From Verrucomicrobiaceae bacterium (GTDB lineage: Bacteria; Verrucomicrobiota; Verrucomicrobiia; Verrucomicrobiales; Verrucomicrobiaceae), in contig JAEUHN010000053.1 of the NCBI GenBank assembly GCA_016795365.1, positions 1-64,000 on the forward strand: 64,000 nucleotides of DNA, in the 5' to 3' direction. The translations under genes and the position numbers were made by a program. The notes beneath the pieces are model-generated. The model made no database searches. It saw only the letters and a program-made list of their open reading frames with translations, and had not been told where the DNA came from. Below, one piece after another: positions 1 to 64,000 of the stretch. Positions within the stretch are counted from its first letter, which is position 1. Every line of letters starts with the position of its first letter.

Positions 1-366
1 AGTTTAGACGCCCTTGGACGGGGGGCAATCCCAAACCTACCTCGTGCGCGAGTCGCCACTCGAAGGAGTTTAGACGCCCTTGGACGGGGGGCAATCCCAA
101 ACTTCCCCGCCTTTGGTCTTTGTCTTCCGGCTAGTTTAGACGCCCTTGGACGGGGGGCAATCCCAAACACCAACAACATCGCCTTTGCCCGGCACTCCAG
201 TTTAGACGCCCTTGGACGGGGGGCAATCCCAAACTGAACGAACGCCGCGACATGCTCGCCGCATAGTTTAGACGCCCTTGGACGGGGGGCAATCCCAAAC
301 AAGGTCGGGCCACGCGAACAAATCAGCCTGAGTTTAGACGCCCTTGGACGGGGGGCAATCCCAAAC
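1..366. CRISPR. CRISPR array, six repeats, cut by the window start
   Basis: Six identical 36-bp repeats start at 1, 67, 133, 199, 265 and 331, separated by five different 30-bp spacers. The repeat begins AGTTTAGACGCC and ends GCAATCCCAAAC. The 36/30 geometry and the GTTTAGA start with CCCAAAC end resemble type II (Cas9) repeats; the Streptococcus pyogenes repeat starts GTTTTAGA and ends GTCCCAAAAC. No cas gene, tracrRNA anti-repeat or A/T-rich leader lies to the right, so cas genes, if present, are to the left. Repeats are undegraded, which argues for a recently active array. Type and transcription direction are inferred. Confidence 0.95.
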
Positions 367-369
367 GTC

Positions 370-472
370 GTCACACTCGTGACAGCCCGACCGACGGCAG
401 GGTCCGTCGTCGAAGGGGGAGGGGACTTGCCGGATGGGTCAGGGACTGAGACGGACCCTGTCGTCGGTCGGG
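370..472. other. Strong hairpin region beside the CRISPR array
   Basis: Just after the last repeat there is a short hairpin (GTCAC/GTGAC, 370-383), then a long inverted repeat: arm 386-408 pairs with 450-472 over 23 bp with one mismatch, which would be a G-U pair in plus-strand RNA. The loop is 41 nt. It could be a structured RNA, a terminator of the array, or a MITE-like element; nothing chooses between them. From 473 to about 637 no gene or other structure was seen. Confidence 0.6.
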
Positions 473-637
473 CCGGAGGGTGGTTCAAAGAGGGGCAAAT
501 GAAGGCTGAGGCCTTGCGGGGCAGGCTGGACAGGCAGGCAGGATGGGCGGTTGGTTAGGGCTGGGACGGGTGGGATACCCGCCTTGCGATGGCAAGCCTG
601 CGGGCGTGCGGGGTGGGGGTTGTCGGCTTGCTAGGCT

Positions 638-1143
638 TGGAGCGCAGGCCTGAGGGTCGTCGGGCGCAGGCCTGCTGGGTGTCGTGTGCGGAGCTGCTCT
701 GTGTCGTGTGCGGAGCTGCTCTGTGTCGAGTGCAGGCTTGCGATGGGTCGAGTGCAGGCTTGCGATGGGTTGAGTGCGGCCTTGCTGTGGATCGAAGGCA
801 GCCTTGCGATGGGTCGAGTGCAGGCTTGCGATGGGTTGAGTGCGGGCTTGCTGTGGATCGAAGGCAGGCTTGCTGTGGATCGAAGGCAGGCTTGCTATGG
901 GTCGAGTGCAGGCTTGCTATGGGTCGGGTGCAGGGGTGCAATGGGTCGGGTGCAGGGGTGCAATGGGTCGGGTGCAGGCTTGCTGTGGGTCGAGTGCAGG
1001 CTTGCTGTGCGTCGAGTGCAGGCTTGCTGTGCGTCGAGTGCAGGCTTGCTGTGTGGCGGGTGCAAGGCTGCTGTGTGTCGAGTGCAGACTTGCTATGTGT
1101 CGAGTGCAGGCTTGCTATGTGGCGGGTGCAGGGTGAGTAAGGC
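638..1143. repeat. 22-bp minisatellite, about 22 units
   Basis: Degenerate tandem units of 22 bp, consensus TCGAGTGCAGGCTTGCGATGG plus G, begin at 660, 682, 704, 726, 748, 770 and so on to about 1122. Because 22 is not a multiple of three and the unit has no stop in any plus frame, all three plus frames stay open for up to about 180 codons, and one minus frame stays open for 128. These are probably artefacts of the repeat, not genes. It lies upstream of the FN3 protein gene at 1339. Confidence 0.9.
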
Positions 1144-1297
1144 GACTTGCAAAAGAGGGTGTGCGGGGTTTGCTGGTCGAAATCAAGGTGAATGCCTATT
1201 GGCAGGTCATGCTGTGCTGAATTGATTGAGCAAAAAACGTGGTGAACACAAAGAAAAAGATTGAAGTCATCCGGGGAGTCTGGTGAAAATGCCGCCG

Positions 1298-1309
1298 TTA
1301 CCTTGGTAA
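1298..1309. promoter_or_regulatory. Perfect 12-bp palindrome upstream of FN3 gene
   Basis: TTACCTTGGTAA is a perfect dyad (arms TTACC/GGTAA around TT) ending 29 bp before the ATG at 1339. It could be an operator; no matching regulator is recognised. Confidence 0.3.
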
Positions 1310-1338
1310 TACCGCCAGGGAAACATCATCAGGATACT

Positions 1339-2049
1339 ATGACCTTCTTTGACAGTGCCTTTTTTGATGCAGGTGCCCGATTTGACGAGGTCGCAGTTCC
1401 ACCAACCACCCCAAGGAGGGGCAAAACCATGAGCAAGATCAAACTCGACTTGAGAAGCAAGACCGCTGAAGCCAAGGCCGCCCTGGCCCATAATCACCAC
1501 ACGGCCTTTGCCGGCAGCCCCTTTGCGGCGGCGGCGGTGCCCACGCAGGCGGAAATCGACGCGGCGGCGGATGCGATGGATACGGCGCTGGCCGACGTGG
1601 CCGCGGCACGGGCGGCGCTGAAGAACAAGCAGGAGCTGCGCGATCAGAAGGAGGCGACGCTGGAAGAGCTGCTCACGCGCCGGGCTAAATACTGCGAGGC
1701 GGTCAGCGGTGGTGATCCGGCGCTGCTCACGGCCTGGGCCTTTACCCTTTCGAGTGATCCTGAGCCCATCGGCGAGCTGCCAGCCCCGCTCAACCTGCTG
1801 GCCGAGATGGGCGAGGCGTCTGGGACGATCGACATCTCATGGAAGGCCGTGCGCGGTGCCGACAGCTACGTGGTGGAATGCAGTTCCCACACGGTCCCGC
1901 GCACCTGGCAGCAGATCAAGATCGCCAGCCGCCCCACCATCCAGGTGACGGGCCTGACCAGCGGCCAGAGCTTCGCCTTCCGCGTGGCGGCCGTCGGCCC
2001 CGCCGGCCAAGGCCCCTGGAGCGACGAAGCGATCAAGATGGCGCCGTAG
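1339..2049 (+). CDS. FN3-domain cassette protein with aromatic-Asp N-terminus
   Basis: Unnamed verrucomicrobial-type protein. From ATG 1339 the N-terminus is MTFFDSAFFDAGARFDE, then a Pro/Arg linker, then an internal Met (1429) that has a very good ribosome site (AAGGAGG). After that come an Ala-rich, probably helical segment (about residues 30-140) and a fibronectin type III domain at the C-terminus (SYVVECSS, TGLTSGQSFAFRVAAVG, GPWSDEA). Start 1429 (206 aa) is possible. I prefer 1339 because the gene at 62076 has the same layout, an aromatic-Asp motif followed by a basic linker and Met. No signal peptide was seen. Function is unknown; FN3 domains usually bind partners or surfaces. Confidence 0.75.
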   Translation: MTFFDSAFFDAGARFDEVAVPPTTPRRGKTMSKIKLDLRSKTAEAKAALAHNHHTAFAGSPFAAAAVPTQAEIDAAADAMDTALADVAAARAALKNKQELRDQKEATLEELLTRRAKYCEAVSGGDPALLTAWAFTLSSDPEPIGELPAPLNLLAEMGEASGTIDISWKAVRGADSYVVECSSHTVPRTWQQIKIASRPTIQVTGLTSGQSFAFRVAAVGPAGQGPWSDEAIKMAP

Positions 2050-2050
2050 G

Positions 2051-2272
2051 GGAAGGATGAAGGATGAAGGATGAAGGATGAAGGATGAAGGATGAAGGAT
2101 GAAGGATGAAACCTCAGAACCTCAGAACCTTAGAACCTTAGAGCGTTAGAACCTTAGAGCCTTAGAGCCTTAGAACCTGAGAACCTGAGAACCGAGAACC
2201 GAGAACCGAGAACCGAGAACTGAGAACTGAGAACTGAGAACTGAGAACTGAGAACTGAGAACTGAGAACCGA
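2051..2272. repeat. Heptamer/octamer simple repeats between two genes
   Basis: About eight GATGAAG heptamers (2051-2110) pass into about ten octamers of CCTTAGAA type, then four CCGAGAA heptamers, then about eight CTGAGAA heptamers, ending just before ATG 2278. The unit changes stepwise from 7 to 8 and back to 7 bp, as if tracts of different age were joined. The ATGAAGG unit recurs at 7862-7889. It fills the whole gap between the FN3 gene and the collagen-like gene. Confidence 0.95.
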
Positions 2273-2277
2273 ACCCT

Positions 2278-2820
2278 ATGGCCTACGATCCCAACTTCCC
2301 AGCGACGGGCGTGCTGATTGAATCAGCGGCGTTTCGGCAGCAATTCCAGGCTCTGAAGGCACTCATCGATGCCCTGGGGTCGGTCTCCTCGGCGTTGGTG
2401 ACGGGGACGACGACCCTGCCGCCGGGGAGCGCGGCGCAGGCGACGGTGCTGCTCCAGGGCGGGGTGCTGAAGTTCACCTTCGGGGTGCCGGCGGGTGCTC
2501 AGGGGGCTGCCGGGGACACGGGGGCTCCCGGACTGCCCTTTGCCCTGGCGGTGGTGGACAGTGTGACGACGCTGCCTCCCGGCAGCCAGGCGACGGTGGC
2601 GGTCTCCTTTGACGGGACCAACGTCCACTTTGACTTTGGCCTGCCTCAGGGAGCGCCCGGCCAGAACGGGGAGGTGCAGGCCAGCCAGCTGGCGGCGGAG
2701 ATCATGACCACGAGCAGCAATAGCAACGCGGTGGGCACCCTGGACTCGCCCTTTGGCGATCCTGACATGGAGGCGCTGCGCCAGAAGATGAACGACCTGA
2801 TCCTGGCGCTGCGGCGGTGA
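2278..2820 (+). CDS. Short collagen-like repeat protein
   Basis: 180 aa, function unknown. It contains two copies of one module: TLPPGS, a beta-rich stretch ending F-x-F-G-[VL]-P, then a short Gly-X-Y run (GAQGAAGDTGAPG around residues 78-90; GLPQGAPGQNGEV around 121-133). Such alternation of beta modules and collagen-like segments is seen in phage tail-fibre-like and bacterial surface proteins. There is no signal peptide. It follows the FN3 gene in the same direction across the simple-repeat patch, so the two may act together. The ATG at 2278 lies directly at the end of the repeats with no clear ribosome site. Confidence 0.7.
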   Translation: MAYDPNFPATGVLIESAAFRQQFQALKALIDALGSVSSALVTGTTTLPPGSAAQATVLLQGGVLKFTFGVPAGAQGAAGDTGAPGLPFALAVVDSVTTLPPGSQATVAVSFDGTNVHFDFGLPQGAPGQNGEVQASQLAAEIMTTSSNSNAVGTLDSPFGDPDMEALRQKMNDLILALRR

Positions 2821-2895
2821 GCGGGCGGTGAGCCCCGATGAAATTCGCTTCCCCTGGAGGCTGCTTTTCGGCATCATCGGCGCGCTTTCCTGCCT

Positions 2896-3942
2896 ATGAA
2901 TCTCCGCCTCCTGCTCGTCGTCGTCTCCTGCGTTCTCAGCGTTGTCACCGGACTGGTTGTGTCACGCAGTGGCAGTGGCCCGAAGACGGCGAGCCGCCAG
3001 CGCCCGCTCATCGGGCTGTCGATGGACACGCTGAAGGAGGAGCGCTGGCAGAGCGACCGCGACCTGTTCCTGAAGAAGGCGGACGAACTCGGAGCCGATG
3101 TGGCCGTGCAGTCGGCCAACAGCGATGACACGCGCCAGATCATGGACGTGACCAGCCTCATCACGCAGAAGGTGGATGCGCTGGTCATCATTCCGCACAA
3201 TGGCGAGGCCATGGCCAAGGCGGTGGCGATGGCGCATGAGGCGGGCATTCCCGTGCTGTCCTACGACCGTCTCATCACCGGCTGCGACCTCGATCTCTAC
3301 ATCACCTTTGACAACGTGAAGGTGGGGGAGCTGCAGGCGAAGTTCCTCGCGGATCGCATCCCTGCGGGTGGCAAGCTCCGGCTCGTGCGCATCTATGGCG
3401 CGAAGACGGACAACAACGCCAAGCTCTTCAAGCAAGGCCAGGACAACGTGCTCCAGCCGCTCATCGCTGCGGGCAAGGTGGAGGTGCTGCACGAGGACTG
3501 GGCCGATGATTGGAAACCCGAGAACGCGAAGAAGATCGCCAACGCGGCGCTGACGAAGATCGGGCACAACTTCGATGCCATCCTGGCCAGCAACGACGGC
3601 ACCGCAGGCGGAGCGATCCAGGCGCTGACGGAGGAAGGTCTCGCAGGCAAGGTGATCGTTACCGGGCAGGATGCTGATCTCGCGGCCTGTCAGCGCATCG
3701 TGAACGGCACGCAGACCATGACCATCTACAAGCCGATCCCGCAGCTCGCGAACCGCGCTGCCGAGATTGCCGTGCAACTCGCCAAACGCCGCCCCATCGT
3801 CGCCAAGGCGGAGACCGACAATGGCAAGATCGCCGTCCCCAGTGTGCTGCTCGACATCGTCGCCGTGACCCAGGACAACATGCGCGACACCGTGGTCAAA
3901 GATGGCTTCCGCAAGGAAGCGGACGTGTATCAGGGGAAGTGA
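2896..3942 (+). CDS. XylF-like sugar-binding protein (ABC transporter)
   Basis: 348 aa; periplasmic sugar-binding protein of the D-xylose-binding (XylF) type, peripla_BP_4 fold. An N-terminal signal segment (residues 1-22; a VSC at 10-12 could be a short lipobox) precedes the core: GLSMDTLKEERW, DVTSLITQKVDALVIIPHNG, PVLSYDRLI, YITFDNVKVGELQA, ILASNDGTAGGAIQAL, VTGQDADLAACQRI. It would deliver a pentose such as xylose to an inner-membrane ABC permease. No ATPase or permease gene is adjacent: downstream is a convergent unrelated operon, so the partner genes must be elsewhere or the protein is an orphan receptor. Confidence 0.9.
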   Translation: MNLRLLLVVVSCVLSVVTGLVVSRSGSGPKTASRQRPLIGLSMDTLKEERWQSDRDLFLKKADELGADVAVQSANSDDTRQIMDVTSLITQKVDALVIIPHNGEAMAKAVAMAHEAGIPVLSYDRLITGCDLDLYITFDNVKVGELQAKFLADRIPAGGKLRLVRIYGAKTDNNAKLFKQGQDNVLQPLIAAGKVEVLHEDWADDWKPENAKKIANAALTKIGHNFDAILASNDGTAGGAIQALTEEGLAGKVIVTGQDADLAACQRIVNGTQTMTIYKPIPQLANRAAEIAVQLAKRRPIVAKAETDNGKIAVPSVLLDIVAVTQDNMRDTVVKDGFRKEADVYQGK

Positions 3943-3949
3943 GGCGGCG

Positions 3950-3970
3950 GAGCGGCTAAATCAGCCGCTC
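3950..3970. terminator. Hairpin between convergent genes
   Basis: GAGCGGCT/AGCCGCTC, an 8-bp stem with a 5-nt loop, lies between the xylF-like stop (3942) and the convergent operon end (3993). There is no good U tract, so it is a weak bidirectional terminator candidate. Confidence 0.4.
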
Positions 3971-3992
3971 GACGGCCCCACAGCCTGATCAA

Positions 3993-5369
3993 TCAATAGA
4001 GCATCGCGTTGTCCGGTGCCGTGGTCTCCTTGTATTCGGAGGCATACACGATGGGCACGGTCTGGCCGTTCTCCTGCACGTAGCCCATCTTGCCCACGAG
4101 CTTGATCCAGGTCATGTCCTTGATCGTGGGAGCCTTGTCGGTGAACTCGACGGGCACCGAGTAGGGTCTCGCGTCTGCCGCACAGCACTGCACCAACATG
4201 CGGAAGATGCGCAGGCGCTTGCCATCCGCGTTGTTCACTTTCTCAGGCAGCACCTGGGCGGTGGTCTCGATCAACTGACCGGCCAGCACGCCCTGCACTT
4301 CCTTGTCGCCAGCGGTGTAGTAAAGCTCGGGCACTTCCAAGATAAAATTGCCTTCCTTGCTCTGCGGCACCTGGGCCTTGAGGTCTTCCAAGGTGAAGCT
4401 GCCGTAGCTCTTCGTCTCCGTTCCAGGCTTGGCGGCGGAGGCACTCTTTGCCATCTCGCCGGTGACGGTTCCGGGGGCTGGCGGTGTGGACCCCGTGGCA
4501 GGTGCAACAGTCGCTGGAGGCAAGGTGCTGACGGCGACGCTGGCGGAGCCAGGGGCTGCGCTGCCGGGCACGCGAGGACCTGCGGAGGGTGTCTCGGCGA
4601 TGGTGCCGGAAGGCTTGGCCGCCGGGGCGGGAACGCCTGCGGGGGTGGTCTTCGGTGCACCCGGTTTGGCGCTGCTGAGACGTGTCTGACCGACGCCCGT
4701 CGTGCTCGCGGCGGCGTAGTTCACGTTATACAAGCCTTTGTTGATCACCGCGTTGGGGCTGAACTGATCGGGCGACATCGCCGCTGCCAGGACGAGCGGC
4801 ACGGCGAGCACGCAGATCGCCAGCGTGCGTCCGATGGGGCCGCTCTCTTCCAGAATGCCGTGTGCGTGTTCGTGGGCATGGCCGTGACCATGCGCGTGAT
4901 CATGCGCGTGATCATGGTGGTGATGATCGTGTCCGCAGCAGCCACCTTGGTCATGCGAGTGATCATGACCGCAGTCACCCTTCGCATGATCGTGATGATG
5001 GTCGTGATCGTGACCACAGCAGCCCGCCTTGTCATGACTGTGATCATGGCCGCAGGAGCCTGCCTTCGCGTGTCCATGATCGTGCCCGCAGGAGCCATGA
5101 TCATGATCGCAACCGCCGTGCTTGTGGTCATGATCGTGGTCATGATCATGGCCGCAGCAATCCGCTGTCTCGTGGCCGATGGTGGCCAGATTGAAAATGC
5201 CGAGCACGAGCAAGCCGATGCCTGCGATCAGTGCCATCGGGCGGAAGATGCCATCCGGCGGCAGGTAGTGGACGAGACGACCGCTGATGTGGAAGTAGAG
5301 CATCACGCTGCCCCAGAGCAGCAGCAGCGAGACACTGACCAGATGATTGACGACACGTTGCGTGCTCAT
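3993..5369 (-). CDS. TIGR03943/DUF1980 permease subunit with His-rich domain
   Basis: 458 aa, TIGR03943 (YcgQ-like, DUF1980) family, the usual partner of DUF318 permeases. Membrane segments lie near residues 12-30 and 46-66. A very histidine/aspartate-rich region with repeated C-G-H-D-H clusters follows (about 70-170), then another membrane segment (about 180-197), a Pro/Ala-rich linker, and the conserved C-terminal domain with VQCCAADA. The His/Cys cluster is a likely site for divalent metal such as zinc. Start and stop overlap the upstream permease gene as ATGA (5366-5369), so translation is coupled. Metal transport is inferred from family and composition; direction and substrate are not shown. 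Confidence 0.85.
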
Positions 5370-6397
5370 GGTTTCGAGTTAGCGAGGGATTGAATGAGTT
5401 GAGACCAGGGCCCGGACAGCGCGCCCACGACGATCAGCAGACCGAAGACCATGCCGATCACGATGCGGCGCTTGAACACACCGGAATACATGAACATCAG
5501 CTTGATGTCCATCATCGGGCCATAGACGAGGAAGGCCAGCTTTGCAGCGAAGCTGAACGAAGCCATTGGCGCCGCGATGAAGGCGTCCGACGTGCTGCAC
5601 AGCGACAGCACCACGGCCAGCAGCATGATCGCAGGTGTGGCGATCAATCCGTTGCCCGCGATGCGGTCGAGGATCGCTTGATTGACCTGCGTGTTGAAGA
5701 CCGAGGTGATCATGACGCCGATGGCGAAATACATGCCCGTGTCGAGGAAGTCGCGCATCGCCGTGCGCATCGCAGCCACCAGCTTGGTGTCGAAGCTCAC
5801 CTTCACCGGCGCATGGCCCACGGTGTCATCTTCGGTGCCGCGAGCAGCTTCGTCGATGCTGTCCGCGATCTTCGAGCGGAGGATTTGCGAGGGCTTGAAG
5901 AAGATCACCAGCAGACCCGCGAGCACCGCCACCGTGTAGCCGAGCGAGAGGCGGGAGAGGGTCATGGGCGCGGCGGTGACGAGGTGCTCGATCAGCAGCG
6001 AGGGATGGCTGAGGTCACTCCATTGAAAGAGCTTCACCGACTCCTTGAATGCGGTGGCTGTGCTCACGGCCACGATGGGATTCACGATCGGTGCGGCGAG
6101 CATGTAAGTCACCGCGCAGCCGAGTGGCAGACCCTTCTGCACCAGTCGGCGGATCACCGGCACGATGGCGCACTCGCACACGGGGAACACCAGGCCGAGG
6201 AACCCGGCGATCAGCGTGGAGAGCACCTTGTTGCGCGGCAGCGCGCGGTCGATCAGCTTCGAGGGCAGGAAGGCGTCGATGAATCCCGACAGCAGCGTGC
6301 CGATCAGGATGTAGGGCGCGCCTTCGAAGACGATGCTGAGGAAAGCCATGAGCACATCGCCCAGGCGGCTTGGTTCGGGGGTGGCGGCAAGAAACAT
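5366..6397 (-). CDS. DUF318 (COG0701/ArsP-type) permease
   Basis: About 343 aa from the Met at 6397; the frame is open to a TTG at 6448 and another Met is at 6349, so the start is uncertain. This is a multi-pass membrane protein of the COG0701 permease family, with about eight hydrophobic segments and the family hallmark [10 protein letters not shown] near residues 71-80. Members are linked to transport of metals or metalloids. First gene of a two-gene operon with the His-rich TIGR03943 protein, to which it is joined by an ATGA overlap. It diverges from the superoxide dismutase gene over about 130 bp in which I saw no Zur-like dyad. Confidence 0.85.
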
Positions 6398-6529
6398 GAG
6401 GAAGAGTGGGGCTTCTAAACGGAGCCGCAGCGGGGCTTCAAGCAGCAAAGCATGAAGGAAAAAACATCCTTCCAGTTGCCGGGCATCGTATCCCCGCTAG
6501 TTACCGCGACCCTGAACCCTGACAATCCT

Positions 6530-7141
<612 letters not shown>

Positions 7142-7163
7142 GTCCGGCTGACATGGATTTGAA

Positions 7164-7195
7164 AACGCAGCGCTCGCGAGGGCGCTGCGTTTTTT
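7164..7195 (+). terminator. Rho-independent terminator of sodA
   Basis: AACGCAGCGC pairs with GCGCTGCGTT (10-bp stem, 8-nt loop), followed by six T. It starts 23 bp after the sodA stop. Confidence 0.9.
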
Positions 7196-7233
7196 GTTGG
7201 ACGGAAAGGTGGGGCGCAGCGTGATGCGACGAA

Positions 7234-7875
7234 CTACTTCTGTCCGCGATACTCCTTGGTGGCGTCCAGCAGGCTGGGTGAGTTCAGGGCTTCGCCACGC
7301 ACGAACTGACCATCGTAGCGGCGGTGCAAGTCGTCGGCAGTCCACATTTCTTTGTCCGGGCCGGCGCTGCGGATATCGATCCGGTGCTGATCGAGGACAT
7401 GGAAAAAGAGAGGGGATTGCCAGCGATCCACGACTTGTCCTTGAGCATTGAAGCAAGGGGCGTCTGGCGGAAGGAAGGTCGTCTGGGTCTTGTTCTTCCC
7501 TCGCAACGCCGCTGCGATCTCCTCATTCGCACCCAACGGGATGGGCTGATCGCCTTTGATCAGGAGGGCGAAGTTGCTCAGAGCATTCGAGAGGTCGGTG
7601 AGGTCCTGCTGCGGAGGCTGAGAGGCAGCAGCGTAGTCCTTGAGGATCGGCGTGCCGAGGAACGGCGATGGTGACGTGCCACTCTTTCTAGAGGTTATCT
7701 GTGCCTGATGAGTGGTCGTTTGCGAAGCACTCTTGTTGGGAGACAGGCGATCTAGGACAAAAAGGACCAAAGGGGCAAAAATGAGGGCTGACAGTGTTCC
7801 ATAGACCACGCGACCAATGGTGTCGGATCTTGGTCTCGTCTGGGAGTTGGTCACGGTCTGTTTTTCATCCTTCAT
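7234..7875 (-). CDS. Membrane-anchored protein with pseudopilin-like C-terminus
   Basis: 213 aa, family unnamed. One membrane segment lies at about residues 25-44, followed by a Ser/Thr-rich linker and a C-terminal part (DRWQSPLFFHVLDQHRIDIR, then SAGPDKEMWTADDLH). This end resembles type II secretion major pseudopilins (GspG), where a W-G-x-P-Y segment is followed by D-I-x-S-x-G-x-D. The N-terminal prepilin cleavage motif is absent, so it is not a normal pseudopilin. It is last in an apparent operon after the DUF1800 and DUF1501 genes. Its first codons (MKDE) are encoded inside an ATGAAGG heptamer tract. Confidence 0.6.
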   Translation of the reverse strand: MKDEKQTVTNSQTRPRSDTIGRVVYGTLSALIFAPLVLFVLDRLSPNKSASQTTTHQAQITSRKSGTSPSPFLGTPILKDYAAASQPPQQDLTDLSNALSNFALLIKGDQPIPLGANEEIAAALRGKNKTQTTFLPPDAPCFNAQGQVVDRWQSPLFFHVLDQHRIDIRSAGPDKEMWTADDLHRRYDGQFVRGEALNSPSLLDATKEYRGQK

Positions 7876-7889
7876 TCTTCATCCTTCAT
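7862..7889 (-). repeat. Four ATGAAGG-type heptamers at a start codon
   Basis: On the minus strand: ATGAAGG, ATGAAGA, ATGAAGG, ATGAAAA. The third ATG is the start of the pseudopilin-like gene. It is the same unit as the 2051-2110 tract. Confidence 0.85.
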
Positions 7890-7897
7890 ATTTCCGA

Positions 7898-9340
7898 TCA
7901 ACTCCACGTCCCCGGCTTCAAGAACCCAATCGGCAGCGAGCTGGAGCTGGGGCTGTAGAAGTTGGTGATGTTGGGAAGGACCGTGCTGAGGTTGCTGCCG
8001 GAGATGCCGAACCAGCGCAGGATCTCGGCGAAGAACTGGTCCACCGAAGTGCTGGGCAACATGCGGCCGCCGTAGCCCACGTCATCATTGCTATCGAGCG
8101 TGAGGTCCGGGTAAGTGCCGCAGATCTGCCCTCCCTGAATCGGACCGCCGAAGACCATCTGATTGCCGCCCCAGGCGTGATCGGTGCCGCGTCCGTTGCT
8201 GCGCAGGGTGCGACCGAAATCCGAGGCGGTGAAGGTGATGACGCTGTCCTGCAGGCCGAGCTGTTCGAGCGCGAGCTGGAAGCCGCTTAAGGCCGCGCTC
8301 AACCCCGTGAGCATCCCGGCCTGCGTATTGAGCAGCTCGCCGTGGTGATCCCAGCCGCCGAAGTTGATGAACAAGGTCTGGCGTGTGAGGCCGAGCTGCT
8401 CGCGGATGGCAATGGTGCGGGCGAGGGCGAGCATGTTGCTGCCAAAGTAGTTCGCTGGGAACAAGCCTTCGATCGCACTGACATCGTAGGCATTGAAGAC
8501 GTTCTGGAAGTAGAGCTGGAGGTCGAGGCTGTCCTTGGTGAGCTGCGCGTAGCTCTGCTGCATGAGGTTCGAGTAAGTCTGCTCAACCAGATTGCGATGG
8601 GCATTGTTTTTGACCGTCAGCGGGTTGTTCGCCGCCTGGCCTGGCTGGGCGGCATCGAGCGTGAGGGCACCGGAGTCGGTGACGACAAATTGCTGCGTAT
8701 TCGTGCCCACCTGGAAGAGGTTGTTGCCGCTGAAGCTGATGTTCATGGCAGCCGCGCCTGTGTTGGCCGTCGCGTGCAGCAAATCGGCGGTGCGCCCTGC
8801 CCAACCGCTGGCCTGCGTCATCCCCTGGGGCACGGAGGTCTGCCATTGGTCAATCTGGTCGCTGTGGGAGAAGAGGGCGCGTGGCAGCGGCACGGACTCG
8901 GCGGCATACTGGGCCTTGGTGGTGGGCTGGATGAGGGTGCCGACGTTGCTGATGAAGGCGAGTCTGCGTTTCGCGGAGTCGCCACCGATGCCATTGAAGA
9001 GGCTGGCCAGGCCGGTGCAGCTCGGATGCATGCCGTAGGCGAGTCCGTCGCCGCCGCTTTGATTCAAGGTGATCAGCGAGCCGGTCCCTGAGGTGGGCAG
9101 AGCGAGATTGCCGCGCGAGGTGGCATACGTGGCGTGGCGTGCATCGCGAGGCACGAGGACGTTGAACGTGTCACAACCACCCGCGAGCAGAATGCACACG
9201 AGGGTCTTGCGATCAGCCGGACCTCCCTGGGCGGCGAGCTGGCCAGCCATCTTGAGGTTGAGCATCATGTTGAGCGCCGGGATTGAGCTGAGGGCAGCGC
9301 AACTGGCTTCTCCGAGGAACTGACGGCGGGTGGAGCGCAT
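7898..9340 (-). CDS. DUF1501 protein, Tat-exported
   Basis: 480 aa, DUF1501 family (alkaline-phosphatase/sulfatase-like fold, activity unproven). The N-terminus MRSTRRQFLGEASCAAL is a twin-arginine signal. Core elements: LVCILLAGGCDTFNVLVP near residue 50, FINFGGWDHHGELL, and the C-terminal FTASDFGRTLRSNGRGTDHAWGG with the metal-type Asp/His pattern of this superfamily. Its start is 14 bp after the stop of the DUF1800 gene. DUF1800 and DUF1501 genes are commonly paired in this phylum, so the two large exported proteins probably work together outside the cytoplasm. Confidence 0.9.
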   Translation of the reverse strand: MRSTRRQFLGEASCAALSSIPALNMMLNLKMAGQLAAQGGPADRKTLVCILLAGGCDTFNVLVPRDARHATYATSRGNLALPTSGTGSLITLNQSGGDGLAYGMHPSCTGLASLFNGIGGDSAKRRLAFISNVGTLIQPTTKAQYAAESVPLPRALFSHSDQIDQWQTSVPQGMTQASGWAGRTADLLHATANTGAAAMNISFSGNNLFQVGTNTQQFVVTDSGALTLDAAQPGQAANNPLTVKNNAHRNLVEQTYSNLMQQSYAQLTKDSLDLQLYFQNVFNAYDVSAIEGLFPANYFGSNMLALARTIAIREQLGLTRQTLFINFGGWDHHGELLNTQAGMLTGLSAALSGFQLALEQLGLQDSVITFTASDFGRTLRSNGRGTDHAWGGNQMVFGGPIQGGQICGTYPDLTLDSNDDVGYGGRMLPSTSVDQFFAEILRWFGISGSNLSTVLPNITNFYSPSSSSLPIGFLKPGTWS

Positions 9341-9354
9341 GGCGGTGTAAGGGG

Positions 9355-12300
9355 TTACTTCATGACCGCCCCTTCCGGGCAGACGATGGCAAGGTAGAGT
9401 CCCACGCGAGCGCGGGCTTCGAGGTCGGTGACGGGCACCGTGTTGATGGCATTGACCATGAGCGTGCGACTGCTCGCGCTCATCTGTCCGGCACAGCAGA
9501 GCAGGTTGAGATGATCCACCAGCTTTTCAGGCGTGGTGGCGAGCACGACCTCGCGTGAGAGATCGAGCGGGAACTGATACTCATGCCACTGCCAGAAGCC
9601 TTCCTTCACCAGTTCCCAGAGTTTGTTGGGGAAGGCGATGGAACTGAAGCTGTCTGTGATCTGGAAGACGGGACCATTCTTCTGATTCGAAGTGAGCAAA
9701 CCAGGCGCCTTGTAGTCAGGGCGGTAGAAGTTGAAGACACTCGGCGAGTAGCCCGGCTCCTGGCGCGAGGCCTCGTAGAAGCTGCTCCAGTTCCACCAGA
9801 GCAGGTTGGGCGCGTTGCGCAGCCCAAAGGCCCGACCAAGCGACATCGCTCGAATCACAGGTTCCTTCAGGCGACCGTAGGAGGCGTCGTGCATCGGTGT
9901 GGCCGGGTTGCGCGCTTCTACATCGAGCAGGATCGCCTTCACCACAGCCGCGAGATCGCCACGCACGCCGCTGCCGTTGTTATCAAACACGGACGCCACG
10001 CGCTGGATGTAGGCGGGCGAGGGATTGTCGGTGACGAGGAACTGAATCAGCTGCTTCCCGATGAACACACCGGTGTTTGGGTGCTCGAACAGATGGCGGA
10101 TCGCATCCTGGATGTCCTTCATCGCATCGGCAGCGGTGGGCGCTCGGGCGGGAATGACAAAGCCACCGATGAGCGTCTTCGGATCGAAGTCGTGCTTGTC
10201 CGCGTGCATCGTCATGGGCGTGGCATAGTCCGCATCCTCCCAGCCGCCTTGCCCCCAATCATGCTCGCCGAACCACAAGCCGGTGAGCACCCGGGCGAGC
10301 TGAGTGATCTCGGTATTGGAATAGGTCGGGATGTTTTGCCCGAGCCCGTTCACCTTGCGCGAGCCATCGGGGTTCAGCTCCCATAGGCCAATGCTGAAGA
10401 GCTGCATCACCTCGCGGGCGTAGTTCTCATCAGGATACTGGTTGATCTCGGGATTGGCTTTTTGATTGCCCACGTGACTGAGGTAACGGCCCATGCAGGG
10501 GTGCAGCGTCACGTCCATGAGCACGTCATAGTAGTTGCCGAAGGCGTGCTTCACGAAGAGGTCGTAGTAGTCCGCCATGCCCAGGAGCTTCTGCTCCAGA
10601 CTGGCATCACGGCGAGAAGTCACAAGGATCTGGCTGAGTGCAAAAGCGACGCGCTGACGAAGCTGGTCGCTGCCTTGAATCGTCGCACGCGCAAAGGCGG
10701 TCTGCATGTTGATGCCGAAGAGATTGTCTTCGTTGTAGGAGTAGGTCAGGTCAGCGCGCGGGCCGTTGTAATCGGCGATGATCTGCTTGATGTAAGTCGA
10801 GTGCCACGAAACGGGGACGGTCTTCTGCTCGTTGATCCAGCCTTCGAATCCAAGCTGCTGCACACGCTCGATGTCATCGAGTGTAGGACCAAAGGCTGCC
10901 TGCATGAGGAAGCGCGCGGCCTGCGCCTTCGAGACACTCGTGGCCGATGGAGAACCTCCCGCGAAGCCGCCTCCACTGGCTCCGCCTTGCATCTGCTCCA
11001 GCAGACGCAGGTAATCGCCGCCGATGGTGGTCTCGGGCGTGCCATCGGCATTGGTGTCAATGGTGATGGATGACTGCGTGCTCGAGGCATTGTTCAGAGC
11101 GGAGCCCAGCACATTGGCCTCGGTCCAGTCACTCACGCCATCGCCGTCGGTGTCCTTGTCATTCACCGAGGCGCGATAGAAACGCTTCGGCAGCGTCAAG
11201 GCGCCAGGCAGAGTGAGCTGGTATTCGATGCCAACGACAGCGGGCGTGCCCGTGGCATTCGTCCACGAGGTGAGATTGTCGCTCTGCACGGCCTGATGTG
11301 ACTTGTTAGGCAGCACAGGCCAGCAGAACACGAGATCATTGCCCGACCTCACGACGTCAGACCAGAGATAAGAACTTGCCGAAAACGGATCGGTGCCAGC
11401 GGCGGCTTCGTCGGCGTTGGATCGACCATCACCATCCGCATCGCCGCTGCCCAAAAGGTCAAAGCGACCCAGCCAGGCCTCGAAGGCATCATTGATGCCA
11501 TTGCCATTGAAGTCCTCGCCAGCAATGCCTGAGGGCAGGCCATTCCAATACGGCGGCTTGCTGCTCGCGAGCAATGGGTTGCTCCGGGCATCGACTTCAA
11601 AACCATCTTTGGCACCATCGCCATCGCTGTCAGCATTGCGCGGGTTGGTCCCGAGATGGCATTCGCGCACATTGGTCAGACCATCACTGTCAGTGTCGAG
11701 GGTGGCATCGGCGGCACTGGCGACATTGAAGCTGTTAGCTGTCTCCCACACGTTAGGCATTCCATCGCGATCAGTGTCGAGTGCAGATGCGAACGATGGC
11801 TGCGTCTCAATGGACGGGGACGTGGAGCTGTTGAGGAAATACACCGCCATGCCGTTCTTCACATCAAGGTAGTAGCGGTTGGCCACGTCGTTGGAGTCGG
11901 TCCAGGTCACGGTGCCATTGTGAACGTTACTAGCGAGCGTGCAGCCATTGAAGGCCTGGCTGGCAATGGTCTGGTTGGTGTCCAGATTGAAGAGGCTCAC
12001 CGTGAGGTTCCATGCCGAGGCGGAGCCGGTCGTGGTGCCTGAGGCTCGCAGACGCAGACGCTGCGAGATGTCCTGCCGTCCATAGCCGCTGAAGCCCATG
12101 GCGGAGCGCAAATTCGTGGGAGGATTGTTCCAATCGCTTTGCCAGATGTCACTGCTGGGCTGGCCAGGGTAGCTGAAGGCCGAGGTGGCGTTCGAGAAGA
12201 AGAGATAGGTGAGATGGCCGCTGACACGACGAATCCCAAATCCGAGTCCCGATGCGCCGGGACGCAACTCGCGATTCTGAATCTCCACCCACATCACCGA

Positions 12301-14394
12301 AGTGTCGCCCCATTCTCCATTCGAACCGTGACCATGATCGTGATCCCAGACAAGCTGGAAGTTGAGCGACCAGTCGAAGGTCTTCGAGGTCGTTCCCGAG
12401 ACCACAGGCATCATGAAGTTGGCCGGGTTGCTGGCCAGAGGGTTGGTGCGCTCGTCCACTTCCGAGGCATCGCTGCGACCGTCGTTATCGGAGTCGGCAT
12501 TGTTGGGGTTGAGGGCCGCAGGCAGCATGGTCACCTCCTTCCCGTCCCCAAGTCCATCACCATCCGTGTCTGCGATCAGGGCACTCGAGCCCGTGTTCGA
12601 AGTGCTCACATAGGTGCCCGTGCCGGTTTCCACATTGTCGTTCAGTCCATCACCATCGGTGTCCGCCTTGTTCGGATCGGTGCGACGCGTGAACTCGTTG
12701 ACGTTGGTCAAGCCGTCGCCATCGGGATCGAGCGCGGCATCATTGAAGTTAGGGCGCAGCTTGTGAGTGACCTCGAAGGCATCGCTCATGCCGTCGCTGT
12801 CGGAGTCTTGGGTGGCGTTCACGACTTGAACCGCATGGATTGCGGCCTCGTGCCACGACGTGCGGAAGAGCTTCACATTGAAACTGCTGCCCGTGACGTT
12901 GCGATAGCGGATGACATTGGCGCGCCAAGGGCGAGCGGGATCGTTCTTCGACAGTTCGATGAACTCGGACTGCGGCTTCGTCGAGGTGCTGGCGAAATAC
13001 TGGTCCTGCGCGGTGGAGTCGTTCAGCCGGGTGTAAGCGATCGCACCATTGTAAGTGCTTCCCACGTAAACGAGCACGTCGTAAGTGGCATAAGGCACAC
13101 TGCTGAAAGTCACGCTCGGTGTGGCACCATCCCAAATCCATAAACCGCCGTTGAGCAGGTCTTGATTGGAGCCCCCGCTGTTGCCCGAGGCTGAGGAGGC
13201 ATCTGATGTCCACGAGATCGTGGTGGTTGTCGAGGTGCCTGCACTGTTCTTCAAAACTCCAGCTGTGGGCGAGATGATATGCGCTGTGGTGCCAGCGATC
13301 GCTGCGGGTTCCCATTGGCGGAGGACCATCGTGTTGTTCCAGTTCATCTGCGGCACAAGGCCTGTCACCTGGTAGGCGGTGAGCACATTGTTAGGCGCGG
13401 CTTCGCTTGAGAACTTCACACCGATCGCTCCCGTAAAAGGCGGCGGCGTGCTGGTGGAGAGACTGGGGTTGGTGCCCACACGCAGTTCCCAGGCATCGGG
13501 AGCTCCATCGCTATCCGAGTCGAGGAGCAAGGGATTGCTGGTCGTCTCAGCACCGTCCTTGATCGAGTCGCCATCGGTGTCGGCGAGCAGTTTGTTCGTG
13601 GTGGTTTCAGCACCATCTTTTAAACCGTCCGCATCGGTGTCTGCGAGGCGTGGATCGGTGCCGGTGGTGAACTCCTGAAGATTGGTCAATCCATCCGCAT
13701 CAATGTCCTGGGTAGCATCCGCAGGCACACCATCACTGAGCCCGTGCTCATCCTCCCACCACTGCGGCATCCCGTCGGAATCGGCATCCAGCAAGGCGGT
13801 GGGATTTACGTCGAGCCCGAGGGAGTCGATGGAGAACCATCCGTCTGTGGTGCCTGCGGAGCGGCTGATCTCAATCACGTTCTCACCTGCGACAGCATTC
13901 ACGGCGGACGCATTGGCAGTGACGGTCAGCGTCTGTGCGAAGGTGAAGGCCTGGGCCAGCACGGTGACTCCATTGATCTTCACTGTGAGCGTGTGGGTGC
14001 CGAAGTTCTTTGAGTTTGAGTAATCGCCCCAAATGGTTGCCAGATGAAAACGTAGTCGAGAGGTGCTTGCGGCTTGCGCGGCGTTCAGTGTGAAATGGAT
14101 GCGAGTCGCCGGGTCCCATGTGCTCAGCTGGCCTTCGAAGTTCATCAACGACTCAGCACTCGGCACCGTCCCTACCAACGCATACGTGCCTGCGAAGTAG
14201 TAGTCATCATCGTGCGTGATGGCGCTGTTGGCATTCGGTGAGCTGTTGTTGGGATAGGCTTCGTCGTTGAATTCATTCGGCGATCCATCGACGGTGCCTA
14301 GTGTCCAAAGGCGGGACCATGCCGCATGGCAAGGCGACGGCATCGTCGCGAGAGCGATGGTGCAGAGCAGGAGAGTCAGCAGGCGAAGGTTCAT
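9355..14394 (-). CDS. Large secreted DUF1800 protein with TSP3 repeats
   Basis: 1679 aa. Sec signal peptide (1-24, ending CHA), a beta-sandwich-like domain (about 25-200), then clusters of thrombospondin type 3 repeats (D-x-D-x-D-G-x-x-D, for example LADTDADGLKDG, LADTDGDSIKDG). These alternate with further beta-sandwich modules to about residue 1150. The C-terminal third is DUF1800: KAQAARFLMQAAFGPTLDDI, NYAREVMQLFSIGLWEL, LTGLWFG, DYKAPGLL. TSP3 repeats bind calcium, so it is likely an extended calcium-stiffened surface protein. It leads the DUF1800-DUF1501-pseudopilin-like operon. The role is unknown; no catalytic claim is made. Confidence 0.9.
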   Translation of the reverse strand: MNLRLLTLLLCTIALATMPSPCHAAWSRLWTLGTVDGSPNEFNDEAYPNNSSPNANSAITHDDDYYFAGTYALVGTVPSAESLMNFEGQLSTWDPATRIHFTLNAAQAASTSRLRFHLATIWGDYSNSKNFGTHTLTVKINGVTVLAQAFTFAQTLTVTANASAVNAVAGENVIEISRSAGTTDGWFSIDSLGLDVNPTALLDADSDGMPQWWEDEHGLSDGVPADATQDIDADGLTNLQEFTTGTDPRLADTDADGLKDGAETTTNKLLADTDGDSIKDGAETTSNPLLLDSDSDGAPDAWELRVGTNPSLSTSTPPPFTGAIGVKFSSEAAPNNVLTAYQVTGLVPQMNWNNTMVLRQWEPAAIAGTTAHIISPTAGVLKNSAGTSTTTTISWTSDASSASGNSGGSNQDLLNGGLWIWDGATPSVTFSSVPYATYDVLVYVGSTYNGAIAYTRLNDSTAQDQYFASTSTKPQSEFIELSKNDPARPWRANVIRYRNVTGSSFNVKLFRTSWHEAAIHAVQVVNATQDSDSDGMSDAFEVTHKLRPNFNDAALDPDGDGLTNVNEFTRRTDPNKADTDGDGLNDNVETGTGTYVSTSNTGSSALIADTDGDGLGDGKEVTMLPAALNPNNADSDNDGRSDASEVDERTNPLASNPANFMMPVVSGTTSKTFDWSLNFQLVWDHDHGHGSNGEWGDTSVMWVEIQNRELRPGASGLGFGIRRVSGHLTYLFFSNATSAFSYPGQPSSDIWQSDWNNPPTNLRSAMGFSGYGRQDISQRLRLRASGTTTGSASAWNLTVSLFNLDTNQTIASQAFNGCTLASNVHNGTVTWTDSNDVANRYYLDVKNGMAVYFLNSSTSPSIETQPSFASALDTDRDGMPNVWETANSFNVASAADATLDTDSDGLTNVRECHLGTNPRNADSDGDGAKDGFEVDARSNPLLASSKPPYWNGLPSGIAGEDFNGNGINDAFEAWLGRFDLLGSGDADGDGRSNADEAAAGTDPFSASSYLWSDVVRSGNDLVFCWPVLPNKSHQAVQSDNLTSWTNATGTPAVVGIEYQLTLPGALTLPKRFYRASVNDKDTDGDGVSDWTEANVLGSALNNASSTQSSITIDTNADGTPETTIGGDYLRLLEQMQGGASGGGFAGGSPSATSVSKAQAARFLMQAAFGPTLDDIERVQQLGFEGWINEQKTVPVSWHSTYIKQIIADYNGPRADLTYSYNEDNLFGINMQTAFARATIQGSDQLRQRVAFALSQILVTSRRDASLEQKLLGMADYYDLFVKHAFGNYYDVLMDVTLHPCMGRYLSHVGNQKANPEINQYPDENYAREVMQLFSIGLWELNPDGSRKVNGLGQNIPTYSNTEITQLARVLTGLWFGEHDWGQGGWEDADYATPMTMHADKHDFDPKTLIGGFVIPARAPTAADAMKDIQDAIRHLFEHPNTGVFIGKQLIQFLVTDNPSPAYIQRVASVFDNNGSGVRGDLAAVVKAILLDVEARNPATPMHDASYGRLKEPVIRAMSLGRAFGLRNAPNLLWWNWSSFYEASRQEPGYSPSVFNFYRPDYKAPGLLTSNQKNGPVFQITDSFSSIAFPNKLWELVKEGFWQWHEYQFPLDLSREVVLATTPEKLVDHLNLLCCAGQMSASSRTLMVNAINTVPVTDLEARARVGLYLAIVCPEGAVMK

Positions 14395-14509
14395 CGGCAG
14401 CGAGAGGCCGGAAATCTAAGTGCCTGAATCGAGGGGCGCGAGGAGTGAGTGAGGGGAAGAAGCGGTTTATTTTATGCCGCTCCCGGCTTTTTGCTCGGTA
14501 GAGCTGTGT

Positions 14510-14908
14510 TTACTCTCGTCCCAACCAGTCGCGAATGGCGCGGAGGTCCTTTTTGGTGGGTCGCATGAGGGTGTCGTGAGGACGTGGAGTGACCATCTCG
14601 CGCTCGCGGCGTGCCTCGCTTGCCTTCACGTAATTCTCGGGTGGCGTCAGGTTATCGTAGAACTCGGGGACCAAAGGCGGTCCCACTCGGGTCGCAGGAA
14701 AGGCCTTCACTTTGATGACCAGCTTAAGGTCACCGCGCTCGATGTTGAGCACATCGCCGGGCTTGAGATCGCGCGAGGGTTTGATGTCCTGAGTGCCGAG
14801 TTTCACATTGCCCCGGTCGCACGCTTGGGTGGCAAGGGTGCGGGTCTTGAAGATGCGAACGTGGTGGAGGTATTTGTCAGCACGGAGGGTCGCGAGCGGT
14901 TCAGTCAT
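14510..14908 (-). CDS. hslR: S4-domain RNA-binding protein, Hsp15-like
   Basis: 132 aa from the Met at 14908; the frame extends to 15028 without homology. The S4 domain is at the N-terminus: RADKYLHHVRIFKTRTLATQ, CDRGNVKLG, KPSRDLKPGDVLNIERG. It is followed by a basic tail (EARREREM, RPTKKDLRAIRDW), the layout of ribosome-associated heat-shock protein Hsp15, which binds free 50S subunits carrying nascent chains. Its 5' end lies close to the divergent TPR/peptidase gene. Single gene; no terminator seen. Confidence 0.85.
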   Translation of the reverse strand: MTEPLATLRADKYLHHVRIFKTRTLATQACDRGNVKLGTQDIKPSRDLKPGDVLNIERGDLKLVIKVKAFPATRVGPPLVPEFYDNLTPPENYVKASEARREREMVTPRPHDTLMRPTKKDLRAIRDWLGRE

Positions 14909-14966
14909 GAAGTGGCGCTTGAAACGATGGACTGGCTGCGTTCTTAGCAGCCAGAGGACTCCACAC

Positions 14967-17537
14967 ATGCACAAAAGATCACACCAGGAGCGGGCGTCGT
15001 GGCGCTGTAAAGTCGGGCGGTGGATCATCGTCGCGGCCCTGTGCGCCAGCGCTCACGCGCAGCAGACCGACACTCAGCGCATCCTTGAGAATGAGCAGAT
15101 CAAGGAGGTGAGCGCAGCCTTCGATCGCGGCCTCTATGAACGTGTGGCCAAGGCCTGCGACTACGTGATCGCGCAGGGAGCTCAAGCTCCTGAGTGGCAT
15201 GTGTATTTGGTGCGTTCCCTCGTTGCGAATGGCAAGGCTGAGGAAGCGATCAAGATGGCAGAGCGCGCCGCACGGCTGCATGGCAATGAGTTGCCCTTGC
15301 TGCTGCTGCGCCAGCAGACGCTCGAAGGTTACGGTCGCAAAGACGAGGCCCAGACAGCTCTCAAGGCCATCAATGAAGTGGCGCGCAAGATCGCTCCGAA
15401 GGATCGCAAGGCGGCCGACCTCGTGGCTCTCGGGCAGGCCGCGCTCGCGGCGGGAGCCGATCCCGCCAAGGTGCTCCAGCAGTATCTCACACCGGCCAAG
15501 CGCAAGGATGTGAAGCTCGAAGCTGCCTACCTCGCGAGCGGCGATCTGGCCTTGAAGCACTCCGATTATGCCAAGGCGGCAAATGAGTTCCGTGCCGGGC
15601 TCAAGGAGCATGGCGAGTCGCCCGAACTCCGCTTTGGTTTGGCGCGGGCCTTTGCCTCCGGTGATCGCGGCAAGAGCCTCGAGTATCTGGAGCGCGTGCT
15701 GGAGACCAATCCTCATCACGAAGGGGCACTCGTGCTCAAGGCTGAGCATCTCATTGGTGCGGAGAAGTTCGCTGAGGCCGAGATCACGCTGGCCGGTGCG
15801 ATTGAAACGAATGAGCACAGCGCGGGAGCCTGGGCGCTGCGGTCCGTCATTGCCATGCTCCAGGACAACGATCCCGCCAAGGCCTCCAGCTTCCGCACCC
15901 AGGCGCTGACCTTGTGGGACAAGAATCCCGAGGTGGACCATCAGATTGGCAAGTGTCTCTCGCGTGCCTATCGCTTCGCCGAGGGAGCCCAGCAGCAGCG
16001 CGAGGTGCTCGCTTTGAATGCCGACTTCATGCCTGCCAAGCTCCAGCTCGCGAGCGATCTGATGCGCCTCGGGCAAACCGATGAAGCGTGGAAGCTCGCG
16101 GCTGAAGTTCGTGCTGCCGATGCCTACAACACGCAGGCGCACAATCTCGGCCTGCTGGAGACGGAGATGGGTGGCTATCATGTGGAGAAGGCGGACGACT
16201 TCATCCTGCGCATGCCGTTGCGGGACTGGCAGGTGTATGGAGGCCGTGCCTTGCAGCTGCTGCGCGAGGCGCGTGCCGTGCTTGCTCCGAAGTATGGCCA
16301 CACCTTCATCAAGCCCACGATGGTCGAGTTCTTCCCCTCACAGCAAGACTTTGCGATTCGGACCTTCGGCGCGCTTGGTGGTCAGGGCTTGCTCGGCGTT
16401 TGCTTCGGCACGGTCATCACGATGAACAGCCCCGGCAGCCTCGCGCATGGCCGGAGCAACTGGGAGGCTACCTTGTGGCATGAGTTCTGCCACGTCGTCA
16501 CTTTGAGCGTGACCAACAATCGCATGCCACGCTGGCTCAGCGAAGGCATCAGCGTTTATGAAGAGCGTCAGCGCGATCCGGCCTGGGGCATGAGGATGAC
16601 AGCGGACTACCGGCGCATGATCCTGGAGGACAACAAGCTGACGCCCCTCGGCCAGATGAGCGGGGCCTTCCTCAATGCGAAGGATGGCGACGAGATCATG
16701 TTCGCCTACTATCAGAGCAGCATGGCGGTGGAGTGGCTGGTGTCCAAGCACGGCTGGGAGGCCCTGCGCAAGGTGCTCGCCGATCTCGCCACGGGGGATC
16801 GTATCAACACGGTGCTGGAGAAGAACATGGGACCGATGGATCAGCTGGAGCCGCAGTTCCGTGAGTTTATGACCTCCCAGGCCAAGGCCTACGCGCCGCA
16901 GGCGGACTGGAGCAAGCTGGACCCCGCGCTGGCCGACGAGCCTGCGAAGCTGTCCGAGTTCATCAAGGCGAATCCGAATCACCTCGAAGGTCTCGCCTTG
17001 ATCGCCGAACAACTGGCTGCCGACAAAGCCTGGGACCAGATGGCTGAGGTGGGGCAGCACCTCATTGATCTCAACCCCGAGGACGTCAGTGCTTCGAGCG
17101 GCTACTGGGTGAAAGGCAAGGCGCTTCATCAGCTCAAGAAGGTGCCAGAGGAAACAGCCCTGCTGCGCGTGATGGCGGCGAAGTCCAGCGACTCGATGCC
17201 TGTCTTTCTCCGCCTCATGGAGCTGGACGCGGAGAGCAAGTCCATGCCGGAACTCGAGCAGGATGCGGCCCGTGCTTTCGCGATCAATCCCTTCCTCCCG
17301 CAGCCCACTCATTCGCTCGCCAACGCTGCCGAGGCCCAAGGCAAAGCCGATGCCGCGCTCGCCGCCTATCAACGGTTATTGCTGCTCAATCCCCCCAATC
17401 CTGCCCTCGTGCGGTTCAAGCTGGCGACACTGCTCCAGTCTCGTGACGCCGCTCAAGCGAAGCGACACCTGCTCGACGCGCTCGTGCTCGCGCCGCGTTA
17501 TCGTGAGGCCTTGGACTTGCTCAAGTCGATGCCGTGA
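14967..17537 (+). CDS. Secreted peptidase-MA-like metalloprotease with TPRs
   Basis: 856 aa from ATG 14967, where a signal peptide starts (basic N-region, then VGRWIIVAALCASAHA). The frame is open further upstream but lacks homology. About 450 residues of TPR-like helical repeats follow (for example RLGQTDEAWKLAAEVRAADA). Next comes a gluzincin-type zinc site: HEFCH near residue 508 with a downstream W-L-S-E-G-I-S-V-Y-E-E, as in the peptidase MA family. More TPRs fill the C-terminus. A periplasmic or surface protease whose TPRs hold a substrate or partner is inferred. All expected metal ligands are present. Confidence 0.85.
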   Translation: MHKRSHQERASWRCKVGRWIIVAALCASAHAQQTDTQRILENEQIKEVSAAFDRGLYERVAKACDYVIAQGAQAPEWHVYLVRSLVANGKAEEAIKMAERAARLHGNELPLLLLRQQTLEGYGRKDEAQTALKAINEVARKIAPKDRKAADLVALGQAALAAGADPAKVLQQYLTPAKRKDVKLEAAYLASGDLALKHSDYAKAANEFRAGLKEHGESPELRFGLARAFASGDRGKSLEYLERVLETNPHHEGALVLKAEHLIGAEKFAEAEITLAGAIETNEHSAGAWALRSVIAMLQDNDPAKASSFRTQALTLWDKNPEVDHQIGKCLSRAYRFAEGAQQQREVLALNADFMPAKLQLASDLMRLGQTDEAWKLAAEVRAADAYNTQAHNLGLLETEMGGYHVEKADDFILRMPLRDWQVYGGRALQLLREARAVLAPKYGHTFIKPTMVEFFPSQQDFAIRTFGALGGQGLLGVCFGTVITMNSPGSLAHGRSNWEATLWHEFCHVVTLSVTNNRMPRWLSEGISVYEERQRDPAWGMRMTADYRRMILEDNKLTPLGQMSGAFLNAKDGDEIMFAYYQSSMAVEWLVSKHGWEALRKVLADLATGDRINTVLEKNMGPMDQLEPQFREFMTSQAKAYAPQADWSKLDPALADEPAKLSEFIKANPNHLEGLALIAEQLAADKAWDQMAEVGQHLIDLNPEDVSASSGYWVKGKALHQLKKVPEETALLRVMAAKSSDSMPVFLRLMELDAESKSMPELEQDAARAFAINPFLPQPTHSLANAAEAQGKADAALAAYQRLLLLNPPNPALVRFKLATLLQSRDAAQAKRHLLDALVLAPRYREALDLLKSMP

Positions 17538-17562
17538 GCGGCTCCCGACTCATAGGGGTCAT

Positions 17563-18603
<1,041 letters not shown>

Positions 18604-18740
18604 GAGTGGGGGAGAGCAGGGGAGGGATAGAGCAGATGCGAGCGAGAGCAAGGCTGGGCAAGTGCGGTCGTGCAGGTGCTCGTCGGCTTCTTGTTCGTGG
18701 TTGAGTTCCCGCCTTGGAGGACGCATAAGCATTCACCTCC

Positions 18741-19037
18741 ATGCCCGCTTTGCCTCAGACCCTCGATCTTCCTCAGACCAGCACCGACACCGACGAGTCG
18801 CTGGACACGCCGTGGATCGTCACGCTCTTCGATGATCCGGTGAACCTGATGGACTACGTGACCATGGTGATCATGCGCATCTTTGGCTACCCGCGTGAGA
18901 AAGCCGAAGTCATGATGAAGACGGTGCACACCAAGGGCAAATGCATTGTCTGGACTGGCGAGCGCGAGCGTGCGGAACTCTACGTGCAACAGCTGCACAG
19001 CCATCAACTCAAAGCCGCAATGTCCCGCGCTGACTGA
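18741..19037 (+). CDS. clpS: ClpS, adaptor of the ClpAP protease
   Basis: 98 aa. It binds N-degron substrates and hands them to a ClpA/ClpC-type unfoldase. The ClpS core is visible: WIVTLFDDPVNLMDYV (the DDxVN N-degron pocket), an M-x-x-x-x-HTKGKCIVWTGERERAE helix/strand, and a C-terminal helix. The N-terminal 25 residues are flexible and acidic. It is followed after 5 bp by the DUF2017 gene, an association also known from actinobacteria. Confidence 0.95.
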   Translation: MPALPQTLDLPQTSTDTDESLDTPWIVTLFDDPVNLMDYVTMVIMRIFGYPREKAEVMMKTVHTKGKCIVWTGERERAELYVQQLHSHQLKAAMSRAD

Positions 19038-19042
19038 CCGTC

Positions 19043-19573
19043 ATGACGATTCAATACGATGCCGAGGTGGGCCTGCGTTTCTCCCATGTGCCGGCTGAAT
19101 ACTTCCAGTTGCTCCAGCAGATCCCGCTTCATGGGGACACCTCGGGCTTTGCACCCGGAGAGCGGAGGCTGCATCAAAGTCCCATTGGTGATCCGAGTAA
19201 CGATGAGGACGATGAAATCAACGAGGACTGGCGCGAGCATGTGCTGCCGGAGATGATCGAGGAGTTCGCACGCCAACTGGATGTGGTCAGCGACGATCTC
19301 AAGACGGCCGAGCGATTCGAGGATCGCGGCGGCGATGACGAGTATGGGTTTGTGATCCCTGCCGATCACATTGAGCGCTGGTATGGAGCCCTCAATCAAG
19401 CACGGCTGGTGATGCAGGAGCGCTATCGCTTTCCCGAACTGGAGACCGATGAAGAGATTCAGGAGCTTTTGAGTTCGGATCGATTTGGCCCGTTTCTCAT
19501 CTCTCGTTTTTACACCGAGATTCAGGGGTTCCTGCTGAAGGTGATGATGGGCGGGATGACGAATGACGAATGA
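19043..19573 (+). CDS. DUF2017 family protein
   Basis: 176 aa, DUF2017. No biochemical role is established; genes of this family usually sit next to clpS, as here (5-bp gap), hinting at a role in ClpS/Clp proteolysis. The protein is acidic with a conserved helical C-terminal part (ERWYGALNQARLVMQERY, LSSDRFGPFLISRFYTEIQG). Its last codons (MTNDE, stop) come from the first units of an ATGACGA heptamer tract. The last native residues are therefore about VMMGG and the tail is repeat-derived. Confidence 0.85.
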   Translation: MTIQYDAEVGLRFSHVPAEYFQLLQQIPLHGDTSGFAPGERRLHQSPIGDPSNDEDDEINEDWREHVLPEMIEEFARQLDVVSDDLKTAERFEDRGGDDEYGFVIPADHIERWYGALNQARLVMQERYRFPELETDEEIQELLSSDRFGPFLISRFYTEIQGFLLKVMMGGMTNDE

Positions 19574-19653
19574 CGAATGACGAATGACGAATGACGAATG
19601 ACGAATGACGAATGACGAATGACGAATGACGAATGACGAATGACGAATGACGA
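19556..19653 (+). repeat. 14 tandem ATGACGA heptamers between two genes
   Basis: Fourteen perfect copies of ATGACGA begin at 19556 and end at 19653. The first supplies the last codons and TGA stop of the DUF2017 gene. The copies at 19640 and at multiples of 21 bp upstream supply in-frame ATGs for the helicase frame. The tract resembles the short heptanucleotide STRR repeats known from cyanobacteria. Confidence 0.95.
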
Positions 19654-19729
19654 ACCGAGTGGGCTTGCGCCGGGGCGGATTGACGAAGTTTATCGTTGCT
19701 CGGAGGCCTGGGGTTCTTTAACAAGCACG

Positions 19730-20974
19730 ATGCCGTTTGCTTCGCTTGGTTTATCGCAGTCGCTGGTGCGTGCTGTTGTCGCTTCGAACTACCATGCCCC
19801 CACGGAGGTGCAGAAGGTGGCGATTCCGGCGGTGCTGAACGGCAGGGACGTGCGGGCCTCGGCGGCGACGGGAGCTGGGAAGACAGCGGCCTACGTGCTG
19901 CCCTTGCTTCAGCGCTTGATGAAGACCGTGCCAACGAAACCACGCCCAACGTATGTGCTGATCCTGGTGCCCACGCGCGAACTCGCCGCCCAGGTGGGCC
20001 GCGAGATTGATAAGTTCGAGAAGTTCCTGCCCCAGCCGGTGAAGAGCGTTGTGGCGTTTGGTGGCGTGTCGATCAATCCACAGATGATGGACTTGCGCGG
20101 CGGAGCGGAGGTCGTGGTGGCAACGCCTGGGCGCTTGCTCGATCTCGTGGAGCACAATGCCTTGCACTTGAATCAAGTCGGCACCCTGGTGCTGGATGAA
20201 GCGGATCGAATGCTCGACCTCGGCTTTGCCCAGGAGGTGGATCGCATCCTGGCGCTGCTGCCTCGGCGGAGGCAAAACCTCTTGTTCTCCGCGACCTTCC
20301 CCGAGGAGGTGGAGAAGCTCGCCCAGGGATTGTTGCACGATCCCGTGCGGATCGCGGTGGAGAATGAAGCTGCCGAAAAGCCGGACATCATCCAGCGGGC
20401 GATCGAGGTGGATGATGCGCAGCGCGGACCTCTGTTGCGTCATCTGATCAAGACGGAGAAATGGCCCCGGGCGCTGGTCTTTGTCGCCAGCCAGCACAGC
20501 GCCGAGCATGTGGCGGGCAAGCTGATCAATGCGGGTATCCGCGCCACCGCGTTCCACGGCGACATGAGTCAGGGGGCTCGAACACGAGCACTCGAAGACA
20601 TCAAGGACCTCCACATCACCGTGCTGGTGGCCACCGACCTCGCTGCACGCGGCCTGGACATCGTGGAGCTGCCCGTGGTCGTGAACTACGATCTGCCGCG
20701 TTCCACCGATGATTACCTTCACCGCATCGGACGCACCGGACGTGCAGGCGAGAAAGGGATGGCGGTGAGTTTTGTCACGGCTGGCTCCCATGCGCACTTT
20801 CGATTGATCGAGAGACGCAACGATCTGCAGGTGGCGCGTGAGCAGGTCCCTGGGTTCGAACCCACCGAACTGGAGCCGCCCCCGCAGCCAGCGGGTGGTG
20901 GCATCAAAGGCAAGCGACTGAGCAAGAAGGACAAACTCCGCGCCGAGGCTGCTCGCCGCGCTGCCATGGAGTGA
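19730..20974 (+). CDS. DEAD-box RNA helicase
   Basis: 414 aa from ATG 19730 (MPFASLGLSQSLVRAV, the normal start of the Q-motif region); the frame also opens inside the heptamer tract at 19640 (MTNDE). ATP-dependent RNA unwinding in ribosome assembly or RNA turnover. Motifs in order: Q motif PTEVQ, Walker A AATGAGKT, PTRELA, GG, TPGRL, DEAD (VLDEADRML), SAT (FSATF), then ATDLAARGLDI and HRIGRTGRAG. A short basic tail (KGKRLSKKDKLRAE) follows. It is closest by eye to the RhlE/SrmB group. There is no good ribosome site at 19730, so coupling from the repeat is possible. Confidence 0.95.
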   Translation: MPFASLGLSQSLVRAVVASNYHAPTEVQKVAIPAVLNGRDVRASAATGAGKTAAYVLPLLQRLMKTVPTKPRPTYVLILVPTRELAAQVGREIDKFEKFLPQPVKSVVAFGGVSINPQMMDLRGGAEVVVATPGRLLDLVEHNALHLNQVGTLVLDEADRMLDLGFAQEVDRILALLPRRRQNLLFSATFPEEVEKLAQGLLHDPVRIAVENEAAEKPDIIQRAIEVDDAQRGPLLRHLIKTEKWPRALVFVASQHSAEHVAGKLINAGIRATAFHGDMSQGARTRALEDIKDLHITVLVATDLAARGLDIVELPVVVNYDLPRSTDDYLHRIGRTGRAGEKGMAVSFVTAGSHAHFRLIERRNDLQVAREQVPGFEPTELEPPPQPAGGGIKGKRLSKKDKLRAEAARRAAME

Positions 20975-21003
20975 ACGGCTGACCGCGCACCCCGGAATCT
21001 TGC

Positions 21004-21021
21004 TTGTGAAAACTTTCACAA
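21004..21021. promoter_or_regulatory. Rex-like operator upstream of nuoB
   Basis: TTGTGAAAACTTTCACAA is an exact match to the redox-repressor Rex pattern TTGTGAA-N4-TTCACAA. It ends 42 bp before the nuoB ATG and just upstream of a plausible -35/-10 pair (TTGCCG 21027-21032, TAAACC 21050-21055). Rex senses NADH/NAD+ and controls respiratory genes including nuo in actinobacteria. No rex gene lies in the window. Confidence 0.75.
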
Positions 21022-21063
21022 AGGGGTTGCCGCCCTCTGGCGTGCCGCGTAAACCTTGCGCCC

Positions 21064-21603
21064 ATGGTCGCCAATGCCGCCCCCGTCCTCACCGACGCTG
21101 CCTACGACTCGAAGATCGAAGGCAACGTCATTTTCACTCGCCTTGATGCCGCGATTAACTGGATGCGCAAGAACTCCCTCTGGCCGATGCCCATGGGACT
21201 TGCTTGCTGCGCGATCGAACTGATGGCCACGGGTGCCAGCCGCTTCGACATTTCACGCTTTGGTGCTGAGGTCATGCGTTTCTCCCCTCGTCAGGCCGAC
21301 GTGATGATCGTGGCCGGCACGGTGACTTACAAGATGGCCCTCGCCGTGAAGCGTATCTGGGACCAGATGCCCGAGCCCAAGTGGTGCATCGCCATGGGTG
21401 CCTGTGCTTCGTCGGGCGGCATGTATCGCAGCTACGCGGTGCTGCAAGGCATCGACCGCCTAATCCCGGTGGACGTTTACATCTCCGGCTGCCCGCCTCG
21501 TCCAGAAGCGCTGCTGGAAGGCCTGATGCGCCTCCAACGCAAGGTGGAAAAAGAGTCTTCGCTCCTGGAGCAGAAGAAAGCCTTCCTGGAAGCCCTCGCT
21601 TAG
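21064..21603 (+). CDS. nuoB: NADH-quinone oxidoreductase subunit B
   Basis: 179 aa. Complex I peripheral-arm subunit carrying the N2 iron-sulfur cluster that reduces quinone. Motif [23 protein letters not shown] gives the twin cysteines; further ligands lie in [10 protein letters not shown] and [14 protein letters not shown]. Length is normal. Followed by nuoC after 39 bp. The other nuo subunits are not adjacent, so the complex must be completed from another locus. Confidence 0.97.
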
Positions 21604-21642
21604 TTTGCCTCTCCGTTTTGTCGTTCTAGCTCCATCTCTTTC

Positions 21643-22212
21643 ATGACTGCCGCCGAGATCGTTTCCGCCCTGAAGCAAAAGTTTGGTGAAGCCGTGCTTT
21701 CCGCCGTCGAGGCCCATGGCGAACACACGATCTGTGTGACGCTGGCACAGGTGAAAAACCTGCTCCGCTACTGCCGCGATGAGATGGCTTTTGATTACCT
21801 CGTTGATATCTCCAGCCTCGACCACATGGGCGAAGAGCCGCGCTTCGAGATGGTTTACGAGCTTTATGGCTACAGCCATGGACTCCACCTTCGGGTGAAG
21901 TCAAAGGTCAGCGAGGACGCAAGTGCGCCCACAGTGAGTGACTTGTGGCCCACGGCCGACTGGCACGAGCGCGAGGTTTACGACATGATGGGCATCGATT
22001 TCGAAGGCCATCCTGACCTCCGCCGCATTCTGATGTGGGAAGGCTACCCTTTCTTCCCGCTCCGCAAGGACTTCCCGCTCGAAGGGCGGCCCAGCGACAT
22101 GCCGGACGTGGCCTTCACCGGCATTGCTCCGCTCGAAGGCGGTCCCTTTGTTACCTGCGCGGGAGGCAGCGATACGATCGCTCGTGAGCCCCGTGCTCGG
22201 CAGGTGGACTAG
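21643..22212 (+). CDS. nuoC: NADH-quinone oxidoreductase subunit C
   Basis: 189 aa. Complex I 30-kDa subunit. The family signature HEREVYDMMGIDFEGHPDLR (residues about 107-126) is followed by RILMWEGYPFFPLRKDFPLEG, both diagnostic. It follows nuoB and probably shares its Rex-like control. nuoD, normally next, is missing: the next gene is an unrelated membrane protein 78 bp on. Confidence 0.97.
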   Translation: MTAAEIVSALKQKFGEAVLSAVEAHGEHTICVTLAQVKNLLRYCRDEMAFDYLVDISSLDHMGEEPRFEMVYELYGYSHGLHLRVKSKVSEDASAPTVSDLWPTADWHEREVYDMMGIDFEGHPDLRRILMWEGYPFFPLRKDFPLEGRPSDMPDVAFTGIAPLEGGPFVTCAGGSDTIAREPRARQVD

Positions 22213-22290
22213 CGTAATTACCATCGTGTAAGGCCCGCAGTTCGCTCTCGCCAAGTCGTCGCCTCTTTGGCAAAACGTCGCCACCGCATC

Positions 22291-23082
22291 ATGAGCTACC
22301 AGATCGCACGCGACGGAGAAACCATCGGACACTACTCGGAGGACGAGCTTGTCGTCGCTGTGGAGAATGGATCTGTCCTTGAGACTGATCTCGCCTGGAC
22401 GGAAGGGATGGATGAGTGGATCACCGTCGAGGAACTCATCGAAGTCGAGGTCATTGAGGAGGACGAAGAGGACGCCAGCGTTTCGTCATCAGCTTCCGCT
22501 GATGAGGGAGCAAAGCCCATGCTTCGTCCCCTGGGGCGTCCGTTGCCAGCGGCGTCGGCTGAGCCTCCCGTTGAGCGCCTGCGTCCAGCCGCACCGATTC
22601 CCGTCAGACCGACTGGACCAGCTCACTCCACCGTTCACTACGCATCGCCTGTGGTGCCGGCAGCTCCGCCGCAGCCCGTGGCAGCATCGCCTGACCGCTA
22701 CGGTCCACCACCTCCGCATCGTCAGCCCGGGAACTTCTACGCGTCCATTCCGGCTGGCCACTACGGCCCTGCAGGCAGCGCCATTGCCAGCCTTGTGCTC
22801 GGCATTCTCAGTGTCGTTTTCTGCTGCCTGACTGGCGTGCCTGCCATCATTTGTGGTCATCTTGCCCGTGGCAAAATTCGCCGTTCAGGTGGAGCATTTA
22901 GCGGTCATGGCATGGCTACGGCCGGGCTCGTTTTGGGCTACGTGACCACGGTGATCAGCCTCCTTTACGGCATCGCCGTTCTGGTAGGAATCGGCCCGAG
23001 TGCCCTGGAAGCTTTCCACAAGACGGCCGAAGATCTTCGGACGGGGCGCAGCCAGATCGAGCGGGTGGAGCCCTCCCGATAA
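22291..23082 (+). CDS. GYF_2 (DUF4339) and DUF4190 membrane protein
   Basis: 263 aa from ATG 22291 (MSYQIARDGE). The N-terminal GYF_2/DUF4339 domain (GETIGHYSEDELVVAVENG, LAWTEGMDEWITVEEL) is followed by an acidic stretch and a long Pro/Ala linker. The C-terminal DUF4190 region has two membrane segments (about 170-200 and 225-248) around CGHLARGKIRRSGG. The GYF_2 domain is thought to bind proline-rich peptides on the cytoplasmic side. Function is unknown. Co-directional with nuoBC but not obviously related. Confidence 0.8.
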   Translation: MSYQIARDGETIGHYSEDELVVAVENGSVLETDLAWTEGMDEWITVEELIEVEVIEEDEEDASVSSSASADEGAKPMLRPLGRPLPAASAEPPVERLRPAAPIPVRPTGPAHSTVHYASPVVPAAPPQPVAASPDRYGPPPPHRQPGNFYASIPAGHYGPAGSAIASLVLGILSVVFCCLTGVPAIICGHLARGKIRRSGGAFSGHGMATAGLVLGYVTTVISLLYGIAVLVGIGPSALEAFHKTAEDLRTGRSQIERVEPSR

Positions 23083-23179
23083 TCCTTTGGTGGGTGGAAA
23101 GGCTTTGCAGCAAGATAGACAAGGGCATCTCCGCCTGTTAAACCACGCGCGCGTTCAACCAGCGCTCCACATCATTCAC

Positions 23180-23917
23180 ATGAAGTCCATCATTACCACC
23201 CTCGCAGTGTTCAGCGTCGCAGGCCTTGCTGCTGCCGCCGACCTCCAGTTGTTCAACGGCAAAGATCTCACCGGCTGGGACGGCAACATGGATCTCTGGT
23301 CCGTCAAAGACGGATGCATCACCGGCACCACCACGGATCCATCAGACCCGACGAAGTCCGTCCTGAAGCACAACACCTTCCTTGTCTGGCGTGCAGGCAC
23401 GGTGAAGGATTTCGAATTGACGCTCAAATACAAGATGGTGGGCGGCAACAGTGGCGTGCAGTATCGCAGCAAGGAACTGGAGAAAGGTGCTCAAGGTCCG
23501 ATCATCAGCGGCTACCAGGCTGACTTCGAAGCCGGCAAGACCTACTCTGGCATCCTCTATGAGGAGAAGGGCCGCGGAATCCTCGCCCTTCGTGGCCAGA
23601 AGGTGGTGATCAAGGAAGGTGAGAAGGAAACCACCGACAAGAAGGGCAACAAAAAGAAGAGCCCCAATATCGAAGTCACAGGTTCAGTTGGTGATTCCAA
23701 TGCGATCCAGGCGGCCATCAAGAACGAAGACTGGAATGACTACAAGATCATCGCCAAAGGCGGGCACCTTCAGCACTTCATCAACGGCATGCAGACCGTC
23801 GATGTGACGGATGAAACCGCCGTCGGTGCCAAGGAAGGGCTCCTGGCGCTTCAGATCCACGTCGGTGGTCCCATGCAGGTTCAGTTCAAGGACCTGGTGC
23901 TCAAGGAATTGAAGTAA
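23180..23917 (+). CDS. Secreted DUF1080 (3-keto-disaccharide hydrolase-like) protein
   Basis: 245 aa from ATG 23180, which starts a signal peptide (MKSIITTLAVFSVAGLAAAA). The DUF1080 concanavalin-like fold is shown by LFNGKDLTGWDG, WSVKDGCITG, DFELTLKYKMVGGNSGVQYRS and the C-terminal LALQIHVGGPMQVQFKDLVL. Some members cleave 3-keto-glycosides; many are uncharacterised. Very common in Planctomycetes/Verrucomicrobia. Single gene with its own terminator. Confidence 0.9.
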   Translation: MKSIITTLAVFSVAGLAAAADLQLFNGKDLTGWDGNMDLWSVKDGCITGTTTDPSDPTKSVLKHNTFLVWRAGTVKDFELTLKYKMVGGNSGVQYRSKELEKGAQGPIISGYQADFEAGKTYSGILYEEKGRGILALRGQKVVIKEGEKETTDKKGNKKKSPNIEVTGSVGDSNAIQAAIKNEDWNDYKIIAKGGHLQHFINGMQTVDVTDETAVGAKEGLLALQIHVGGPMQVQFKDLVLKELK

Positions 23918-23948
23918 CCCATCCCTCCGGCTTCCATTTTATCGAACG

Positions 23949-23975
23949 GCGACCGTGCCTACGGTCGCTGTTTTT
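23949..23975 (+). terminator. Rho-independent terminator of DUF1080 gene
   Basis: GCGACCGT pairs with ACGGTCGC (8-bp stem, GCCT loop), then TGTTTTT. It starts 31 bp after the stop. Confidence 0.85.
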
Positions 23976-23992
23976 CATGCCTTGGAGCCACG

Positions 23993-25417
23993 TCAGGCGA
24001 GCAGTTCGCTCACGACCCGACCGTGCACATCGGTCAGGCGTTGATCGCGGCCGCCGTGGCGGAAGGTGAGCTGCTTGTGATCGATTCCCATCTGATGGAG
24101 CAGCGTGGCGTGGATGTCGTGAATATCGACGGGGTCTCTGGCGACGGCGTTGCCGAAATCATCGGTCTCACCAAATGCCATCCCACCCTGGAAGCCGCCG
24201 CCTGCCATGAAGATCGAGTAGCCGTTCACGTGATGGTCGCGCCCCGCCGTGTCGCTGATCTTGGGCGTGTGCGGAGTGCGTCCCATCTCGCCTGCCCAGA
24301 GCACGATCGTTTCATCCAGCAAGCCACGCTGATCGAGATCCATGATGAGCGCGGCGACGGATTGATCCGTGATGCGCGCGTTCTTCTCGTGGTTCTTCTT
24401 CAAGAGCCCGTGCTGATCCCAGGGCGAGTTGTTGCCGTCGAAGCTAGGGCAGGTGATCTCAACGAAACGGACACCAGCCTCCACGAGCCGGCGCGCGCGC
24501 AAGGCCTGCGTTGCATAGAAGCGCTGATGCTCGTCGGTCGAGTCCAGACCATAGAGACGGCGGATGTGTTCGGGCTCCGCACTGATGTCAGCAATGCCGG
24601 GCACGGCGCTCTGCATTCGAAAGGCCGTTTCGTAGTTCGCGATGGCGCTCTCGATCGCGCGCGCATCGGACGTGGTGGTAGCGAAGTCCGCGTCTTGCTC
24701 CGCCAGCAGCGCTAGCTTCCGTCTTTGGATCATCGTGTCGTCGCGTGGAGCAATGTTGTCCACGGGCACACCCTTCGCCCGCACCATGGTTGCCTGATGA
24801 CTGGCGGGAAGGAACGAGCTGCCAAAGTTCTCGATTCCTCCATTGGGCACCCAATCGTTGTTGAGCACCACGTAGCCGGGCAGGTTCTTGTTTTCCGAGC
24901 CCAAGCCATACGACACCCACGCGCCAAAGCTTGGTGCTTGTCCGAGGATGCGCCCGGTATGCAATAAGAGGTTCTGCTGCCCATGCAGGGGCAGTTCGCC
25001 AACCATGGATCGCACGACGCACAGCTTGTCTGCGACGGTGGCAAGGTGAGGAAATAGATCGCTGACCCACAAGCCGCTTTGTCCTCGTTGCCGAAACTGC
25101 CAAGGGCTGCCCATCCAGACCCGGCTCGCATTGGATTGGGATCGCTTCGTGACAGCGCTTTCGCCAATCGCCTTGCCCTGTTGCTTGCTTAGCATCGGCT
25201 TGGGATCAAAGGTGTCCACATGGCTTGGGCCACCGTCCATGAAGCAGAAGATGATGTTCTTCGCACGAGGCAGGCAGTGCATCGGCTGAGTGCCCAGTGC
25301 TCGAAAGGCCAGCATCCCAAAGCCTGCTGCTGCGCTTGCAAGCACCTCACGGCGCGAGCGGCAGAGGGGAGGGCAGGCTGGTCGGTGCAATGTCACGATG
25401 CTTGCATACACGGACAT
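23993..25417 (-). CDS. DUF1501 protein, Tat-exported
   Basis: 474 aa from the Met at 25417 (MSVYASIVTLH); the longer frame to 25513 lacks homology. Twin-arginine region SRREVLASAAAGFGMLAF near residues 20-37. Family signatures: NIIFCFMDGGPSHVDTFDPK, HQATMVRAKGV, WDQHGLLKKNHEKNARITDQ, VLWAGEMGRTPH and GRDHHVNGYSIFMAGGG. This subtype normally sits beside a DUF1549/DUF1553 cytochrome gene; here that gene is 15 kb away (39008). Alkaline-phosphatase/sulfatase superfamily, activity unproven. Confidence 0.9.
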   Translation of the reverse strand: MSVYASIVTLHRPACPPLCRSRREVLASAAAGFGMLAFRALGTQPMHCLPRAKNIIFCFMDGGPSHVDTFDPKPMLSKQQGKAIGESAVTKRSQSNASRVWMGSPWQFRQRGQSGLWVSDLFPHLATVADKLCVVRSMVGELPLHGQQNLLLHTGRILGQAPSFGAWVSYGLGSENKNLPGYVVLNNDWVPNGGIENFGSSFLPASHQATMVRAKGVPVDNIAPRDDTMIQRRKLALLAEQDADFATTTSDARAIESAIANYETAFRMQSAVPGIADISAEPEHIRRLYGLDSTDEHQRFYATQALRARRLVEAGVRFVEITCPSFDGNNSPWDQHGLLKKNHEKNARITDQSVAALIMDLDQRGLLDETIVLWAGEMGRTPHTPKISDTAGRDHHVNGYSIFMAGGGFQGGMAFGETDDFGNAVARDPVDIHDIHATLLHQMGIDHKQLTFRHGGRDQRLTDVHGRVVSELLA

Positions 25418-25815
25418 CGCCCGGCTTCTTGCTGGCAAGGCGAACCTACGACGCTGCGCTGCGCAAGAAATAGAACCCGAGAAGCAGGCAGAGGGCGGTG
25501 AAAAAAGTGCCAATGACCATCGGCATTCAAAGCTGCCTGGTGCCGCCGATCTTCACGTTCTCGGGTGGCGAAGGCAGGTGGCGGGGAGAGAGGGTGCATT
25601 TTGGGTGCAACCCTTTGTCAGGGAGGATCGATGCCACAGTAGAAAGCACAGGCAGGAGACGCTGGCGAAGGGCGAACAAACCTGTCGAGCGCGAGGTGCT
25701 TCATCGCTTTCGATACGGAGCAGAGCATCAGGATGACTTTCATGGCGGTGGTGAATGAAGGGGGAGTGCCGTTGCGCTCGTTGCAGCACGCAACGGCACG
25801 TGGAGTGGTGGGTGA
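25418..25815. other. Non-coding gap, 398 bp
   Basis: No gene supported; short frames here lack codon structure or homology. The only structure seen is the hairpin at 25766-25799 that serves the DUF4870 gene. Confidence 0.5.
25766..25799 (-). terminator. Hairpin after DUF4870 gene
   Basis: GTGCCGTTGCG pairs perfectly with CGCAACGGCAC (11 bp, 12-nt loop), 17 bp past the stop of the minus-strand gene. There is no U tract, so termination is plausible but unproven. Confidence 0.45.
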
Positions 25816-26214
25816 CTACTTGATCAGGCGGAAGTTGAGCGGGTAGCGCAGGAGCCATCCCTGCTGGGCCTTCAAAGCTCCGATCACCACCAGCATGAGA
25901 GCGGCGAAACTGACCAACGAACTGATGATGCTAACGATCGAGGCAACGAACAGAGAGCCCAACAGGCCGGAAATGAAGCCGAGCGGGAACATGAGGATCA
26001 TGAGCGTGATGCCCATGTTGAGCGCCTCCTTGCCATGGGCATCGACTGCCGGACTGGCTTTGCGCTTCCAGGGCCAGATAATCAAAGGGAACAGATGAGC
26101 GAGCAGCACGAAGGTGCGCTCCTGGTCGATGGACATGCTGCCGCCGCCGAAAGCGGGAGCGGATTCAATGCGGATCGGAAGGCGATTGCTGGGATCAAGG
26201 GTAACGGTGTTCAT
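25816..26214 (-). CDS. DUF4870 (Tic20-like) membrane protein
   Basis: 132 aa from the Met at 26214 (MNTVTLDPSN). After a soluble N-terminus come SIDQERTFVLLAHLFPLIIWPWKRK, a polar loop with AVDAHGKEALN, and two further hydrophobic segments. This is the DUF4870 layout, in which a short loop carries a conserved H/Q-x-x-E-A-L-N. Function is unknown. It has its own promoter region with the conserved regulon motif (26292-26325) and lies beyond the terminator of the upstream operon. Confidence 0.85.
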   Translation of the reverse strand: MNTVTLDPSNRLPIRIESAPAFGGGSMSIDQERTFVLLAHLFPLIIWPWKRKASPAVDAHGKEALNMGITLMILMFPLGFISGLLGSLFVASIVSIISSLVSFAALMLVVIGALKAQQGWLLRYPLNFRLIK

Positions 26215-26291
26215 GGTCGTTGTTTGGTTGATGGATGTTGATTCACTGGTGATCAGTGACGGCTCCATGATGAACCCGTTTCCCAAACCTG

Positions 26292-26325
26292 GGTATGGGA
26301 CGAAGGGACTACGACTTTGGTCTGA
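26292..26325 (-). promoter_or_regulatory. Conserved regulon motif, copy B
   Basis: The plus strand reads GGTATGGGACGAAGG, then CTACGACTTTGGTCTGA. It is identical at 26 of 34 positions, ungapped, to copy A upstream of the FG-GAP gene. It ends 77 bp before the DUF4870 start. A related perfect dyad, TCCGACCTTGGTCGGA, lies at 26373-26388. Confidence 0.65.
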
Positions 26326-26462
26326 TTTCGTGGCCTGAGAGCCGCGAAGTAGCGTTGTCCAGAGCTGTGCAATCCGACCTTGGTCGGAGGCGTGGAAATG
26401 TTGTCACGCCGCCTTCAGTCTTTGTCCCGCAATGGGTTTCAGAGACTGGTGAACGAAGCATT

Positions 26463-26508
26463 GAAAACAAAAAGTCCACTGCACGCTGCAATCGCGCACA
26501 GTGGACTT
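26463..26508 (-). terminator. Rho-independent terminator (minus strand)
   Basis: AAGTCCACTG (26472-26481) pairs with CAGTGGACTT (26499-26508), 10 bp. On the minus strand it is followed by TTTTTGTTTT. It lies 32 bp after the stop of the DUF3592-like gene and closes that operon. Confidence 0.85.
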
Positions 26509-26540
26509 GTAATTGCCGATGGGAGTTTGCTCTTAGGGAC

Positions 26541-27089
26541 TCAGAACCTGCCCAAATAGACGTTGCGGATCAGTGGCTTGTTAGGTGCGGAGTCCAGGAC
26601 GATGAGATCAACTTCATGACCTTTGAAGGTGCCATAGACCGACGGTGAATTCGGCAGCTTCAGCGATACCTTCTTGTCTTCGCCCTTCCAGGTGTAGCGA
26701 ATGACCGCATAGTAGGACCGGATCGTGGGGCGCTGGAATGCGGGAGTGGTGTCGCTGTGATTCGCCTCGCGTTCGTAAACCTCCATGTCTTCGACCTTCC
26801 CCTTGATGGTGGTGCCCTCCGTGAGGACCTTCTTGACCCAGAGGTAGCGTCGCAACAGGATGAGGGCTGCCACTGCCGCGACCGTGAACGCGCCCACAGG
26901 CACCCACTTTGACATCGCGATCTCAAACGAGAGATCCACTCCAGGCGGTGGTGGATTGGGCGGGGTGACGAGGAGAAAGCCGACGCCCACCATGAGCATG
27001 AAGCCCATGGTGTTGGCGGCACGCTTGAAGGGGAGGTCGCGCCAGAAAAGGGAGGGAAGACTGGGGATGGTGGGGGGAGCGGGGTTCAT
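26541..27089 (-). CDS. DUF3592-like membrane protein
   Basis: 182 aa, function unknown. Two membrane segments (about 27-43 and 63-80), then a cytoplasmic or periplasmic beta-rich domain: GTTIKGKVEDMEVYERE, YYAVIRYTWKGEDKKVSL, GHEVDLIVLDSAPNKPLIRNV. The order of a G-x-V strand, a Y-x-V-x-Y strand and a terminal V-D-L-x-V-x-D-x-x-P matches DUF3592-type domains. Last gene of a minus-strand operon that begins at 29817 or 29455 and stops at the strong terminator. Confidence 0.65.
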   Translation of the reverse strand: MNPAPPTIPSLPSLFWRDLPFKRAANTMGFMLMVGVGFLLVTPPNPPPPGVDLSFEIAMSKWVPVGAFTVAAVAALILLRRYLWVKKVLTEGTTIKGKVEDMEVYEREANHSDTTPAFQRPTIRSYYAVIRYTWKGEDKKVSLKLPNSPSVYGTFKGHEVDLIVLDSAPNKPLIRNVYLGRF

Positions 27090-27119
27090 GAGTCGGTTTC
27101 AGGTTGAGTTGTCGTGCGT

Positions 27120-28430
27120 TTACTGGGTCAGCCAGCGAACTGCCGACTGCCCCTGCCAGACCGTGGGACGCCAAGTCCAGCCAGCCTGCGTGATAGTGTT
27201 TTGGATGGGAGATTTCATCTCGCTGAGATCGAACTTGTAACTGTAGCTCGCCTCGGGCTTGAGCCTTCCTTGCTCATCCAGTTGAAGGCCAAACACGTGC
27301 TGCTCCTCCCTCTGGAAGAACATGATGCCCATCGCTGCTTGCCATTGAATGGAGGCACTTTGTCGTCCGACGGACCAGTCGAAGGCCGCCGTGTAGTCCG
27401 TGGCATAGACAGAGTGAGTGGACTCATCCAGCGTCATGCGAATGCGGAAGGTTCGCTTCATGCCGTGTGCGCGAGCAAGGTCGATCCACTTCGCGTCTGC
27501 GTAGCGCCAGTCGGCAATCCATTCGTTGGGAGCGCTTCCTTGGGCGATGCTGAACGGCACATCCAGTTCATTGATCGCCATCAAGCGCGACACCAGATGG
27601 CTGGGGAGCAAAGCTGGCAAATTGCCGGCCGGCTTGGACCTGGTGGCCCAGGCTGACCCTTTGAAGAACAGGACCGTGTAAATGAGGATCAGCAAACCGA
27701 TTCCGATGATCTTGGTGAACGTGGGAGCAAAGAATTCCGCGAGAGGTTGCAGTGCCGGGATCAAAGGTGGGCGAGAGGCCGGAACAAGCGCGGGGAAGTG
27801 GAGGGGGATATTGGTGGCTTCACGTCGTTCGGCTGCTGCCTCCTTGGTCAAGCCACTCCACACAAAGAGGTGCCTGCCGATTCGAAGCATCTCGATGTGA
27901 TCTCCTTGAACGCGTGTGGCCTGCCAGCCGTGCTCTTCGTCGCCGGAGACATCCCGCAGTTGGTAGGCACGATGGTAAGCCTGAGCTGCCCGCCGGGCTT
28001 GTTCATTGTCCTGAAACTGGGCAATCAGAACGGTGGCTCCGTCGAGGCTTACGCCGACCTCTGCAATCTCCGCTCCATCAAGGATGCCTGGCAATCCTGC
28101 TCGGGCATCCTGAATGAACGCGGGTGAGATGCCTGGTCCAAAGAGCCGCTCTCGATCAGCGAATCTTCCATCGCGGACGGCGAGCGCTGAAGATGCTGTT
28201 GCCAGGCCGGGCTGGCGGGCAAGGGTGAGCTGGCCCACAACAAAGGTGGCGATGACTGGAAACATCAGCCCGATGATGAATGCGATGGGCTTGAGCGAAG
28301 CTCCTGCCCGGCGCATCATTTGGGCAATGATTCCGAGAACCATGAGGGGACCGATGCAAAGTGCCAGCGCCACTGTCAGGCCTGGGTTGGCGCGCAGAAC
28401 ATCGAGGATGGTGGGCAAGGTCATGATCAA
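27120..28430 (-). CDS. Membrane protein of unknown function
   Basis: 436 aa, not recognised. Two N-terminal membrane segments (about 16-38 and 46-66) and one near residues 235-255 frame a periplasm-sized domain of about 165 residues (AEVGVSLDGATVLIAQFQDN, RIGRHLFVWSG). The C-terminal domain is beta-rich (WIADWRYADAKWIDLARAHG, FRIRMTLDESTHSVYATDY, QREEQHVFGLQLDEQGRLKP). It is encoded 6 bp after the 146-aa membrane protein gene, so it is part of the same operon. Confidence 0.7.
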   Translation of the reverse strand: MIMTLPTILDVLRANPGLTVALALCIGPLMVLGIIAQMMRRAGASLKPIAFIIGLMFPVIATFVVGQLTLARQPGLATASSALAVRDGRFADRERLFGPGISPAFIQDARAGLPGILDGAEIAEVGVSLDGATVLIAQFQDNEQARRAAQAYHRAYQLRDVSGDEEHGWQATRVQGDHIEMLRIGRHLFVWSGLTKEAAAERREATNIPLHFPALVPASRPPLIPALQPLAEFFAPTFTKIIGIGLLILIYTVLFFKGSAWATRSKPAGNLPALLPSHLVSRLMAINELDVPFSIAQGSAPNEWIADWRYADAKWIDLARAHGMKRTFRIRMTLDESTHSVYATDYTAAFDWSVGRQSASIQWQAAMGIMFFQREEQHVFGLQLDEQGRLKPEASYSYKFDLSEMKSPIQNTITQAGWTWRPTVWQGQSAVRWLTQ

Positions 28431-28436
28431 CGCGGG

Positions 28437-28877
28437 TTAAGGTGTCCTGGTGGCGCCATCGCAGCAGAGGCTCATGGCGTAGTAGCCAAACCAGACGACC
28501 AGGAAGGGCAGGCAAACGATCTCAAGGTCGGGGCCGGCGATGATCATGCGCACGTAGCCGATCATCACGACTGCGGCGAGCAGTGCTACGGCGTGAAGAA
28601 ATCCTCGCGATCCTGGCGTGAAGGCGGAGATGAGCATGCCGATCGACAGCGCTCCGATCGCGATCTGCCAGGCGCTGATGTGGAAGGGTGTTGTTTGTGG
28701 TGCCGTGCCTTCGGTGAAGGCGCTCGCGAAGAGCTTCGTCACGTAGCCGAGCACTTGCGCTCCTTGCTTGGCCGTCGATGCAGTGTCGCGAAGAAAGAGC
28801 ACCAAGCTAAGCAGAATGAGTGAGCTGAGCGACGACAGCATGGTGAGCCCGCGAACGATGATGAAGAGCGCCTTCAT
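28437..28877 (-). CDS. Small four-helix membrane protein
   Basis: 146 aa, not recognised. Four hydrophobic segments (about 10-28, 70-86, 92-112, 122-138) separated by short polar loops suggest an integral inner-membrane protein. Its start overlaps the stop of the upstream zinc-ribbon gene as ATGA (28874-28877), so the two are translationally coupled. Confidence 0.75.
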   Translation of the reverse strand: MKALFIIVRGLTMLSSLSSLILLSLVLFLRDTASTAKQGAQVLGYVTKLFASAFTEGTAPQTTPFHISAWQIAIGALSIGMLISAFTPGSRGFLHAVALLAAVVMIGYVRMIIAGPDLEIVCLPFLVVWFGYYAMSLCCDGATRTP

Positions 28878-29455
28878 GAGAGCGGCGGATAGATCGCGTT
28901 CTCGTTGGGGTCGTTCTCATTGTAGAGCACCCACACAGGCTGGCCTGAACTGCGGAGGGTAGCCGTGGTGTCGAAGGTGATGATCTGGCCTTCGTGCCAC
29001 TGATCGCCGATCGGGAAGTGATAAACCACTCGCGAGGGATGACGGCCATTGATCTGCTGGCTGGCGTCTATGCCGACACGTTCAATGCGCCCCTCCACTG
29101 CCTTGCCCGACTTGAATGCTCGGAGGCGTCCAGCGGCAGACTTCCACCCATGCCTGAACATGGAAACTCCTCCAAGGAGGAAAAAGCCAGGAATCAAGGC
29201 AGGGAGCCATAGCTTGTTGGCCAGCATCGGCACGGCAATGAGCAGTCCGATGCCGGTGAAGCCCAGACCTACCAGTGTGGCGATGTTCTCTGTCCAGCGC
29301 ACCCGCTTCACGTAAGTGCTGGGGAGCTTACGTGGAGCCGGTGGCGGTGGCTCGCCCAGCTTCATGCCGGGAGGAGGTGGCAGAGGGCCGCCGCATTGCT
29401 TGCATTGGCTCTGCCAGTTCACATATTCAGTGGTGCACCAAGGACAGGTATGCAT
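28874..29455 (-). CDS. Zinc-ribbon, DUF3592-like membrane protein
   Basis: 193 aa. The N-terminal zinc ribbon (CPWC and CKQCGG, spacing C-x2-C-x11-C-x2-C) is followed by a Pro-rich linker, two membrane segments (about 57-74, 80-98) and a C-terminal DUF3592-like beta domain (GKAVEGRIERVGIDAS, SRVVYHFPIGDQWHEGQI, VWVLYNENDPNENAIYP). It has the same type of end domain as the operon-final protein at 26541, which suggests paired function. Biological role unknown. Confidence 0.75.
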   Translation of the reverse strand: MHTCPWCTTEYVNWQSQCKQCGGPLPPPPGMKLGEPPPPAPRKLPSTYVKRVRWTENIATLVGLGFTGIGLLIAVPMLANKLWLPALIPGFFLLGGVSMFRHGWKSAAGRLRAFKSGKAVEGRIERVGIDASQQINGRHPSRVVYHFPIGDQWHEGQIITFDTTATLRSSGQPVWVLYNENDPNENAIYPPLS

Positions 29456-29535
29456 GACGGCAGGAGGGTGAAGATGGAAGGGTGGAGAAGGGCAGCCTCA
29501 GTCTGAATGCTTCTCCACCATGACAAGGGCTGAAC

Positions 29536-29817
29536 TTATTTGGCCGAACGAACGACAACGGCGCTGATCGATTCGATGGAGATGGAGGCTTCGAACATCT
29601 CCATGCCGGTGAGCGAGGTGAGATGAACGATGCTGTCACCCACAAAGGCGACTTTGCCGCTGATCTTCTCTCCGGACTTGAGCCTGAGTTCCACTTGCTT
29701 GCCAGACTGAGACTGAAGCACAGCGGCTTGAGTGCTGTCTTTGGCTGGCGTGAGGGTATCGGCTTGAGCGCTGATGGTCATGACGGCGATGAGGGTGAGG
29801 ATGTGCAGTGTTTTCAT
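29536..29817 (-). CDS. Small exported protein with Sm/LSM-like strand pattern
   Basis: 93 aa: signal peptide (MKTLHILTLIAVMTISAQA), then about 70 residues with the strand order of an Sm-like barrel: KQVELRLKSGEKISGKVAFV, GDSIVHLTSLTG, MFEASISIESISAVVV. The pattern V-x-L-x-x-G-x-x-I-x-G-x-V and the closing I-x-x-I-x-x-V are those of LSM folds. Because it is exported, RNA binding is unlikely. The fold call is inference. It lies 80 bp upstream of the zinc-ribbon gene and behind regulon motif copy C. Confidence 0.6.
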   Translation of the reverse strand: MKTLHILTLIAVMTISAQADTLTPAKDSTQAAVLQSQSGKQVELRLKSGEKISGKVAFVGDSIVHLTSLTGMEMFEASISIESISAVVVRSAK

Positions 29818-29885
29818 GGTGTGGATGTTGGTGATGGTCTGTGTTGCCTGGTGGCGAGCGCATCTTCGCTGATGCCGCCGATTCG

Positions 29886-29919
29886 TAAATGGACCGAAGG
29901 TCGTAAGACTTTAGTCGGA
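29886..29919 (-). promoter_or_regulatory. Conserved regulon motif, copy C
   Basis: The plus strand reads TAAATGGACCGAAGG, then AAGACTTTAGTCGGATA. It aligns without gaps to copies A and B (C-[CG]-AAGG, TA, GACTTTRGTC), and the motif ends 68 bp before the 93-aa gene start. A partial second core, GGACTTTGGCGTGA, follows at 29930-29943. Confidence 0.65.
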
Positions 29920-30000
29920 TAAGCAGGGCGGACTTTGGCGTGACTTAACGTGATCGGGTGGGAGTTCCATGGCTCGCTGTCCAGCCGCCAAAACGTCAAC

Positions 30001-30024
30001 GCGGCCTCTGTTGCCAGAGGCCGC
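30001..30024 (-). terminator. Hairpin after FG-GAP gene
   Basis: GCGGCCTCTG pairs with CAGAGGCCGC (10 bp, 4-nt loop), 55 bp beyond the minus-strand stop at 30079. A short T run follows some 8 nt later, so it is likely but not ideal. Confidence 0.6.
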
Positions 30025-30078
30025 GCATCGTTGGTTCCCTCAACAACGAATCGCAGGGAAACTATTGGAAGTGGCTGG

Positions 30079-33000
30079 TTACTTCGCCAGCCAGTGCATG
30101 GCACCGCTTTCACCGAGGTAGTCCAGCACGGTGGGCTTGGTGCTCATGAAGTAACCGTGACCGCCCTTATTCGCACCTTTCTGCATGAGCACGCCCTGCC
30201 ATTTGGGACTGGTGTTGTCGCTGTGCTTGAAGGTGCCGCTGACATTGCCGGTGGTGAAGACGGGCACGAAGGTGAAGCTGGTGTCCGTGGTTGGAGCCTT
30301 GGTCAGCACGTTGGTGGTCGTGAGGTTGACGAACTTCGTCACCGTCGAAGGGAGCAGGCCGTCGGTGAAGTTGAGGTTCGTATTGCCCGTGGTCGGGTTG
30401 ATCGCGGCGAGACCAGGGAACACGGTCGCGGGTGATGGCGTGTATTTGCTGGCCAGCATGTCGATGTAGATGCCTTCGTCCCAGCCATAGGGATACCATT
30501 GCACGACCTGGAACGGGCGGAACCAGAGCATGTTCATCGCGGTGGCATCGGTGTCGGTTTGCGTGTCGTCCAGCACGGCGTCGGCAGCGATGCAGCCCTT
30601 GTTGACATACAAGGCCTGGTAGATGGGCCAGTGCTTGGCTTGTGAGAGATTGCCGCTGAATGTCACAGGTGTGTCATCAGCGAGCTTGCCAGACGCGGAG
30701 ACGCTGCCGTTAGCCATTACCTTGAAGGTGAGGTAGCCATCGCCCTGCGGGTAATCGTGCGTGGTGAAGCCAGCGCCCTGTGAGGTGCGTGCTTTGAGAC
30801 GCGCGGTGTAGCCCTTCACATACGCGGCTGGAACGATGCTGGTGGTTCCATTGAAGTGGTGGCGGTCGGTCTTGATGTCCGACTGCGAGATGATGTTGCT
30901 GAGCTTGAACTCGGTGAGTGTTCCGGTGATGCGGTTCGTCGCGCCGGTGAGGTCGGCGGTGAGCGCGAGCACGAGCCAGGGCTTGCCCGGACGCAGCAGT
31001 TTCATGGTGGTCTCGCGATTGACACCAAATCGGGCGACGCCCGTGTTGTCGCAGGTGGCCACGATGGGCAAGGCAAGACCGTCGATCTTGATCGAGCCAG
31101 TAAGTGCGCCGGTGGTGGTGAGCTTCGCGGTGCAGAGCCCGGTCGTCGAGTTGCTCATCACGGTGCCGCCGCTTGGTTGTGAAGCCGAGGCAGTGATGAG
31201 ACCGCTGAAGTCACCTGTCACCGCAGCGGTGAAAGGATTGACGATGAACTTCGCGGTGAGCGTGAGCTCCGGTTGCATGATGAAAGCAAGCGTGGGCAGC
31301 TCCATCTTCAGTGGCGTGATTTCGGTGCCGGTGGTGTTGTTCACGGTCCAGCCATCGAAGACAAAGCCGGGCTTTGGTGTGGCGACGATGGTGTAGCTCT
31401 TCCCGACTTGGCGATTTGAGGTTGGCATAAACCCTGTGCTCACGATGCCGCTGTTGGCAGGTCCGCTGACGCTCACGGTGAGCGTGCGCAGATGCGTGAA
31501 GGTGCGCGTGACGATGGCGGAGATGTTGCCTTTGAAGTCCAGCGCGCGGATGCGCACGGTATTCAAGCCCGGTGCAGGTGTCACGCTGGTGGTGAAGGTG
31601 GTGTTCGTCGAGCCTGGAGAGGCGACCGTAACATCGCTGAACGCGCCGTTGTTCAGTGAGAGTTGCGCCTTCGCTATACCCACATTGTCGGTGGCCGTGC
31701 CGCTGACGACGACGGGCAAGGTGTCCACGATGGTGGCTGCGTTTGCGGGTGCGGTGAAGGTGGCGATGGGCTTCACGAGTTCCGTTGCGGAAGCCGGAGG
31801 GAGAACAACGACCGTAGCAGTAGAGGGCGAGCCGAACGTCGCCCCAATGCTGCCGTTACCGAGGGAGATGGTGAATACCTTCGCGCTCGTGGTGGTGGCG
31901 CCCGGGGCGATCGGGATCATGAGATGCTGCTCGCTGATGCCATCGCCGAACGACACGGCAGTATTGGTTTGCACCGTGTAGTGCGTGGGAGCGATAGCTG
32001 AGCCATCGATGCTGCTTAGTGTGCAACTCACCGGTCCGGCGGTGCTAACGCTGCGCTGAATGACGATGTCTGCCATGCTGCCTGCGGTGCTGCTGGCAAC
32101 CGTGAATACAGGGCTAGCAAAGGCGAGTGTGCCAGAGCCTGGGACATTGGCCGTGATGCTGTAAGTCTTGGTCGTGACGGTGTCTTCCGCTGTGACGACG
32201 ATGGTGATGGTGTTGTCGCCGAGATTGAGTGCGATGCTACCGCTCGCATTGCCGGAGGTCACTGCATTGCCATTGACGGTGATGGTCGCGCCTGACTGTG
32301 CTTTGGTCGGCGTAACGCTCATGGATGAAGTGCCAGGAGGAATGGCTGCCGTATAAGTGATCGTCGCTGATGCGAAGTCGGGCGCGAGGGTGCCAGTGCT
32401 AAGCGTGAGAGCGGAGAGATTGGCATTGCTGCTGGGTGGTCCGAAGATTGCCACGGCCCCCTGATCGCGTCCGTTCACGTCGGAGTTCGGTATGCCAACC
32501 GCGATACGCGATCCTTGGATGCTCACCGCTGTGCCAAACGCATCTGCCTGGGTGGGTGAGGGATTGTTCAGGATCGCGAGCGGAGTGGCAGGTGTGGCGC
32601 TGGCGAGATCGAACACATAGACTCTACCCGCATCCGTGGCACCGGTGTCGTTGCCTGAAACACCGACGACAATCTTGGAGCCAGCAAGTGAGAGCGAGGC
32701 ACCAAAGGCATCGCTGAAAGTGGGACTCGGATGATCAATGGTGCGCACAGGTGTGGTCGGTGTGGCACTGGCGAGATCGTATTCATAAATGCTGCCGACT
32801 CGCACAACGGCTCCCACTGATGCGGACTTGGCTGCTACGACGATGCGATTGCCATCAATGGTGACGGCGCTGCCAAATTCCTCGCTATTGGTCGGTGTTG
32901 GATTGGTGAGCACATGCACGGGCATTGAGGGAGTGACACTGCCGAGATCAAAGACATAAGCGATGCCAGCGCCGACCGCGCCAGTGCCATCGCCACGCGC

Positions 33001-34848
33001 GCCCACGATGACTTTTTGGCCGGAGATGGCAACGCTGCCGCCGAACTCGTCTCCTGCGGACGGACTGGGATTGATGAGTGTGTGAACTGGCACATCAGGT
33101 GTGGCGCTGTTCATATCATAGACGTAGGCGCTGCCGGCATTCAATGCGCCGGTGTCGTCCTGGGGTGCTCCGATGACAATCAAAGATCCCGAGAGCGCTA
33201 CGGAGCTACCGAAGGTGTCGCTAGAAGCCGGAGTCGGGTTGAGCATCGTGAGCACAGGCACCTTCGGAGTGGCACTGGAGAGTTCGAACACATAAGCGAG
33301 TCCGGCCGTGACCGACGGAGCGAATGCATTTGGGGCACCTACCACCAAGCGTGTGCCTTCGAGGGCCACTGAGGCTCCGATGCGGCCATTGATGTCGGTG
33401 AGGAGGTTGTCAATGACGAGCACCGGCGTGCCTAGCGTGGCGCTATTCATGTCATAGACAGACACCGTGCCAGCGTTGGCACCCACCAAGTCATCGTCGG
33501 GCAATCCGACTGCCACCAACGAGCCGGAGACGGCTACAGCCTGGCCGAAGTGATTGTCTGCGGCTGCACTTGTGTGGGCCAGTGTCAACACCGGCACCGT
33601 GGGCGTTGCGGACGAGAGGTTGTAGAAGTAGCCCGAGCCTGAGTTGGGAGCAGCGAGATCATCTTGGGAAGCTCCGATGAGAATGCGGTTTCCAGAGAGT
33701 GCCACAGAGGTGCCAAAGAAATCCTGGGTGGCCGGTGCGGGGTTGTTCAGCGTGTGAACTGCCACGGTCGGCGTGCCGCTGGCCAGATCATAGACATAGG
33801 CGCTACCCGTCTGAGCCCCGTTGAAGTTGTCCCGGCTGGCAGTGACGACGAGGCGGGTGCCTTGTAACTTCATCGCCGAGCCAAAGAAGTCATTGGTCTG
33901 GGGTGTGGGGTTGTCAATCGTGTGCACGGGCACAGCCGGTGTGCCGCTGGAGAGATCATAGATATAGACGCTGCCTGCGGCGACGCCGCTGACCATGTTG
34001 GTGGAGGACGCAATTCCCACCAGTGATCCGGAGAGGGTGATGGTGCCGCCGAAGTTCTCGTTGGCGAGCGGGTCGGGATTGTTGATCGTGTGCACCGGGG
34101 TGCTTGGTGTGCCGCTGCTGAGATCAAAGACATAAGCGATGCCTGCATTGGTGGCACCCGTGTCATCGCCCGTGGAGGATACGACCAGTGTATTGCCGTC
34201 CAGCGCGAGTGAGATGCCAAAGCTCTCGCTGGCACCTGGCGTGGGGTTATCAATGGCTAGCGTATGGACGGTGGGTGTGGCACCCGCGAGATCGTAAACG
34301 TAAACACGTCCGGCGTCCGTGGCACCCGTGTCATTGTTGTTCGCACCAACGACGAGGCGGTTGCCCGATAACGCGATGGCAGCACCAAAGAAGTCATTGT
34401 CGGAAGGCGATGGATTCGGGATCGAGAGCACTGGCACGGTCGGGGTCGCGCTGGCGAGGTCATACACATACACGGAACCTTGGGCGGTGTTGGTTCCGTG
34501 TGTGCGTCTGGCCGCCACGATGAGGCGGTCTCCTTGCAAGATCACCGAGCCACCAAACTCCTGGCTGGTCTGCGCCACAGGCGCAGAGATCGTTATTTGC
34601 AGCGCCCCGGTGGTGGCATCGAAGATCTTCACGCTACCACCCAGATTGGCGACGGTGCTGTCGCCAGTGCCGCCGAGCACGAGGCGGTTGCCATCCAGCG
34701 CACTGGAGCTGCCGAAACGGCTCCCTGCCATGAGGTCTGAAGGAGCCTGCAAGGTTTGTTGTAGTGTGTAGGCCGGTGCTTGGGAGAAAGCTGACCGTGC
34801 AGCGAAGAGCAGACATAGCAGCGTGATCAGCAGTGAGTTGGATTTCAT
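30079..34848 (-). CDS. Giant secreted FG-GAP/beta-propeller protein
   Basis: 1589 aa. Signal peptide (1-22), then about fourteen repeats of roughly 58 residues (about 30-810), each with FG-x-x-x-A-L-x-G-x-x-[LI]-V-V-G, D-T-G-A-x-[DN]-A-G and Y-V-Y-D-L-x-S-x-T-P. These are FG-GAP/integrin-alpha-like propeller repeats, probably calcium-binding. Next is a cadherin-like beta-sandwich domain (NANLSALTLSTGTLAP), then Calx-beta-like and Ig-like segments and an InlB-type repeat (KSYTIVATPKPGFVFDGWTV). The C-terminal about 350 residues are another beta-rich region. No cell-wall or PEP-CTERM anchor is seen. A surface or secreted adhesin-like role is inferred. Transcribed from a divergent region shared with the histidine kinase. 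Confidence 0.85.
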   Translation of the reverse strand: MKSNSLLITLLCLLFAARSAFSQAPAYTLQQTLQAPSDLMAGSRFGSSSALDGNRLVLGGTGDSTVANLGGSVKIFDATTGALQITISAPVAQTSQEFGGSVILQGDRLIVAARRTHGTNTAQGSVYVYDLASATPTVPVLSIPNPSPSDNDFFGAAIALSGNRLVVGANNNDTGATDAGRVYVYDLAGATPTVHTLAIDNPTPGASESFGISLALDGNTLVVSSTGDDTGATNAGIAYVFDLSSGTPSTPVHTINNPDPLANENFGGTITLSGSLVGIASSTNMVSGVAAGSVYIYDLSSGTPAVPVHTIDNPTPQTNDFFGSAMKLQGTRLVVTASRDNFNGAQTGSAYVYDLASGTPTVAVHTLNNPAPATQDFFGTSVALSGNRILIGASQDDLAAPNSGSGYFYNLSSATPTVPVLTLAHTSAAADNHFGQAVAVSGSLVAVGLPDDDLVGANAGTVSVYDMNSATLGTPVLVIDNLLTDINGRIGASVALEGTRLVVGAPNAFAPSVTAGLAYVFELSSATPKVPVLTMLNPTPASSDTFGSSVALSGSLIVIGAPQDDTGALNAGSAYVYDMNSATPDVPVHTLINPSPSAGDEFGGSVAISGQKVIVGARGDGTGAVGAGIAYVFDLGSVTPSMPVHVLTNPTPTNSEEFGSAVTIDGNRIVVAAKSASVGAVVRVGSIYEYDLASATPTTPVRTIDHPSPTFSDAFGASLSLAGSKIVVGVSGNDTGATDAGRVYVFDLASATPATPLAILNNPSPTQADAFGTAVSIQGSRIAVGIPNSDVNGRDQGAVAIFGPPSSNANLSALTLSTGTLAPDFASATITYTAAIPPGTSSMSVTPTKAQSGATITVNGNAVTSGNASGSIALNLGDNTITIVVTAEDTVTTKTYSITANVPGSGTLAFASPVFTVASSTAGSMADIVIQRSVSTAGPVSCTLSSIDGSAIAPTHYTVQTNTAVSFGDGISEQHLMIPIAPGATTTSAKVFTISLGNGSIGATFGSPSTATVVVLPPASATELVKPIATFTAPANAATIVDTLPVVVSGTATDNVGIAKAQLSLNNGAFSDVTVASPGSTNTTFTTSVTPAPGLNTVRIRALDFKGNISAIVTRTFTHLRTLTVSVSGPANSGIVSTGFMPTSNRQVGKSYTIVATPKPGFVFDGWTVNNTTGTEITPLKMELPTLAFIMQPELTLTAKFIVNPFTAAVTGDFSGLITASASQPSGGTVMSNSTTGLCTAKLTTTGALTGSIKIDGLALPIVATCDNTGVARFGVNRETTMKLLRPGKPWLVLALTADLTGATNRITGTLTEFKLSNIISQSDIKTDRHHFNGTTSIVPAAYVKGYTARLKARTSQGAGFTTHDYPQGDGYLTFKVMANGSVSASGKLADDTPVTFSGNLSQAKHWPIYQALYVNKGCIAADAVLDDTQTDTDATAMNMLWFRPFQVVQWYPYGWDEGIYIDMLASKYTPSPATVFPGLAAINPTTGNTNLNFTDGLLPSTVTKFVNLTTTNVLTKAPTTDTSFTFVPVFTTGNVSGTFKHSDNTSPKWQGVLMQKGANKGGHGYFMSTKPTVLDYLGESGAMHWLAK

Positions 34849-34911
34849 GGTGGTCTCGATAGAAGAGTGATTGAACTGACGAGCCCACCCTGCACTTGAA
34901 CCGCTTGGCGC

Positions 34912-34945
34912 GGTATTGTCCCAAGGTGCTACGACTTTAGTCTGG
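34912..34945 (-). promoter_or_regulatory. Conserved regulon motif, copy A
   Basis: The plus strand reads GGTATTGTCCCAAGG, then CTACGACTTTAGTCTGG. The core GACTTTAGTC (34933-34942) is a dyad (GACT/AGTC). It lies 63 bp upstream of the FG-GAP gene start. Confidence 0.65.
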
Positions 34946-34982
34946 CATGCCGTCTGCCAACCCTTGAGATTGCGTGGTCAAG

Positions 34983-35010
34983 CAAGGCGCTATTGAACTT
35001 TAGTCCGATA
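34983..35010. promoter_or_regulatory. Regulon motif, divergent copy D before the kinase
   Basis: CAAGG-N3-TA, then GAACTTTAGTCCGATA: the same elements as copies A-C, with 2 bp more between TA and the core. It sits 39-66 bp before the histidine kinase ATG and may serve it, or act as a second site for the FG-GAP gene. Confidence 0.5.
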
Positions 35011-35048
35011 CCTGAAGGCACGGCCAGTGTGCTACTCTCTGACTTCTG

Positions 35049-38000
35049 ATGATTCGTTTTCTCCTCTTCTCGGTCCTTGCTCTCACGTCAGCCCTTGTGG
35101 TGACGGTGCAGGGACAGGCCGATGTTTTGCCGATGACCTCGGTGGAGGCGGTGAAGCGGGTGCAGCTAGGAGAGGCGGTCGCCCACGCCTTCCCGGTGCG
35201 ACTCCATGGAATCGTCGTGAGTGCGGGGCCCGTGCCGCAGCGCTTGGTGCTTCATGACGGGAAAACGTCGATCATGGTGATTGCTCCCGTCCCCATGCCG
35301 AACCTGCGCATTGGTCAGGAGGTGGACGTGGAGGGCTACGTATCGAACTACGAGCTGAACAAGAAGCGGTATCACATGATCGCGGCGACCAGCGTGAAGG
35401 CAGGCGACTTCCAGCCGCTGCCTGCTGCAAGTCCCGCCAGCTTTGCCGAACTCAATGCCTGCGAACGTCGTGATCAGTGGGTGAGCACTCAGGGATGGGT
35501 GGTGAACTGGCGTCGCTCATCGTCAAGATTCACGATCAAGCTGGCCTCGAAAGATGGCTGGCTCACCGCGTTGCTGTCAGTGCCTGAGATCGATCAATTG
35601 CCCGAAAACATCCTGGGAGCGAAGGTTCGCATCACGGGAATCAACACGCAGGAGAACAACGCGGGCGAGTCCATTCAGGTGGACTCGATAGATCGCATCG
35701 AGATGCTGGAACCTGGGACCAACGATCCCTTCGATGCGCCGCTGGTAAGCATGAAGGACGTCAGTGCCCGCAAGGTCATACTGGGCAAGCGGCTTCGGGT
35801 GCGTGGCACCCTCATCACCGTGATGGAGCAGCGCAAACTCATCGTGCAGGGCGATGGCGAAACCGCAGCCTTTGCACTCGCCGAGACGCGTGTGCCGGGC
35901 GATGGCAGGACCACCTTCGGTGATGGTGGCGAGGCGCCTGCACTGCTCCCGGGTGATCAGGTGGAGATCATCGGCTCTGCCATCGACCAGCCCTCATTTG
36001 CGATGAAGACTTACGGTATGGTTGATTGCTACGTGCGAGTTACGGGTAAAGGCCGTGTGCCGAAGCCTGAGCAGGTCACAATCGACCAGTTTATGAAGTA
36101 TCGGAGCGAGGGGCACTGGGTCACCTTCGAGGGCATCGTTCACGCATGGATGCTGCAACCCAACGCGATGACTTACTCCGTCGGTGACGAGGAGACCTGG
36201 ACGACCGTTGGAGTGCGCAGCCCCGATGTGACACACTTCCCGAAGGACCTCTTTGGCGCGCGATTACGCTTCACCGGACTTGCCACTGGTCTAGCGCTGA
36301 ATTTTCGCGGCGCGGAGATGATCGTGCCTGATCCCTCCTTCGTGGAAGTCATCAAGACCGGGAAGACCAGCCCTTTCGATGCTCCCGAGTTCTCTACCGT
36401 CGATGTCGCAAACGGACTCGTGCCCCAAGGCGAGCCTGTGCGGACCCGGGGTGTGCTCGTGGGACGCGAGCCATCGGTGCTTTACGTGCGTGGTGAACGC
36501 GCAGCCATTTGCGTCAGTCTTCAGATGCCCTGGGTTCGTCCGGGCAATCCACCGGCCATCGGCTTTGCTGACTGCGGCTTGTTGCCCGAGCTGAAGGTGG
36601 GAGACTTGGTAGAGGTCTCCGGGCATCGAATCCCCTCGCCGCGCTACGCAGCGTATGACCTCGCTAGCTCATCCGTGCGCATCACTGGTCATCAGGAAAA
36701 AGTTTCACCCGTGGACACCACGGTGAACAGGATCACTGCCGGTGAGCACACGAGTGATCTCGTTCAAATTCGCGCACGGCTGCTCACGATCCAGGTCTCT
36801 CCCGTCGGACGTGGCGAATGGCGCACCACAATGCTGCTCAAGGCACGTGGACAGCGCCTCACTGCTGTGCATCAGAGTTCGATCCTGCATCCGTTTGATT
36901 CGCTGAAGGTCGATGATGATCTTCTGGTGCAAGGCGTCGTCGATAAGGCTACACCGGACACCCCACGCCAGTTGTGGCTGTTCTCGCCATTGGATGTGAA
37001 GTCGCTCGGTGTCTCAGCCGAACTTGTGGAGCGCCGCCTCGGGCTCTGGGTGGGATCAAGCGTGCTCGTGGTCGGGCTTTTGTTTGCGTGGATCATGATC
37101 CTGCGCCGCTCACAGCGCCGCCAGGCCGCCGCCACGGCCGCGCTGAAGGAGGCTACTGACGCTGCGCGCGCCAGCGAGCAGCGCTGGAAGCTGCTCTTTG
37201 AGCAGAGCCCGCTGAGCGTGCAGATCTTTGCACCTGATGGACAGACCAAGCGCTTCAACGAAGCCTGGCAAAAGCTGTTCCGTTTGTCTGAAGAGCAAGG
37301 CTATGCCTTCAATGTGCTCAACGATCCTGACCTGAATGCTTCGGGCGCAGTGAATGCGATTCGCAAAGCTTTCGAAGGGGAAGTCGTGCATGTGCCTCCT
37401 GTGCCTTATCCGGTGCCAGGCGATCCACCGGAGACGCGCTGGATCGGCGGTGTGCTTTACCCCGTCAAGAATGAAGCGGGCGAGGTGATCGAAGTGGTGA
37501 CGATTCACAATGACATCACCGAGATGAAACAGGCCGAGGAGTCGATGCAGGCGCTCAACCAGACGCTCGAACAACGAGTGCAGGCACGCACCGCCGAGCT
37601 GGAGGTCGCGCGCGCCAATCTAAGCAAGGCCCTGGAGCAGGAGCGGGAACTGAACGATCTGAAGTCGCGCTTCGTGAGCATGGTCAGTCATGAGTTTCGC
37701 ACGCCTCTTGGGGTGACGATGTCGGCTGTGGAGATCATGCGGCACTTTGATGACAAGCTGCCTCCCGAGAAGCGGCGTGAGCTATGTGATGAGATTCACG
37801 GAGCCACGCGCAACATGGCCGGACTCATGGAGCAGGTGCTCGTCCTTGGTCGCGTGGAAGCCGGCAAGCTGGGATTCCGCCCCGCTCCGGTGGATCTGGA
37901 AGTGCTGATCAGCAAGTTGATCGACGAGTCCCTCTCGGCGACGAATCGCAAGTGTCCGATCAAACTTCACTGCGAAGGGGATCTCTCAGGTGCTCGGGGA

Positions 38001-38360
38001 GACGAGGCTCTGATCCGTCACATTTTGAGCAATCTCATCCACAACGCCGTGAAGTATTCTCCCGAGGAAGTCGATGTCATGGTGAGGGTCGGGCGCGATG
38101 GCGGGGATGTAGTCTGCGAGGTCGAGGACCACGGCATTGGCATTCCAGAGCATGACCGCGCTCATCTTTATGAAGCCTTCCACCGCTGCACGAACGTGGG
38201 CGACATTCCTGGCACCGGCCTCGGGCTCGTGATTGTGAAACGATGCGTCGATCTGCATGAAGGCAGCATCGAATTGAAGAGCGAAGTCGGGAAAGGAACG
38301 ACTTTCATCATCCGCTTACCCATGTTCGATTGTTCACGTTCAGACTCCCACTCCCAATGA
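35049..38360 (+). CDS. Hybrid-sensing histidine kinase with OB-like sensor repeats
   Basis: 1103 aa. Signal-like segment (1-24), then about 630 extracytoplasmic residues that read as six tandem OB-fold-like repeats (strand pattern V-x-x-x-G-x-V, then a ligand strand, then G-x-x-V-x-V-x-G; examples VRLHGIVVSAG and IGQEVDVEGYV). A membrane segment is near 664-686. It is followed by a PAS domain (WKLLFEQSPLSVQIF), a coiled coil, HisKA with SMVSHEFRTPLG (His about 881), and the ATPase domain with HNAVKYS, DHGIGIPE and GTGLGLVIVK. All catalytic boxes are intact. Stop overlaps the response regulator start (ATGA, 38357-38360). Confidence 0.92.
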   Translation: MIRFLLFSVLALTSALVVTVQGQADVLPMTSVEAVKRVQLGEAVAHAFPVRLHGIVVSAGPVPQRLVLHDGKTSIMVIAPVPMPNLRIGQEVDVEGYVSNYELNKKRYHMIAATSVKAGDFQPLPAASPASFAELNACERRDQWVSTQGWVVNWRRSSSRFTIKLASKDGWLTALLSVPEIDQLPENILGAKVRITGINTQENNAGESIQVDSIDRIEMLEPGTNDPFDAPLVSMKDVSARKVILGKRLRVRGTLITVMEQRKLIVQGDGETAAFALAETRVPGDGRTTFGDGGEAPALLPGDQVEIIGSAIDQPSFAMKTYGMVDCYVRVTGKGRVPKPEQVTIDQFMKYRSEGHWVTFEGIVHAWMLQPNAMTYSVGDEETWTTVGVRSPDVTHFPKDLFGARLRFTGLATGLALNFRGAEMIVPDPSFVEVIKTGKTSPFDAPEFSTVDVANGLVPQGEPVRTRGVLVGREPSVLYVRGERAAICVSLQMPWVRPGNPPAIGFADCGLLPELKVGDLVEVSGHRIPSPRYAAYDLASSSVRITGHQEKVSPVDTTVNRITAGEHTSDLVQIRARLLTIQVSPVGRGEWRTTMLLKARGQRLTAVHQSSILHPFDSLKVDDDLLVQGVVDKATPDTPRQLWLFSPLDVKSLGVSAELVERRLGLWVGSSVLVVGLLFAWIMILRRSQRRQAAATAALKEATDAARASEQRWKLLFEQSPLSVQIFAPDGQTKRFNEAWQKLFRLSEEQGYAFNVLNDPDLNASGAVNAIRKAFEGEVVHVPPVPYPVPGDPPETRWIGGVLYPVKNEAGEVIEVVTIHNDITEMKQAEESMQALNQTLEQRVQARTAELEVARANLSKALEQERELNDLKSRFVSMVSHEFRTPLGVTMSAVEIMRHFDDKLPPEKRRELCDEIHGATRNMAGLMEQVLVLGRVEAGKLGFRPAPVDLEVLISKLIDESLSATNRKCPIKLHCEGDLSGARGDEALIRHILSNLIHNAVKYSPEEVDVMVRVGRDGGDVVCEVEDHGIGIPEHDRAHLYEAFHRCTNVGDIPGTGLGLVIVKRCVDLHEGSIELKSEVGKGTTFIIRLPMFDCSRSDSHSQ

Positions 38361-38995
38361 AGAAGATACTCATCATCGAAGACCAGGCCTCCATGCGGAA
38401 GAACATCGCCTTCATTCTCGAAATGGAAGGCTTCAAAACCTGCTCTGCTGCCAATGGACGAGAAGGCGTTGAAGTCGCCAAGGCGGAGAAGCCCGATCTG
38501 ATTCTGTGTGATGTGATGATGCCTGAGCTGGATGGCTATGGCGTGGTGCAGACGCTTCGCGCTGATCCCTCGTTCGCCATGACGCCCTTCATCTTCCTCA
38601 CCGCTAAGAGTGACCGGAATGACATTCGCACCGGGATGAACAGCGGTGCTGATGACTACCTGACCAAGCCGGTGGTGCATAACGAACTGATGGCGGCAGT
38701 CCGCTCGCGTTTGGAACGCGCGAACGTGGTGCAGAGCGCCATTCAAGAGGCCGGTGTCTTCAATCCTGATTTCGACAACTACGTGCCCCTGCAGACCGCC
38801 TTTGGTCTCACGCCTCGTGAAGCCGAAGTGATGGCCTGGGTGGCTCAAGGCAAGAGCAATGGCGACATCGCGATGCTGCTCGACATGAGCGAGCGCACGG
38901 TGAAGCACCACGTGAGCCAGTGCTTCCAAAAGATGGGCGTCGAGAACCGCAGCGCCGCCACACTCATGGCTGTTGAAGTGTTGTCGCGTTCGTGA
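38357..38995 (+). CDS. Response regulator, REC plus LuxR/NarL HTH
   Basis: 212 aa from ATG 38357 (MKKILIIEDQ). REC domain with acidic pocket IIEDQ, phospho-acceptor in LILCDVMMPELDGYG, Thr in FIFLTAKSDRND and Lys in YLTKPV. The LuxR-type HTH at the C-terminus is FGLTPREAEVMAWVAQGKSN, with the recognition helix in SERTVKHHVSQCFQKMG. Cognate of the kinase by ATGA overlap. LuxR-type regulators bind short dyads as dimers, so it is the natural candidate for reading the GACTTTAGTC motif found nearby; that link is inference. Confidence 0.95.
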   Translation: MKKILIIEDQASMRKNIAFILEMEGFKTCSAANGREGVEVAKAEKPDLILCDVMMPELDGYGVVQTLRADPSFAMTPFIFLTAKSDRNDIRTGMNSGADDYLTKPVVHNELMAAVRSRLERANVVQSAIQEAGVFNPDFDNYVPLQTAFGLTPREAEVMAWVAQGKSNGDIAMLLDMSERTVKHHVSQCFQKMGVENRSAATLMAVEVLSRS

Positions 38996-39007
38996 CGCAC
39001 ACGGTCA

Positions 39008-42000
39008 TCATCGGAAGTAGATGAACTCCTTCGCGTTGAAGAACGCGTGAGCGAGGCTCTCCCAGGCAGCGGGTGTGTTGGCTCCGAAATCGTCGAGCGC
39101 GGTGAGCCAGCGTTGCATCTCTACGTTACTCGGATGGCGGGCAAAAGCGCGGGCGAACATGCTGCGGATGCGGGCTTCACGACTGGTGGATTGCTTCAAC
39201 ATCTCGGTGGTCCAATGTTTCGCCATCGCGTTCGCGAACGGGTCGTTCATGAGGATGAGCGCTTGCGTTGGAACATTGGTCACATCGCGTTTGCCGGTGG
39301 GAAGTTTGAGGTCGGGGAGATTGAAACCGGTGAGGAAACTCGGTGGCTGCATGATGGACATCTGAAGGTAAATCGAACGGCGACCGTTGCCATCGAGCGG
39401 GCCGCTGAACAGACGTTTTGCTCCATCCTCTGCGGGGCGTGAGGGGAGGATAGGGCGACCGTAGAGCTGCGGATCGAGTCGGCCGGAGACGGCGAGCAGT
39501 GAATCGCGGATGGACTCGGCTTCGAGACGGCGAGTGGGATAGTAGGAGAGGAGGCGATTTGATGGATCGCGGTCGCGTGCGGCATCGGTGGCTTGGCCGG
39601 ACTGGCGGAAGGTCTGGCTGAGCACGAGTTTGCGCACGAGCTTCTTCGTGGACCAGCCTTCGCGGATGAACTCGCGGGCAAGCCAGTCGAGCAGTTCGGG
39701 ATGCGAAGGTTTGTCGCCGAGGCGGCCAAAGTCATCCGGCGTGGCGACGAGGCCGGTGCCGAAGATCCACTGCCACACGCGGTTCACATACACGCGTGCC
39801 GTGAGCGGATGCTCGGGATCGACGAGGGAGTTGGCGAGAGCGAGGCGGTTGGTGATGCGATCGCCGTGCAGCATTTGGAGCGACGCGGGCGGCACAAGCT
39901 CGCCGAGGGCATCGACATTGCCTCGAACGTTGAGAGGATACTTCGCGGTGGTTACGTCGCGTTCGTCCATGCTGTTCACCGTGCGCGGGAAGGCGATGCT
40001 GGCTTCGATGCGGCGATAGTCGGCGACGAGGTCGGCGAGCTTGGTGCCAGCGACGAGTTGGTTCGGCAGGAGCTTCTTCGCGAGCAAGAACTCGATGAGC
40101 TTTTGGTCGCCGGGCCTTGTTTGATCGCTGCACCAGCGCTGGACTCCATTGTGGAACCAAGCGGAGATGCGCGCCCAGGCTTCGTTGCTGGTCTTCGCAT
40201 CAGTGCCTTCATACAAGGTCGCGAAGCCATCGAATTCATCCTGAGGCGTGCTGTCAGTGTCATGCCCCACGATGCCAGTGATGCTGAGCCAGCTTCGTTT
40301 GTCGTAGCCGAAGTCGTTGTTCTTGAGTCCCTTCGCGAGGCCAGTCCGTGGTGGGAAATTGGGGTTCAGCGAGGACGTGCAGAACTCGACGGTGACTTGC
40401 TGGGCACCATTCCTCAGCTCGGCATCGGCGAAGGATTTCCACTGCGGATCGGAGTTCGTGTAGAACGCTATGGTTTCGTTTTGGAAGGCATGATCATCGA
40501 CGACAAGATGACCACCGAACCCGCCTCCAGCGGCGCAGAGGCTCACGAACTTGCCGGGCACGAGATGCTGCGGCGGCATGCGCAGGCTGCCGGGCAGCTT
40601 CGAACTGAGAGCGTGCGAATGCCATCCGCGTGGCAGCAGTCGCGAGACTATCGTGTCGCCCTCGAGAGCGATCAGAGGCGTGGCTTCCGTGACGAAGCCA
40701 TGGGCAAAACCATCGCCTTCGAAGACCCAACCTTCCGGCAGCCGCGCGTGATCGAGATCGAGCAGCGGCTTGAAGTTTGCGTTTGCCTTTTTCGTTGCCG
40801 AGCGAGCAGCGATCCACTCGGCTTTCAGTTCATTGAACGTGGCCGCTGCGTCGTTCGGACGTTGAAGCAATCGCACGAGCGGATAGGCGATCTCCGTCGG
40901 CTTCAGTGTGAGTATTGACACTTCATCGAGAATGCTCTTCCACTTCGCGACCTCTGCCTCGTTGCCCCTCTGCGGCGAAACCGAGCCATCCTGTGCCTCC
41001 TTTGCCGCAGCCGGGAGAAGGGGCTGAGACTCACGCCACAGCTTGGCCATTTCGGCACGAATCGACGCACGCAGCTCTTTGAGCTTCGCAATGGCGGTGT
41101 CGTTCTTGCCGGGGGCATCAATGACGCGCGAAGTCCATCGAGGCGTGGTGAACATCGCCGCGAGTGAGTAATAGTCGCGCTGCGAGACGGCTTCGAGCTT
41201 GTGATCGTGGCAACGTGCGCAGGCGACTGTGGTGGCGAGGAAGGCTTTGGAGAAGGCGTCGATTTTGTTGTTCACCATCTCCTGATGGATGCCGTTGAAC
41301 ATGAGGCTGCTGCCGTGGCGGTGCTCGCCCATGTGGTAAAACATGGGGCCGATGAGGCTTTCGTTGGTTTGCGCCTGCGGATGAATGCGCGGCTGCTGTA
41401 GAAGTTCTCCGGCGAGTTGCTCGCGCACGAGGTGATCAAAGCCGACGTCGTCATTGAAGGCGCGGATGAGGTAGTCGCGATACTCGTGCGAGCCCTTGGC
41501 GGGATTGTCCCATTCGTAGCCATACGTGTCCGTGTAGCGCACCACGTCCATCCAGTGTCGGGCGAAGTGTTCGCCGAAGTGTGGTGAGGCGAGCAATGAG
41601 TCGACATGGGACTCATAGGTCGGATGGGACTGATATGCTGATGGGGGGAGCCCCGTGAGCACGAAGCTCACACGGCGGCGAAGCGTGGCATCATTCGCTG
41701 GCGGTGCGGACGTGAGTTTAGCGGCATCGAGCGTGGCTTTGATAAAACGATCCACAGGCTCCTTTGACCACGCGCCATCGTTCACCGTCGGTGGCTCGAC
41801 TTTGCGCATCGGTTTGAGGCTCCACCAATCGAGGCGCTTCTGGAATTCGGTGGCCCACGTGTCGTCCGATTTCAGCGCTGCGGTATTTGCTGATGCGACG
41901 CGCGGATCAGGCGCGCCTTGGCGAATCCACTCGGCCAGCAGTTCGATCTCCAGGCGTGGCAGCATCTGCTTCGGTGGCATCTTGAGGTCCTTCTCGGCGT

Positions 42001-42253
42001 GGCTCAGTGCCTTCATGATGAGGCTCGCTTCCGGCTTGCCAGGAGCGATCGCTGGTCCGCTGTCTCCACCTTTCTCCCAGCCGCTCTTCGAATCGAGCGC
42101 GAGACCACCTTTGATCTTCTTCTCATGCGAGTGGCACTCAAAGCACCGCTGCTTCAGGAGCGGTTCCACCTTGGAAACAAAGAGATCATCGGCTCGCGTG
42201 ACTGAGGCACTGAGCATCATTATGACTCCGAGGCTGCGAAAGGCGGGCGGCAT
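39008..42253 (-). CDS. PSCyt1/DUF1549/DUF1553 cytochrome-type protein
   Basis: 1081 aa, exported (N-terminal hydrophobic segment). The planctomycete cytochrome C domain comes first, with heme motif CFECH near residue 37, then DUF1549 (KEPVDRFIKATLDAAKL, WMDVVRYTDTYGYEWDNP) with a second CxxCH (CARCH), and C-terminal DUF1553 (LTARVYVNRVWQWIFGTG, YPTRRLEAESIRDSLLAVSG). Two CxxCH motifs suggest two hemes. Such proteins are a hallmark of Planctomycetes/Verrucomicrobia, usually paired with DUF1501; here the upstream neighbour is a lactonase 68 bp away. Redox function on organic substrates is assumed, not shown. Confidence 0.92.
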   Translation of the reverse strand: MPPAFRSLGVIMMLSASVTRADDLFVSKVEPLLKQRCFECHSHEKKIKGGLALDSKSGWEKGGDSGPAIAPGKPEASLIMKALSHAEKDLKMPPKQMLPRLEIELLAEWIRQGAPDPRVASANTAALKSDDTWATEFQKRLDWWSLKPMRKVEPPTVNDGAWSKEPVDRFIKATLDAAKLTSAPPANDATLRRRVSFVLTGLPPSAYQSHPTYESHVDSLLASPHFGEHFARHWMDVVRYTDTYGYEWDNPAKGSHEYRDYLIRAFNDDVGFDHLVREQLAGELLQQPRIHPQAQTNESLIGPMFYHMGEHRHGSSLMFNGIHQEMVNNKIDAFSKAFLATTVACARCHDHKLEAVSQRDYYSLAAMFTTPRWTSRVIDAPGKNDTAIAKLKELRASIRAEMAKLWRESQPLLPAAAKEAQDGSVSPQRGNEAEVAKWKSILDEVSILTLKPTEIAYPLVRLLQRPNDAAATFNELKAEWIAARSATKKANANFKPLLDLDHARLPEGWVFEGDGFAHGFVTEATPLIALEGDTIVSRLLPRGWHSHALSSKLPGSLRMPPQHLVPGKFVSLCAAGGGFGGHLVVDDHAFQNETIAFYTNSDPQWKSFADAELRNGAQQVTVEFCTSSLNPNFPPRTGLAKGLKNNDFGYDKRSWLSITGIVGHDTDSTPQDEFDGFATLYEGTDAKTSNEAWARISAWFHNGVQRWCSDQTRPGDQKLIEFLLAKKLLPNQLVAGTKLADLVADYRRIEASIAFPRTVNSMDERDVTTAKYPLNVRGNVDALGELVPPASLQMLHGDRITNRLALANSLVDPEHPLTARVYVNRVWQWIFGTGLVATPDDFGRLGDKPSHPELLDWLAREFIREGWSTKKLVRKLVLSQTFRQSGQATDAARDRDPSNRLLSYYPTRRLEAESIRDSLLAVSGRLDPQLYGRPILPSRPAEDGAKRLFSGPLDGNGRRSIYLQMSIMQPPSFLTGFNLPDLKLPTGKRDVTNVPTQALILMNDPFANAMAKHWTTEMLKQSTSREARIRSMFARAFARHPSNVEMQRWLTALDDFGANTPAAWESLAHAFFNAKEFIYFR

Positions 42254-42321
42254 TCGCAGCTACTCAACGTTCCTCGAAGAAGATCTCTCGTGACCGATCG
42301 TCAAATGATCTGGGCTGTTAG

Positions 42322-43587
42322 CTACAGATCGCGAAACACGATGATCGAAGGATTGCCCACGGGCGTGTAGTGCCCGGTGAACTTGAGGCCGCCGGTGGCC
42401 TTGTCCACGCGGAAGGCGGCGATGTGATCGGCGCGTTGATTGCAGGAGTAAAGAAACTCGCCAGTGGGATCAAAGGTGAAGCTGCGGGGGTAGTCGCCGC
42501 GAGTCCATTCCTCGGTGACGAAGGTGAGCGTGCCATCGTTGCCGATCGCGAAGATGGCGATGCTGTCGTGGAGGCGATTGCCTGCATAGACAAACTTGCC
42601 ATCTGCGGAGACGGCGATCTCGGAGCAGAAGTTGCTGCCCGCATATCCAGGAGGCAGGCTGGAGATAGTCTGGCGCGAAGTGAGTTTACCGTGGTCGGCA
42701 TCGTAGTCGAAGAGCACGACGGTGGAGCCTTCCTCCTGGATCGAGTAGAACCATCGACCATTGGGATGGAAGGCGAAGTGCCGGGGCCCATCGCCTGGGG
42801 GCAGGCTCACAAAGGGAGGGTCGTTCGCGATGAGCTGGCCCTTCGTGGCGTCGAACTTCCACACGATGATCTGGTCGAGTCCGAGGTCCACATGGATCAC
42901 AAATTTGCCCGAGGGATCGGCTTCGATCATGTGGGCGTGAGTTTGATCATGGCCGCTGAAGGCGAAGCTGCCGGGGGCGGCGTTGGTGGCCTTGGTGGGG
43001 CCGAGCTGGCCAGCATCCTTCTTCACGTCCGTGGCCTCGCCGAGACTGCCATCTTCTTTGATCGGCATCACGGCCACGGACCCTCCGAAGTAGTTCGCCA
43101 CGAGCACGAACTTGCCCGAGGGATGCACGCTGAGATGGGCGGGACCTTTGCCGCAGGAACTCACCGAATTGAGCAGCGTGAGCTGGCCTGTGGATGGATC
43201 AATGGCGAAGGCGCTGACGCTGCCGGACTCGTTGTCGCCAAGACGCTCGGTTTCATTGGCCGAGTAGAGTCGTGTCTTGGATGCGTTGAAGGCGAGCGCG
43301 CTAGGGCTCGTGCCCATCTCATACAATCCGCAAGGTGTGAGGGCACCCGTTTCGCGATTCACATCGAAGAGATGAATGCCACGTCCATTGCCCGGCGGCA
43401 GATCGACTTGTGTGGGCCGCATGTTCTTAAGCGGCGAGGTGTAGGTGCCGACGTAGGCGATGAGCTTGGTGCCGGGGTTGGCAGCATTGGCAGCTTCGTT
43501 CTTCATTAGGAGCGGAGTCGCAGCCAGAGCGGTGCTGACCTTGAGGAAGGAACGACGTGAACGCGAGGAGAAGGAGGTGGGCTGCAT
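42322..43587 (-). CDS. Lactonase-family seven-bladed propeller, Tat-exported
   Basis: 421 aa of the 6-phosphogluconolactonase-like (Pgl/lactonase) family. The N-terminus has SRRSFLKVSTALAATPLL, a twin-arginine signal. Propeller blades follow: YVGTYTSP, IHLFDVNRETGALTPCG, GPAHLSVHPSGKFVLVANY, THAHMIEADPSGKFV, GPRHFAFHPNGRWFYSIQEE, YPRSFTFDPTGEFLYSCNQ. Export makes a role in the classical pentose phosphate route unlikely; it may hydrolyse extracellular lactones. Upstream of the cytochrome-type gene, probably one operon. Confidence 0.9.
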   Translation of the reverse strand: MQPTSFSSRSRRSFLKVSTALAATPLLMKNEAANAANPGTKLIAYVGTYTSPLKNMRPTQVDLPPGNGRGIHLFDVNRETGALTPCGLYEMGTSPSALAFNASKTRLYSANETERLGDNESGSVSAFAIDPSTGQLTLLNSVSSCGKGPAHLSVHPSGKFVLVANYFGGSVAVMPIKEDGSLGEATDVKKDAGQLGPTKATNAAPGSFAFSGHDQTHAHMIEADPSGKFVIHVDLGLDQIIVWKFDATKGQLIANDPPFVSLPPGDGPRHFAFHPNGRWFYSIQEEGSTVVLFDYDADHGKLTSRQTISSLPPGYAGSNFCSEIAVSADGKFVYAGNRLHDSIAIFAIGNDGTLTFVTEEWTRGDYPRSFTFDPTGEFLYSCNQRADHIAAFRVDKATGGLKFTGHYTPVGNPSIIVFRDL

Positions 43588-43764
43588 GGACAGCGGGCTA
43601 CGTGATCAGCGTGCAGCGTATTGCAAGACGGAGCATCGAGCTGGTTGCGCTGGGCGTGTGATCGTTTGGCATACCTCGTGCGTGAATTGTTCGTATGCAG
43701 CATCAGGGGCCTGCTTTGAAAGCTAGCAGCCCCGATGTTCGTCTCCTGAGTCCCCCAAAAAATA

Positions 43765-45084
43765 ATGAACCATTCCCGTCGCAAGTTTCTCCGCGGTGCC
43801 GGCATCCTCATGGGATTGCCTTGGCTCGAATCTGTCTGCTCATTTGGCGCTGAATCACTGAAGAAGAACGTGGCTCCGCGTCGTGTCGCCGTCTGCTTCA
43901 CGGGCAACGGCGTGAACCCGTATCACTGGGGTGCCAAACAAGGCCCTGGCGGCATGGAATTCCTTCAATCGCTGAAGCCTCTGGAGCCGCTCAAGAGCAA
44001 GGTGAATGTGTTCACGGGCCTGTGGAATCCCACCACGGTGCAGGGTGAGGGCGGACACTATCCAAAGATGAATGTGCTCTCGGGTCTGAAGGTGAAAAAG
44101 ACCACCACGGATGTGGAAGTGGGCATCACCATGGATCAGATCATCGCGGCCCATGCTGGCAAGGAAACGCCGGTGCCGAGCATGGTGCTGGGCACGGAGC
44201 GTCCGAGCTACAGCGTGGACTCGGGCTTCACCTCGATCTACTCGGCTTACATCTCGTGGAGCAATCCGACCACTCCAGCGCCGAAGGAAATCTTCCCGCA
44301 GCAAGCCTTCGATCAGCTCTTCGACGACGGCTCTCAGCGCAAGCGCGACAAGAGCATCCTCGACCTCGTGCTCGACGACGCGAACTCCCTGCGCACCCGC
44401 CTCAGCCATCGCGACTCGCAGAAGCTGGATGAATACCTGTCCTCGGTCCGCGAACTTGAGCAGCGCGTGGAGCGGGCGGAGAAGTTCAGCAAGGCGGAGA
44501 CGAATGGCGAAGGCTGGCAGCCGACGGTCAAATCGGTGACCATGAAGCGCCCAGGCCCTGGCATCCCAGCCGTGGCCGAAGAGCATCTGCGCCTGATGTT
44601 TGAGATCATGGTGCTCGGCTTCCAGATGGATCGCACGCGTGTGGCCACCTTCATGATGAACAATGATTTGTCGAACATGCGCTTCCAAGGGTTGGCCGAT
44701 GTGACCGGAGGCATCCATGAGCTGTCGCATCACGCGGGCGATGAGCACCGCCTCGCGATGTATCAGAAGGTGAACGAGTATCAGGTGAAGCTCTGGGCCG
44801 AAGCTCTGACTAAGATGGCCAACACCAACGAGGGCGAACGCAGCCTCCTGGACAACTCGATGATCATGCTCACTAGCAGCCTCTTTGACGGCAATGCGCA
44901 TGATTCTCGCCAGCTCCCCGTCGTGCTCGCAGGCCTCGGCGGCGGCACCATCAAGGGCGGACAATTCTACGACTACAGCAAGGACGAGAACCGCAAGCTT
45001 TGCCGCCTCCACATGGCCATCATGGATCGCATGGGCGTCCACATGGGTCAGTTTGGTGATGCGGACAAAGCGCTGGCGATTTGA
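43765..45084 (+). CDS. DUF1552 protein, Tat-exported
   Basis: 439 aa. MNHSRRKFLRGAGILMGLPWLE is a twin-arginine signal. The DUF1552 body follows: VAVCFTGNGVNPYHWG, VNVFTGLWNP, GITMDQIIAAHAG, SYVDSGF-type region, HLRLMFEIMVLGFQMDRTRV, GIHELSHHAGDE and LTSSLFDGNAHDSRQLPVVLAGLGG. DUF1552 genes commonly pair with DUF1588/DUF1592 cytochrome genes; none is adjacent here. Divergent from the lactonase gene. Function unknown. Confidence 0.9.
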   Translation: MNHSRRKFLRGAGILMGLPWLESVCSFGAESLKKNVAPRRVAVCFTGNGVNPYHWGAKQGPGGMEFLQSLKPLEPLKSKVNVFTGLWNPTTVQGEGGHYPKMNVLSGLKVKKTTTDVEVGITMDQIIAAHAGKETPVPSMVLGTERPSYSVDSGFTSIYSAYISWSNPTTPAPKEIFPQQAFDQLFDDGSQRKRDKSILDLVLDDANSLRTRLSHRDSQKLDEYLSSVRELEQRVERAEKFSKAETNGEGWQPTVKSVTMKRPGPGIPAVAEEHLRLMFEIMVLGFQMDRTRVATFMMNNDLSNMRFQGLADVTGGIHELSHHAGDEHRLAMYQKVNEYQVKLWAEALTKMANTNEGERSLLDNSMIMLTSSLFDGNAHDSRQLPVVLAGLGGGTIKGGQFYDYSKDENRKLCRLHMAIMDRMGVHMGQFGDADKALAI

Positions 45085-45159
45085 TGCCGATTCACGGCAC
45101 GCGCTCGAGATCGGGCGCGTGCTCTTGCATCTCCGCGATTGGTTCGATAGGCTGCGGGC

Positions 45160-46569
45160 ATGAAACACGGCGCTACGCTCCTTGCTTGGATATGGGTTGG
45201 TTCGTTGACAGCGGCCGCTGATCCTGTGGCAGCGATTCAGGAGCATCAAGCGAAGCATTCGAAGGGCGAGGTCTTGTGGTCCTTTGATCCTTCGATTTAC
45301 GCAGGCGACCTCAAGCGGCTCCCGGTGGGCGTTTTTGATTCGGGGATCGGGGGGCTGACCGTATTGGATGCGATCCTCAAGCTGGATGCCTTTAATAATG
45401 ACACACTCCAACCCGGAGCGGACGGGGTGGGGGACTTCGCTGGGGAGCGATTCACCTACTTCGGTGATCAGGCCAACATGCCTTATGGGAACTACCCAGC
45501 AGCGGGCCGCGAAGATCTTTTGCGCGAGTTGATCCTGCGCGATGCGACCTTCCTGCTCGGGCAACGCTACCTTTCCAAACCCGAGGGCGAAGTGCTGAGC
45601 GATAAGGCAGGCGTGAAAGCCATCGTGATCGCTTGTAACACGGCGACGGCTTTTGGCCTTGAAGACATTCGGGCCGTGATCGCGAGGTGGGGCCTGAGCA
45701 TCCCTGTGATCGGCGTGGTGGAAGCCGGAGCGCGTGGCGTGATGGAGTTGTTGCCGCGCGATTCGCGCCCCGACGCGATCGCCGTGCTCGCGACGGTGGG
45801 CACCTGCGGGTGCGAGGCCTACCCCAAGGCCATTTCGCAGGCCACTGGTCTGGCGGGCAAGCCGATGCCTGTCATCATCCAACAGGGAAGCGTGGGCCTA
45901 GCGGGTGCCATCGAGGGCGATCCGGCTTTTGTTTCCACCACACCCGAACGACAGGCACCTTATCAAGGCCCCTCACCAGACCCGACTTTGATGCCAGTGT
46001 ATCAATTCGATCCCGTCGGCATGATTGGCTCTCAACTGAACAGCGTGTTCAATCATGTTCGCTACGAAGTGACCACCCTCGTCGAGCGCCACCGGAAGAG
46101 TGGGGACGACACCCCCATCGGCATGGTGGTGCTCGGATGCACACACTACCCCATGGCGCAGCGCGAGATTGCGGCGGCTTTCGAGGCGCTGAGAGTTTAC
46201 CGGGCCAGCGATGGCTCTCAGCCTTACGCGGCATTGATTCGGGAGAAGCTTCAGTTCATCAACCCGGCTGAATTCACGGCCAAGGAACTGTTCCGCGAGC
46301 TTGCCAGGGCGAGGGTGCGTTTGAAGGCGGGGGAAACCTGCACGCAGGCGGACGATCGGTTTTTCCTGAGTGCGCCGAATCCTGCATGGCCGGGAGCCAA
46401 GCTCACGCCCGGCGGGGCTTTGGACCCCGCTTACAAGCACGGTCGGGCACTGGCAGAATTCGATCGCCTGGATGCGGTCCCGGTGCCGCTGACGGTCGAT
46501 CTGCTGCCGAAAACCACGGCGTCGGCGCTGGAGCGGCTGATGCCCGAGGTCTGGCGACGGGTGAAGTAA
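45160..46569 (+). CDS. Exported glutamate-racemase homologue
   Basis: 469 aa. A Sec signal peptide (MKHGATLLAWIWVGSLTAAA) is followed by an Asp/Glu racemase (MurI-like) domain with all hallmarks: GVFDSGIGGLTVL (Asp60-Ser61), FGDQANMPYGNY, the first catalytic cysteine in VIACNTATA (about 158), and the second in GMVVLGCTHYP (about 327). It is about 200 residues longer than MurI, with an insert after the N-terminal motif and a C-terminal extension (TQADDRFFLSAPNP). MurI normally makes D-glutamate in the cytoplasm; here export is predicted, so the substrate is probably periplasmic or extracellular. Confidence 0.85.
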   Translation: MKHGATLLAWIWVGSLTAAADPVAAIQEHQAKHSKGEVLWSFDPSIYAGDLKRLPVGVFDSGIGGLTVLDAILKLDAFNNDTLQPGADGVGDFAGERFTYFGDQANMPYGNYPAAGREDLLRELILRDATFLLGQRYLSKPEGEVLSDKAGVKAIVIACNTATAFGLEDIRAVIARWGLSIPVIGVVEAGARGVMELLPRDSRPDAIAVLATVGTCGCEAYPKAISQATGLAGKPMPVIIQQGSVGLAGAIEGDPAFVSTTPERQAPYQGPSPDPTLMPVYQFDPVGMIGSQLNSVFNHVRYEVTTLVERHRKSGDDTPIGMVVLGCTHYPMAQREIAAAFEALRVYRASDGSQPYAALIREKLQFINPAEFTAKELFRELARARVRLKAGETCTQADDRFFLSAPNPAWPGAKLTPGGALDPAYKHGRALAEFDRLDAVPVPLTVDLLPKTTASALERLMPEVWRRVK

Positions 46570-46668
46570 CTTGTCCGCAGAGGTGGTGTAAAATTGAACG
46601 AGGGGAGCCAGGAGTGTTCCTAGCTTTTTCTGTCCTCGTTTTAAAATATGGAAATTATGAAATACGCC

Positions 46669-46710
46669 TTGAATTCAAACTCACAGATGCTGTATATTAA
46701 CAATCGTTAA
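46669..46710 (+). promoter_or_regulatory. Sigma-70-like promoter with dyad
   Basis: TTGAAT (46669-46674), 18-bp spacer, TATATT (46693-46698), in an A/T-rich island otherwise rare in this window. A dyad TTAAC-AATC-GTTAA (46697-46710) overlaps the start region. It would drive the operon beginning at 46736. Confidence 0.6.
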
Positions 46711-46735
46711 TTTATATCGCGCCCCCCTTCGACCC

Positions 46736-47704
46736 ATGAACGCGTTTACTTTTGCAGTCTCCCGGCTCCGCATCGCCAGCTTGGTCGGCGTTGCATCCTT
46801 CTTGATGGCTACGTCGTCGCATGCTGCGACTTCTGGGATCGTTGGTTTCTACCAAGTGCCAGTCCCAGTGGGCAACTCAGCCTGGGTATGTGGTTTGGTG
46901 ACCAAAGATGTCTATCAAGGTGCCGCCGTAACGGTTACGGCTGACGTGGATGGCAAGGCGCTGGTCACCTTTGATGCGCCGGGCTGGACGGCAGGAGAGT
47001 TCACCCTCCACTACGCGGAGCCTGCCTCGGGCACGTGCGCAGGACTGGCGATCGACATCCTTTCGAACACCACGACCACGCTGAAGCTCGACACCACGCC
47101 CGCCGCCGCCGGTCTGACCAATGGCATGGTCTTCACCGTGCGGAAGCACACGACGATTGCAGGCTTGCTGCCCGATGGCGGAGGGTTCCTGCCCTTCACC
47201 GACAGCCTCAGCCTCTTCGCCAGCAACGGCACTCAGCAGAGCTACTTCTTCAACAGCATCAACTCGACTTGGATCAGCGCTCTCGGAGCGAACTCGAACA
47301 ACGTCATCATCCGTCCGGGCCAGGGCATGGTCCTCCAGGTCACGAACGCGCTCACGCTGACCCTGGGCAAAGGCGAGGTCTGCCACGTGAAGACAACGCC
47401 GACCAAGATCAAGGCGAACGCCAGCGTGCCGAACCTGATCGGCGCCCTCAATCCTCTGGGCACGACCACGACGCTCAGCGCTCTGGGCATCACAGGCAGC
47501 CTAGAGGCTTTCAACGACTCGATCGTGGTGCTCGACCCTGGATCACTGGCCCAGACGGGCACCTACCTGAGCACGGGCTCCAACTTGATCAACGGCCTGG
47601 GCCAGAACGCCAACAACACCAGCCTCCCCGCTGGCGCGAGTGTGGTGATCAATGTGGACACGGCCAAGAACATGGCCCTCACCCCTGTGACGGTCAGCCC
47701 CTAA
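46736..47704 (+). CDS. TIGR02597 family exported protein
   Basis: 322 aa. Signal peptide ends at SSHA (about residue 30). The body is the verrucomicrobial TIGR02597 type: GIVGFYQVPVPVGNSAWVCG, FTVRKHTTIAGLLP, NNVIIRPGQGMVLQVTNA, NLIGALNPLG, VLDPGSLAQTGTYLSTGS. Role unknown; members occur beside PEP-CTERM and other surface proteins. First gene of a four-gene operon (24, 19 and 45-bp gaps) that ends in the haloperoxidase-like gene. Confidence 0.85.
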   Translation: MNAFTFAVSRLRIASLVGVASFLMATSSHAATSGIVGFYQVPVPVGNSAWVCGLVTKDVYQGAAVTVTADVDGKALVTFDAPGWTAGEFTLHYAEPASGTCAGLAIDILSNTTTTLKLDTTPAAAGLTNGMVFTVRKHTTIAGLLPDGGGFLPFTDSLSLFASNGTQQSYFFNSINSTWISALGANSNNVIIRPGQGMVLQVTNALTLTLGKGEVCHVKTTPTKIKANASVPNLIGALNPLGTTTTLSALGITGSLEAFNDSIVVLDPGSLAQTGTYLSTGSNLINGLGQNANNTSLPAGASVVINVDTAKNMALTPVTVSP

Positions 47705-47728
47705 TCCCAGCCTCATCTTCCCACCTCC

Positions 47729-48664
47729 ATGAAAGGCTTCTCACTTCTTCTTTGCCTCGCGGCCCTCGCTGTTCCCATGGCGCAGGCGGGCACGGTCACT
47801 CTCACCAGCGCCGGGGGACGGCAATTCACCGATTCCAAAGGCAAGGCATTGCTTGCGGGCTGCACGATCCGCGTGGGCACGTTCAACCTTCCCGAGGCGA
47901 CTCGTGACCAGACGCTGAGCACCACGACGGACCTCAATCAGCTCAAGAGCTGGTTCAAGCCGCTGGCCGAAGGTGCCACCGGTTCGGGCACGGCCCAGCA
48001 GGTCGCGGGTTCTGGCAACCTGCTGCGCACCAATGACTTCCCGGCAGCGGGCGAGGTTTTCGGAACCGTGAGTGAGATCAACGCCGCTTACATGCCCACG
48101 GGCACCAAGCTTTACGTCTGGGTCTTCGACGCTTCAGACATCCAGCAGGCGACGCAGAGCGGCATTTTCACCGCCTCGACATGGACGGCTCCGCCCAGCC
48201 TCGGCACCACGCCGATCGCGACGAGCGCTGCTGTGCAGGCGCTGCAAGGCGAGACGCTCACGACTCAACTGCGCTTGGCTCCGGTGGCTGCCAGCTACAG
48301 CAATTGGACATGGAAGAAGTTTGGCCCTGGCGCGACGGGCGCTGGGGTAGGCTTTTCGGCAGACACAGATGGCGATGGTCTGCAAAACCTGGCCGAGTAT
48401 GCCTGGGGCCTGAATCCCGCCAGTCGCGATGCTTCACCGGCCAGCCTCGCAGCCAATGGCACAGGTGCCACTTTCACCTTCAAGAGCCCGCGCGCACTGC
48501 CAGACGTGGAAGTGATCGCAGAGTGCTCCGCAGATCTCAAGACCTGGGACCCAGCACCCAGCACCGTGATTGCCTCCGATGCCAGCTATGAGACCCGCCA
48601 GTGTGTGGCTCCCGCCGGATCACGCTGCTTCTACCGCGTCCGCTTCCAGTCCGTGACTCCTTAA
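47729..48664 (+). CDS. Exported protein with TSP3 repeat
   Basis: 311 aa. Signal peptide (ends MAQA, about 20). The N-terminal domain is homologous by eye to that of the next gene: TIRVGTFNLPEATRDQTLST, FPAAGEVFGTVSEINAAYMP, TKLYVWVFDASD. A calcium-binding TSP3 motif follows (DTDGDGLQNLAEYAWGLNP, about 212-230), then a C-terminal beta domain (VEVIAECSADLKTWDP, CFYRVRF). No PEP-CTERM anchor, so it is probably released or held by partners. Confidence 0.8.
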   Translation: MKGFSLLLCLAALAVPMAQAGTVTLTSAGGRQFTDSKGKALLAGCTIRVGTFNLPEATRDQTLSTTTDLNQLKSWFKPLAEGATGSGTAQQVAGSGNLLRTNDFPAAGEVFGTVSEINAAYMPTGTKLYVWVFDASDIQQATQSGIFTASTWTAPPSLGTTPIATSAAVQALQGETLTTQLRLAPVAASYSNWTWKKFGPGATGAGVGFSADTDGDGLQNLAEYAWGLNPASRDASPASLAANGTGATFTFKSPRALPDVEVIAECSADLKTWDPAPSTVIASDASYETRQCVAPAGSRCFYRVRFQSVTP

Positions 48665-48683
48665 ACCTCTCATCTCAAAACCT

Positions 48684-49334
48684 ATGAACTCCCGCATCTT
48701 CGTTCACGCGCTCATGGCGCTCTGCCTGACGGCGTCGGCAGCCTTCGGTGCTACCGTGTCCATCACGGTCAACAGCAACAACGGTCCCTGCTACACCACG
48801 AGCACGGATCAACTGCTCACTGCTGGCTCAGTGATCCGCGTCGGATATTTCAACTGGACCGATCTGGTGACGCGTAACGTGCTCGCGACGAGCAACAACT
48901 ACGCTGAACTTGATGCGCTGTTCACGCCTCTCGGCGAGTCGAGGCCTAATGGTGGAAGTGTGCTGCAAACCGGTGCGCCAGGGCAGAACATCGTGATCAA
49001 TGATCAGTTCGAGGCAGGGCATGTGTTCGGTCAGATCACAGGTATCGAATCGACTTACCTGCCTACCAACACGGACCTCGTGCTCTGGGTTTTCAATTCA
49101 TCCACTGCGTCCACGGCCTCGGAGTGGGGGATCTTTACCACCTCGTCAGGATGGGAATTCCCCGCAGCGCTAGGTTCCCAGACGCTGGCAAGTATCGAGG
49201 TGGAGGAGGCCAATATCATCCGTGGCAGCTTCAATTCGACGAGCAACCACCTGCGCCTCTCGGTGGTGCCTGAGCCTAGCGGCCTGCTGCTCCTGCTCAG
49301 CACCGCTTTGGTCGTTCGCCGTCGTCGTCGCTAG
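48684..49334 (+). CDS. PEP-CTERM sorted exported protein
   Basis: 216 aa. Signal peptide (ends AAFG). The N-terminal domain is paralogous to the preceding protein (VIRVGYFNWTDLVTRNVLAT, FEAGHVFGQITGIESTYLP, LVLWVFNSST). The C-terminus is a standard sorting signal: VPEPS (about 195), a hydrophobic segment and a run of five arginines. Exosortase is expected to cut at PEP and attach the protein to surface polymer; no exosortase gene is in the window. Confidence 0.9.
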   Translation: MNSRIFVHALMALCLTASAAFGATVSITVNSNNGPCYTTSTDQLLTAGSVIRVGYFNWTDLVTRNVLATSNNYAELDALFTPLGESRPNGGSVLQTGAPGQNIVINDQFEAGHVFGQITGIESTYLPTNTDLVLWVFNSSTASTASEWGIFTTSSGWEFPAALGSQTLASIEVEEANIIRGSFNSTSNHLRLSVVPEPSGLLLLLSTALVVRRRRR

Positions 49335-49379
49335 TCCTCTCAAAGGAACCCGTCAACATTTCACCACACCACCACACCT

Positions 49380-52300
49380 ATGAACAGGCTTCTTTTGTTC
49401 GTGCTCCTGAATGTTCTCGCCATTTCGGGACTCAGCCACGCGCAGACGTATGTCACGCCTACCGTGATCACCAACACCAACGGCTCCAAGCGGCTGAACT
49501 GGACGGCAGTGGTAGGAAAAGAAAATGCGGCTCAGCGCTCCACCGATGGAGTGACATGGACAGGGATCGGACAAATCTATGCCAACACCACGAACGGGAC
49601 GATCACCGACAGCTCACCCGTTTCGGGCGGGACGTATCGAGTTGCGATCTTTGACAGGACGATCGTGTCTCTGACTGCGGCACGAATCTGGAACGAGCAA
49701 CTCATGGCAGCGATCCGGCGCAACGTCCCCAATCCTCCAGGGCACGCTCGCAATCTCCACCACACGGCGGTGGCGATGTTTGACTCCTGGGCTGCTTATG
49801 ACTCGTCGGCAGTCGGCTATCTTTACAATGAAAAAGTCAGTCCTTTGCCACCGGATATTGAGGGTGCCCGGCACGAGGCCATCAGCTATGCAGCCTATCG
49901 GGTGCTCCGCGCACGGTTTAGCTCGGGGGCTGGTTCTGCAGCTTCCTTGGCTAGCTTTGATGCCCAGATGATTAACTTGGGCTATTCCAGCAGCACGGGG
50001 CAGTCGGCTGTGACCACAGGTGTCGCACCAGCCGAAGTCGGAAAGCGCATCGGGCAGGCTGTGCTCAACTGGGGAGCGTCCGATGGATTCAGCAATACCA
50101 CCTATCCCCAAGCATACACTGCGGCGGTCAATCCTAACCTGAACGTGCCCATGCCTGTGCTCGGGCAAAACTTGGTTTTTGAACCCAATATGCCACTTGG
50201 CTACGGCGTTCCTTCGGGCACCGATCCCAACCTCTGGCAGCCGCTGGATCTTTCGACCAGTGTTACCCAGAATGGCATCCCTATCCCTGGTGGTGCCCAG
50301 ACCTTCGTGGGCGTGCAGTCTTTGGCAACGGTGCCCTTCAGTCTCACGCGGACAGACGCCACCAAGCCCTGGATCGATCCGTTTGGCGGTCCATCACGGC
50401 TGAGCCGTCCGGGTGTGCCGAGCGCCACGGATGCCTCATTCAAGGACAACTTCATGGATGTTGTGCGCAAGACCTCGCTGCTCAACGACCAGACATTGAT
50501 CGACATCTCCCCGGGAGCCATCGGCAACAATCCACTCGGCGCAGACACAGGAACAGGCCGCGCTACCAACCCCGTCACTGGACTGCCATACTCACCGAAC
50601 ATGGTGAAGAAGGGGGACTACTACCGTGTGCTTGCCGAGTTCTGGGCGGACGGTCCGAACTCCGAAACGCCCCCAGGTCACTGGCATGTGCTGGCCAACC
50701 AAGTGGCCGATGATCCTGACCTGGTGAAGAAGATCGGTGGAGTGGGGCCGATCGTGAACAACCTCGAATGGGACGTGAAGACCTACATGGCCCTCGCTGG
50801 GGGCGTCCATGACGCAGCCTGCGCTGCCTGGGCTCTGAAGCGCTACTACTCGGGCGTGCGTCCGATCACGGCGATTCGCTACATGTGCAGCAAAGGTCAG
50901 AGTTCAGACCAGGGTCTCGATCCCGGTGATGATCCAGCGCTGGCAGCTTCCTACAATCCCGAGGGCATCCCGCTGGAACCAGGCTTGGTGGAAGTCATCA
51001 CCACCTCCAGTTCGGACGTGGGTGAGAGACACTACAAGATTTGGAGTGTGGCGACCAATGCCGAGGACTTCGGCTCCAATCATGTGGGCGAGATTGCCCT
51101 GATGGGCTGGCCAGGTGAGCATCAAGCCAACCCTGCTGCTCCAGCGATCGCCACCAATCAGAGCCCTGTCCGGTGGATGCTGGGCAAGGACTGGCTGCCT
51201 TTCCAGCGCAAGACATTCAACACTCCAGCCTTCCCAGGCTATGTCTCAGGGCATTCCACCTTCTCACGTTCAGCGGCTGAAGTGCTCACGTTGATCACAG
51301 GTTCGGCGAATTTCCCCGGCGGATTTCATGACCACACGGTGGCAGCAGATTCACTCCAGATCGACCTCGGACCCAGCACTTCAGTGGACCTGCAGTGGAC
51401 GACTTATTATGATGCAGCTGACCAAGCAGGACAATCCCGTCGTTTCGGAGGCATCCATCCTTATGAAGACGACTATCACGGTCGCATCATCGGCTCGCAG
51501 GCCGGTGTGTCAGCCTACACCAAGGCTGTGAAGTATTGGAGCGGATCGATTCTGAGCGAGGCCATTGTTCCCTCCGTCGCTTATCAGCCGGATGGCAGTG
51601 CGCTCATCACTTGGACCGCCACTCAGGGCAAGATGAACAAGATCCAAATGTCGAGCAACTTCTCGAGTTGGACCGATGTGCACACGGGCTATGCCCGCAC
51701 GACGAGCGGCAGCTACATTGTCGAGGCACCTGTCGCTGGAGCAACTTATCGCATCGTCGTCAGCGATCCGACACCAGCGCGTATCTGGAACGAGCAATTG
51801 CTGGAAGCCATCCGCATGGACAAACCGCATCCGCCTGCTCACGCCCGCAATCTCTTCCATGTCGCGACCGCGATGTATGACGCCTGGGCGGCCTACGACA
51901 CCACAGCCATCGGCTACATTCACCACGAGCGCGCCACTGCTGGCGACATTGCTGCTGCTCGCAAGGAAGCCATCAGCTACGCCGCCTATCGGATGCTGCG
52001 GAATCGCTTCGCCAGTTCGGTGAACGTCACGGCCATCTACAACAACATCAACGCCAAGATGGCGGAGCTTGGCTACAACACCAATACGACGACCACCGTC
52101 GGCACCACGCCTGCGGCACTCGGTAATCGAATTGCTGCCACGATCATTGCTTGGGGCCTCGCCGATGGTTCCAATCAGCAAGGCGGCTACAACGACACCT
52201 CATATTTCAACCCACAGCCTGCCATGGTGGTGCTGCAAAGCGGGATTCCTCGTGGTTACGGTATTCCGGCTGGAACGGACCCCAATCTCTGGCAGCCGCT

Positions 52301-53765
52301 TGCGTTCGATGCCGCCTTCACTCAGAACGGTCTCCAGGCAGACCTCGTGCAGAAATACGTGGGCGTCACCTGGCTCAACACCATTCCTTTTGCCCACACG
52401 CGCTCTGCACCTGGGCTGCCATGGATTGATCCAGGCCCACCATCGAAACTCTATGTGGCGGGTGGGACACCGTCGCCTGCGGAGATCGCGTCAGACCTCG
52501 AGTATAAGCAGGGCTGTCTCTACGTGCTCCAGGCCAGTGCTCGACTGAACGATCAGACAGTCATCGACATGTCGCCTGCCTCCTTCGGAAACAACCCCCT
52601 TGGAACCGACGATGGTCACGGCTACACCGTCAATCCTTACACCGGACAACCTTATGCACCCAACCCGGTGAAGTTCGGCGATTACGCTCGCGTTATGGCC
52701 GAGTTCTGGGCAGATGGTCCTCAGTCCGAAACGCCTCCTGGCCACTGGCACGTGCTGGCCAACGAAGTGGCCGACAGCCCGCTTCATGTGAAGCGCATCG
52801 GTGGGGTGGGTCCGATTGTCGATGACCTCGAATGGGATGTGAAGACCTACTTCGCGCTCGCTGCCGCCACCCACGATGCCGCTTGTGCTGTCTGGGGTGT
52901 GAAGCGTTTCTACCAAGGCGTGCGCCCGATCACGGCCATTCGTTACATGGCCTCGCGTGGTCAGTCGTCGGATCCCGGCCAGCTCTCGTATCATCCGCAA
53001 GGTCTTCTCCTGGAGCCAGGCGTGTGCGAAGTCGTCACGGCTGACACGGTCAATGGACGTCACGCCGCAGCTGCCGCCAATGTGGGCGACATCGTGGTCT
53101 ATTCCTGGCCAGGGGAACCCAGCAATCCGGCGACCGAAACCAGCCCCGTGCGCTGGATGCGCGCGATCGACTGGCAGCCCTACCAGCGCAAGACCTTCAA
53201 CACGCCTGCCTTCCCTGGCTACATCTCAGGGCACAGTGGATTCTCACGCGCCGCAGCCGAGATCATGACGGCGATCACCGCCAATCCTTACTTCCCAGGT
53301 GGCCTCGGAACCTTCACCGCGCAGCAGAACAACTACCTCTTCTTTGAAATGGGACCCTCGGAAACCACGACGCTGGAATGGGCCACCTACTACGATGCGG
53401 CAGACCTCGCCGGTAACTCCCGTCGCTGGGGCGGCATCCACGTGCGCGAGGACGATTACAAGTCCCGCATCGTCGGCTCTCAATCCGGCAAGCAGGTATG
53501 GAAGCTGGCACAGAAGTATTTCAATGGCCAGATCATGTCCGAAGAAGTGGTGCCGGAGCAAACCTACCAGCCCAACGGCACCGTGGTGCTCACCAGCCCT
53601 GCACGTCGTGGCCTTTACTACCTCTGGGAATACAGCACCAATCTCCAAACCTGGACGGCACTGACTGCCAATGCGCAGAGCACTGACACCACGATCACTT
53701 ACACGGACACGCCTCCTTCTGGCCAGCCGCGCTTCTATCGTGCTCGCTGGAGCGCCACGCCCTAA
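49380..53765 (+). CDS. Tandem-duplicated vanadium haloperoxidase-like protein
   Basis: 1461 aa, signal peptide (ends HA, about 21). Two homologous halves, each with a short FN3-like lead (for example WTAVVGKENAAQRSTDGVTW) and a PAP2/vanadium haloperoxidase domain. Half 1: K-x6-RP in KRYYSGVRP (about 486), PGYVSGHSTFSRSAAE (about 620), GGIHPYEDDYHGRIIG (about 689). Half 2: KRFYQGVRP (about 1173), PGYISGHSGFSRAAAE (about 1282), GGIHVREDDYKSRIVG (about 1352). The vanadate-binding Lys, Arg, Ser-Gly-His, Arg and the axial His pattern are intact in both. It may halogenate or oxidise extracellular compounds, or act as a phosphatase. A beta domain closes the protein. Confidence 0.9.
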   Translation: MNRLLLFVLLNVLAISGLSHAQTYVTPTVITNTNGSKRLNWTAVVGKENAAQRSTDGVTWTGIGQIYANTTNGTITDSSPVSGGTYRVAIFDRTIVSLTAARIWNEQLMAAIRRNVPNPPGHARNLHHTAVAMFDSWAAYDSSAVGYLYNEKVSPLPPDIEGARHEAISYAAYRVLRARFSSGAGSAASLASFDAQMINLGYSSSTGQSAVTTGVAPAEVGKRIGQAVLNWGASDGFSNTTYPQAYTAAVNPNLNVPMPVLGQNLVFEPNMPLGYGVPSGTDPNLWQPLDLSTSVTQNGIPIPGGAQTFVGVQSLATVPFSLTRTDATKPWIDPFGGPSRLSRPGVPSATDASFKDNFMDVVRKTSLLNDQTLIDISPGAIGNNPLGADTGTGRATNPVTGLPYSPNMVKKGDYYRVLAEFWADGPNSETPPGHWHVLANQVADDPDLVKKIGGVGPIVNNLEWDVKTYMALAGGVHDAACAAWALKRYYSGVRPITAIRYMCSKGQSSDQGLDPGDDPALAASYNPEGIPLEPGLVEVITTSSSDVGERHYKIWSVATNAEDFGSNHVGEIALMGWPGEHQANPAAPAIATNQSPVRWMLGKDWLPFQRKTFNTPAFPGYVSGHSTFSRSAAEVLTLITGSANFPGGFHDHTVAADSLQIDLGPSTSVDLQWTTYYDAADQAGQSRRFGGIHPYEDDYHGRIIGSQAGVSAYTKAVKYWSGSILSEAIVPSVAYQPDGSALITWTATQGKMNKIQMSSNFSSWTDVHTGYARTTSGSYIVEAPVAGATYRIVVSDPTPARIWNEQLLEAIRMDKPHPPAHARNLFHVATAMYDAWAAYDTTAIGYIHHERATAGDIAAARKEAISYAAYRMLRNRFASSVNVTAIYNNINAKMAELGYNTNTTTTVGTTPAALGNRIAATIIAWGLADGSNQQGGYNDTSYFNPQPAMVVLQSGIPRGYGIPAGTDPNLWQPLAFDAAFTQNGLQADLVQKYVGVTWLNTIPFAHTRSAPGLPWIDPGPPSKLYVAGGTPSPAEIASDLEYKQGCLYVLQASARLNDQTVIDMSPASFGNNPLGTDDGHGYTVNPYTGQPYAPNPVKFGDYARVMAEFWADGPQSETPPGHWHVLANEVADSPLHVKRIGGVGPIVDDLEWDVKTYFALAAATHDAACAVWGVKRFYQGVRPITAIRYMASRGQSSDPGQLSYHPQGLLLEPGVCEVVTADTVNGRHAAAAANVGDIVVYSWPGEPSNPATETSPVRWMRAIDWQPYQRKTFNTPAFPGYISGHSGFSRAAAEIMTAITANPYFPGGLGTFTAQQNNYLFFEMGPSETTTLEWATYYDAADLAGNSRRWGGIHVREDDYKSRIVGSQSGKQVWKLAQKYFNGQIMSEEVVPEQTYQPNGTVVLTSPARRGLYYLWEYSTNLQTWTALTANAQSTDTTITYTDTPPSGQPRFYRARWSATP

Positions 53766-54103
53766 GGCGGAGCATCCCTGACCACCTTGCCGCCGAGCGA
53801 CAGGATGCGGGCCTTGCCCTTCGCGTCCTCCGCCTCGGCGATCTGGCCGCCCTTCACATACATTTGTGAGAGCGCAGTCCAGGCGAGCAGATCATTCGGC
53901 TTCAAGGTGGCGGCCATGAGCCCGGCACCGATCGCTTCCTTGAGTTGATCCGTTTTCATGAGCGCCATGCCCAGGGAATGCCAGGCATCAAAGCACTGCG
54001 GGTCCTGGGCCACGCATTGCCGGTAGAGCGCGATGGCCTCTTCCAGCTCGCCCACCGCCACATGCCCGGAGGCCTCGTCCATCAACTCATCAATGCTCAT
54101 CAT
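53762..54103 (-). CDS. Small TPR protein
   Basis: About 113 aa from adjacent Mets at 54103/54100 (MSIDELMDEASGH). Three TPR units: AVGELEEAIALYRQCVAQDP, FDAWHSLGMALMKTDQLKEA, LAWTALSQMYVKGGQIAEAE. A protein-protein interaction module; partner unknown. Its 3' end overlaps the convergent haloperoxidase gene by 4 bp. Divergent from the DUF971 gene with 52 bp between starts. Confidence 0.8.
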   Translation of the reverse strand: MMSIDELMDEASGHVAVGELEEAIALYRQCVAQDPQCFDAWHSLGMALMKTDQLKEAIGAGLMAATLKPNDLLAWTALSQMYVKGGQIAEAEDAKGKARILSLGGKVVRDAPP

Positions 54104-54155
54104 GGCCGCGAGCAAAGCACTGGCAAACTCGCGCGCCACCGCTAACACTCGCGCC

Positions 54156-54461
54156 ATGATTTCCCCCCAACGCATCGACGCCATCGGACATGAGATCGCC
54201 ATCGCCTGGAGTGACGGCAGCGAGGACTACTATCCCATGGAGCGCCTGCGCGCCTACTCGCCCAGCGCCGAGAACACCGGAGAACGCGATCTCCTGGGCA
54301 ACAAGATCGGTGGCACGGACAAGACCGAGTTCCCCGGTGTCACGGTCAAAGGCTGGCGTGTGATCGGAGGCTACGCCATTCAGTTCGACTTCAGCGACGG
54401 TCACAACACGGGGCTCTTCGGCTTCGATTACTTGAAGAAGCTGGGCGAGTTGCTCGCTTGA
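54156..54461 (+). CDS. DUF971 family protein
   Basis: 101 aa from ATG 54156 (MISPQRIDAIGHEIAIAW). The DUF971 fold (gamma-butyrobetaine hydroxylase N-terminal-like) is seen in EIAIAWSDGSEDYYPMERLR, ERDLLGNKIGG and YAIQFDFSDGHNTGLFGFDY. Stand-alone bacterial members are linked to iron-sulfur protein assembly (ApbC/Mrp neighbourhood) or metal use; no such neighbour is present here, so the role is open. Confidence 0.85.
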   Translation: MISPQRIDAIGHEIAIAWSDGSEDYYPMERLRAYSPSAENTGERDLLGNKIGGTDKTEFPGVTVKGWRVIGGYAIQFDFSDGHNTGLFGFDYLKKLGELLA

Positions 54462-55229
54462 TCACTTCATCCGCAGCAGCCGCCTCAGGTTGCCGCCAAA
54501 GATGAGGTGTTTCTGCTCCTCGGTGATCGCAGCTCCGTGGACCTTCGCGAGTTGCGTGGCAAAGCTGCGGCCTCCGGCGTCGGAGCCATAGATGACACGC
54601 TCGGCCCCGAGCTCGCGGACGGCCATCTCGGTGTAGCCAGCGGTGGGTTCGCTGCCGGCGAGGTCAGCATAGAGGTTGGGGTAGCGCTTGATGGCACGGA
54701 TGCCGAGTTCCCAATTGCCACCTGTGTGCCCACAGATCAGCGGCACCTCGGGGAATCGTTTGGCGACTTCCACCAAATCGTCTGGGGTGGATTCGCCAGC
54801 GTAGTTGCCATTCACCTTGAACCATGTGTGCTGAAAAATCAGCGCCTTCAGTTCAGCGGCGCGTTTGATGATCGGATCGATTTCCTCGGTGGCGCAACGC
54901 CGAGCCACCCAGAGCTTCACGCCCACCATCGGGCCGTTCGCCACGCAGCGATCCAGCTCGGCCAGGCTTTCCTGGACATGGTGGGCGCTGAGATAGACAA
55001 AGCCGATCAAGCGATCGGGATGCGCCTTGAGCGCGCGGAGCACTTCATCGTTTTGCTTGCGCAGGTCTGCGGGCTCGGGGTCTTGCGACCACTTCATGCC
55101 CATGTAGATGCACAGCTTCTCCATCTGCATCCGGTCCGCGTATCGAAGCAGCTGTGAGGCCCGCTCCTCAGGGGTCAAGCCGGGCACCCCGGAAAGGTGG
55201 ACGTGAAGATCCCAGATGCGGTAGTTCAT
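54462..55229 (-). CDS. Amidohydrolase-family protein (COG2159)
   Basis: 255 aa, TIM-barrel metal-dependent hydrolase of the amidohydrolase-2 group. The N-terminal metal motif is WDLHVHLSG; further elements are GFVYLSAHH, VGVKLWVARRC, ALIFQHTW (His ligand), PLICGHTGG (His ligand) and VIYGSDAGG (Asp). No signal peptide. The start overlaps the stop of the secreted-protein gene by 4 bp (ATGA, 55226-55229), so the two are coupled. Substrate unknown. Confidence 0.9.
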   Translation of the reverse strand: MNYRIWDLHVHLSGVPGLTPEERASQLLRYADRMQMEKLCIYMGMKWSQDPEPADLRKQNDEVLRALKAHPDRLIGFVYLSAHHVQESLAELDRCVANGPMVGVKLWVARRCATEEIDPIIKRAAELKALIFQHTWFKVNGNYAGESTPDDLVEVAKRFPEVPLICGHTGGNWELGIRAIKRYPNLYADLAGSEPTAGYTEMAVRELGAERVIYGSDAGGRSFATQLAKVHGAAITEEQKHLIFGGNLRRLLRMK

Positions 55230-55807
55230 GGTTCAAAGCGCACGGTGATTTCGACCACGAGAGGATGCGCGGCTCGCAGGGCGGCGTTCGATGAGATGAC
55301 CTTCTTCTCGCCCACAATCTCCAGGCTGTAGTTCTCCTCGGTCGGCGAGAAGCGCACGGTCAGACCTTTGCCGAGGGCTCCGTCGTCGAAGAAGGCGTAA
55401 CCCCCGTAGTCCCAGTCGAAGCCGCTCAAGGTGAAGGGCTTGCCATTGATCTTCTCGACCTCTTCGATGCCCAGGCCCAGACGCAGTCCGTTATCGAGCT
55501 TCCAGGTTTTGCCCAGCAGGCTCACTTCAGAGATGCGCTTGCCCACAGCATCGGGTGCCCAAATCACTTCCAGTTCGCGACCCTCGGCCACCTGGATGCG
55601 TGCGCCATCCACCGTCTCGCCCTCAGCGGCGGGCAGCTTGCCGTCCTTCACTTTGTCCCGACCGAACAAGGCCTGGAGTGTGGAGAGGGACGAGTAGGCC
55701 GTGATGGGTCCCACACGTTTGCCGGGCTCCACTTTCCATGGCTCCTCGGCTTGCACCAAGGTGACCGCGAGAAAAAGGCTGAGGGAGAAGAACAGTCGAT
55801 GCAACAT
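55226..55807 (-). CDS. Exported protein of unknown function
   Basis: 193 aa, signal peptide (ends VQA, about 20). Body: WKVEPGKRVGPITAYSSLST, ALFGRDKVKDG, ELEVIWAPDAVGKRISEVSL, LRLGLGIEEVEKINGKPFTL, SGFDWDYGGYAFFDDG. It is recognisable as a widespread but unnamed family that opens R-V-G-P-I-T and contains N-G-x-P-F-x-L-x-G-F-x-W-D-Y-G. Encoded upstream of, and coupled to, the amidohydrolase. Confidence 0.75.
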   Translation of the reverse strand: MLHRLFFSLSLFLAVTLVQAEEPWKVEPGKRVGPITAYSSLSTLQALFGRDKVKDGKLPAAEGETVDGARIQVAEGRELEVIWAPDAVGKRISEVSLLGKTWKLDNGLRLGLGIEEVEKINGKPFTLSGFDWDYGGYAFFDDGALGKGLTVRFSPTEENYSLEIVGEKKVISSNAALRAAHPLVVEITVRFEP

Positions 55808-55901
55808 GAGAGGACGAGGGTCGAGTGAAGATGAGACGCAGCGGCGGAGTGATCTTTTGCATCAGAGCGAGACTCATCGTGTGCCGTTCGTTGAGTGCGG
55901 C

Positions 55902-57287
55902 ATGTTCCTCCGTGCTCTCCTTTCCACGCTGCTCGTTGTTTCATCCCTGGCCGCCGGAGACCTCGCATCCGTCGCTGATGGCAAAGCGGATGCCGCGCCC
56001 GTGCTCCAGCAGATGATCGATGCAGGAGGGGGCGCCTTGGTTTTGCCCAAGGGAATCTATCGCCTGAACCAAGGCCTCATCATCGACCTCGACAAAGCGG
56101 GCCGCACCAGCCTCCAGGGCCAGGGCGTCGCCCGTCTCGTGATGGCGGGCAGCGGACCGGCGGTCAAGGTAGTGGGCACGCACCTTCAAGGGTCCGCCGC
56201 GCCTGAATCGTTGAAGGACAATGTGTGGGATCGTCAGCTCATGCCGCTGATGGATGGACTCGAGATCGTCGGCGAACACGCCGAGGCGGATGGCATTGAA
56301 GCCTTCGGCACTCATGAGATCACGATCACGCGCACCAGCATCCACCATTGCCGCCACGCGGTGCATCTGGTGGAGCGCAATCGCAATGTGATCATCAATG
56401 CCTGCCACTTCTACCGGAACAGCGGCATCGGCGTCTTCTACGACAACGTCAATCTGCACCAGAGCAACATCACCGGCTGCCACATCAGCTACTGCTACGG
56501 CGGCGGCGTGGTATCGCGCGCGGGCAACGTGCGCAACGTCCAGATCAGCGGCTGCGACATCGAGAGCAACATGGCTGCCGACACACCTCCCGCCGCCAAC
56601 GTTTTGCTCGACAGCACCGGCGGCTCAATCGGTGAAGTGGCCATCACGGGCTGCACGCTTCAGCACAGCAGCAAGGGACCCGATGGGGCCAATGTGCGCA
56701 TCATTGGCGCGGGCGACGATCCTTCCCTGGAGCGGCGCACGGGGGGCAAGTTCACCCGCGAGGGCAATGTCACCATCGCCGACAATGTGTTCAGCGATGT
56801 GCAGATCAATGTGGACATCACCGACGCACGGGGCGTGACCATCACGGGCAATACCTTCTGGGAAGGCTTCCAGCACGACCTGCGCCTCAAGAACAGCTCG
56901 CACATCGTCGTCGCGAACAACAACTTCGACCGCAATCCGCGTTACCTCGTCAACGGCTTCAACGCGTCTGAGAACAACGGCATCGTCATCGCAGGATGCG
57001 ACGATTGCAGCTTCCAAGGCAATGTGGTGGCGGGCGTCCATCGCCAGCGTGCGGCAGTCGATCTCGTGGATTGCAGCCGCTTCAACATTGCGCACAACTC
57101 CGTCCTCGACAGCGACGGCGTCGGCATCCGTCTCGAAAACGTCCGCCGCAGCCTCATCGCCGACAACATCATCCGCGACGACCGTGACGGCGATCAGAAG
57201 AGCAAGGAGCCGTCCCTCCACATCATTGGCGGTAGCGACAATCTGATCGGCTCCAACCTTCTCGGCAATGCCAAGAAGGTGGAGTAG
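55902..57287 (+). CDS. Exported right-handed beta-helix protein
   Basis: 461 aa from ATG 55902 (MFLRALLSTLLVVSSLAAG, signal peptide). Opening VADGKADAAPVLQQMIDAGG and LVLPKGIYRLNQGLIID is the pectate-lyase-3 type N-cap. About fifteen coils follow with N-x-I-x-G-C/N and asparagine ladders (NVIINACHFYRNSGIGVFYD, NVQISGCDIESN, RGVTITGNTFWEGF, SHIVVANNNFDRNPR). Polysaccharide lyase or hydrolase activity is common in this fold but no catalytic site is identified. Single gene, divergent from the preceding pair. Confidence 0.85.
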   Translation: MFLRALLSTLLVVSSLAAGDLASVADGKADAAPVLQQMIDAGGGALVLPKGIYRLNQGLIIDLDKAGRTSLQGQGVARLVMAGSGPAVKVVGTHLQGSAAPESLKDNVWDRQLMPLMDGLEIVGEHAEADGIEAFGTHEITITRTSIHHCRHAVHLVERNRNVIINACHFYRNSGIGVFYDNVNLHQSNITGCHISYCYGGGVVSRAGNVRNVQISGCDIESNMAADTPPAANVLLDSTGGSIGEVAITGCTLQHSSKGPDGANVRIIGAGDDPSLERRTGGKFTREGNVTIADNVFSDVQINVDITDARGVTITGNTFWEGFQHDLRLKNSSHIVVANNNFDRNPRYLVNGFNASENNGIVIAGCDDCSFQGNVVAGVHRQRAAVDLVDCSRFNIAHNSVLDSDGVGIRLENVRRSLIADNIIRDDRDGDQKSKEPSLHIIGGSDNLIGSNLLGNAKKVE

Positions 57288-57533
57288 GGGGGGGGAGTTA
57301 GCGGAGTGTTGGTTGTGACGTGAATCCCGGCCCTCACCAGTCGGTCATCTAGACCGCTAGAAACATTACAAGCGGCTTGTGGTCGAGGTCACAAAACGTG
57401 TTCCTGCGTTGCCCATTGAGGTCCACAACTCCTTCATGGCCTCTTATCGAACAGACGAAGCCGCTCTCATGGGGCATCACCGTGCTTGAATCTCCACGTT
57501 GAATGCGATCAGTCGATCTGTAGTCTGGTTGAG

Positions 57534-59207
57534 ATGAAACTCGATGCGAGAGCCACGAAAAAGACCCAGAAGCAGGAGGGTGCGCACTATACTCCGTCCG
57601 GGTTGGCTGAGTTCGTTGCTCGGCATCTCGCGGCTGTATGTGAAGTGGAGCGGCCATTTGTGCTCGATCCAGCGGTAGGTGACGGCGAGTTGTTACTGGC
57701 TTTTGGCAGAGCGCTGGGACGTTCATGCACGCTGAAGGGCTTTGATCTTGATCCCGTGGCCGTCACCAATGCGAAAGCTCGGTTGCGTGAAGGACTGCCG
57801 GAAATGGTGGGCGAGGTGAAGGAGCAGGATTTCCTGGAGTTCGCTTTGCAGCATCGAGGGGACTCCCTATTTGCAACGCCTGGCTCGTTCGACGTTGTGA
57901 TTGCCAATCCGCCGTATGTGCGGACGCAGGTGATGGGTGCGGAGCGTTCGCAACGTTTGGCTCAGCAGTTCGATCTCTATGGGCGCGTGGATCTGAGTTT
58001 TGCCTTCATTGAAGGCATTGCTGACGTGCTGAAAGACGGCGGCGTGGCAGGCATCATCGTATCGAATCGCTTTATGACGACCAAGGCGGGATCGCAGGTG
58101 CGTGAGCGTCTCTTGTCGCGATTTGAAGTGCTTCACGTCTGGGATTTTGGTGACACGAAGCTATTCGAGGCAGCGGTGCTGCCGGCGGTCCTTTTGGTTC
58201 GTAAGCGTCTCAAAGTCCCGGCCTGTCATCCGCGCTTCACCTCGATTTACTCCACGGGCGAACCGCCCATTCATCAAGCCGCCACCGTGTATGAAGCGCT
58301 GTCGAATGGCAGCGGTGCGGTGTCTGTCTCTGGCACCACCTTTCTCGTCCAACACGGGCAATTGAATCATGGAGCCGACCGCAATGGAACATGGCGCATC
58401 GCGACCGAGAGCGGTGATGCCTGGCTCGACACTGTCCGGGACAACACCTTTTGCACGTTCGGCGATGTGGGCAAAATTCGCGTTGGGGTGAAAACCACGG
58501 CAGATAAGGTCTTCGTGCGCAAAGAATGGGACACCTTGCCCGAGGAGATGCGCCCTGAAGTGCTGCGCCCGCTGATCACACATCATGTGGCGCGGCGCTA
58601 TAAGTCATTGCCTGCCGACCGCCAAATCCTCTACACTCACGAGGATCGAGACGGAAAGAAGTCGGTCATCGACCTCGCGAGCCTTCCGCGCACGAAGCGC
58701 TATTTGGAGAGTCATCGGGCCACACTGGAAGCCCGGACTTACGTGATCGAATCGGGGCGCCAGTGGTTTGAGATTTGGGTTCCGCAGCTTCCCTCGCTGT
58801 GGCCCGTGCCGAAACTGGTCTTCCCCGACATCTCTGAGCGTCCGACCTTCTGGATGAGTCTTGATGGCGAGATCATCAATGGTGACTGCTACTGGCTTGC
58901 TGCGAATGACCGCACAGGCAGCGACCTATTGTGGCTGGCTCTCGCAGTGGCGAACTCACGCTTCATCGAGAGCTTTTACGATCACGCCTTCAACAACAAG
59001 CTGTATGCGGGCCGCCGCCGCTTCATGACGCAGTATGTGGAGAAGTTCCCGCTGCCATCGCCCACGCTGCCCGCATCCATCGAGATCATATCGCTGGCTC
59101 GTCGAATCTATGCTCTAACACCGGGTGATGAAGCCGATGCCCTGGCCGCGAGGATCGACCAGCTTGTGGAGTCAGCCTTTGGTCTTGCCAAAGAAGCCTC
59201 GCGGTAG
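57534..59207 (+). CDS. Adenine-N6 DNA methyltransferase of a type II R-M system
   Basis: 557 aa from ATG 57534 (MKLDARATKK); the longer TTG frame has no support. Eco57I/TaqI-type gamma-class layout: motif X region EGAHYTPSGLAEFV, motif I VLDPAVGDGELLLAFG, motif IV VVIANPPYVRT (NPPY near residue 124), then a long C-terminal target-recognition region ending with MTQYVEKFPLP. It protects host DNA at the site cut by the convergent nuclease. Its last 36 bp overlap the nuclease gene on the other strand. Confidence 0.92.
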   Translation: MKLDARATKKTQKQEGAHYTPSGLAEFVARHLAAVCEVERPFVLDPAVGDGELLLAFGRALGRSCTLKGFDLDPVAVTNAKARLREGLPEMVGEVKEQDFLEFALQHRGDSLFATPGSFDVVIANPPYVRTQVMGAERSQRLAQQFDLYGRVDLSFAFIEGIADVLKDGGVAGIIVSNRFMTTKAGSQVRERLLSRFEVLHVWDFGDTKLFEAAVLPAVLLVRKRLKVPACHPRFTSIYSTGEPPIHQAATVYEALSNGSGAVSVSGTTFLVQHGQLNHGADRNGTWRIATESGDAWLDTVRDNTFCTFGDVGKIRVGVKTTADKVFVRKEWDTLPEEMRPEVLRPLITHHVARRYKSLPADRQILYTHEDRDGKKSVIDLASLPRTKRYLESHRATLEARTYVIESGRQWFEIWVPQLPSLWPVPKLVFPDISERPTFWMSLDGEIINGDCYWLAANDRTGSDLLWLALAVANSRFIESFYDHAFNNKLYAGRRRFMTQYVEKFPLPSPTLPASIEIISLARRIYALTPGDEADALAARIDQLVESAFGLAKEASR

Positions 59208-60230
59208 AGGAATCTGAATCTTCTTGTTCAACACTCTCCCCTCAAACCGAGGGAAGCGCTTGAAGAAGTCCTCCCCGGTCGTGAGCACAAGGCTGGTGAT
59301 CTTCACCTCATCGCCGTGTGTTTCTCCACCGAAGACAGCATAGCGGACATCGCACTGGCGCACCGTGCCCTCAGGGTATCTGTCTAGGTCCAGTGGCTCT
59401 GTGCTGACCGGTTCGACAAGTCCTAGATCGATGGTTGGTGATGTTTGGAGCTTCACCTCCAGTAATTGATTCAGAACATCAGGAAACTGACCGTCATCGG
59501 CATAGCTGGAAAAGCCCAGTGCCTGACAAACAAGACGATGAAGTTCGGTTCCACGTTTGCGATCTTGAAGGTGGCCGACATTTGCGAACGTTTTGCCTAC
59601 AAGCTGACAAAGTCGTTCAAAGACTAAATGAATAGGCAAGACAGAGCCGCGCTGTGGTTCGCTCGTCGGCAATGCATCTGCGGCGCTGATAGCTGAACCG
59701 ATCATCGGCAGCAGATGTTCCGTGTCGTTAACCGAGATCAATTCGTGAGATGACGTGCCCGGAACGAGCCGAGCCTGATATTTCTGCGTCAACGTGCCCG
59801 TGGTATCGAGTTTGGCGAGCATGGCACCAGTGACGACGTTCACCCTGTTCACGCAGCCATCATCACCCACGGCAATCAGGACGTAGCGCCGACGTGGCCT
59901 GAGCTCTTCATTCCAAATCTGGAGATTATCCGAGGCCTGAACATAGGTATCGAAGTTCTGCCCCGGAAAGCGGGCGTGAGGCTTGCACTTGCGGAAAGAT
60001 TTTGGCAGCGGGTAGCCCAGGACCTTGCAGACCTCGCTCTTCACCACTTTTGATCTCGTCCGCAGCGGCATACCAGCCGTCGGAAATCCACGAAGGCCCA
60101 CATCCAAGAGGTGCTCCAAGTCTCTCGTCGGTATGAACAACGGTGAGTCCTTGGATAACAGATCGTAGATATTGAGTCCGCTCTGACGGATGGCTGCCGC
60201 GTAGTCGAAAGCTGAGGACGACGCATTCAT
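59172..60230 (-). CDS. Putative type II restriction endonuclease (PD-ExK)
   Basis: 352 aa, no named family recognised. Between residues 229 and 260 it has the nuclease core: Glu229 in GTELHRLVCQALGF, then PD (250-251), seven residues, and E-V-K (258-260). This is the PD-(D/E)xK catalytic pattern. Context confirms the role: it follows the controller gene with an ATGA overlap and is convergent with the methyltransferase. The N-terminal half is predicted mixed alpha/beta and may carry DNA specificity. Recognition site not known. Confidence 0.85.
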   Translation of the reverse strand: MNASSSAFDYAAAIRQSGLNIYDLLSKDSPLFIPTRDLEHLLDVGLRGFPTAGMPLRTRSKVVKSEVCKVLGYPLPKSFRKCKPHARFPGQNFDTYVQASDNLQIWNEELRPRRRYVLIAVGDDGCVNRVNVVTGAMLAKLDTTGTLTQKYQARLVPGTSSHELISVNDTEHLLPMIGSAISAADALPTSEPQRGSVLPIHLVFERLCQLVGKTFANVGHLQDRKRGTELHRLVCQALGFSSYADDGQFPDVLNQLLEVKLQTSPTIDLGLVEPVSTEPLDLDRYPEGTVRQCDVRYAVFGGETHGDEVKITSLVLTTGEDFFKRFPRFEGRVLNKKIQIPLPRGFFGKTKG

Positions 60231-60454
60231 TTCACCCCATCCTTAGTGAGCAGTTGCGGGACGCTGACGCTCATTGCATTGGCAAACAGCTCCAGCGTAG
60301 CGAGCGAGATATTGCGCTCACAACGTTCCACCTGTCCCACGTAGGTCCGATGCACGCCACACTCGATGGCGAAGTTGTCCTGAGACACGCCAACTCGAGC
60401 ACGATACCGCTTCACATTGTCCGCTAGGATCTGACGAAGGTTCGGTTTAGCCAT
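60227..60454 (-). CDS. R-M controller-type HTH protein
   Basis: 75 aa, HTH_3/Xre fold typical of C proteins: LADNVKRYRARVGVSQDNFA, IECGVHRTYVGQVERCERNI, LATLELFANAMSVSVPQLL. C proteins bind palindromic boxes at their own promoter and delay nuclease expression until methylation is done. Its stop overlaps the nuclease start (60227-60230, ATGA). No clear canonical C-box (GACT-N3-AGTC) was found upstream; the nearest candidate dyad is at 60492-60501. Confidence 0.9.
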   Translation of the reverse strand: MAKPNLRQILADNVKRYRARVGVSQDNFAIECGVHRTYVGQVERCERNISLATLELFANAMSVSVPQLLTKDGVK

Positions 60455-61035
60455 GATTGACCCTTGTCCGCATGATGACCATGAGGCGACCGACTCTGAG
60501 TAGCATTTCGGGACCGGGGGGGCAGTTGAAGCTGGAGTCCTTGACCTCAGAGTCCTCGCGGCGTTGTTCGGAGCCGATGGAGACGGTTTAGGTTGGCCAA
60601 CACAACTCAGGAGGCTTGGCGTGGGCCAATCAGGTCCGGGGTCTCAGACCCCGGCTTCAACGGGGGGGAATCAGGCGGGCGGAAACGAGTGTCCGCGCTT
60701 CTCTCGGCACTGAAGTTCCAAGAGTGCCGCATGAAGAAAATGAGGCATGCCAAGAAGTGCTCCTGGATGCGACCGTAGTTCATCGCCTTGCGCGGTGGCC
60801 ATTCGTGCGGTCGCCGCCGTTGGAGGGGGGATTGGTGATGCCGAAGCTGATCAGTGAGTTTTTTCGTATAGTGAGCGGACGCTCCGATGTGAAGTCGTTG
60901 AGGGGCTTGGGTAGAGAATGGCTAGTGAAAGGTCGTATCTGTTTTTCACAGGGGTAATGTGGATATTTTCACTTTCTGCGTCACACGGCGTGGTATTTTC
61001 GCGTAACACCCTTATGGGAACCATCGCTCGGGACC
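60455..61035. other. Non-coding stretch, 581 bp
   Basis: No gene supported. It contains the inverted repeats above, a perfect 19-bp palindrome at 60636-60654 (CCGGGGTCT-C-AGACCCCGG), and an A/T-richer part before the HTH gene with the near-repeat GTGGATATTTTC / GTGGTATTTTC (60958-61005). An open frame of 113 codons at 60616 shows no recognisable domain. Confidence 0.5.
60492..60554. promoter_or_regulatory. Inverted 9-bp repeats upstream of C gene
   Basis: GACTCTGAG (60492-60500) and its exact inverse CTCAGAGTC (60546-60554) lie 38 and 92 bp before the controller ATG. The first contains ACTCTGAGT, itself a dyad. They could be controller-protein sites. Confidence 0.35.
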
Positions 61036-61344
61036 ATGTCGCGCCGCTCTTTCCATGACCTGCCTGCGGAGGAAGTTTTCCGGCGCTGCCGGGAGCGGCA
61101 GCGATCATTGATCTGTGCGGCGCAGGTCCTGGTGCTGAGAGAGGTGATGCGGCTCAAAGCCTGGACTGTCAGGGATTTGAGCCGCGCTTCGGATGTTTCG
61201 CGGGCCATGATTCAGGCGATCCTGCTGGTGGAGAAGTTCCCCACGGTGGACTGCCTTTCCCGCCTGGTGGAGGCGCTGGGCATGGACCTGTTTGAGCTGG
61301 ATTTGATGGCAAAAATCGAACTCGATCGAGCAAGGCCACTATAG
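61036..61344 (+). CDS. Small HTH (Xre-like) protein
   Basis: 102 aa. Helix-turn-helix core in the middle: VLREVMRLKAWTVRDLSRAS, DVSRAMIQAILLVEKFPTVD, CLSRLVEALGMDLFELDL. This is the lambda-repressor-type order with degenerate spacing. N- and C-terminal tails are short and basic/acidic. Single gene between the R-M system and the 42-bp repeat. Target unknown; it could regulate the FN3 cassette downstream. Confidence 0.75.
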   Translation: MSRRSFHDLPAEEVFRRCRERQRSLICAAQVLVLREVMRLKAWTVRDLSRASDVSRAMIQAILLVEKFPTVDCLSRLVEALGMDLFELDLMAKIELDRARPL

Positions 61345-61383
61345 GAGCCTTGGCATAAGCAGGGCGGCTAGTAAGATGGGGGT

Positions 61384-62079
61384 ATGACGTGTGTCTCCGG
61401 TCATCTCCGCAGTCGTGAGAACGAACTACAAAGGCGGACGTGTGGCCGTCAGGTGTTTGCCGGACCTGCTACAAGAGGCCGGGGATGTCTGGGGGAGGGT
61501 GAACATCAGGAAAACACTCGGTCACGGGCGAGGGTGAACCTTTCCGAGGGCGGCCCGCTGTCCGCCTCGTTTCGGGGGCCGACAGGTGGGCTCCAATCGA
61601 GGTTCGAATTGGGCGAGGGGAGTCTCCGGGCGGTGAAATCGAGACTCGAATCGGGCGAGGGGAGTCTCCGGGAGGTGAAATCGAGAGTCGAATTGGGCGA
61701 AGGGAGTCTCCGGGAGGCGAAATCGAGACTCGAATCGGGTGAGGGGAGTCTCCGGGCGGTGAAATCGAGAGTCGAATTGGGCGAGGGGAGTCTCCGGGAG
61801 GCGAAATCGAGAGTCGAATTGGGTGCGGGGAGTCTCCGGGAGGCGAAATCGAGACTCGAATCGGGCGAGGGGAGTCTCCGGGAGGCGAAATCGAGACTCG
61901 AATGGGGTGCGGGGAGACTCCGGGAAGTGAAATCGAGAGTCGAATGGGGCGAGGGGAGTCTCCGGGAGGGCGGATCGAGGCTCGATTTCCGGGGCGGAGG
62001 CGTGCGGGGGCTTGGTTTTCCATGTTCGTCAGGATGGACCGGGCGTCCTCCCACTCCTCAACCGACTGACGACGCATGA
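61384..62079 (+). CDS. Possible 14-residue-repeat protein, coupled to FN3 gene
   Basis: 231 codons. The first 70 residues show no family; the middle is about ten 14-residue repeats (GSLREVKSRLESGE and variants) with Leu/Val at heptad positions, which could form a helical coil although each unit has Gly. The stop overlaps the next gene's ATG as ATGA (62076-62079). Against it: the opposite strand is also open (SPPGDSPRPIRVSI repeats), so openness may only reflect the 42-bp period. Reality uncertain. Confidence 0.35.
   Translation: MTCVSGHLRSRENELQRRTCGRQVFAGPATRGRGCLGEGEHQENTRSRARVNLSEGGPLSASFRGPTGGLQSRFELGEGSLRAVKSRLESGEGSLREVKSRVELGEGSLREAKSRLESGEGSLRAVKSRVELGEGSLREAKSRVELGAGSLREAKSRLESGEGSLREAKSRLEWGAGRLREVKSRVEWGEGSLREGGSRLDFRGGGVRGLGFPCSSGWTGRPPTPQPTDDA
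61597..61996. repeat. 42-bp minisatellite, about 9.5 units
   Basis: Units start at 61597, 61639, 61681, 61723, 61765, 61807, 61849, 61891, 61933 and 61975. Each contains two small dyads, TCGAGACTCGA (or the GAG variant) and GGAGTCTCC. Being 14 codons long, the repeat keeps frames open on both strands. On the plus strand it reads as a 14-residue unit, SLREAKSRLESGEG. Confidence 0.95.
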
Positions 62080-63101
62080 ACTGGGATGAAGGCTTCTGGG
62101 ACCAGGGGACTTGGGATGATCCAGGTCCGTCTGCCGGTGGTCTGCTCCCGCAACCGAAACGCAAACTGAACCGACGCACCATGGCATCCAACCCTACCCC
62201 TGACGATAATGACCTCCTGCAAGCTCTGGCGGAGGACCTGGCTGATGGCAATCACCTGCACGAGGTGGCCATCGGCATCAAACAGAACACGGAGGCGGTG
62301 ATCCGGGCCGCCAATGACGGGCTGACGGCAGCCGCCCAGGCCTACGCGGCAGCGCGTCTGCTGGTGAACGAGCGCTACACGACGCTGCAAGCCGCTGACC
62401 TGACGGGCAAGAACGTGCTCAAGGGCTGCAAGCTGCGCTTTGCCAAGCTGTATGGCTCTTTCTACAATGCGCAGTGGCAGGCCACGGGCTGGCCGGTGGG
62501 CAGCACTGCGGTGCCTGATCTCCAGGACGTGCGGTTCACCCTGCTGAACTCGCTCAAGGTCTGGTTCACTGCGAACCCGGCGGCCGAGAGTGCCGACATG
62601 GATGCGACGGCAGCTCTCTGCGCCGCCTCCCACACGTCCATCAGCAATGCCCGTGCGGCGGTGAATCAGGCGGAATCGGCGGTGTCCACCGCGAAGGCCG
62701 CTGCCGAGTCTGCCGCACGCACGCTGCGCAAGCGGGTGCGGGGCCTCATTGACGAGCTGGGCACGGTCCTGGCGGAAGACGATGTGCGCTGGGCGGACTA
62801 CGGCCTGAACGTGCCCGCGAACCCGGTGGCACCTGCGCCGATCGCGAGCGTGACCCTCACGGCCTCGGGCAATGGAAAGGTGTTTGTGGAGTGGTCCTAT
62901 GCCACTCGTATGACCGGCACCCGACTCCTCACCCGGCGCGTGGGCACAGATGATGAGTTTCAGAACGCGGGCCCGGTGGACGGTCTGGAGAAGATGCTCA
63001 GCGGCTTCACTCCCGGCATCACGCTGCAGGTGAAAGCCATTGCCTACAATGACGGCGGCGATGCGCCGGACAGCCCGGTGGCCGAGGTGGTGGTGACCTG
63101 A
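62076..63101 (+). CDS. FN3-like cassette protein with Trp-Asp N-terminus
   Basis: 341 aa from ATG 62076; an internal Met at 62181 is the alternative. N-terminus MNWDEGFWDQGTWDD, a Pro linker and basic KRKLNRRT precede a long Ala-rich helical region (about 40-240: GLTAAAQAYAAARLLVNERY, NARAAVNQAESAVSTAKAAA). The C-terminal domain is FN3-like (ASVTLTASGNGKVFVEWSYA, FTPGITLQVKAIAYNDGGDA). The layout matches the gene at 1339: aromatic-Asp motif, Pro/basic linker, Met, helical part, FN3. No signal peptide. Function unknown. Confidence 0.75.
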   Translation: MNWDEGFWDQGTWDDPGPSAGGLLPQPKRKLNRRTMASNPTPDDNDLLQALAEDLADGNHLHEVAIGIKQNTEAVIRAANDGLTAAAQAYAAARLLVNERYTTLQAADLTGKNVLKGCKLRFAKLYGSFYNAQWQATGWPVGSTAVPDLQDVRFTLLNSLKVWFTANPAAESADMDATAALCAASHTSISNARAAVNQAESAVSTAKAAAESAARTLRKRVRGLIDELGTVLAEDDVRWADYGLNVPANPVAPAPIASVTLTASGNGKVFVEWSYATRMTGTRLLTRRVGTDDEFQNAGPVDGLEKMLSGFTPGITLQVKAIAYNDGGDAPDSPVAEVVVT

Positions 63102-63136
63102 GCCGTCCCCTCTGGACCGCCCGCTCTTTGGCGTCG

Positions 63137-63311
63137 CTTCGAGTGTCACCCGAAGGCGAGTGGCTCCTCGGCTCCGTTGAGGGAAGCGACTTCGACTGTC
63201 AGTCGAAGCTACTTCGGCAGGGCCTGCGGCCTGGCGTAGCTTCGAGTGTCACTCGAAGGCGAGCGGTGCCTCGATTCCGTTGAGGCCTGCGACTTCGACT
63301 GCCAGTTGAAG
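63137..63311. repeat. Two tandem REPIN-like elements beside RAYT gene
   Basis: Four palindromic REP units in alternating orientation: CTTCGAGTG-T-CACCCGAAG (63137-63155), CTTCGACTG-T-CAGTCGAAG (63190-63208), CTTCGAGTG-T-CACTCGAAG (63240-63258), CTTCGACTG-C-CAGTTGAAG (63293-63311). Units 1-2 and 3-4 each form a 72-bp inverted pair (a REPIN), 103 bp apart. The last unit ends directly at the RAYT stop codon. Confidence 0.9.
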
Positions 63312-63962
63312 CTACGCCGACTCAATCTTTCGGTAGCAATACTCCCCCTCGCGAAGACGAGCCTTCACTGGATTATCGGCGATATAGCGGCGAAACGCTC
63401 GCAGTTCGATCTCATTACGGACGATGTGGTCGTAGCTGTGACGCTGCCAGAAATCACCCGTGCGACCTAGCAAAGCGTTGATCTCGCGAGCGGACTGGCG
63501 TTTGCGGCTTTGGAGGATGTCCTCCAGTTCATGCTCAGGCAACGGCGTGAGCAATAGATGCACATGATTGGGCATCACGATGAGGTCGCCCAGCTCATAG
63601 CGTTGACCGTGGAAGTGCTCCCAGGATTCAGTGATCACATGCTGACAACGCAAGTCGCGCAGCACACAGGAGCCGTGCCCCTCATCAAGGTAGGTATTGA
63701 GTTTGCGATTGAAGTGCTTCATGAATGCGCGCTGCTGGGTCGGATCGAGCTGGGAAATACCGTCGGCCGAGGCATTCACCTCGATGCCTTGGATGAGGAG
63801 CCATTCGAGCTTCTCACGCTCCCATTGCTCCAGCACCCGCTGCGGGATGGAATCACCCAGGCGGTAAGTGACAAAGTAGGTGCAGCCCTCCTGCCGCCAG
63901 TGAGGGAGCGTGGTTGCGTAAACGCGCACCGGCCTGCGCTCATGGAACGGCTGAAAGGGCAT
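63312..63962 (-). CDS. REP-associated tyrosine transposase (RAYT)
   Basis: 216 aa, Y1 transposase family (IS200/IS605-like HUH nuclease). HUH motif in LIVMPNHVHLLLTP (His133, His135), likely nucleophile Tyr177 in FWQRHSYDHIVRN, and the RAYT C-terminal signature RAFRRYIADNPVKARL. RAYTs cut and move REP/REPIN sequences, and REPIN-like pairs sit immediately after its stop. The start MPFQPFHERR is in a good frame position; the gene is complete within the window. Confidence 0.92.
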   Translation of the reverse strand: MPFQPFHERRPVRVYATTLPHWRQEGCTYFVTYRLGDSIPQRVLEQWEREKLEWLLIQGIEVNASADGISQLDPTQQRAFMKHFNRKLNTYLDEGHGSCVLRDLRCQHVITESWEHFHGQRYELGDLIVMPNHVHLLLTPLPEHELEDILQSRKRQSAREINALLGRTGDFWQRHSYDHIVRNEIELRAFRRYIADNPVKARLREGEYCYRKIESA

Positions 63963-64000
63963 GCAGAAAAAGAGTCGCTCGGACGGGTAGTCGAGACTCG

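Follow-up and report, generated by a model that had tools for sequence, protein, structure and literature searches.

A palindromic DNA box in Verrucomicrobiales, very probably recognized by a family of two-component response regulators

Results and discussion

Upstream of a two-component kinase-regulator operon and its neighbours in a verrucomicrobial genome lies a repeated motif that, on comparison of sequences, is real and looks functional. A family of two-component response regulators very probably binds it, and across the Verrucomicrobiales it stands ahead of the regulator's own gene and of genes for large surface proteins. We analyzed the window, meaning the whole stretch of 64,000 nucleotides (G000:C20:1-64000, from a genome of 6.7 Mb), along with other genomes of the family and order. 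We are quite confident in an explanation in which a clade of NarL/LuxR-family response regulators would use the copies as operators and so control the kinase-regulator operon and neighbouring genes. The window genes concerned are as follows.

25816 to 26214, minus strand: DUF4870 protein, 132 aa (PF09685)
28874 to 29455, minus strand: DUF3592-like protein, downstream of the element-C gene (PF12158, just under the cut-off)
29536 to 29817, minus strand: small exported protein of 93 aa, downstream of element C (83% identical in the sister species, G001)
30079 to 34848, minus strand: FG-GAP giant, 1589 aa (PF14312, ten stretches)
35049 to 38360, plus strand: sensor histidine kinase, 1103 aa (HisKA, HATPase_c, PAS_4; predicted model m1a3137934234)
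38357 to 38995, plus strand: LuxR/NarL-type response regulator, 212 aa, the proposed reader (PF00072 and PF00196; in a clade of 13)

The regulator has the NarL/FixJ architecture, a receiver domain (PF00072) followed by a GerE helix-turn-helix (PF00196). Its gene (38357-38995) overlaps that of the kinase (35049-38360), and a box at 34992-35009 stands ahead of the pair, which is the gene layout of an autoregulated operon. The FG-GAP gene carries internal repeats at 32533-34567 with a 168-bp (56-aa) period. The N-terminal region of the kinase (window 35049-37020) is predicted to form a row of tandem beta domains; a sequence search of this region against solved structures gave no match, its Pfam matches to OB-fold and DUF5666 models were only below the cut-off, and a fold comparison with the whole kinase model as the query listed only the kinase core.

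The repeat unit and its spacing

An earlier note on this DNA had described a 34-bp element shared by four intergenic copies. Three of these, elements B (26292-26325), C (29886-29919) and A (34912-34945), do align without gaps, with A and B 79% identical (repeat family D7 in a repeat search of the window), and the distances of 63, 77 and 68 bp reported for A, B and C are correct for start codons at 34848, 26214 and 29817. The copies are real, but the repeat unit is an 18-bp palindrome, ATCCGACNAAAGTCGGAT, and not a 34-bp block: A, B and C each consist of two 18-bp boxes with cores 14 bp apart and inner flanks common to both, reading TCMGACNAAAGTC-STAG-NNCCTTNGTCCNATACC in gene direction. We interpret the 34-bp element as two boxes with common inner flanks because other genera of the family have it as a perfect palindrome, ATCCGACTAAAGTCGGAT, with NAAA or TTTN as its directional centre; nearly symmetrical forms, for example ATCCGACTTTAGTCCTAGGACCATGGTCGGA, were found in G020 and G023. 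The motif core GACTWWAGTC is present here as GACNAAAGTC, with the flanks ATCC and GGAT. What had been taken for a fourth 34-bp copy with a 2-bp insertion is actually a single box (core 34996-35005), and a fifth, stronger box at 26372-26389 had been overlooked. Elsewhere in the genome, more copies were located on contigs C40, C18 and C1. The boxes in the window are listed here.

26299 to 26308, minus strand: core of element B box 2, 14 bp from box 1; TCCCTTCGTC in gene direction; 0 mismatches to the tandem pattern
26309 to 26326 (core 26313-26322), minus strand: element B box 1, 94 bp before the DUF4870 gene; 20.1 bits; conserved at G001 C209:16345
26372 to 26389, no strand assigned: fifth box, the near-perfect palindrome ATCCGACCTTGGTCGGAG, 63 bp from B box 1; 23.1 bits, the best in the window; conserved at G001 C209:16408
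29893 to 29902, minus strand: core of element C box 2; GACCTTCGGT in gene direction
29903 to 29920 (core 29907-29916), minus strand: element C box 1, 85 bp before the small exported-protein gene; 19.9 bits; conserved at G001 C209:18602
34919 to 34928, minus strand: core of element A box 2; CACCTTGGGA in gene direction
34929 to 34946 (core 34933-34942), minus strand: element A box 1, 80 bp before the FG-GAP gene; 10.6 bits; conserved at G001 C209:23574
34992 to 35009 (core 34996-35005), plus strand: the single box formerly called the fourth copy, 39 bp before the histidine kinase gene and 63 bp from A box 1; 15.3 bits

Box 1 lies 80-94 bp from the start codon at all three minus-strand genes, a distance that would be compatible with activation but is no proof of it. 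Around 83 strong boxes, neighbouring boxes were mostly 14, 34-35, 44 or 63 bp away, in steps of about ten bases. The 63-bp spacing separates B box 1 from the box at 26372-26389 and A box 1 from the single box before the kinase gene, and was seen twice in G001 and also in G036 and G031. Spacings of 14, 34, 44 and 63 bp suggest that binding may be packed and cooperative, along the same face of the helix.

Occurrence beyond chance and conservation

When 3 mismatches were tolerated, the pattern AAGGNNNTANGACTTTRGTC matched 3 times in the window, compared to 0.24 matches expected. Genome-wide (G000), 4 matches were found with at most 1 mismatch and none for the reversed control; the copy beyond those of the window lies on contig C40, where the gene that follows encodes a small membrane protein resembling the DUF3592-like ones. 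Two-mismatch matches in the same genome, at C19 and C55, were not commoner than control matches. Since the pattern was built from the copies themselves, a matrix from other genomes is the better test. With such an independent matrix, made from 33 boxes of genomes other than G000, G001 and G036, the five best scores in the 64 kb were exactly the five boxes (26372, 26309, 29903, 34992 and 34929), where the number expected at 16 bits or more in 64 kb is 0.10. A 284-kb sample of verrucomicrobial DNA lying away from the sites contained only 2 places with at least 10 bits, and by chance 0.0013 such boxes are expected per 200 bp; a weak point is box 1 of element A, with its score of only 10.6 bits. 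Across the family, the tandem pattern gave 22 matches in 10 of 68 genomes, with 0 for the reversed control in all of them.

In the sister species G001, the four sites recur ahead of the same genes, and homologous genes in other genera are also preceded by sites. By this comparison, the promoter function that the earlier note had proposed appears well founded. Two outcomes that the earlier note had named as refuting, loss of the element in relatives that keep these genes and a scatter of matches in coding regions, were looked for, and neither check counted against it. The few boxes that fall "inside" genes stand ahead of the regulator and reflect spurious gene calls. Short palindromic units, several of them in one neighbourhood, also could derive from a mobile palindromic element of the REP or MITE type, or be left over from local duplication. 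We rejected this origin as extremely improbable on account of the few copies and their conserved positions, given that there is only a handful per genome and that positions at the same genes are kept in other species while the flanks diverge, with sites at homologous genes in other genera as well.

An identical sequence, GTCCGACTAAAGTCCGATAGCG, was observed at G005:C38:10530, G006:C243:5748 and G007:C7:35497, with no gene called directly adjacent; these sites are about 1.2 kb from another box, which in G005 precedes a fatty-acid hydroxylase gene.

The candidate reader

The earlier note had pointed to the LuxR-type regulator as the reader of the element and to an autoregulated system. In a tree of regulator homologues, the window regulator belongs to a well-supported clade of 13 (100/99). 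A box starts 55-62 bp before the regulator start codon in 10 of the 13; in the remaining three (the window, G001 and G008), kinase and regulator form an operon and the box, degenerate in G008, precedes the kinase gene. None of the 16 family paralogues outside the clade, all of which have other helices, has a box upstream; this family-level test is partly circular, as the matrix includes some of those sites, a circularity from which the out-of-family test and the test of the window with the 33-box matrix are free. Of 17 out-of-family orthologues with the recognition helix EKT(A/V)KQH, 15 have a box upstream, and the G111 regulator, with the helix EATVKKH, has none. In further named genomes, a box was detected for 8 of 13 regulators with the helix versus 3 of 37 without it; each of the three exceptions carries a KRH helix, and the variant box ATACAACTTTGGTCGTAT is common to two. 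Orthologues with the right helix and no box are L240, L247/G086 and L261.

The regulator and the palindrome also co-occur. Within the family, the palindrome is present in 11 of 12 genomes with the regulator versus 6 of 56 without it, and in the rest of the order in 14 of 18 versus 23 of 203, although these counts and the exact tests on them overstate significance because the genomes are related. Where genomes lack the regulator, many of the one-mismatch matches are confined to a single strand, as expected of chance matches. Tandem sites are present in G002 and G006, genomes only 75% and 85% complete, in which the regulator was not found. Collectively, the placement of the boxes, the dependence on the helix, the co-occurrence and the recurring targets support, through comparative genomics, both the link to the regulator and autoregulation, the latter being suggested by the box before the regulator gene or the kinase-regulator operon across the clade. 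For the kinase-regulator operon, autoregulation is likewise supported because the box is retained in the promoters of the kinase genes in G001 and G036, as GCGCTATTG(A/G)ACTTTNGTNC(G/A)ATACC, adjoining a tandem element.

Upstream of the KRH-helix regulators L254, L268 and L249, at about 65 bp, we noted a variant palindrome (ATACAACTTTGGTCGTAT for two of them and ATACGACCAAGGTCGCAT for the third), the boxes of the three reading ATAC(A/G)AC in place of ATCCGAC. The pairing of a variant palindrome with the KRH helix hints that operator and helix changed together.

We considered whether an alternative sigma factor might instead recognize the element as its -35/-10 promoter signature, a reading that would fit the directional tandem copies 80-94 bp from start codons and the recurring NATACC end. 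This is very unlikely, since many sites are single symmetrical boxes serving divergent genes, for example regulator and globin, since box spacings vary in steps and the presence of the boxes tracks the recognition helix of the response regulator, and since the ATA end is accounted for by the outer flank of the palindrome.

A doubtful, though possible, variation is that the sites in the window are read by the paralogue encoded at G000:C18:127190, or by both regulators; operator and regulon would be unaffected, with the window kinase-regulator pair then mainly a target. The C18 regulator is 70% identical to the window regulator, a near-perfect box lies 57 bp ahead of its start, genomes with only a C18-type regulator also have tandem boxes, and the window regulator has R-K-H in its helix where other clade members have K-K-Q. 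However, G001 (87% complete) has all the sites, and only a window-type regulator was found there; the sites also cluster around the window-type operon, which itself has its own conserved box.

For the favoured explanation, with the boxes as operators of the regulator clade, we propose that one regulator dimer would read one palindromic box; many targets offer a second box 14 bp off or a further box at 34, 44 or 63 bp. Phosphorylation by the linked sensor kinase would alter transcription, probably switching it on, with phosphorylated dimers occupying box 1 and then, cooperatively, box 2 or a distant box. The proposed targets are the kinase-regulator operon, the FG-GAP giant, the DUF4870 gene and the gene run starting with the small exported protein.

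Putative target genes

The families that recur behind boxes include 14 kinases similar to that of the window, 12 FG-GAP or DUF7453 giants and 9 globins, together with the regulator, 5 small relatives of the C40 protein, 4 DUF4870 proteins (assigned by Pfam) and 5 targets from one unnamed exported family; DUF3592-like genes also are among the target families recurring between genomes. Gene calling in this survey relied on a simple codon-usage script, with which single gene starts may be wrong. The surface-protein regulon suggested in the earlier note thus holds for the FG-GAP giants but is too narrow, as sensor kinases, globin and small membrane proteins are also found. In G000, G003, G005, G007, G019 and G023, a single box lies between the divergent genes of the regulator and a globin, and the recurrent globin targets hint at an oxygen or NO signal.

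A second kinase and regulator of the same clade are encoded at G000:C18:124127-127825 (L092), with four boxes before the kinase gene and one between the regulator and a globin gene. In G020 and G023, short related proteins are encoded beside double boxes (L104 5716-6351, L104 from 11311 and L112 from 14510); two show the motif HNETLVRAKDL, and the one tested had no Pfam or NCBIfam match.

Comparison with known regulators

The closest parallels are with DosR/DevR of Mycobacterium tuberculosis, which recognizes the box TTSGGGACTWWAGTCCCSAA (PMC2275270), needs cooperative binding to packed sites and is autoregulated (PMC3029386). Both are NarL/LuxR-type response regulators, the palindrome core GACTWWAGTC is common to both, and the two or more packed sites per DosR promoter resemble the packed boxes of the window clade. 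DosR autoregulation (PMC3029386) likewise has a predicted counterpart in the box ahead of the regulator's own gene here. Lys182, the key base contact of DosR (PMC5999986), is kept in the verrucomicrobial clade, where position 179 is Lys or Arg: the DosR contact residues K179, K182 and N183 correspond to R, K and H in the window regulator and mostly to K, K and Q in other members, so that His or Gln replaces Asn at position 183. In contrast, the DosR flanks are GG/CC (GGGACT...AGTCCC) and the verrucomicrobial ones ATCC/GGAT, the DosR sensors are GAF-heme kinases (DosS/DosT) whereas the window kinase has PAS_4, HisKA and HATPase_c and no GAF match, and the verrucomicrobial targets, in a different phylum, are surface giants, kinases and globins. 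The regulon of DosR, the dormancy regulator of tuberculosis, is induced by hypoxia or NO; among the verrucomicrobial targets, globin genes recur. Because the operator flanks and the sensor kinase differ, we consider that the system may work like DosR without being a member of that group.

The route taken here resembles that for OsdR of Streptomyces coelicolor, functionally equivalent to DevR, for which a palindrome upstream of its own orthologues was used to predict the regulon and binding was shown (PMC5069765). The OsdR consensus is different, AGGGCCGATCGGCCCT (PMC5069765), and its binding has been demonstrated, whereas that of the verrucomicrobial regulators is predicted from sequence. CrbR of Pseudomonas, also a LuxR-family response regulator with an imperfect palindrome (the ACTU motif), has one predicted site, TACGACTAAAGTCTAAA, with the same core (PMC5715377), but it differs in its hybrid kinase with a symporter domain, its acetate genes and its occurrence in Gammaproteobacteria.

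In the open-access literature, we found no described two-component regulon for Verrucomicrobia and no paper on a verrucomicrobial two-component system and FG-GAP proteins, which is weak evidence of absence. Starting from a single intergenic repeat, the analysis would arrive at a regulon complete with defined operator, a clade of readers and families of targets, very large FG-GAP surface proteins among them, and the link between box and recognition helix would provide a natural series for how LuxR-type regulators shift specificity. More speculatively, and with a rather low likelihood in our view, there could be an order-wide, DosR-like network in Verrucomicrobiales in which oxygen, NO or redox state is sensed via tandem-beta-domain kinases that switch giant surface proteins and globin, operator and recognition helix having changed together. 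The regulator and the boxes are also present in Brevifollis (Prosthecobacter) gellanilyticus NBRC 108608, a strain recorded outside metagenomes, which makes the regulon testable.
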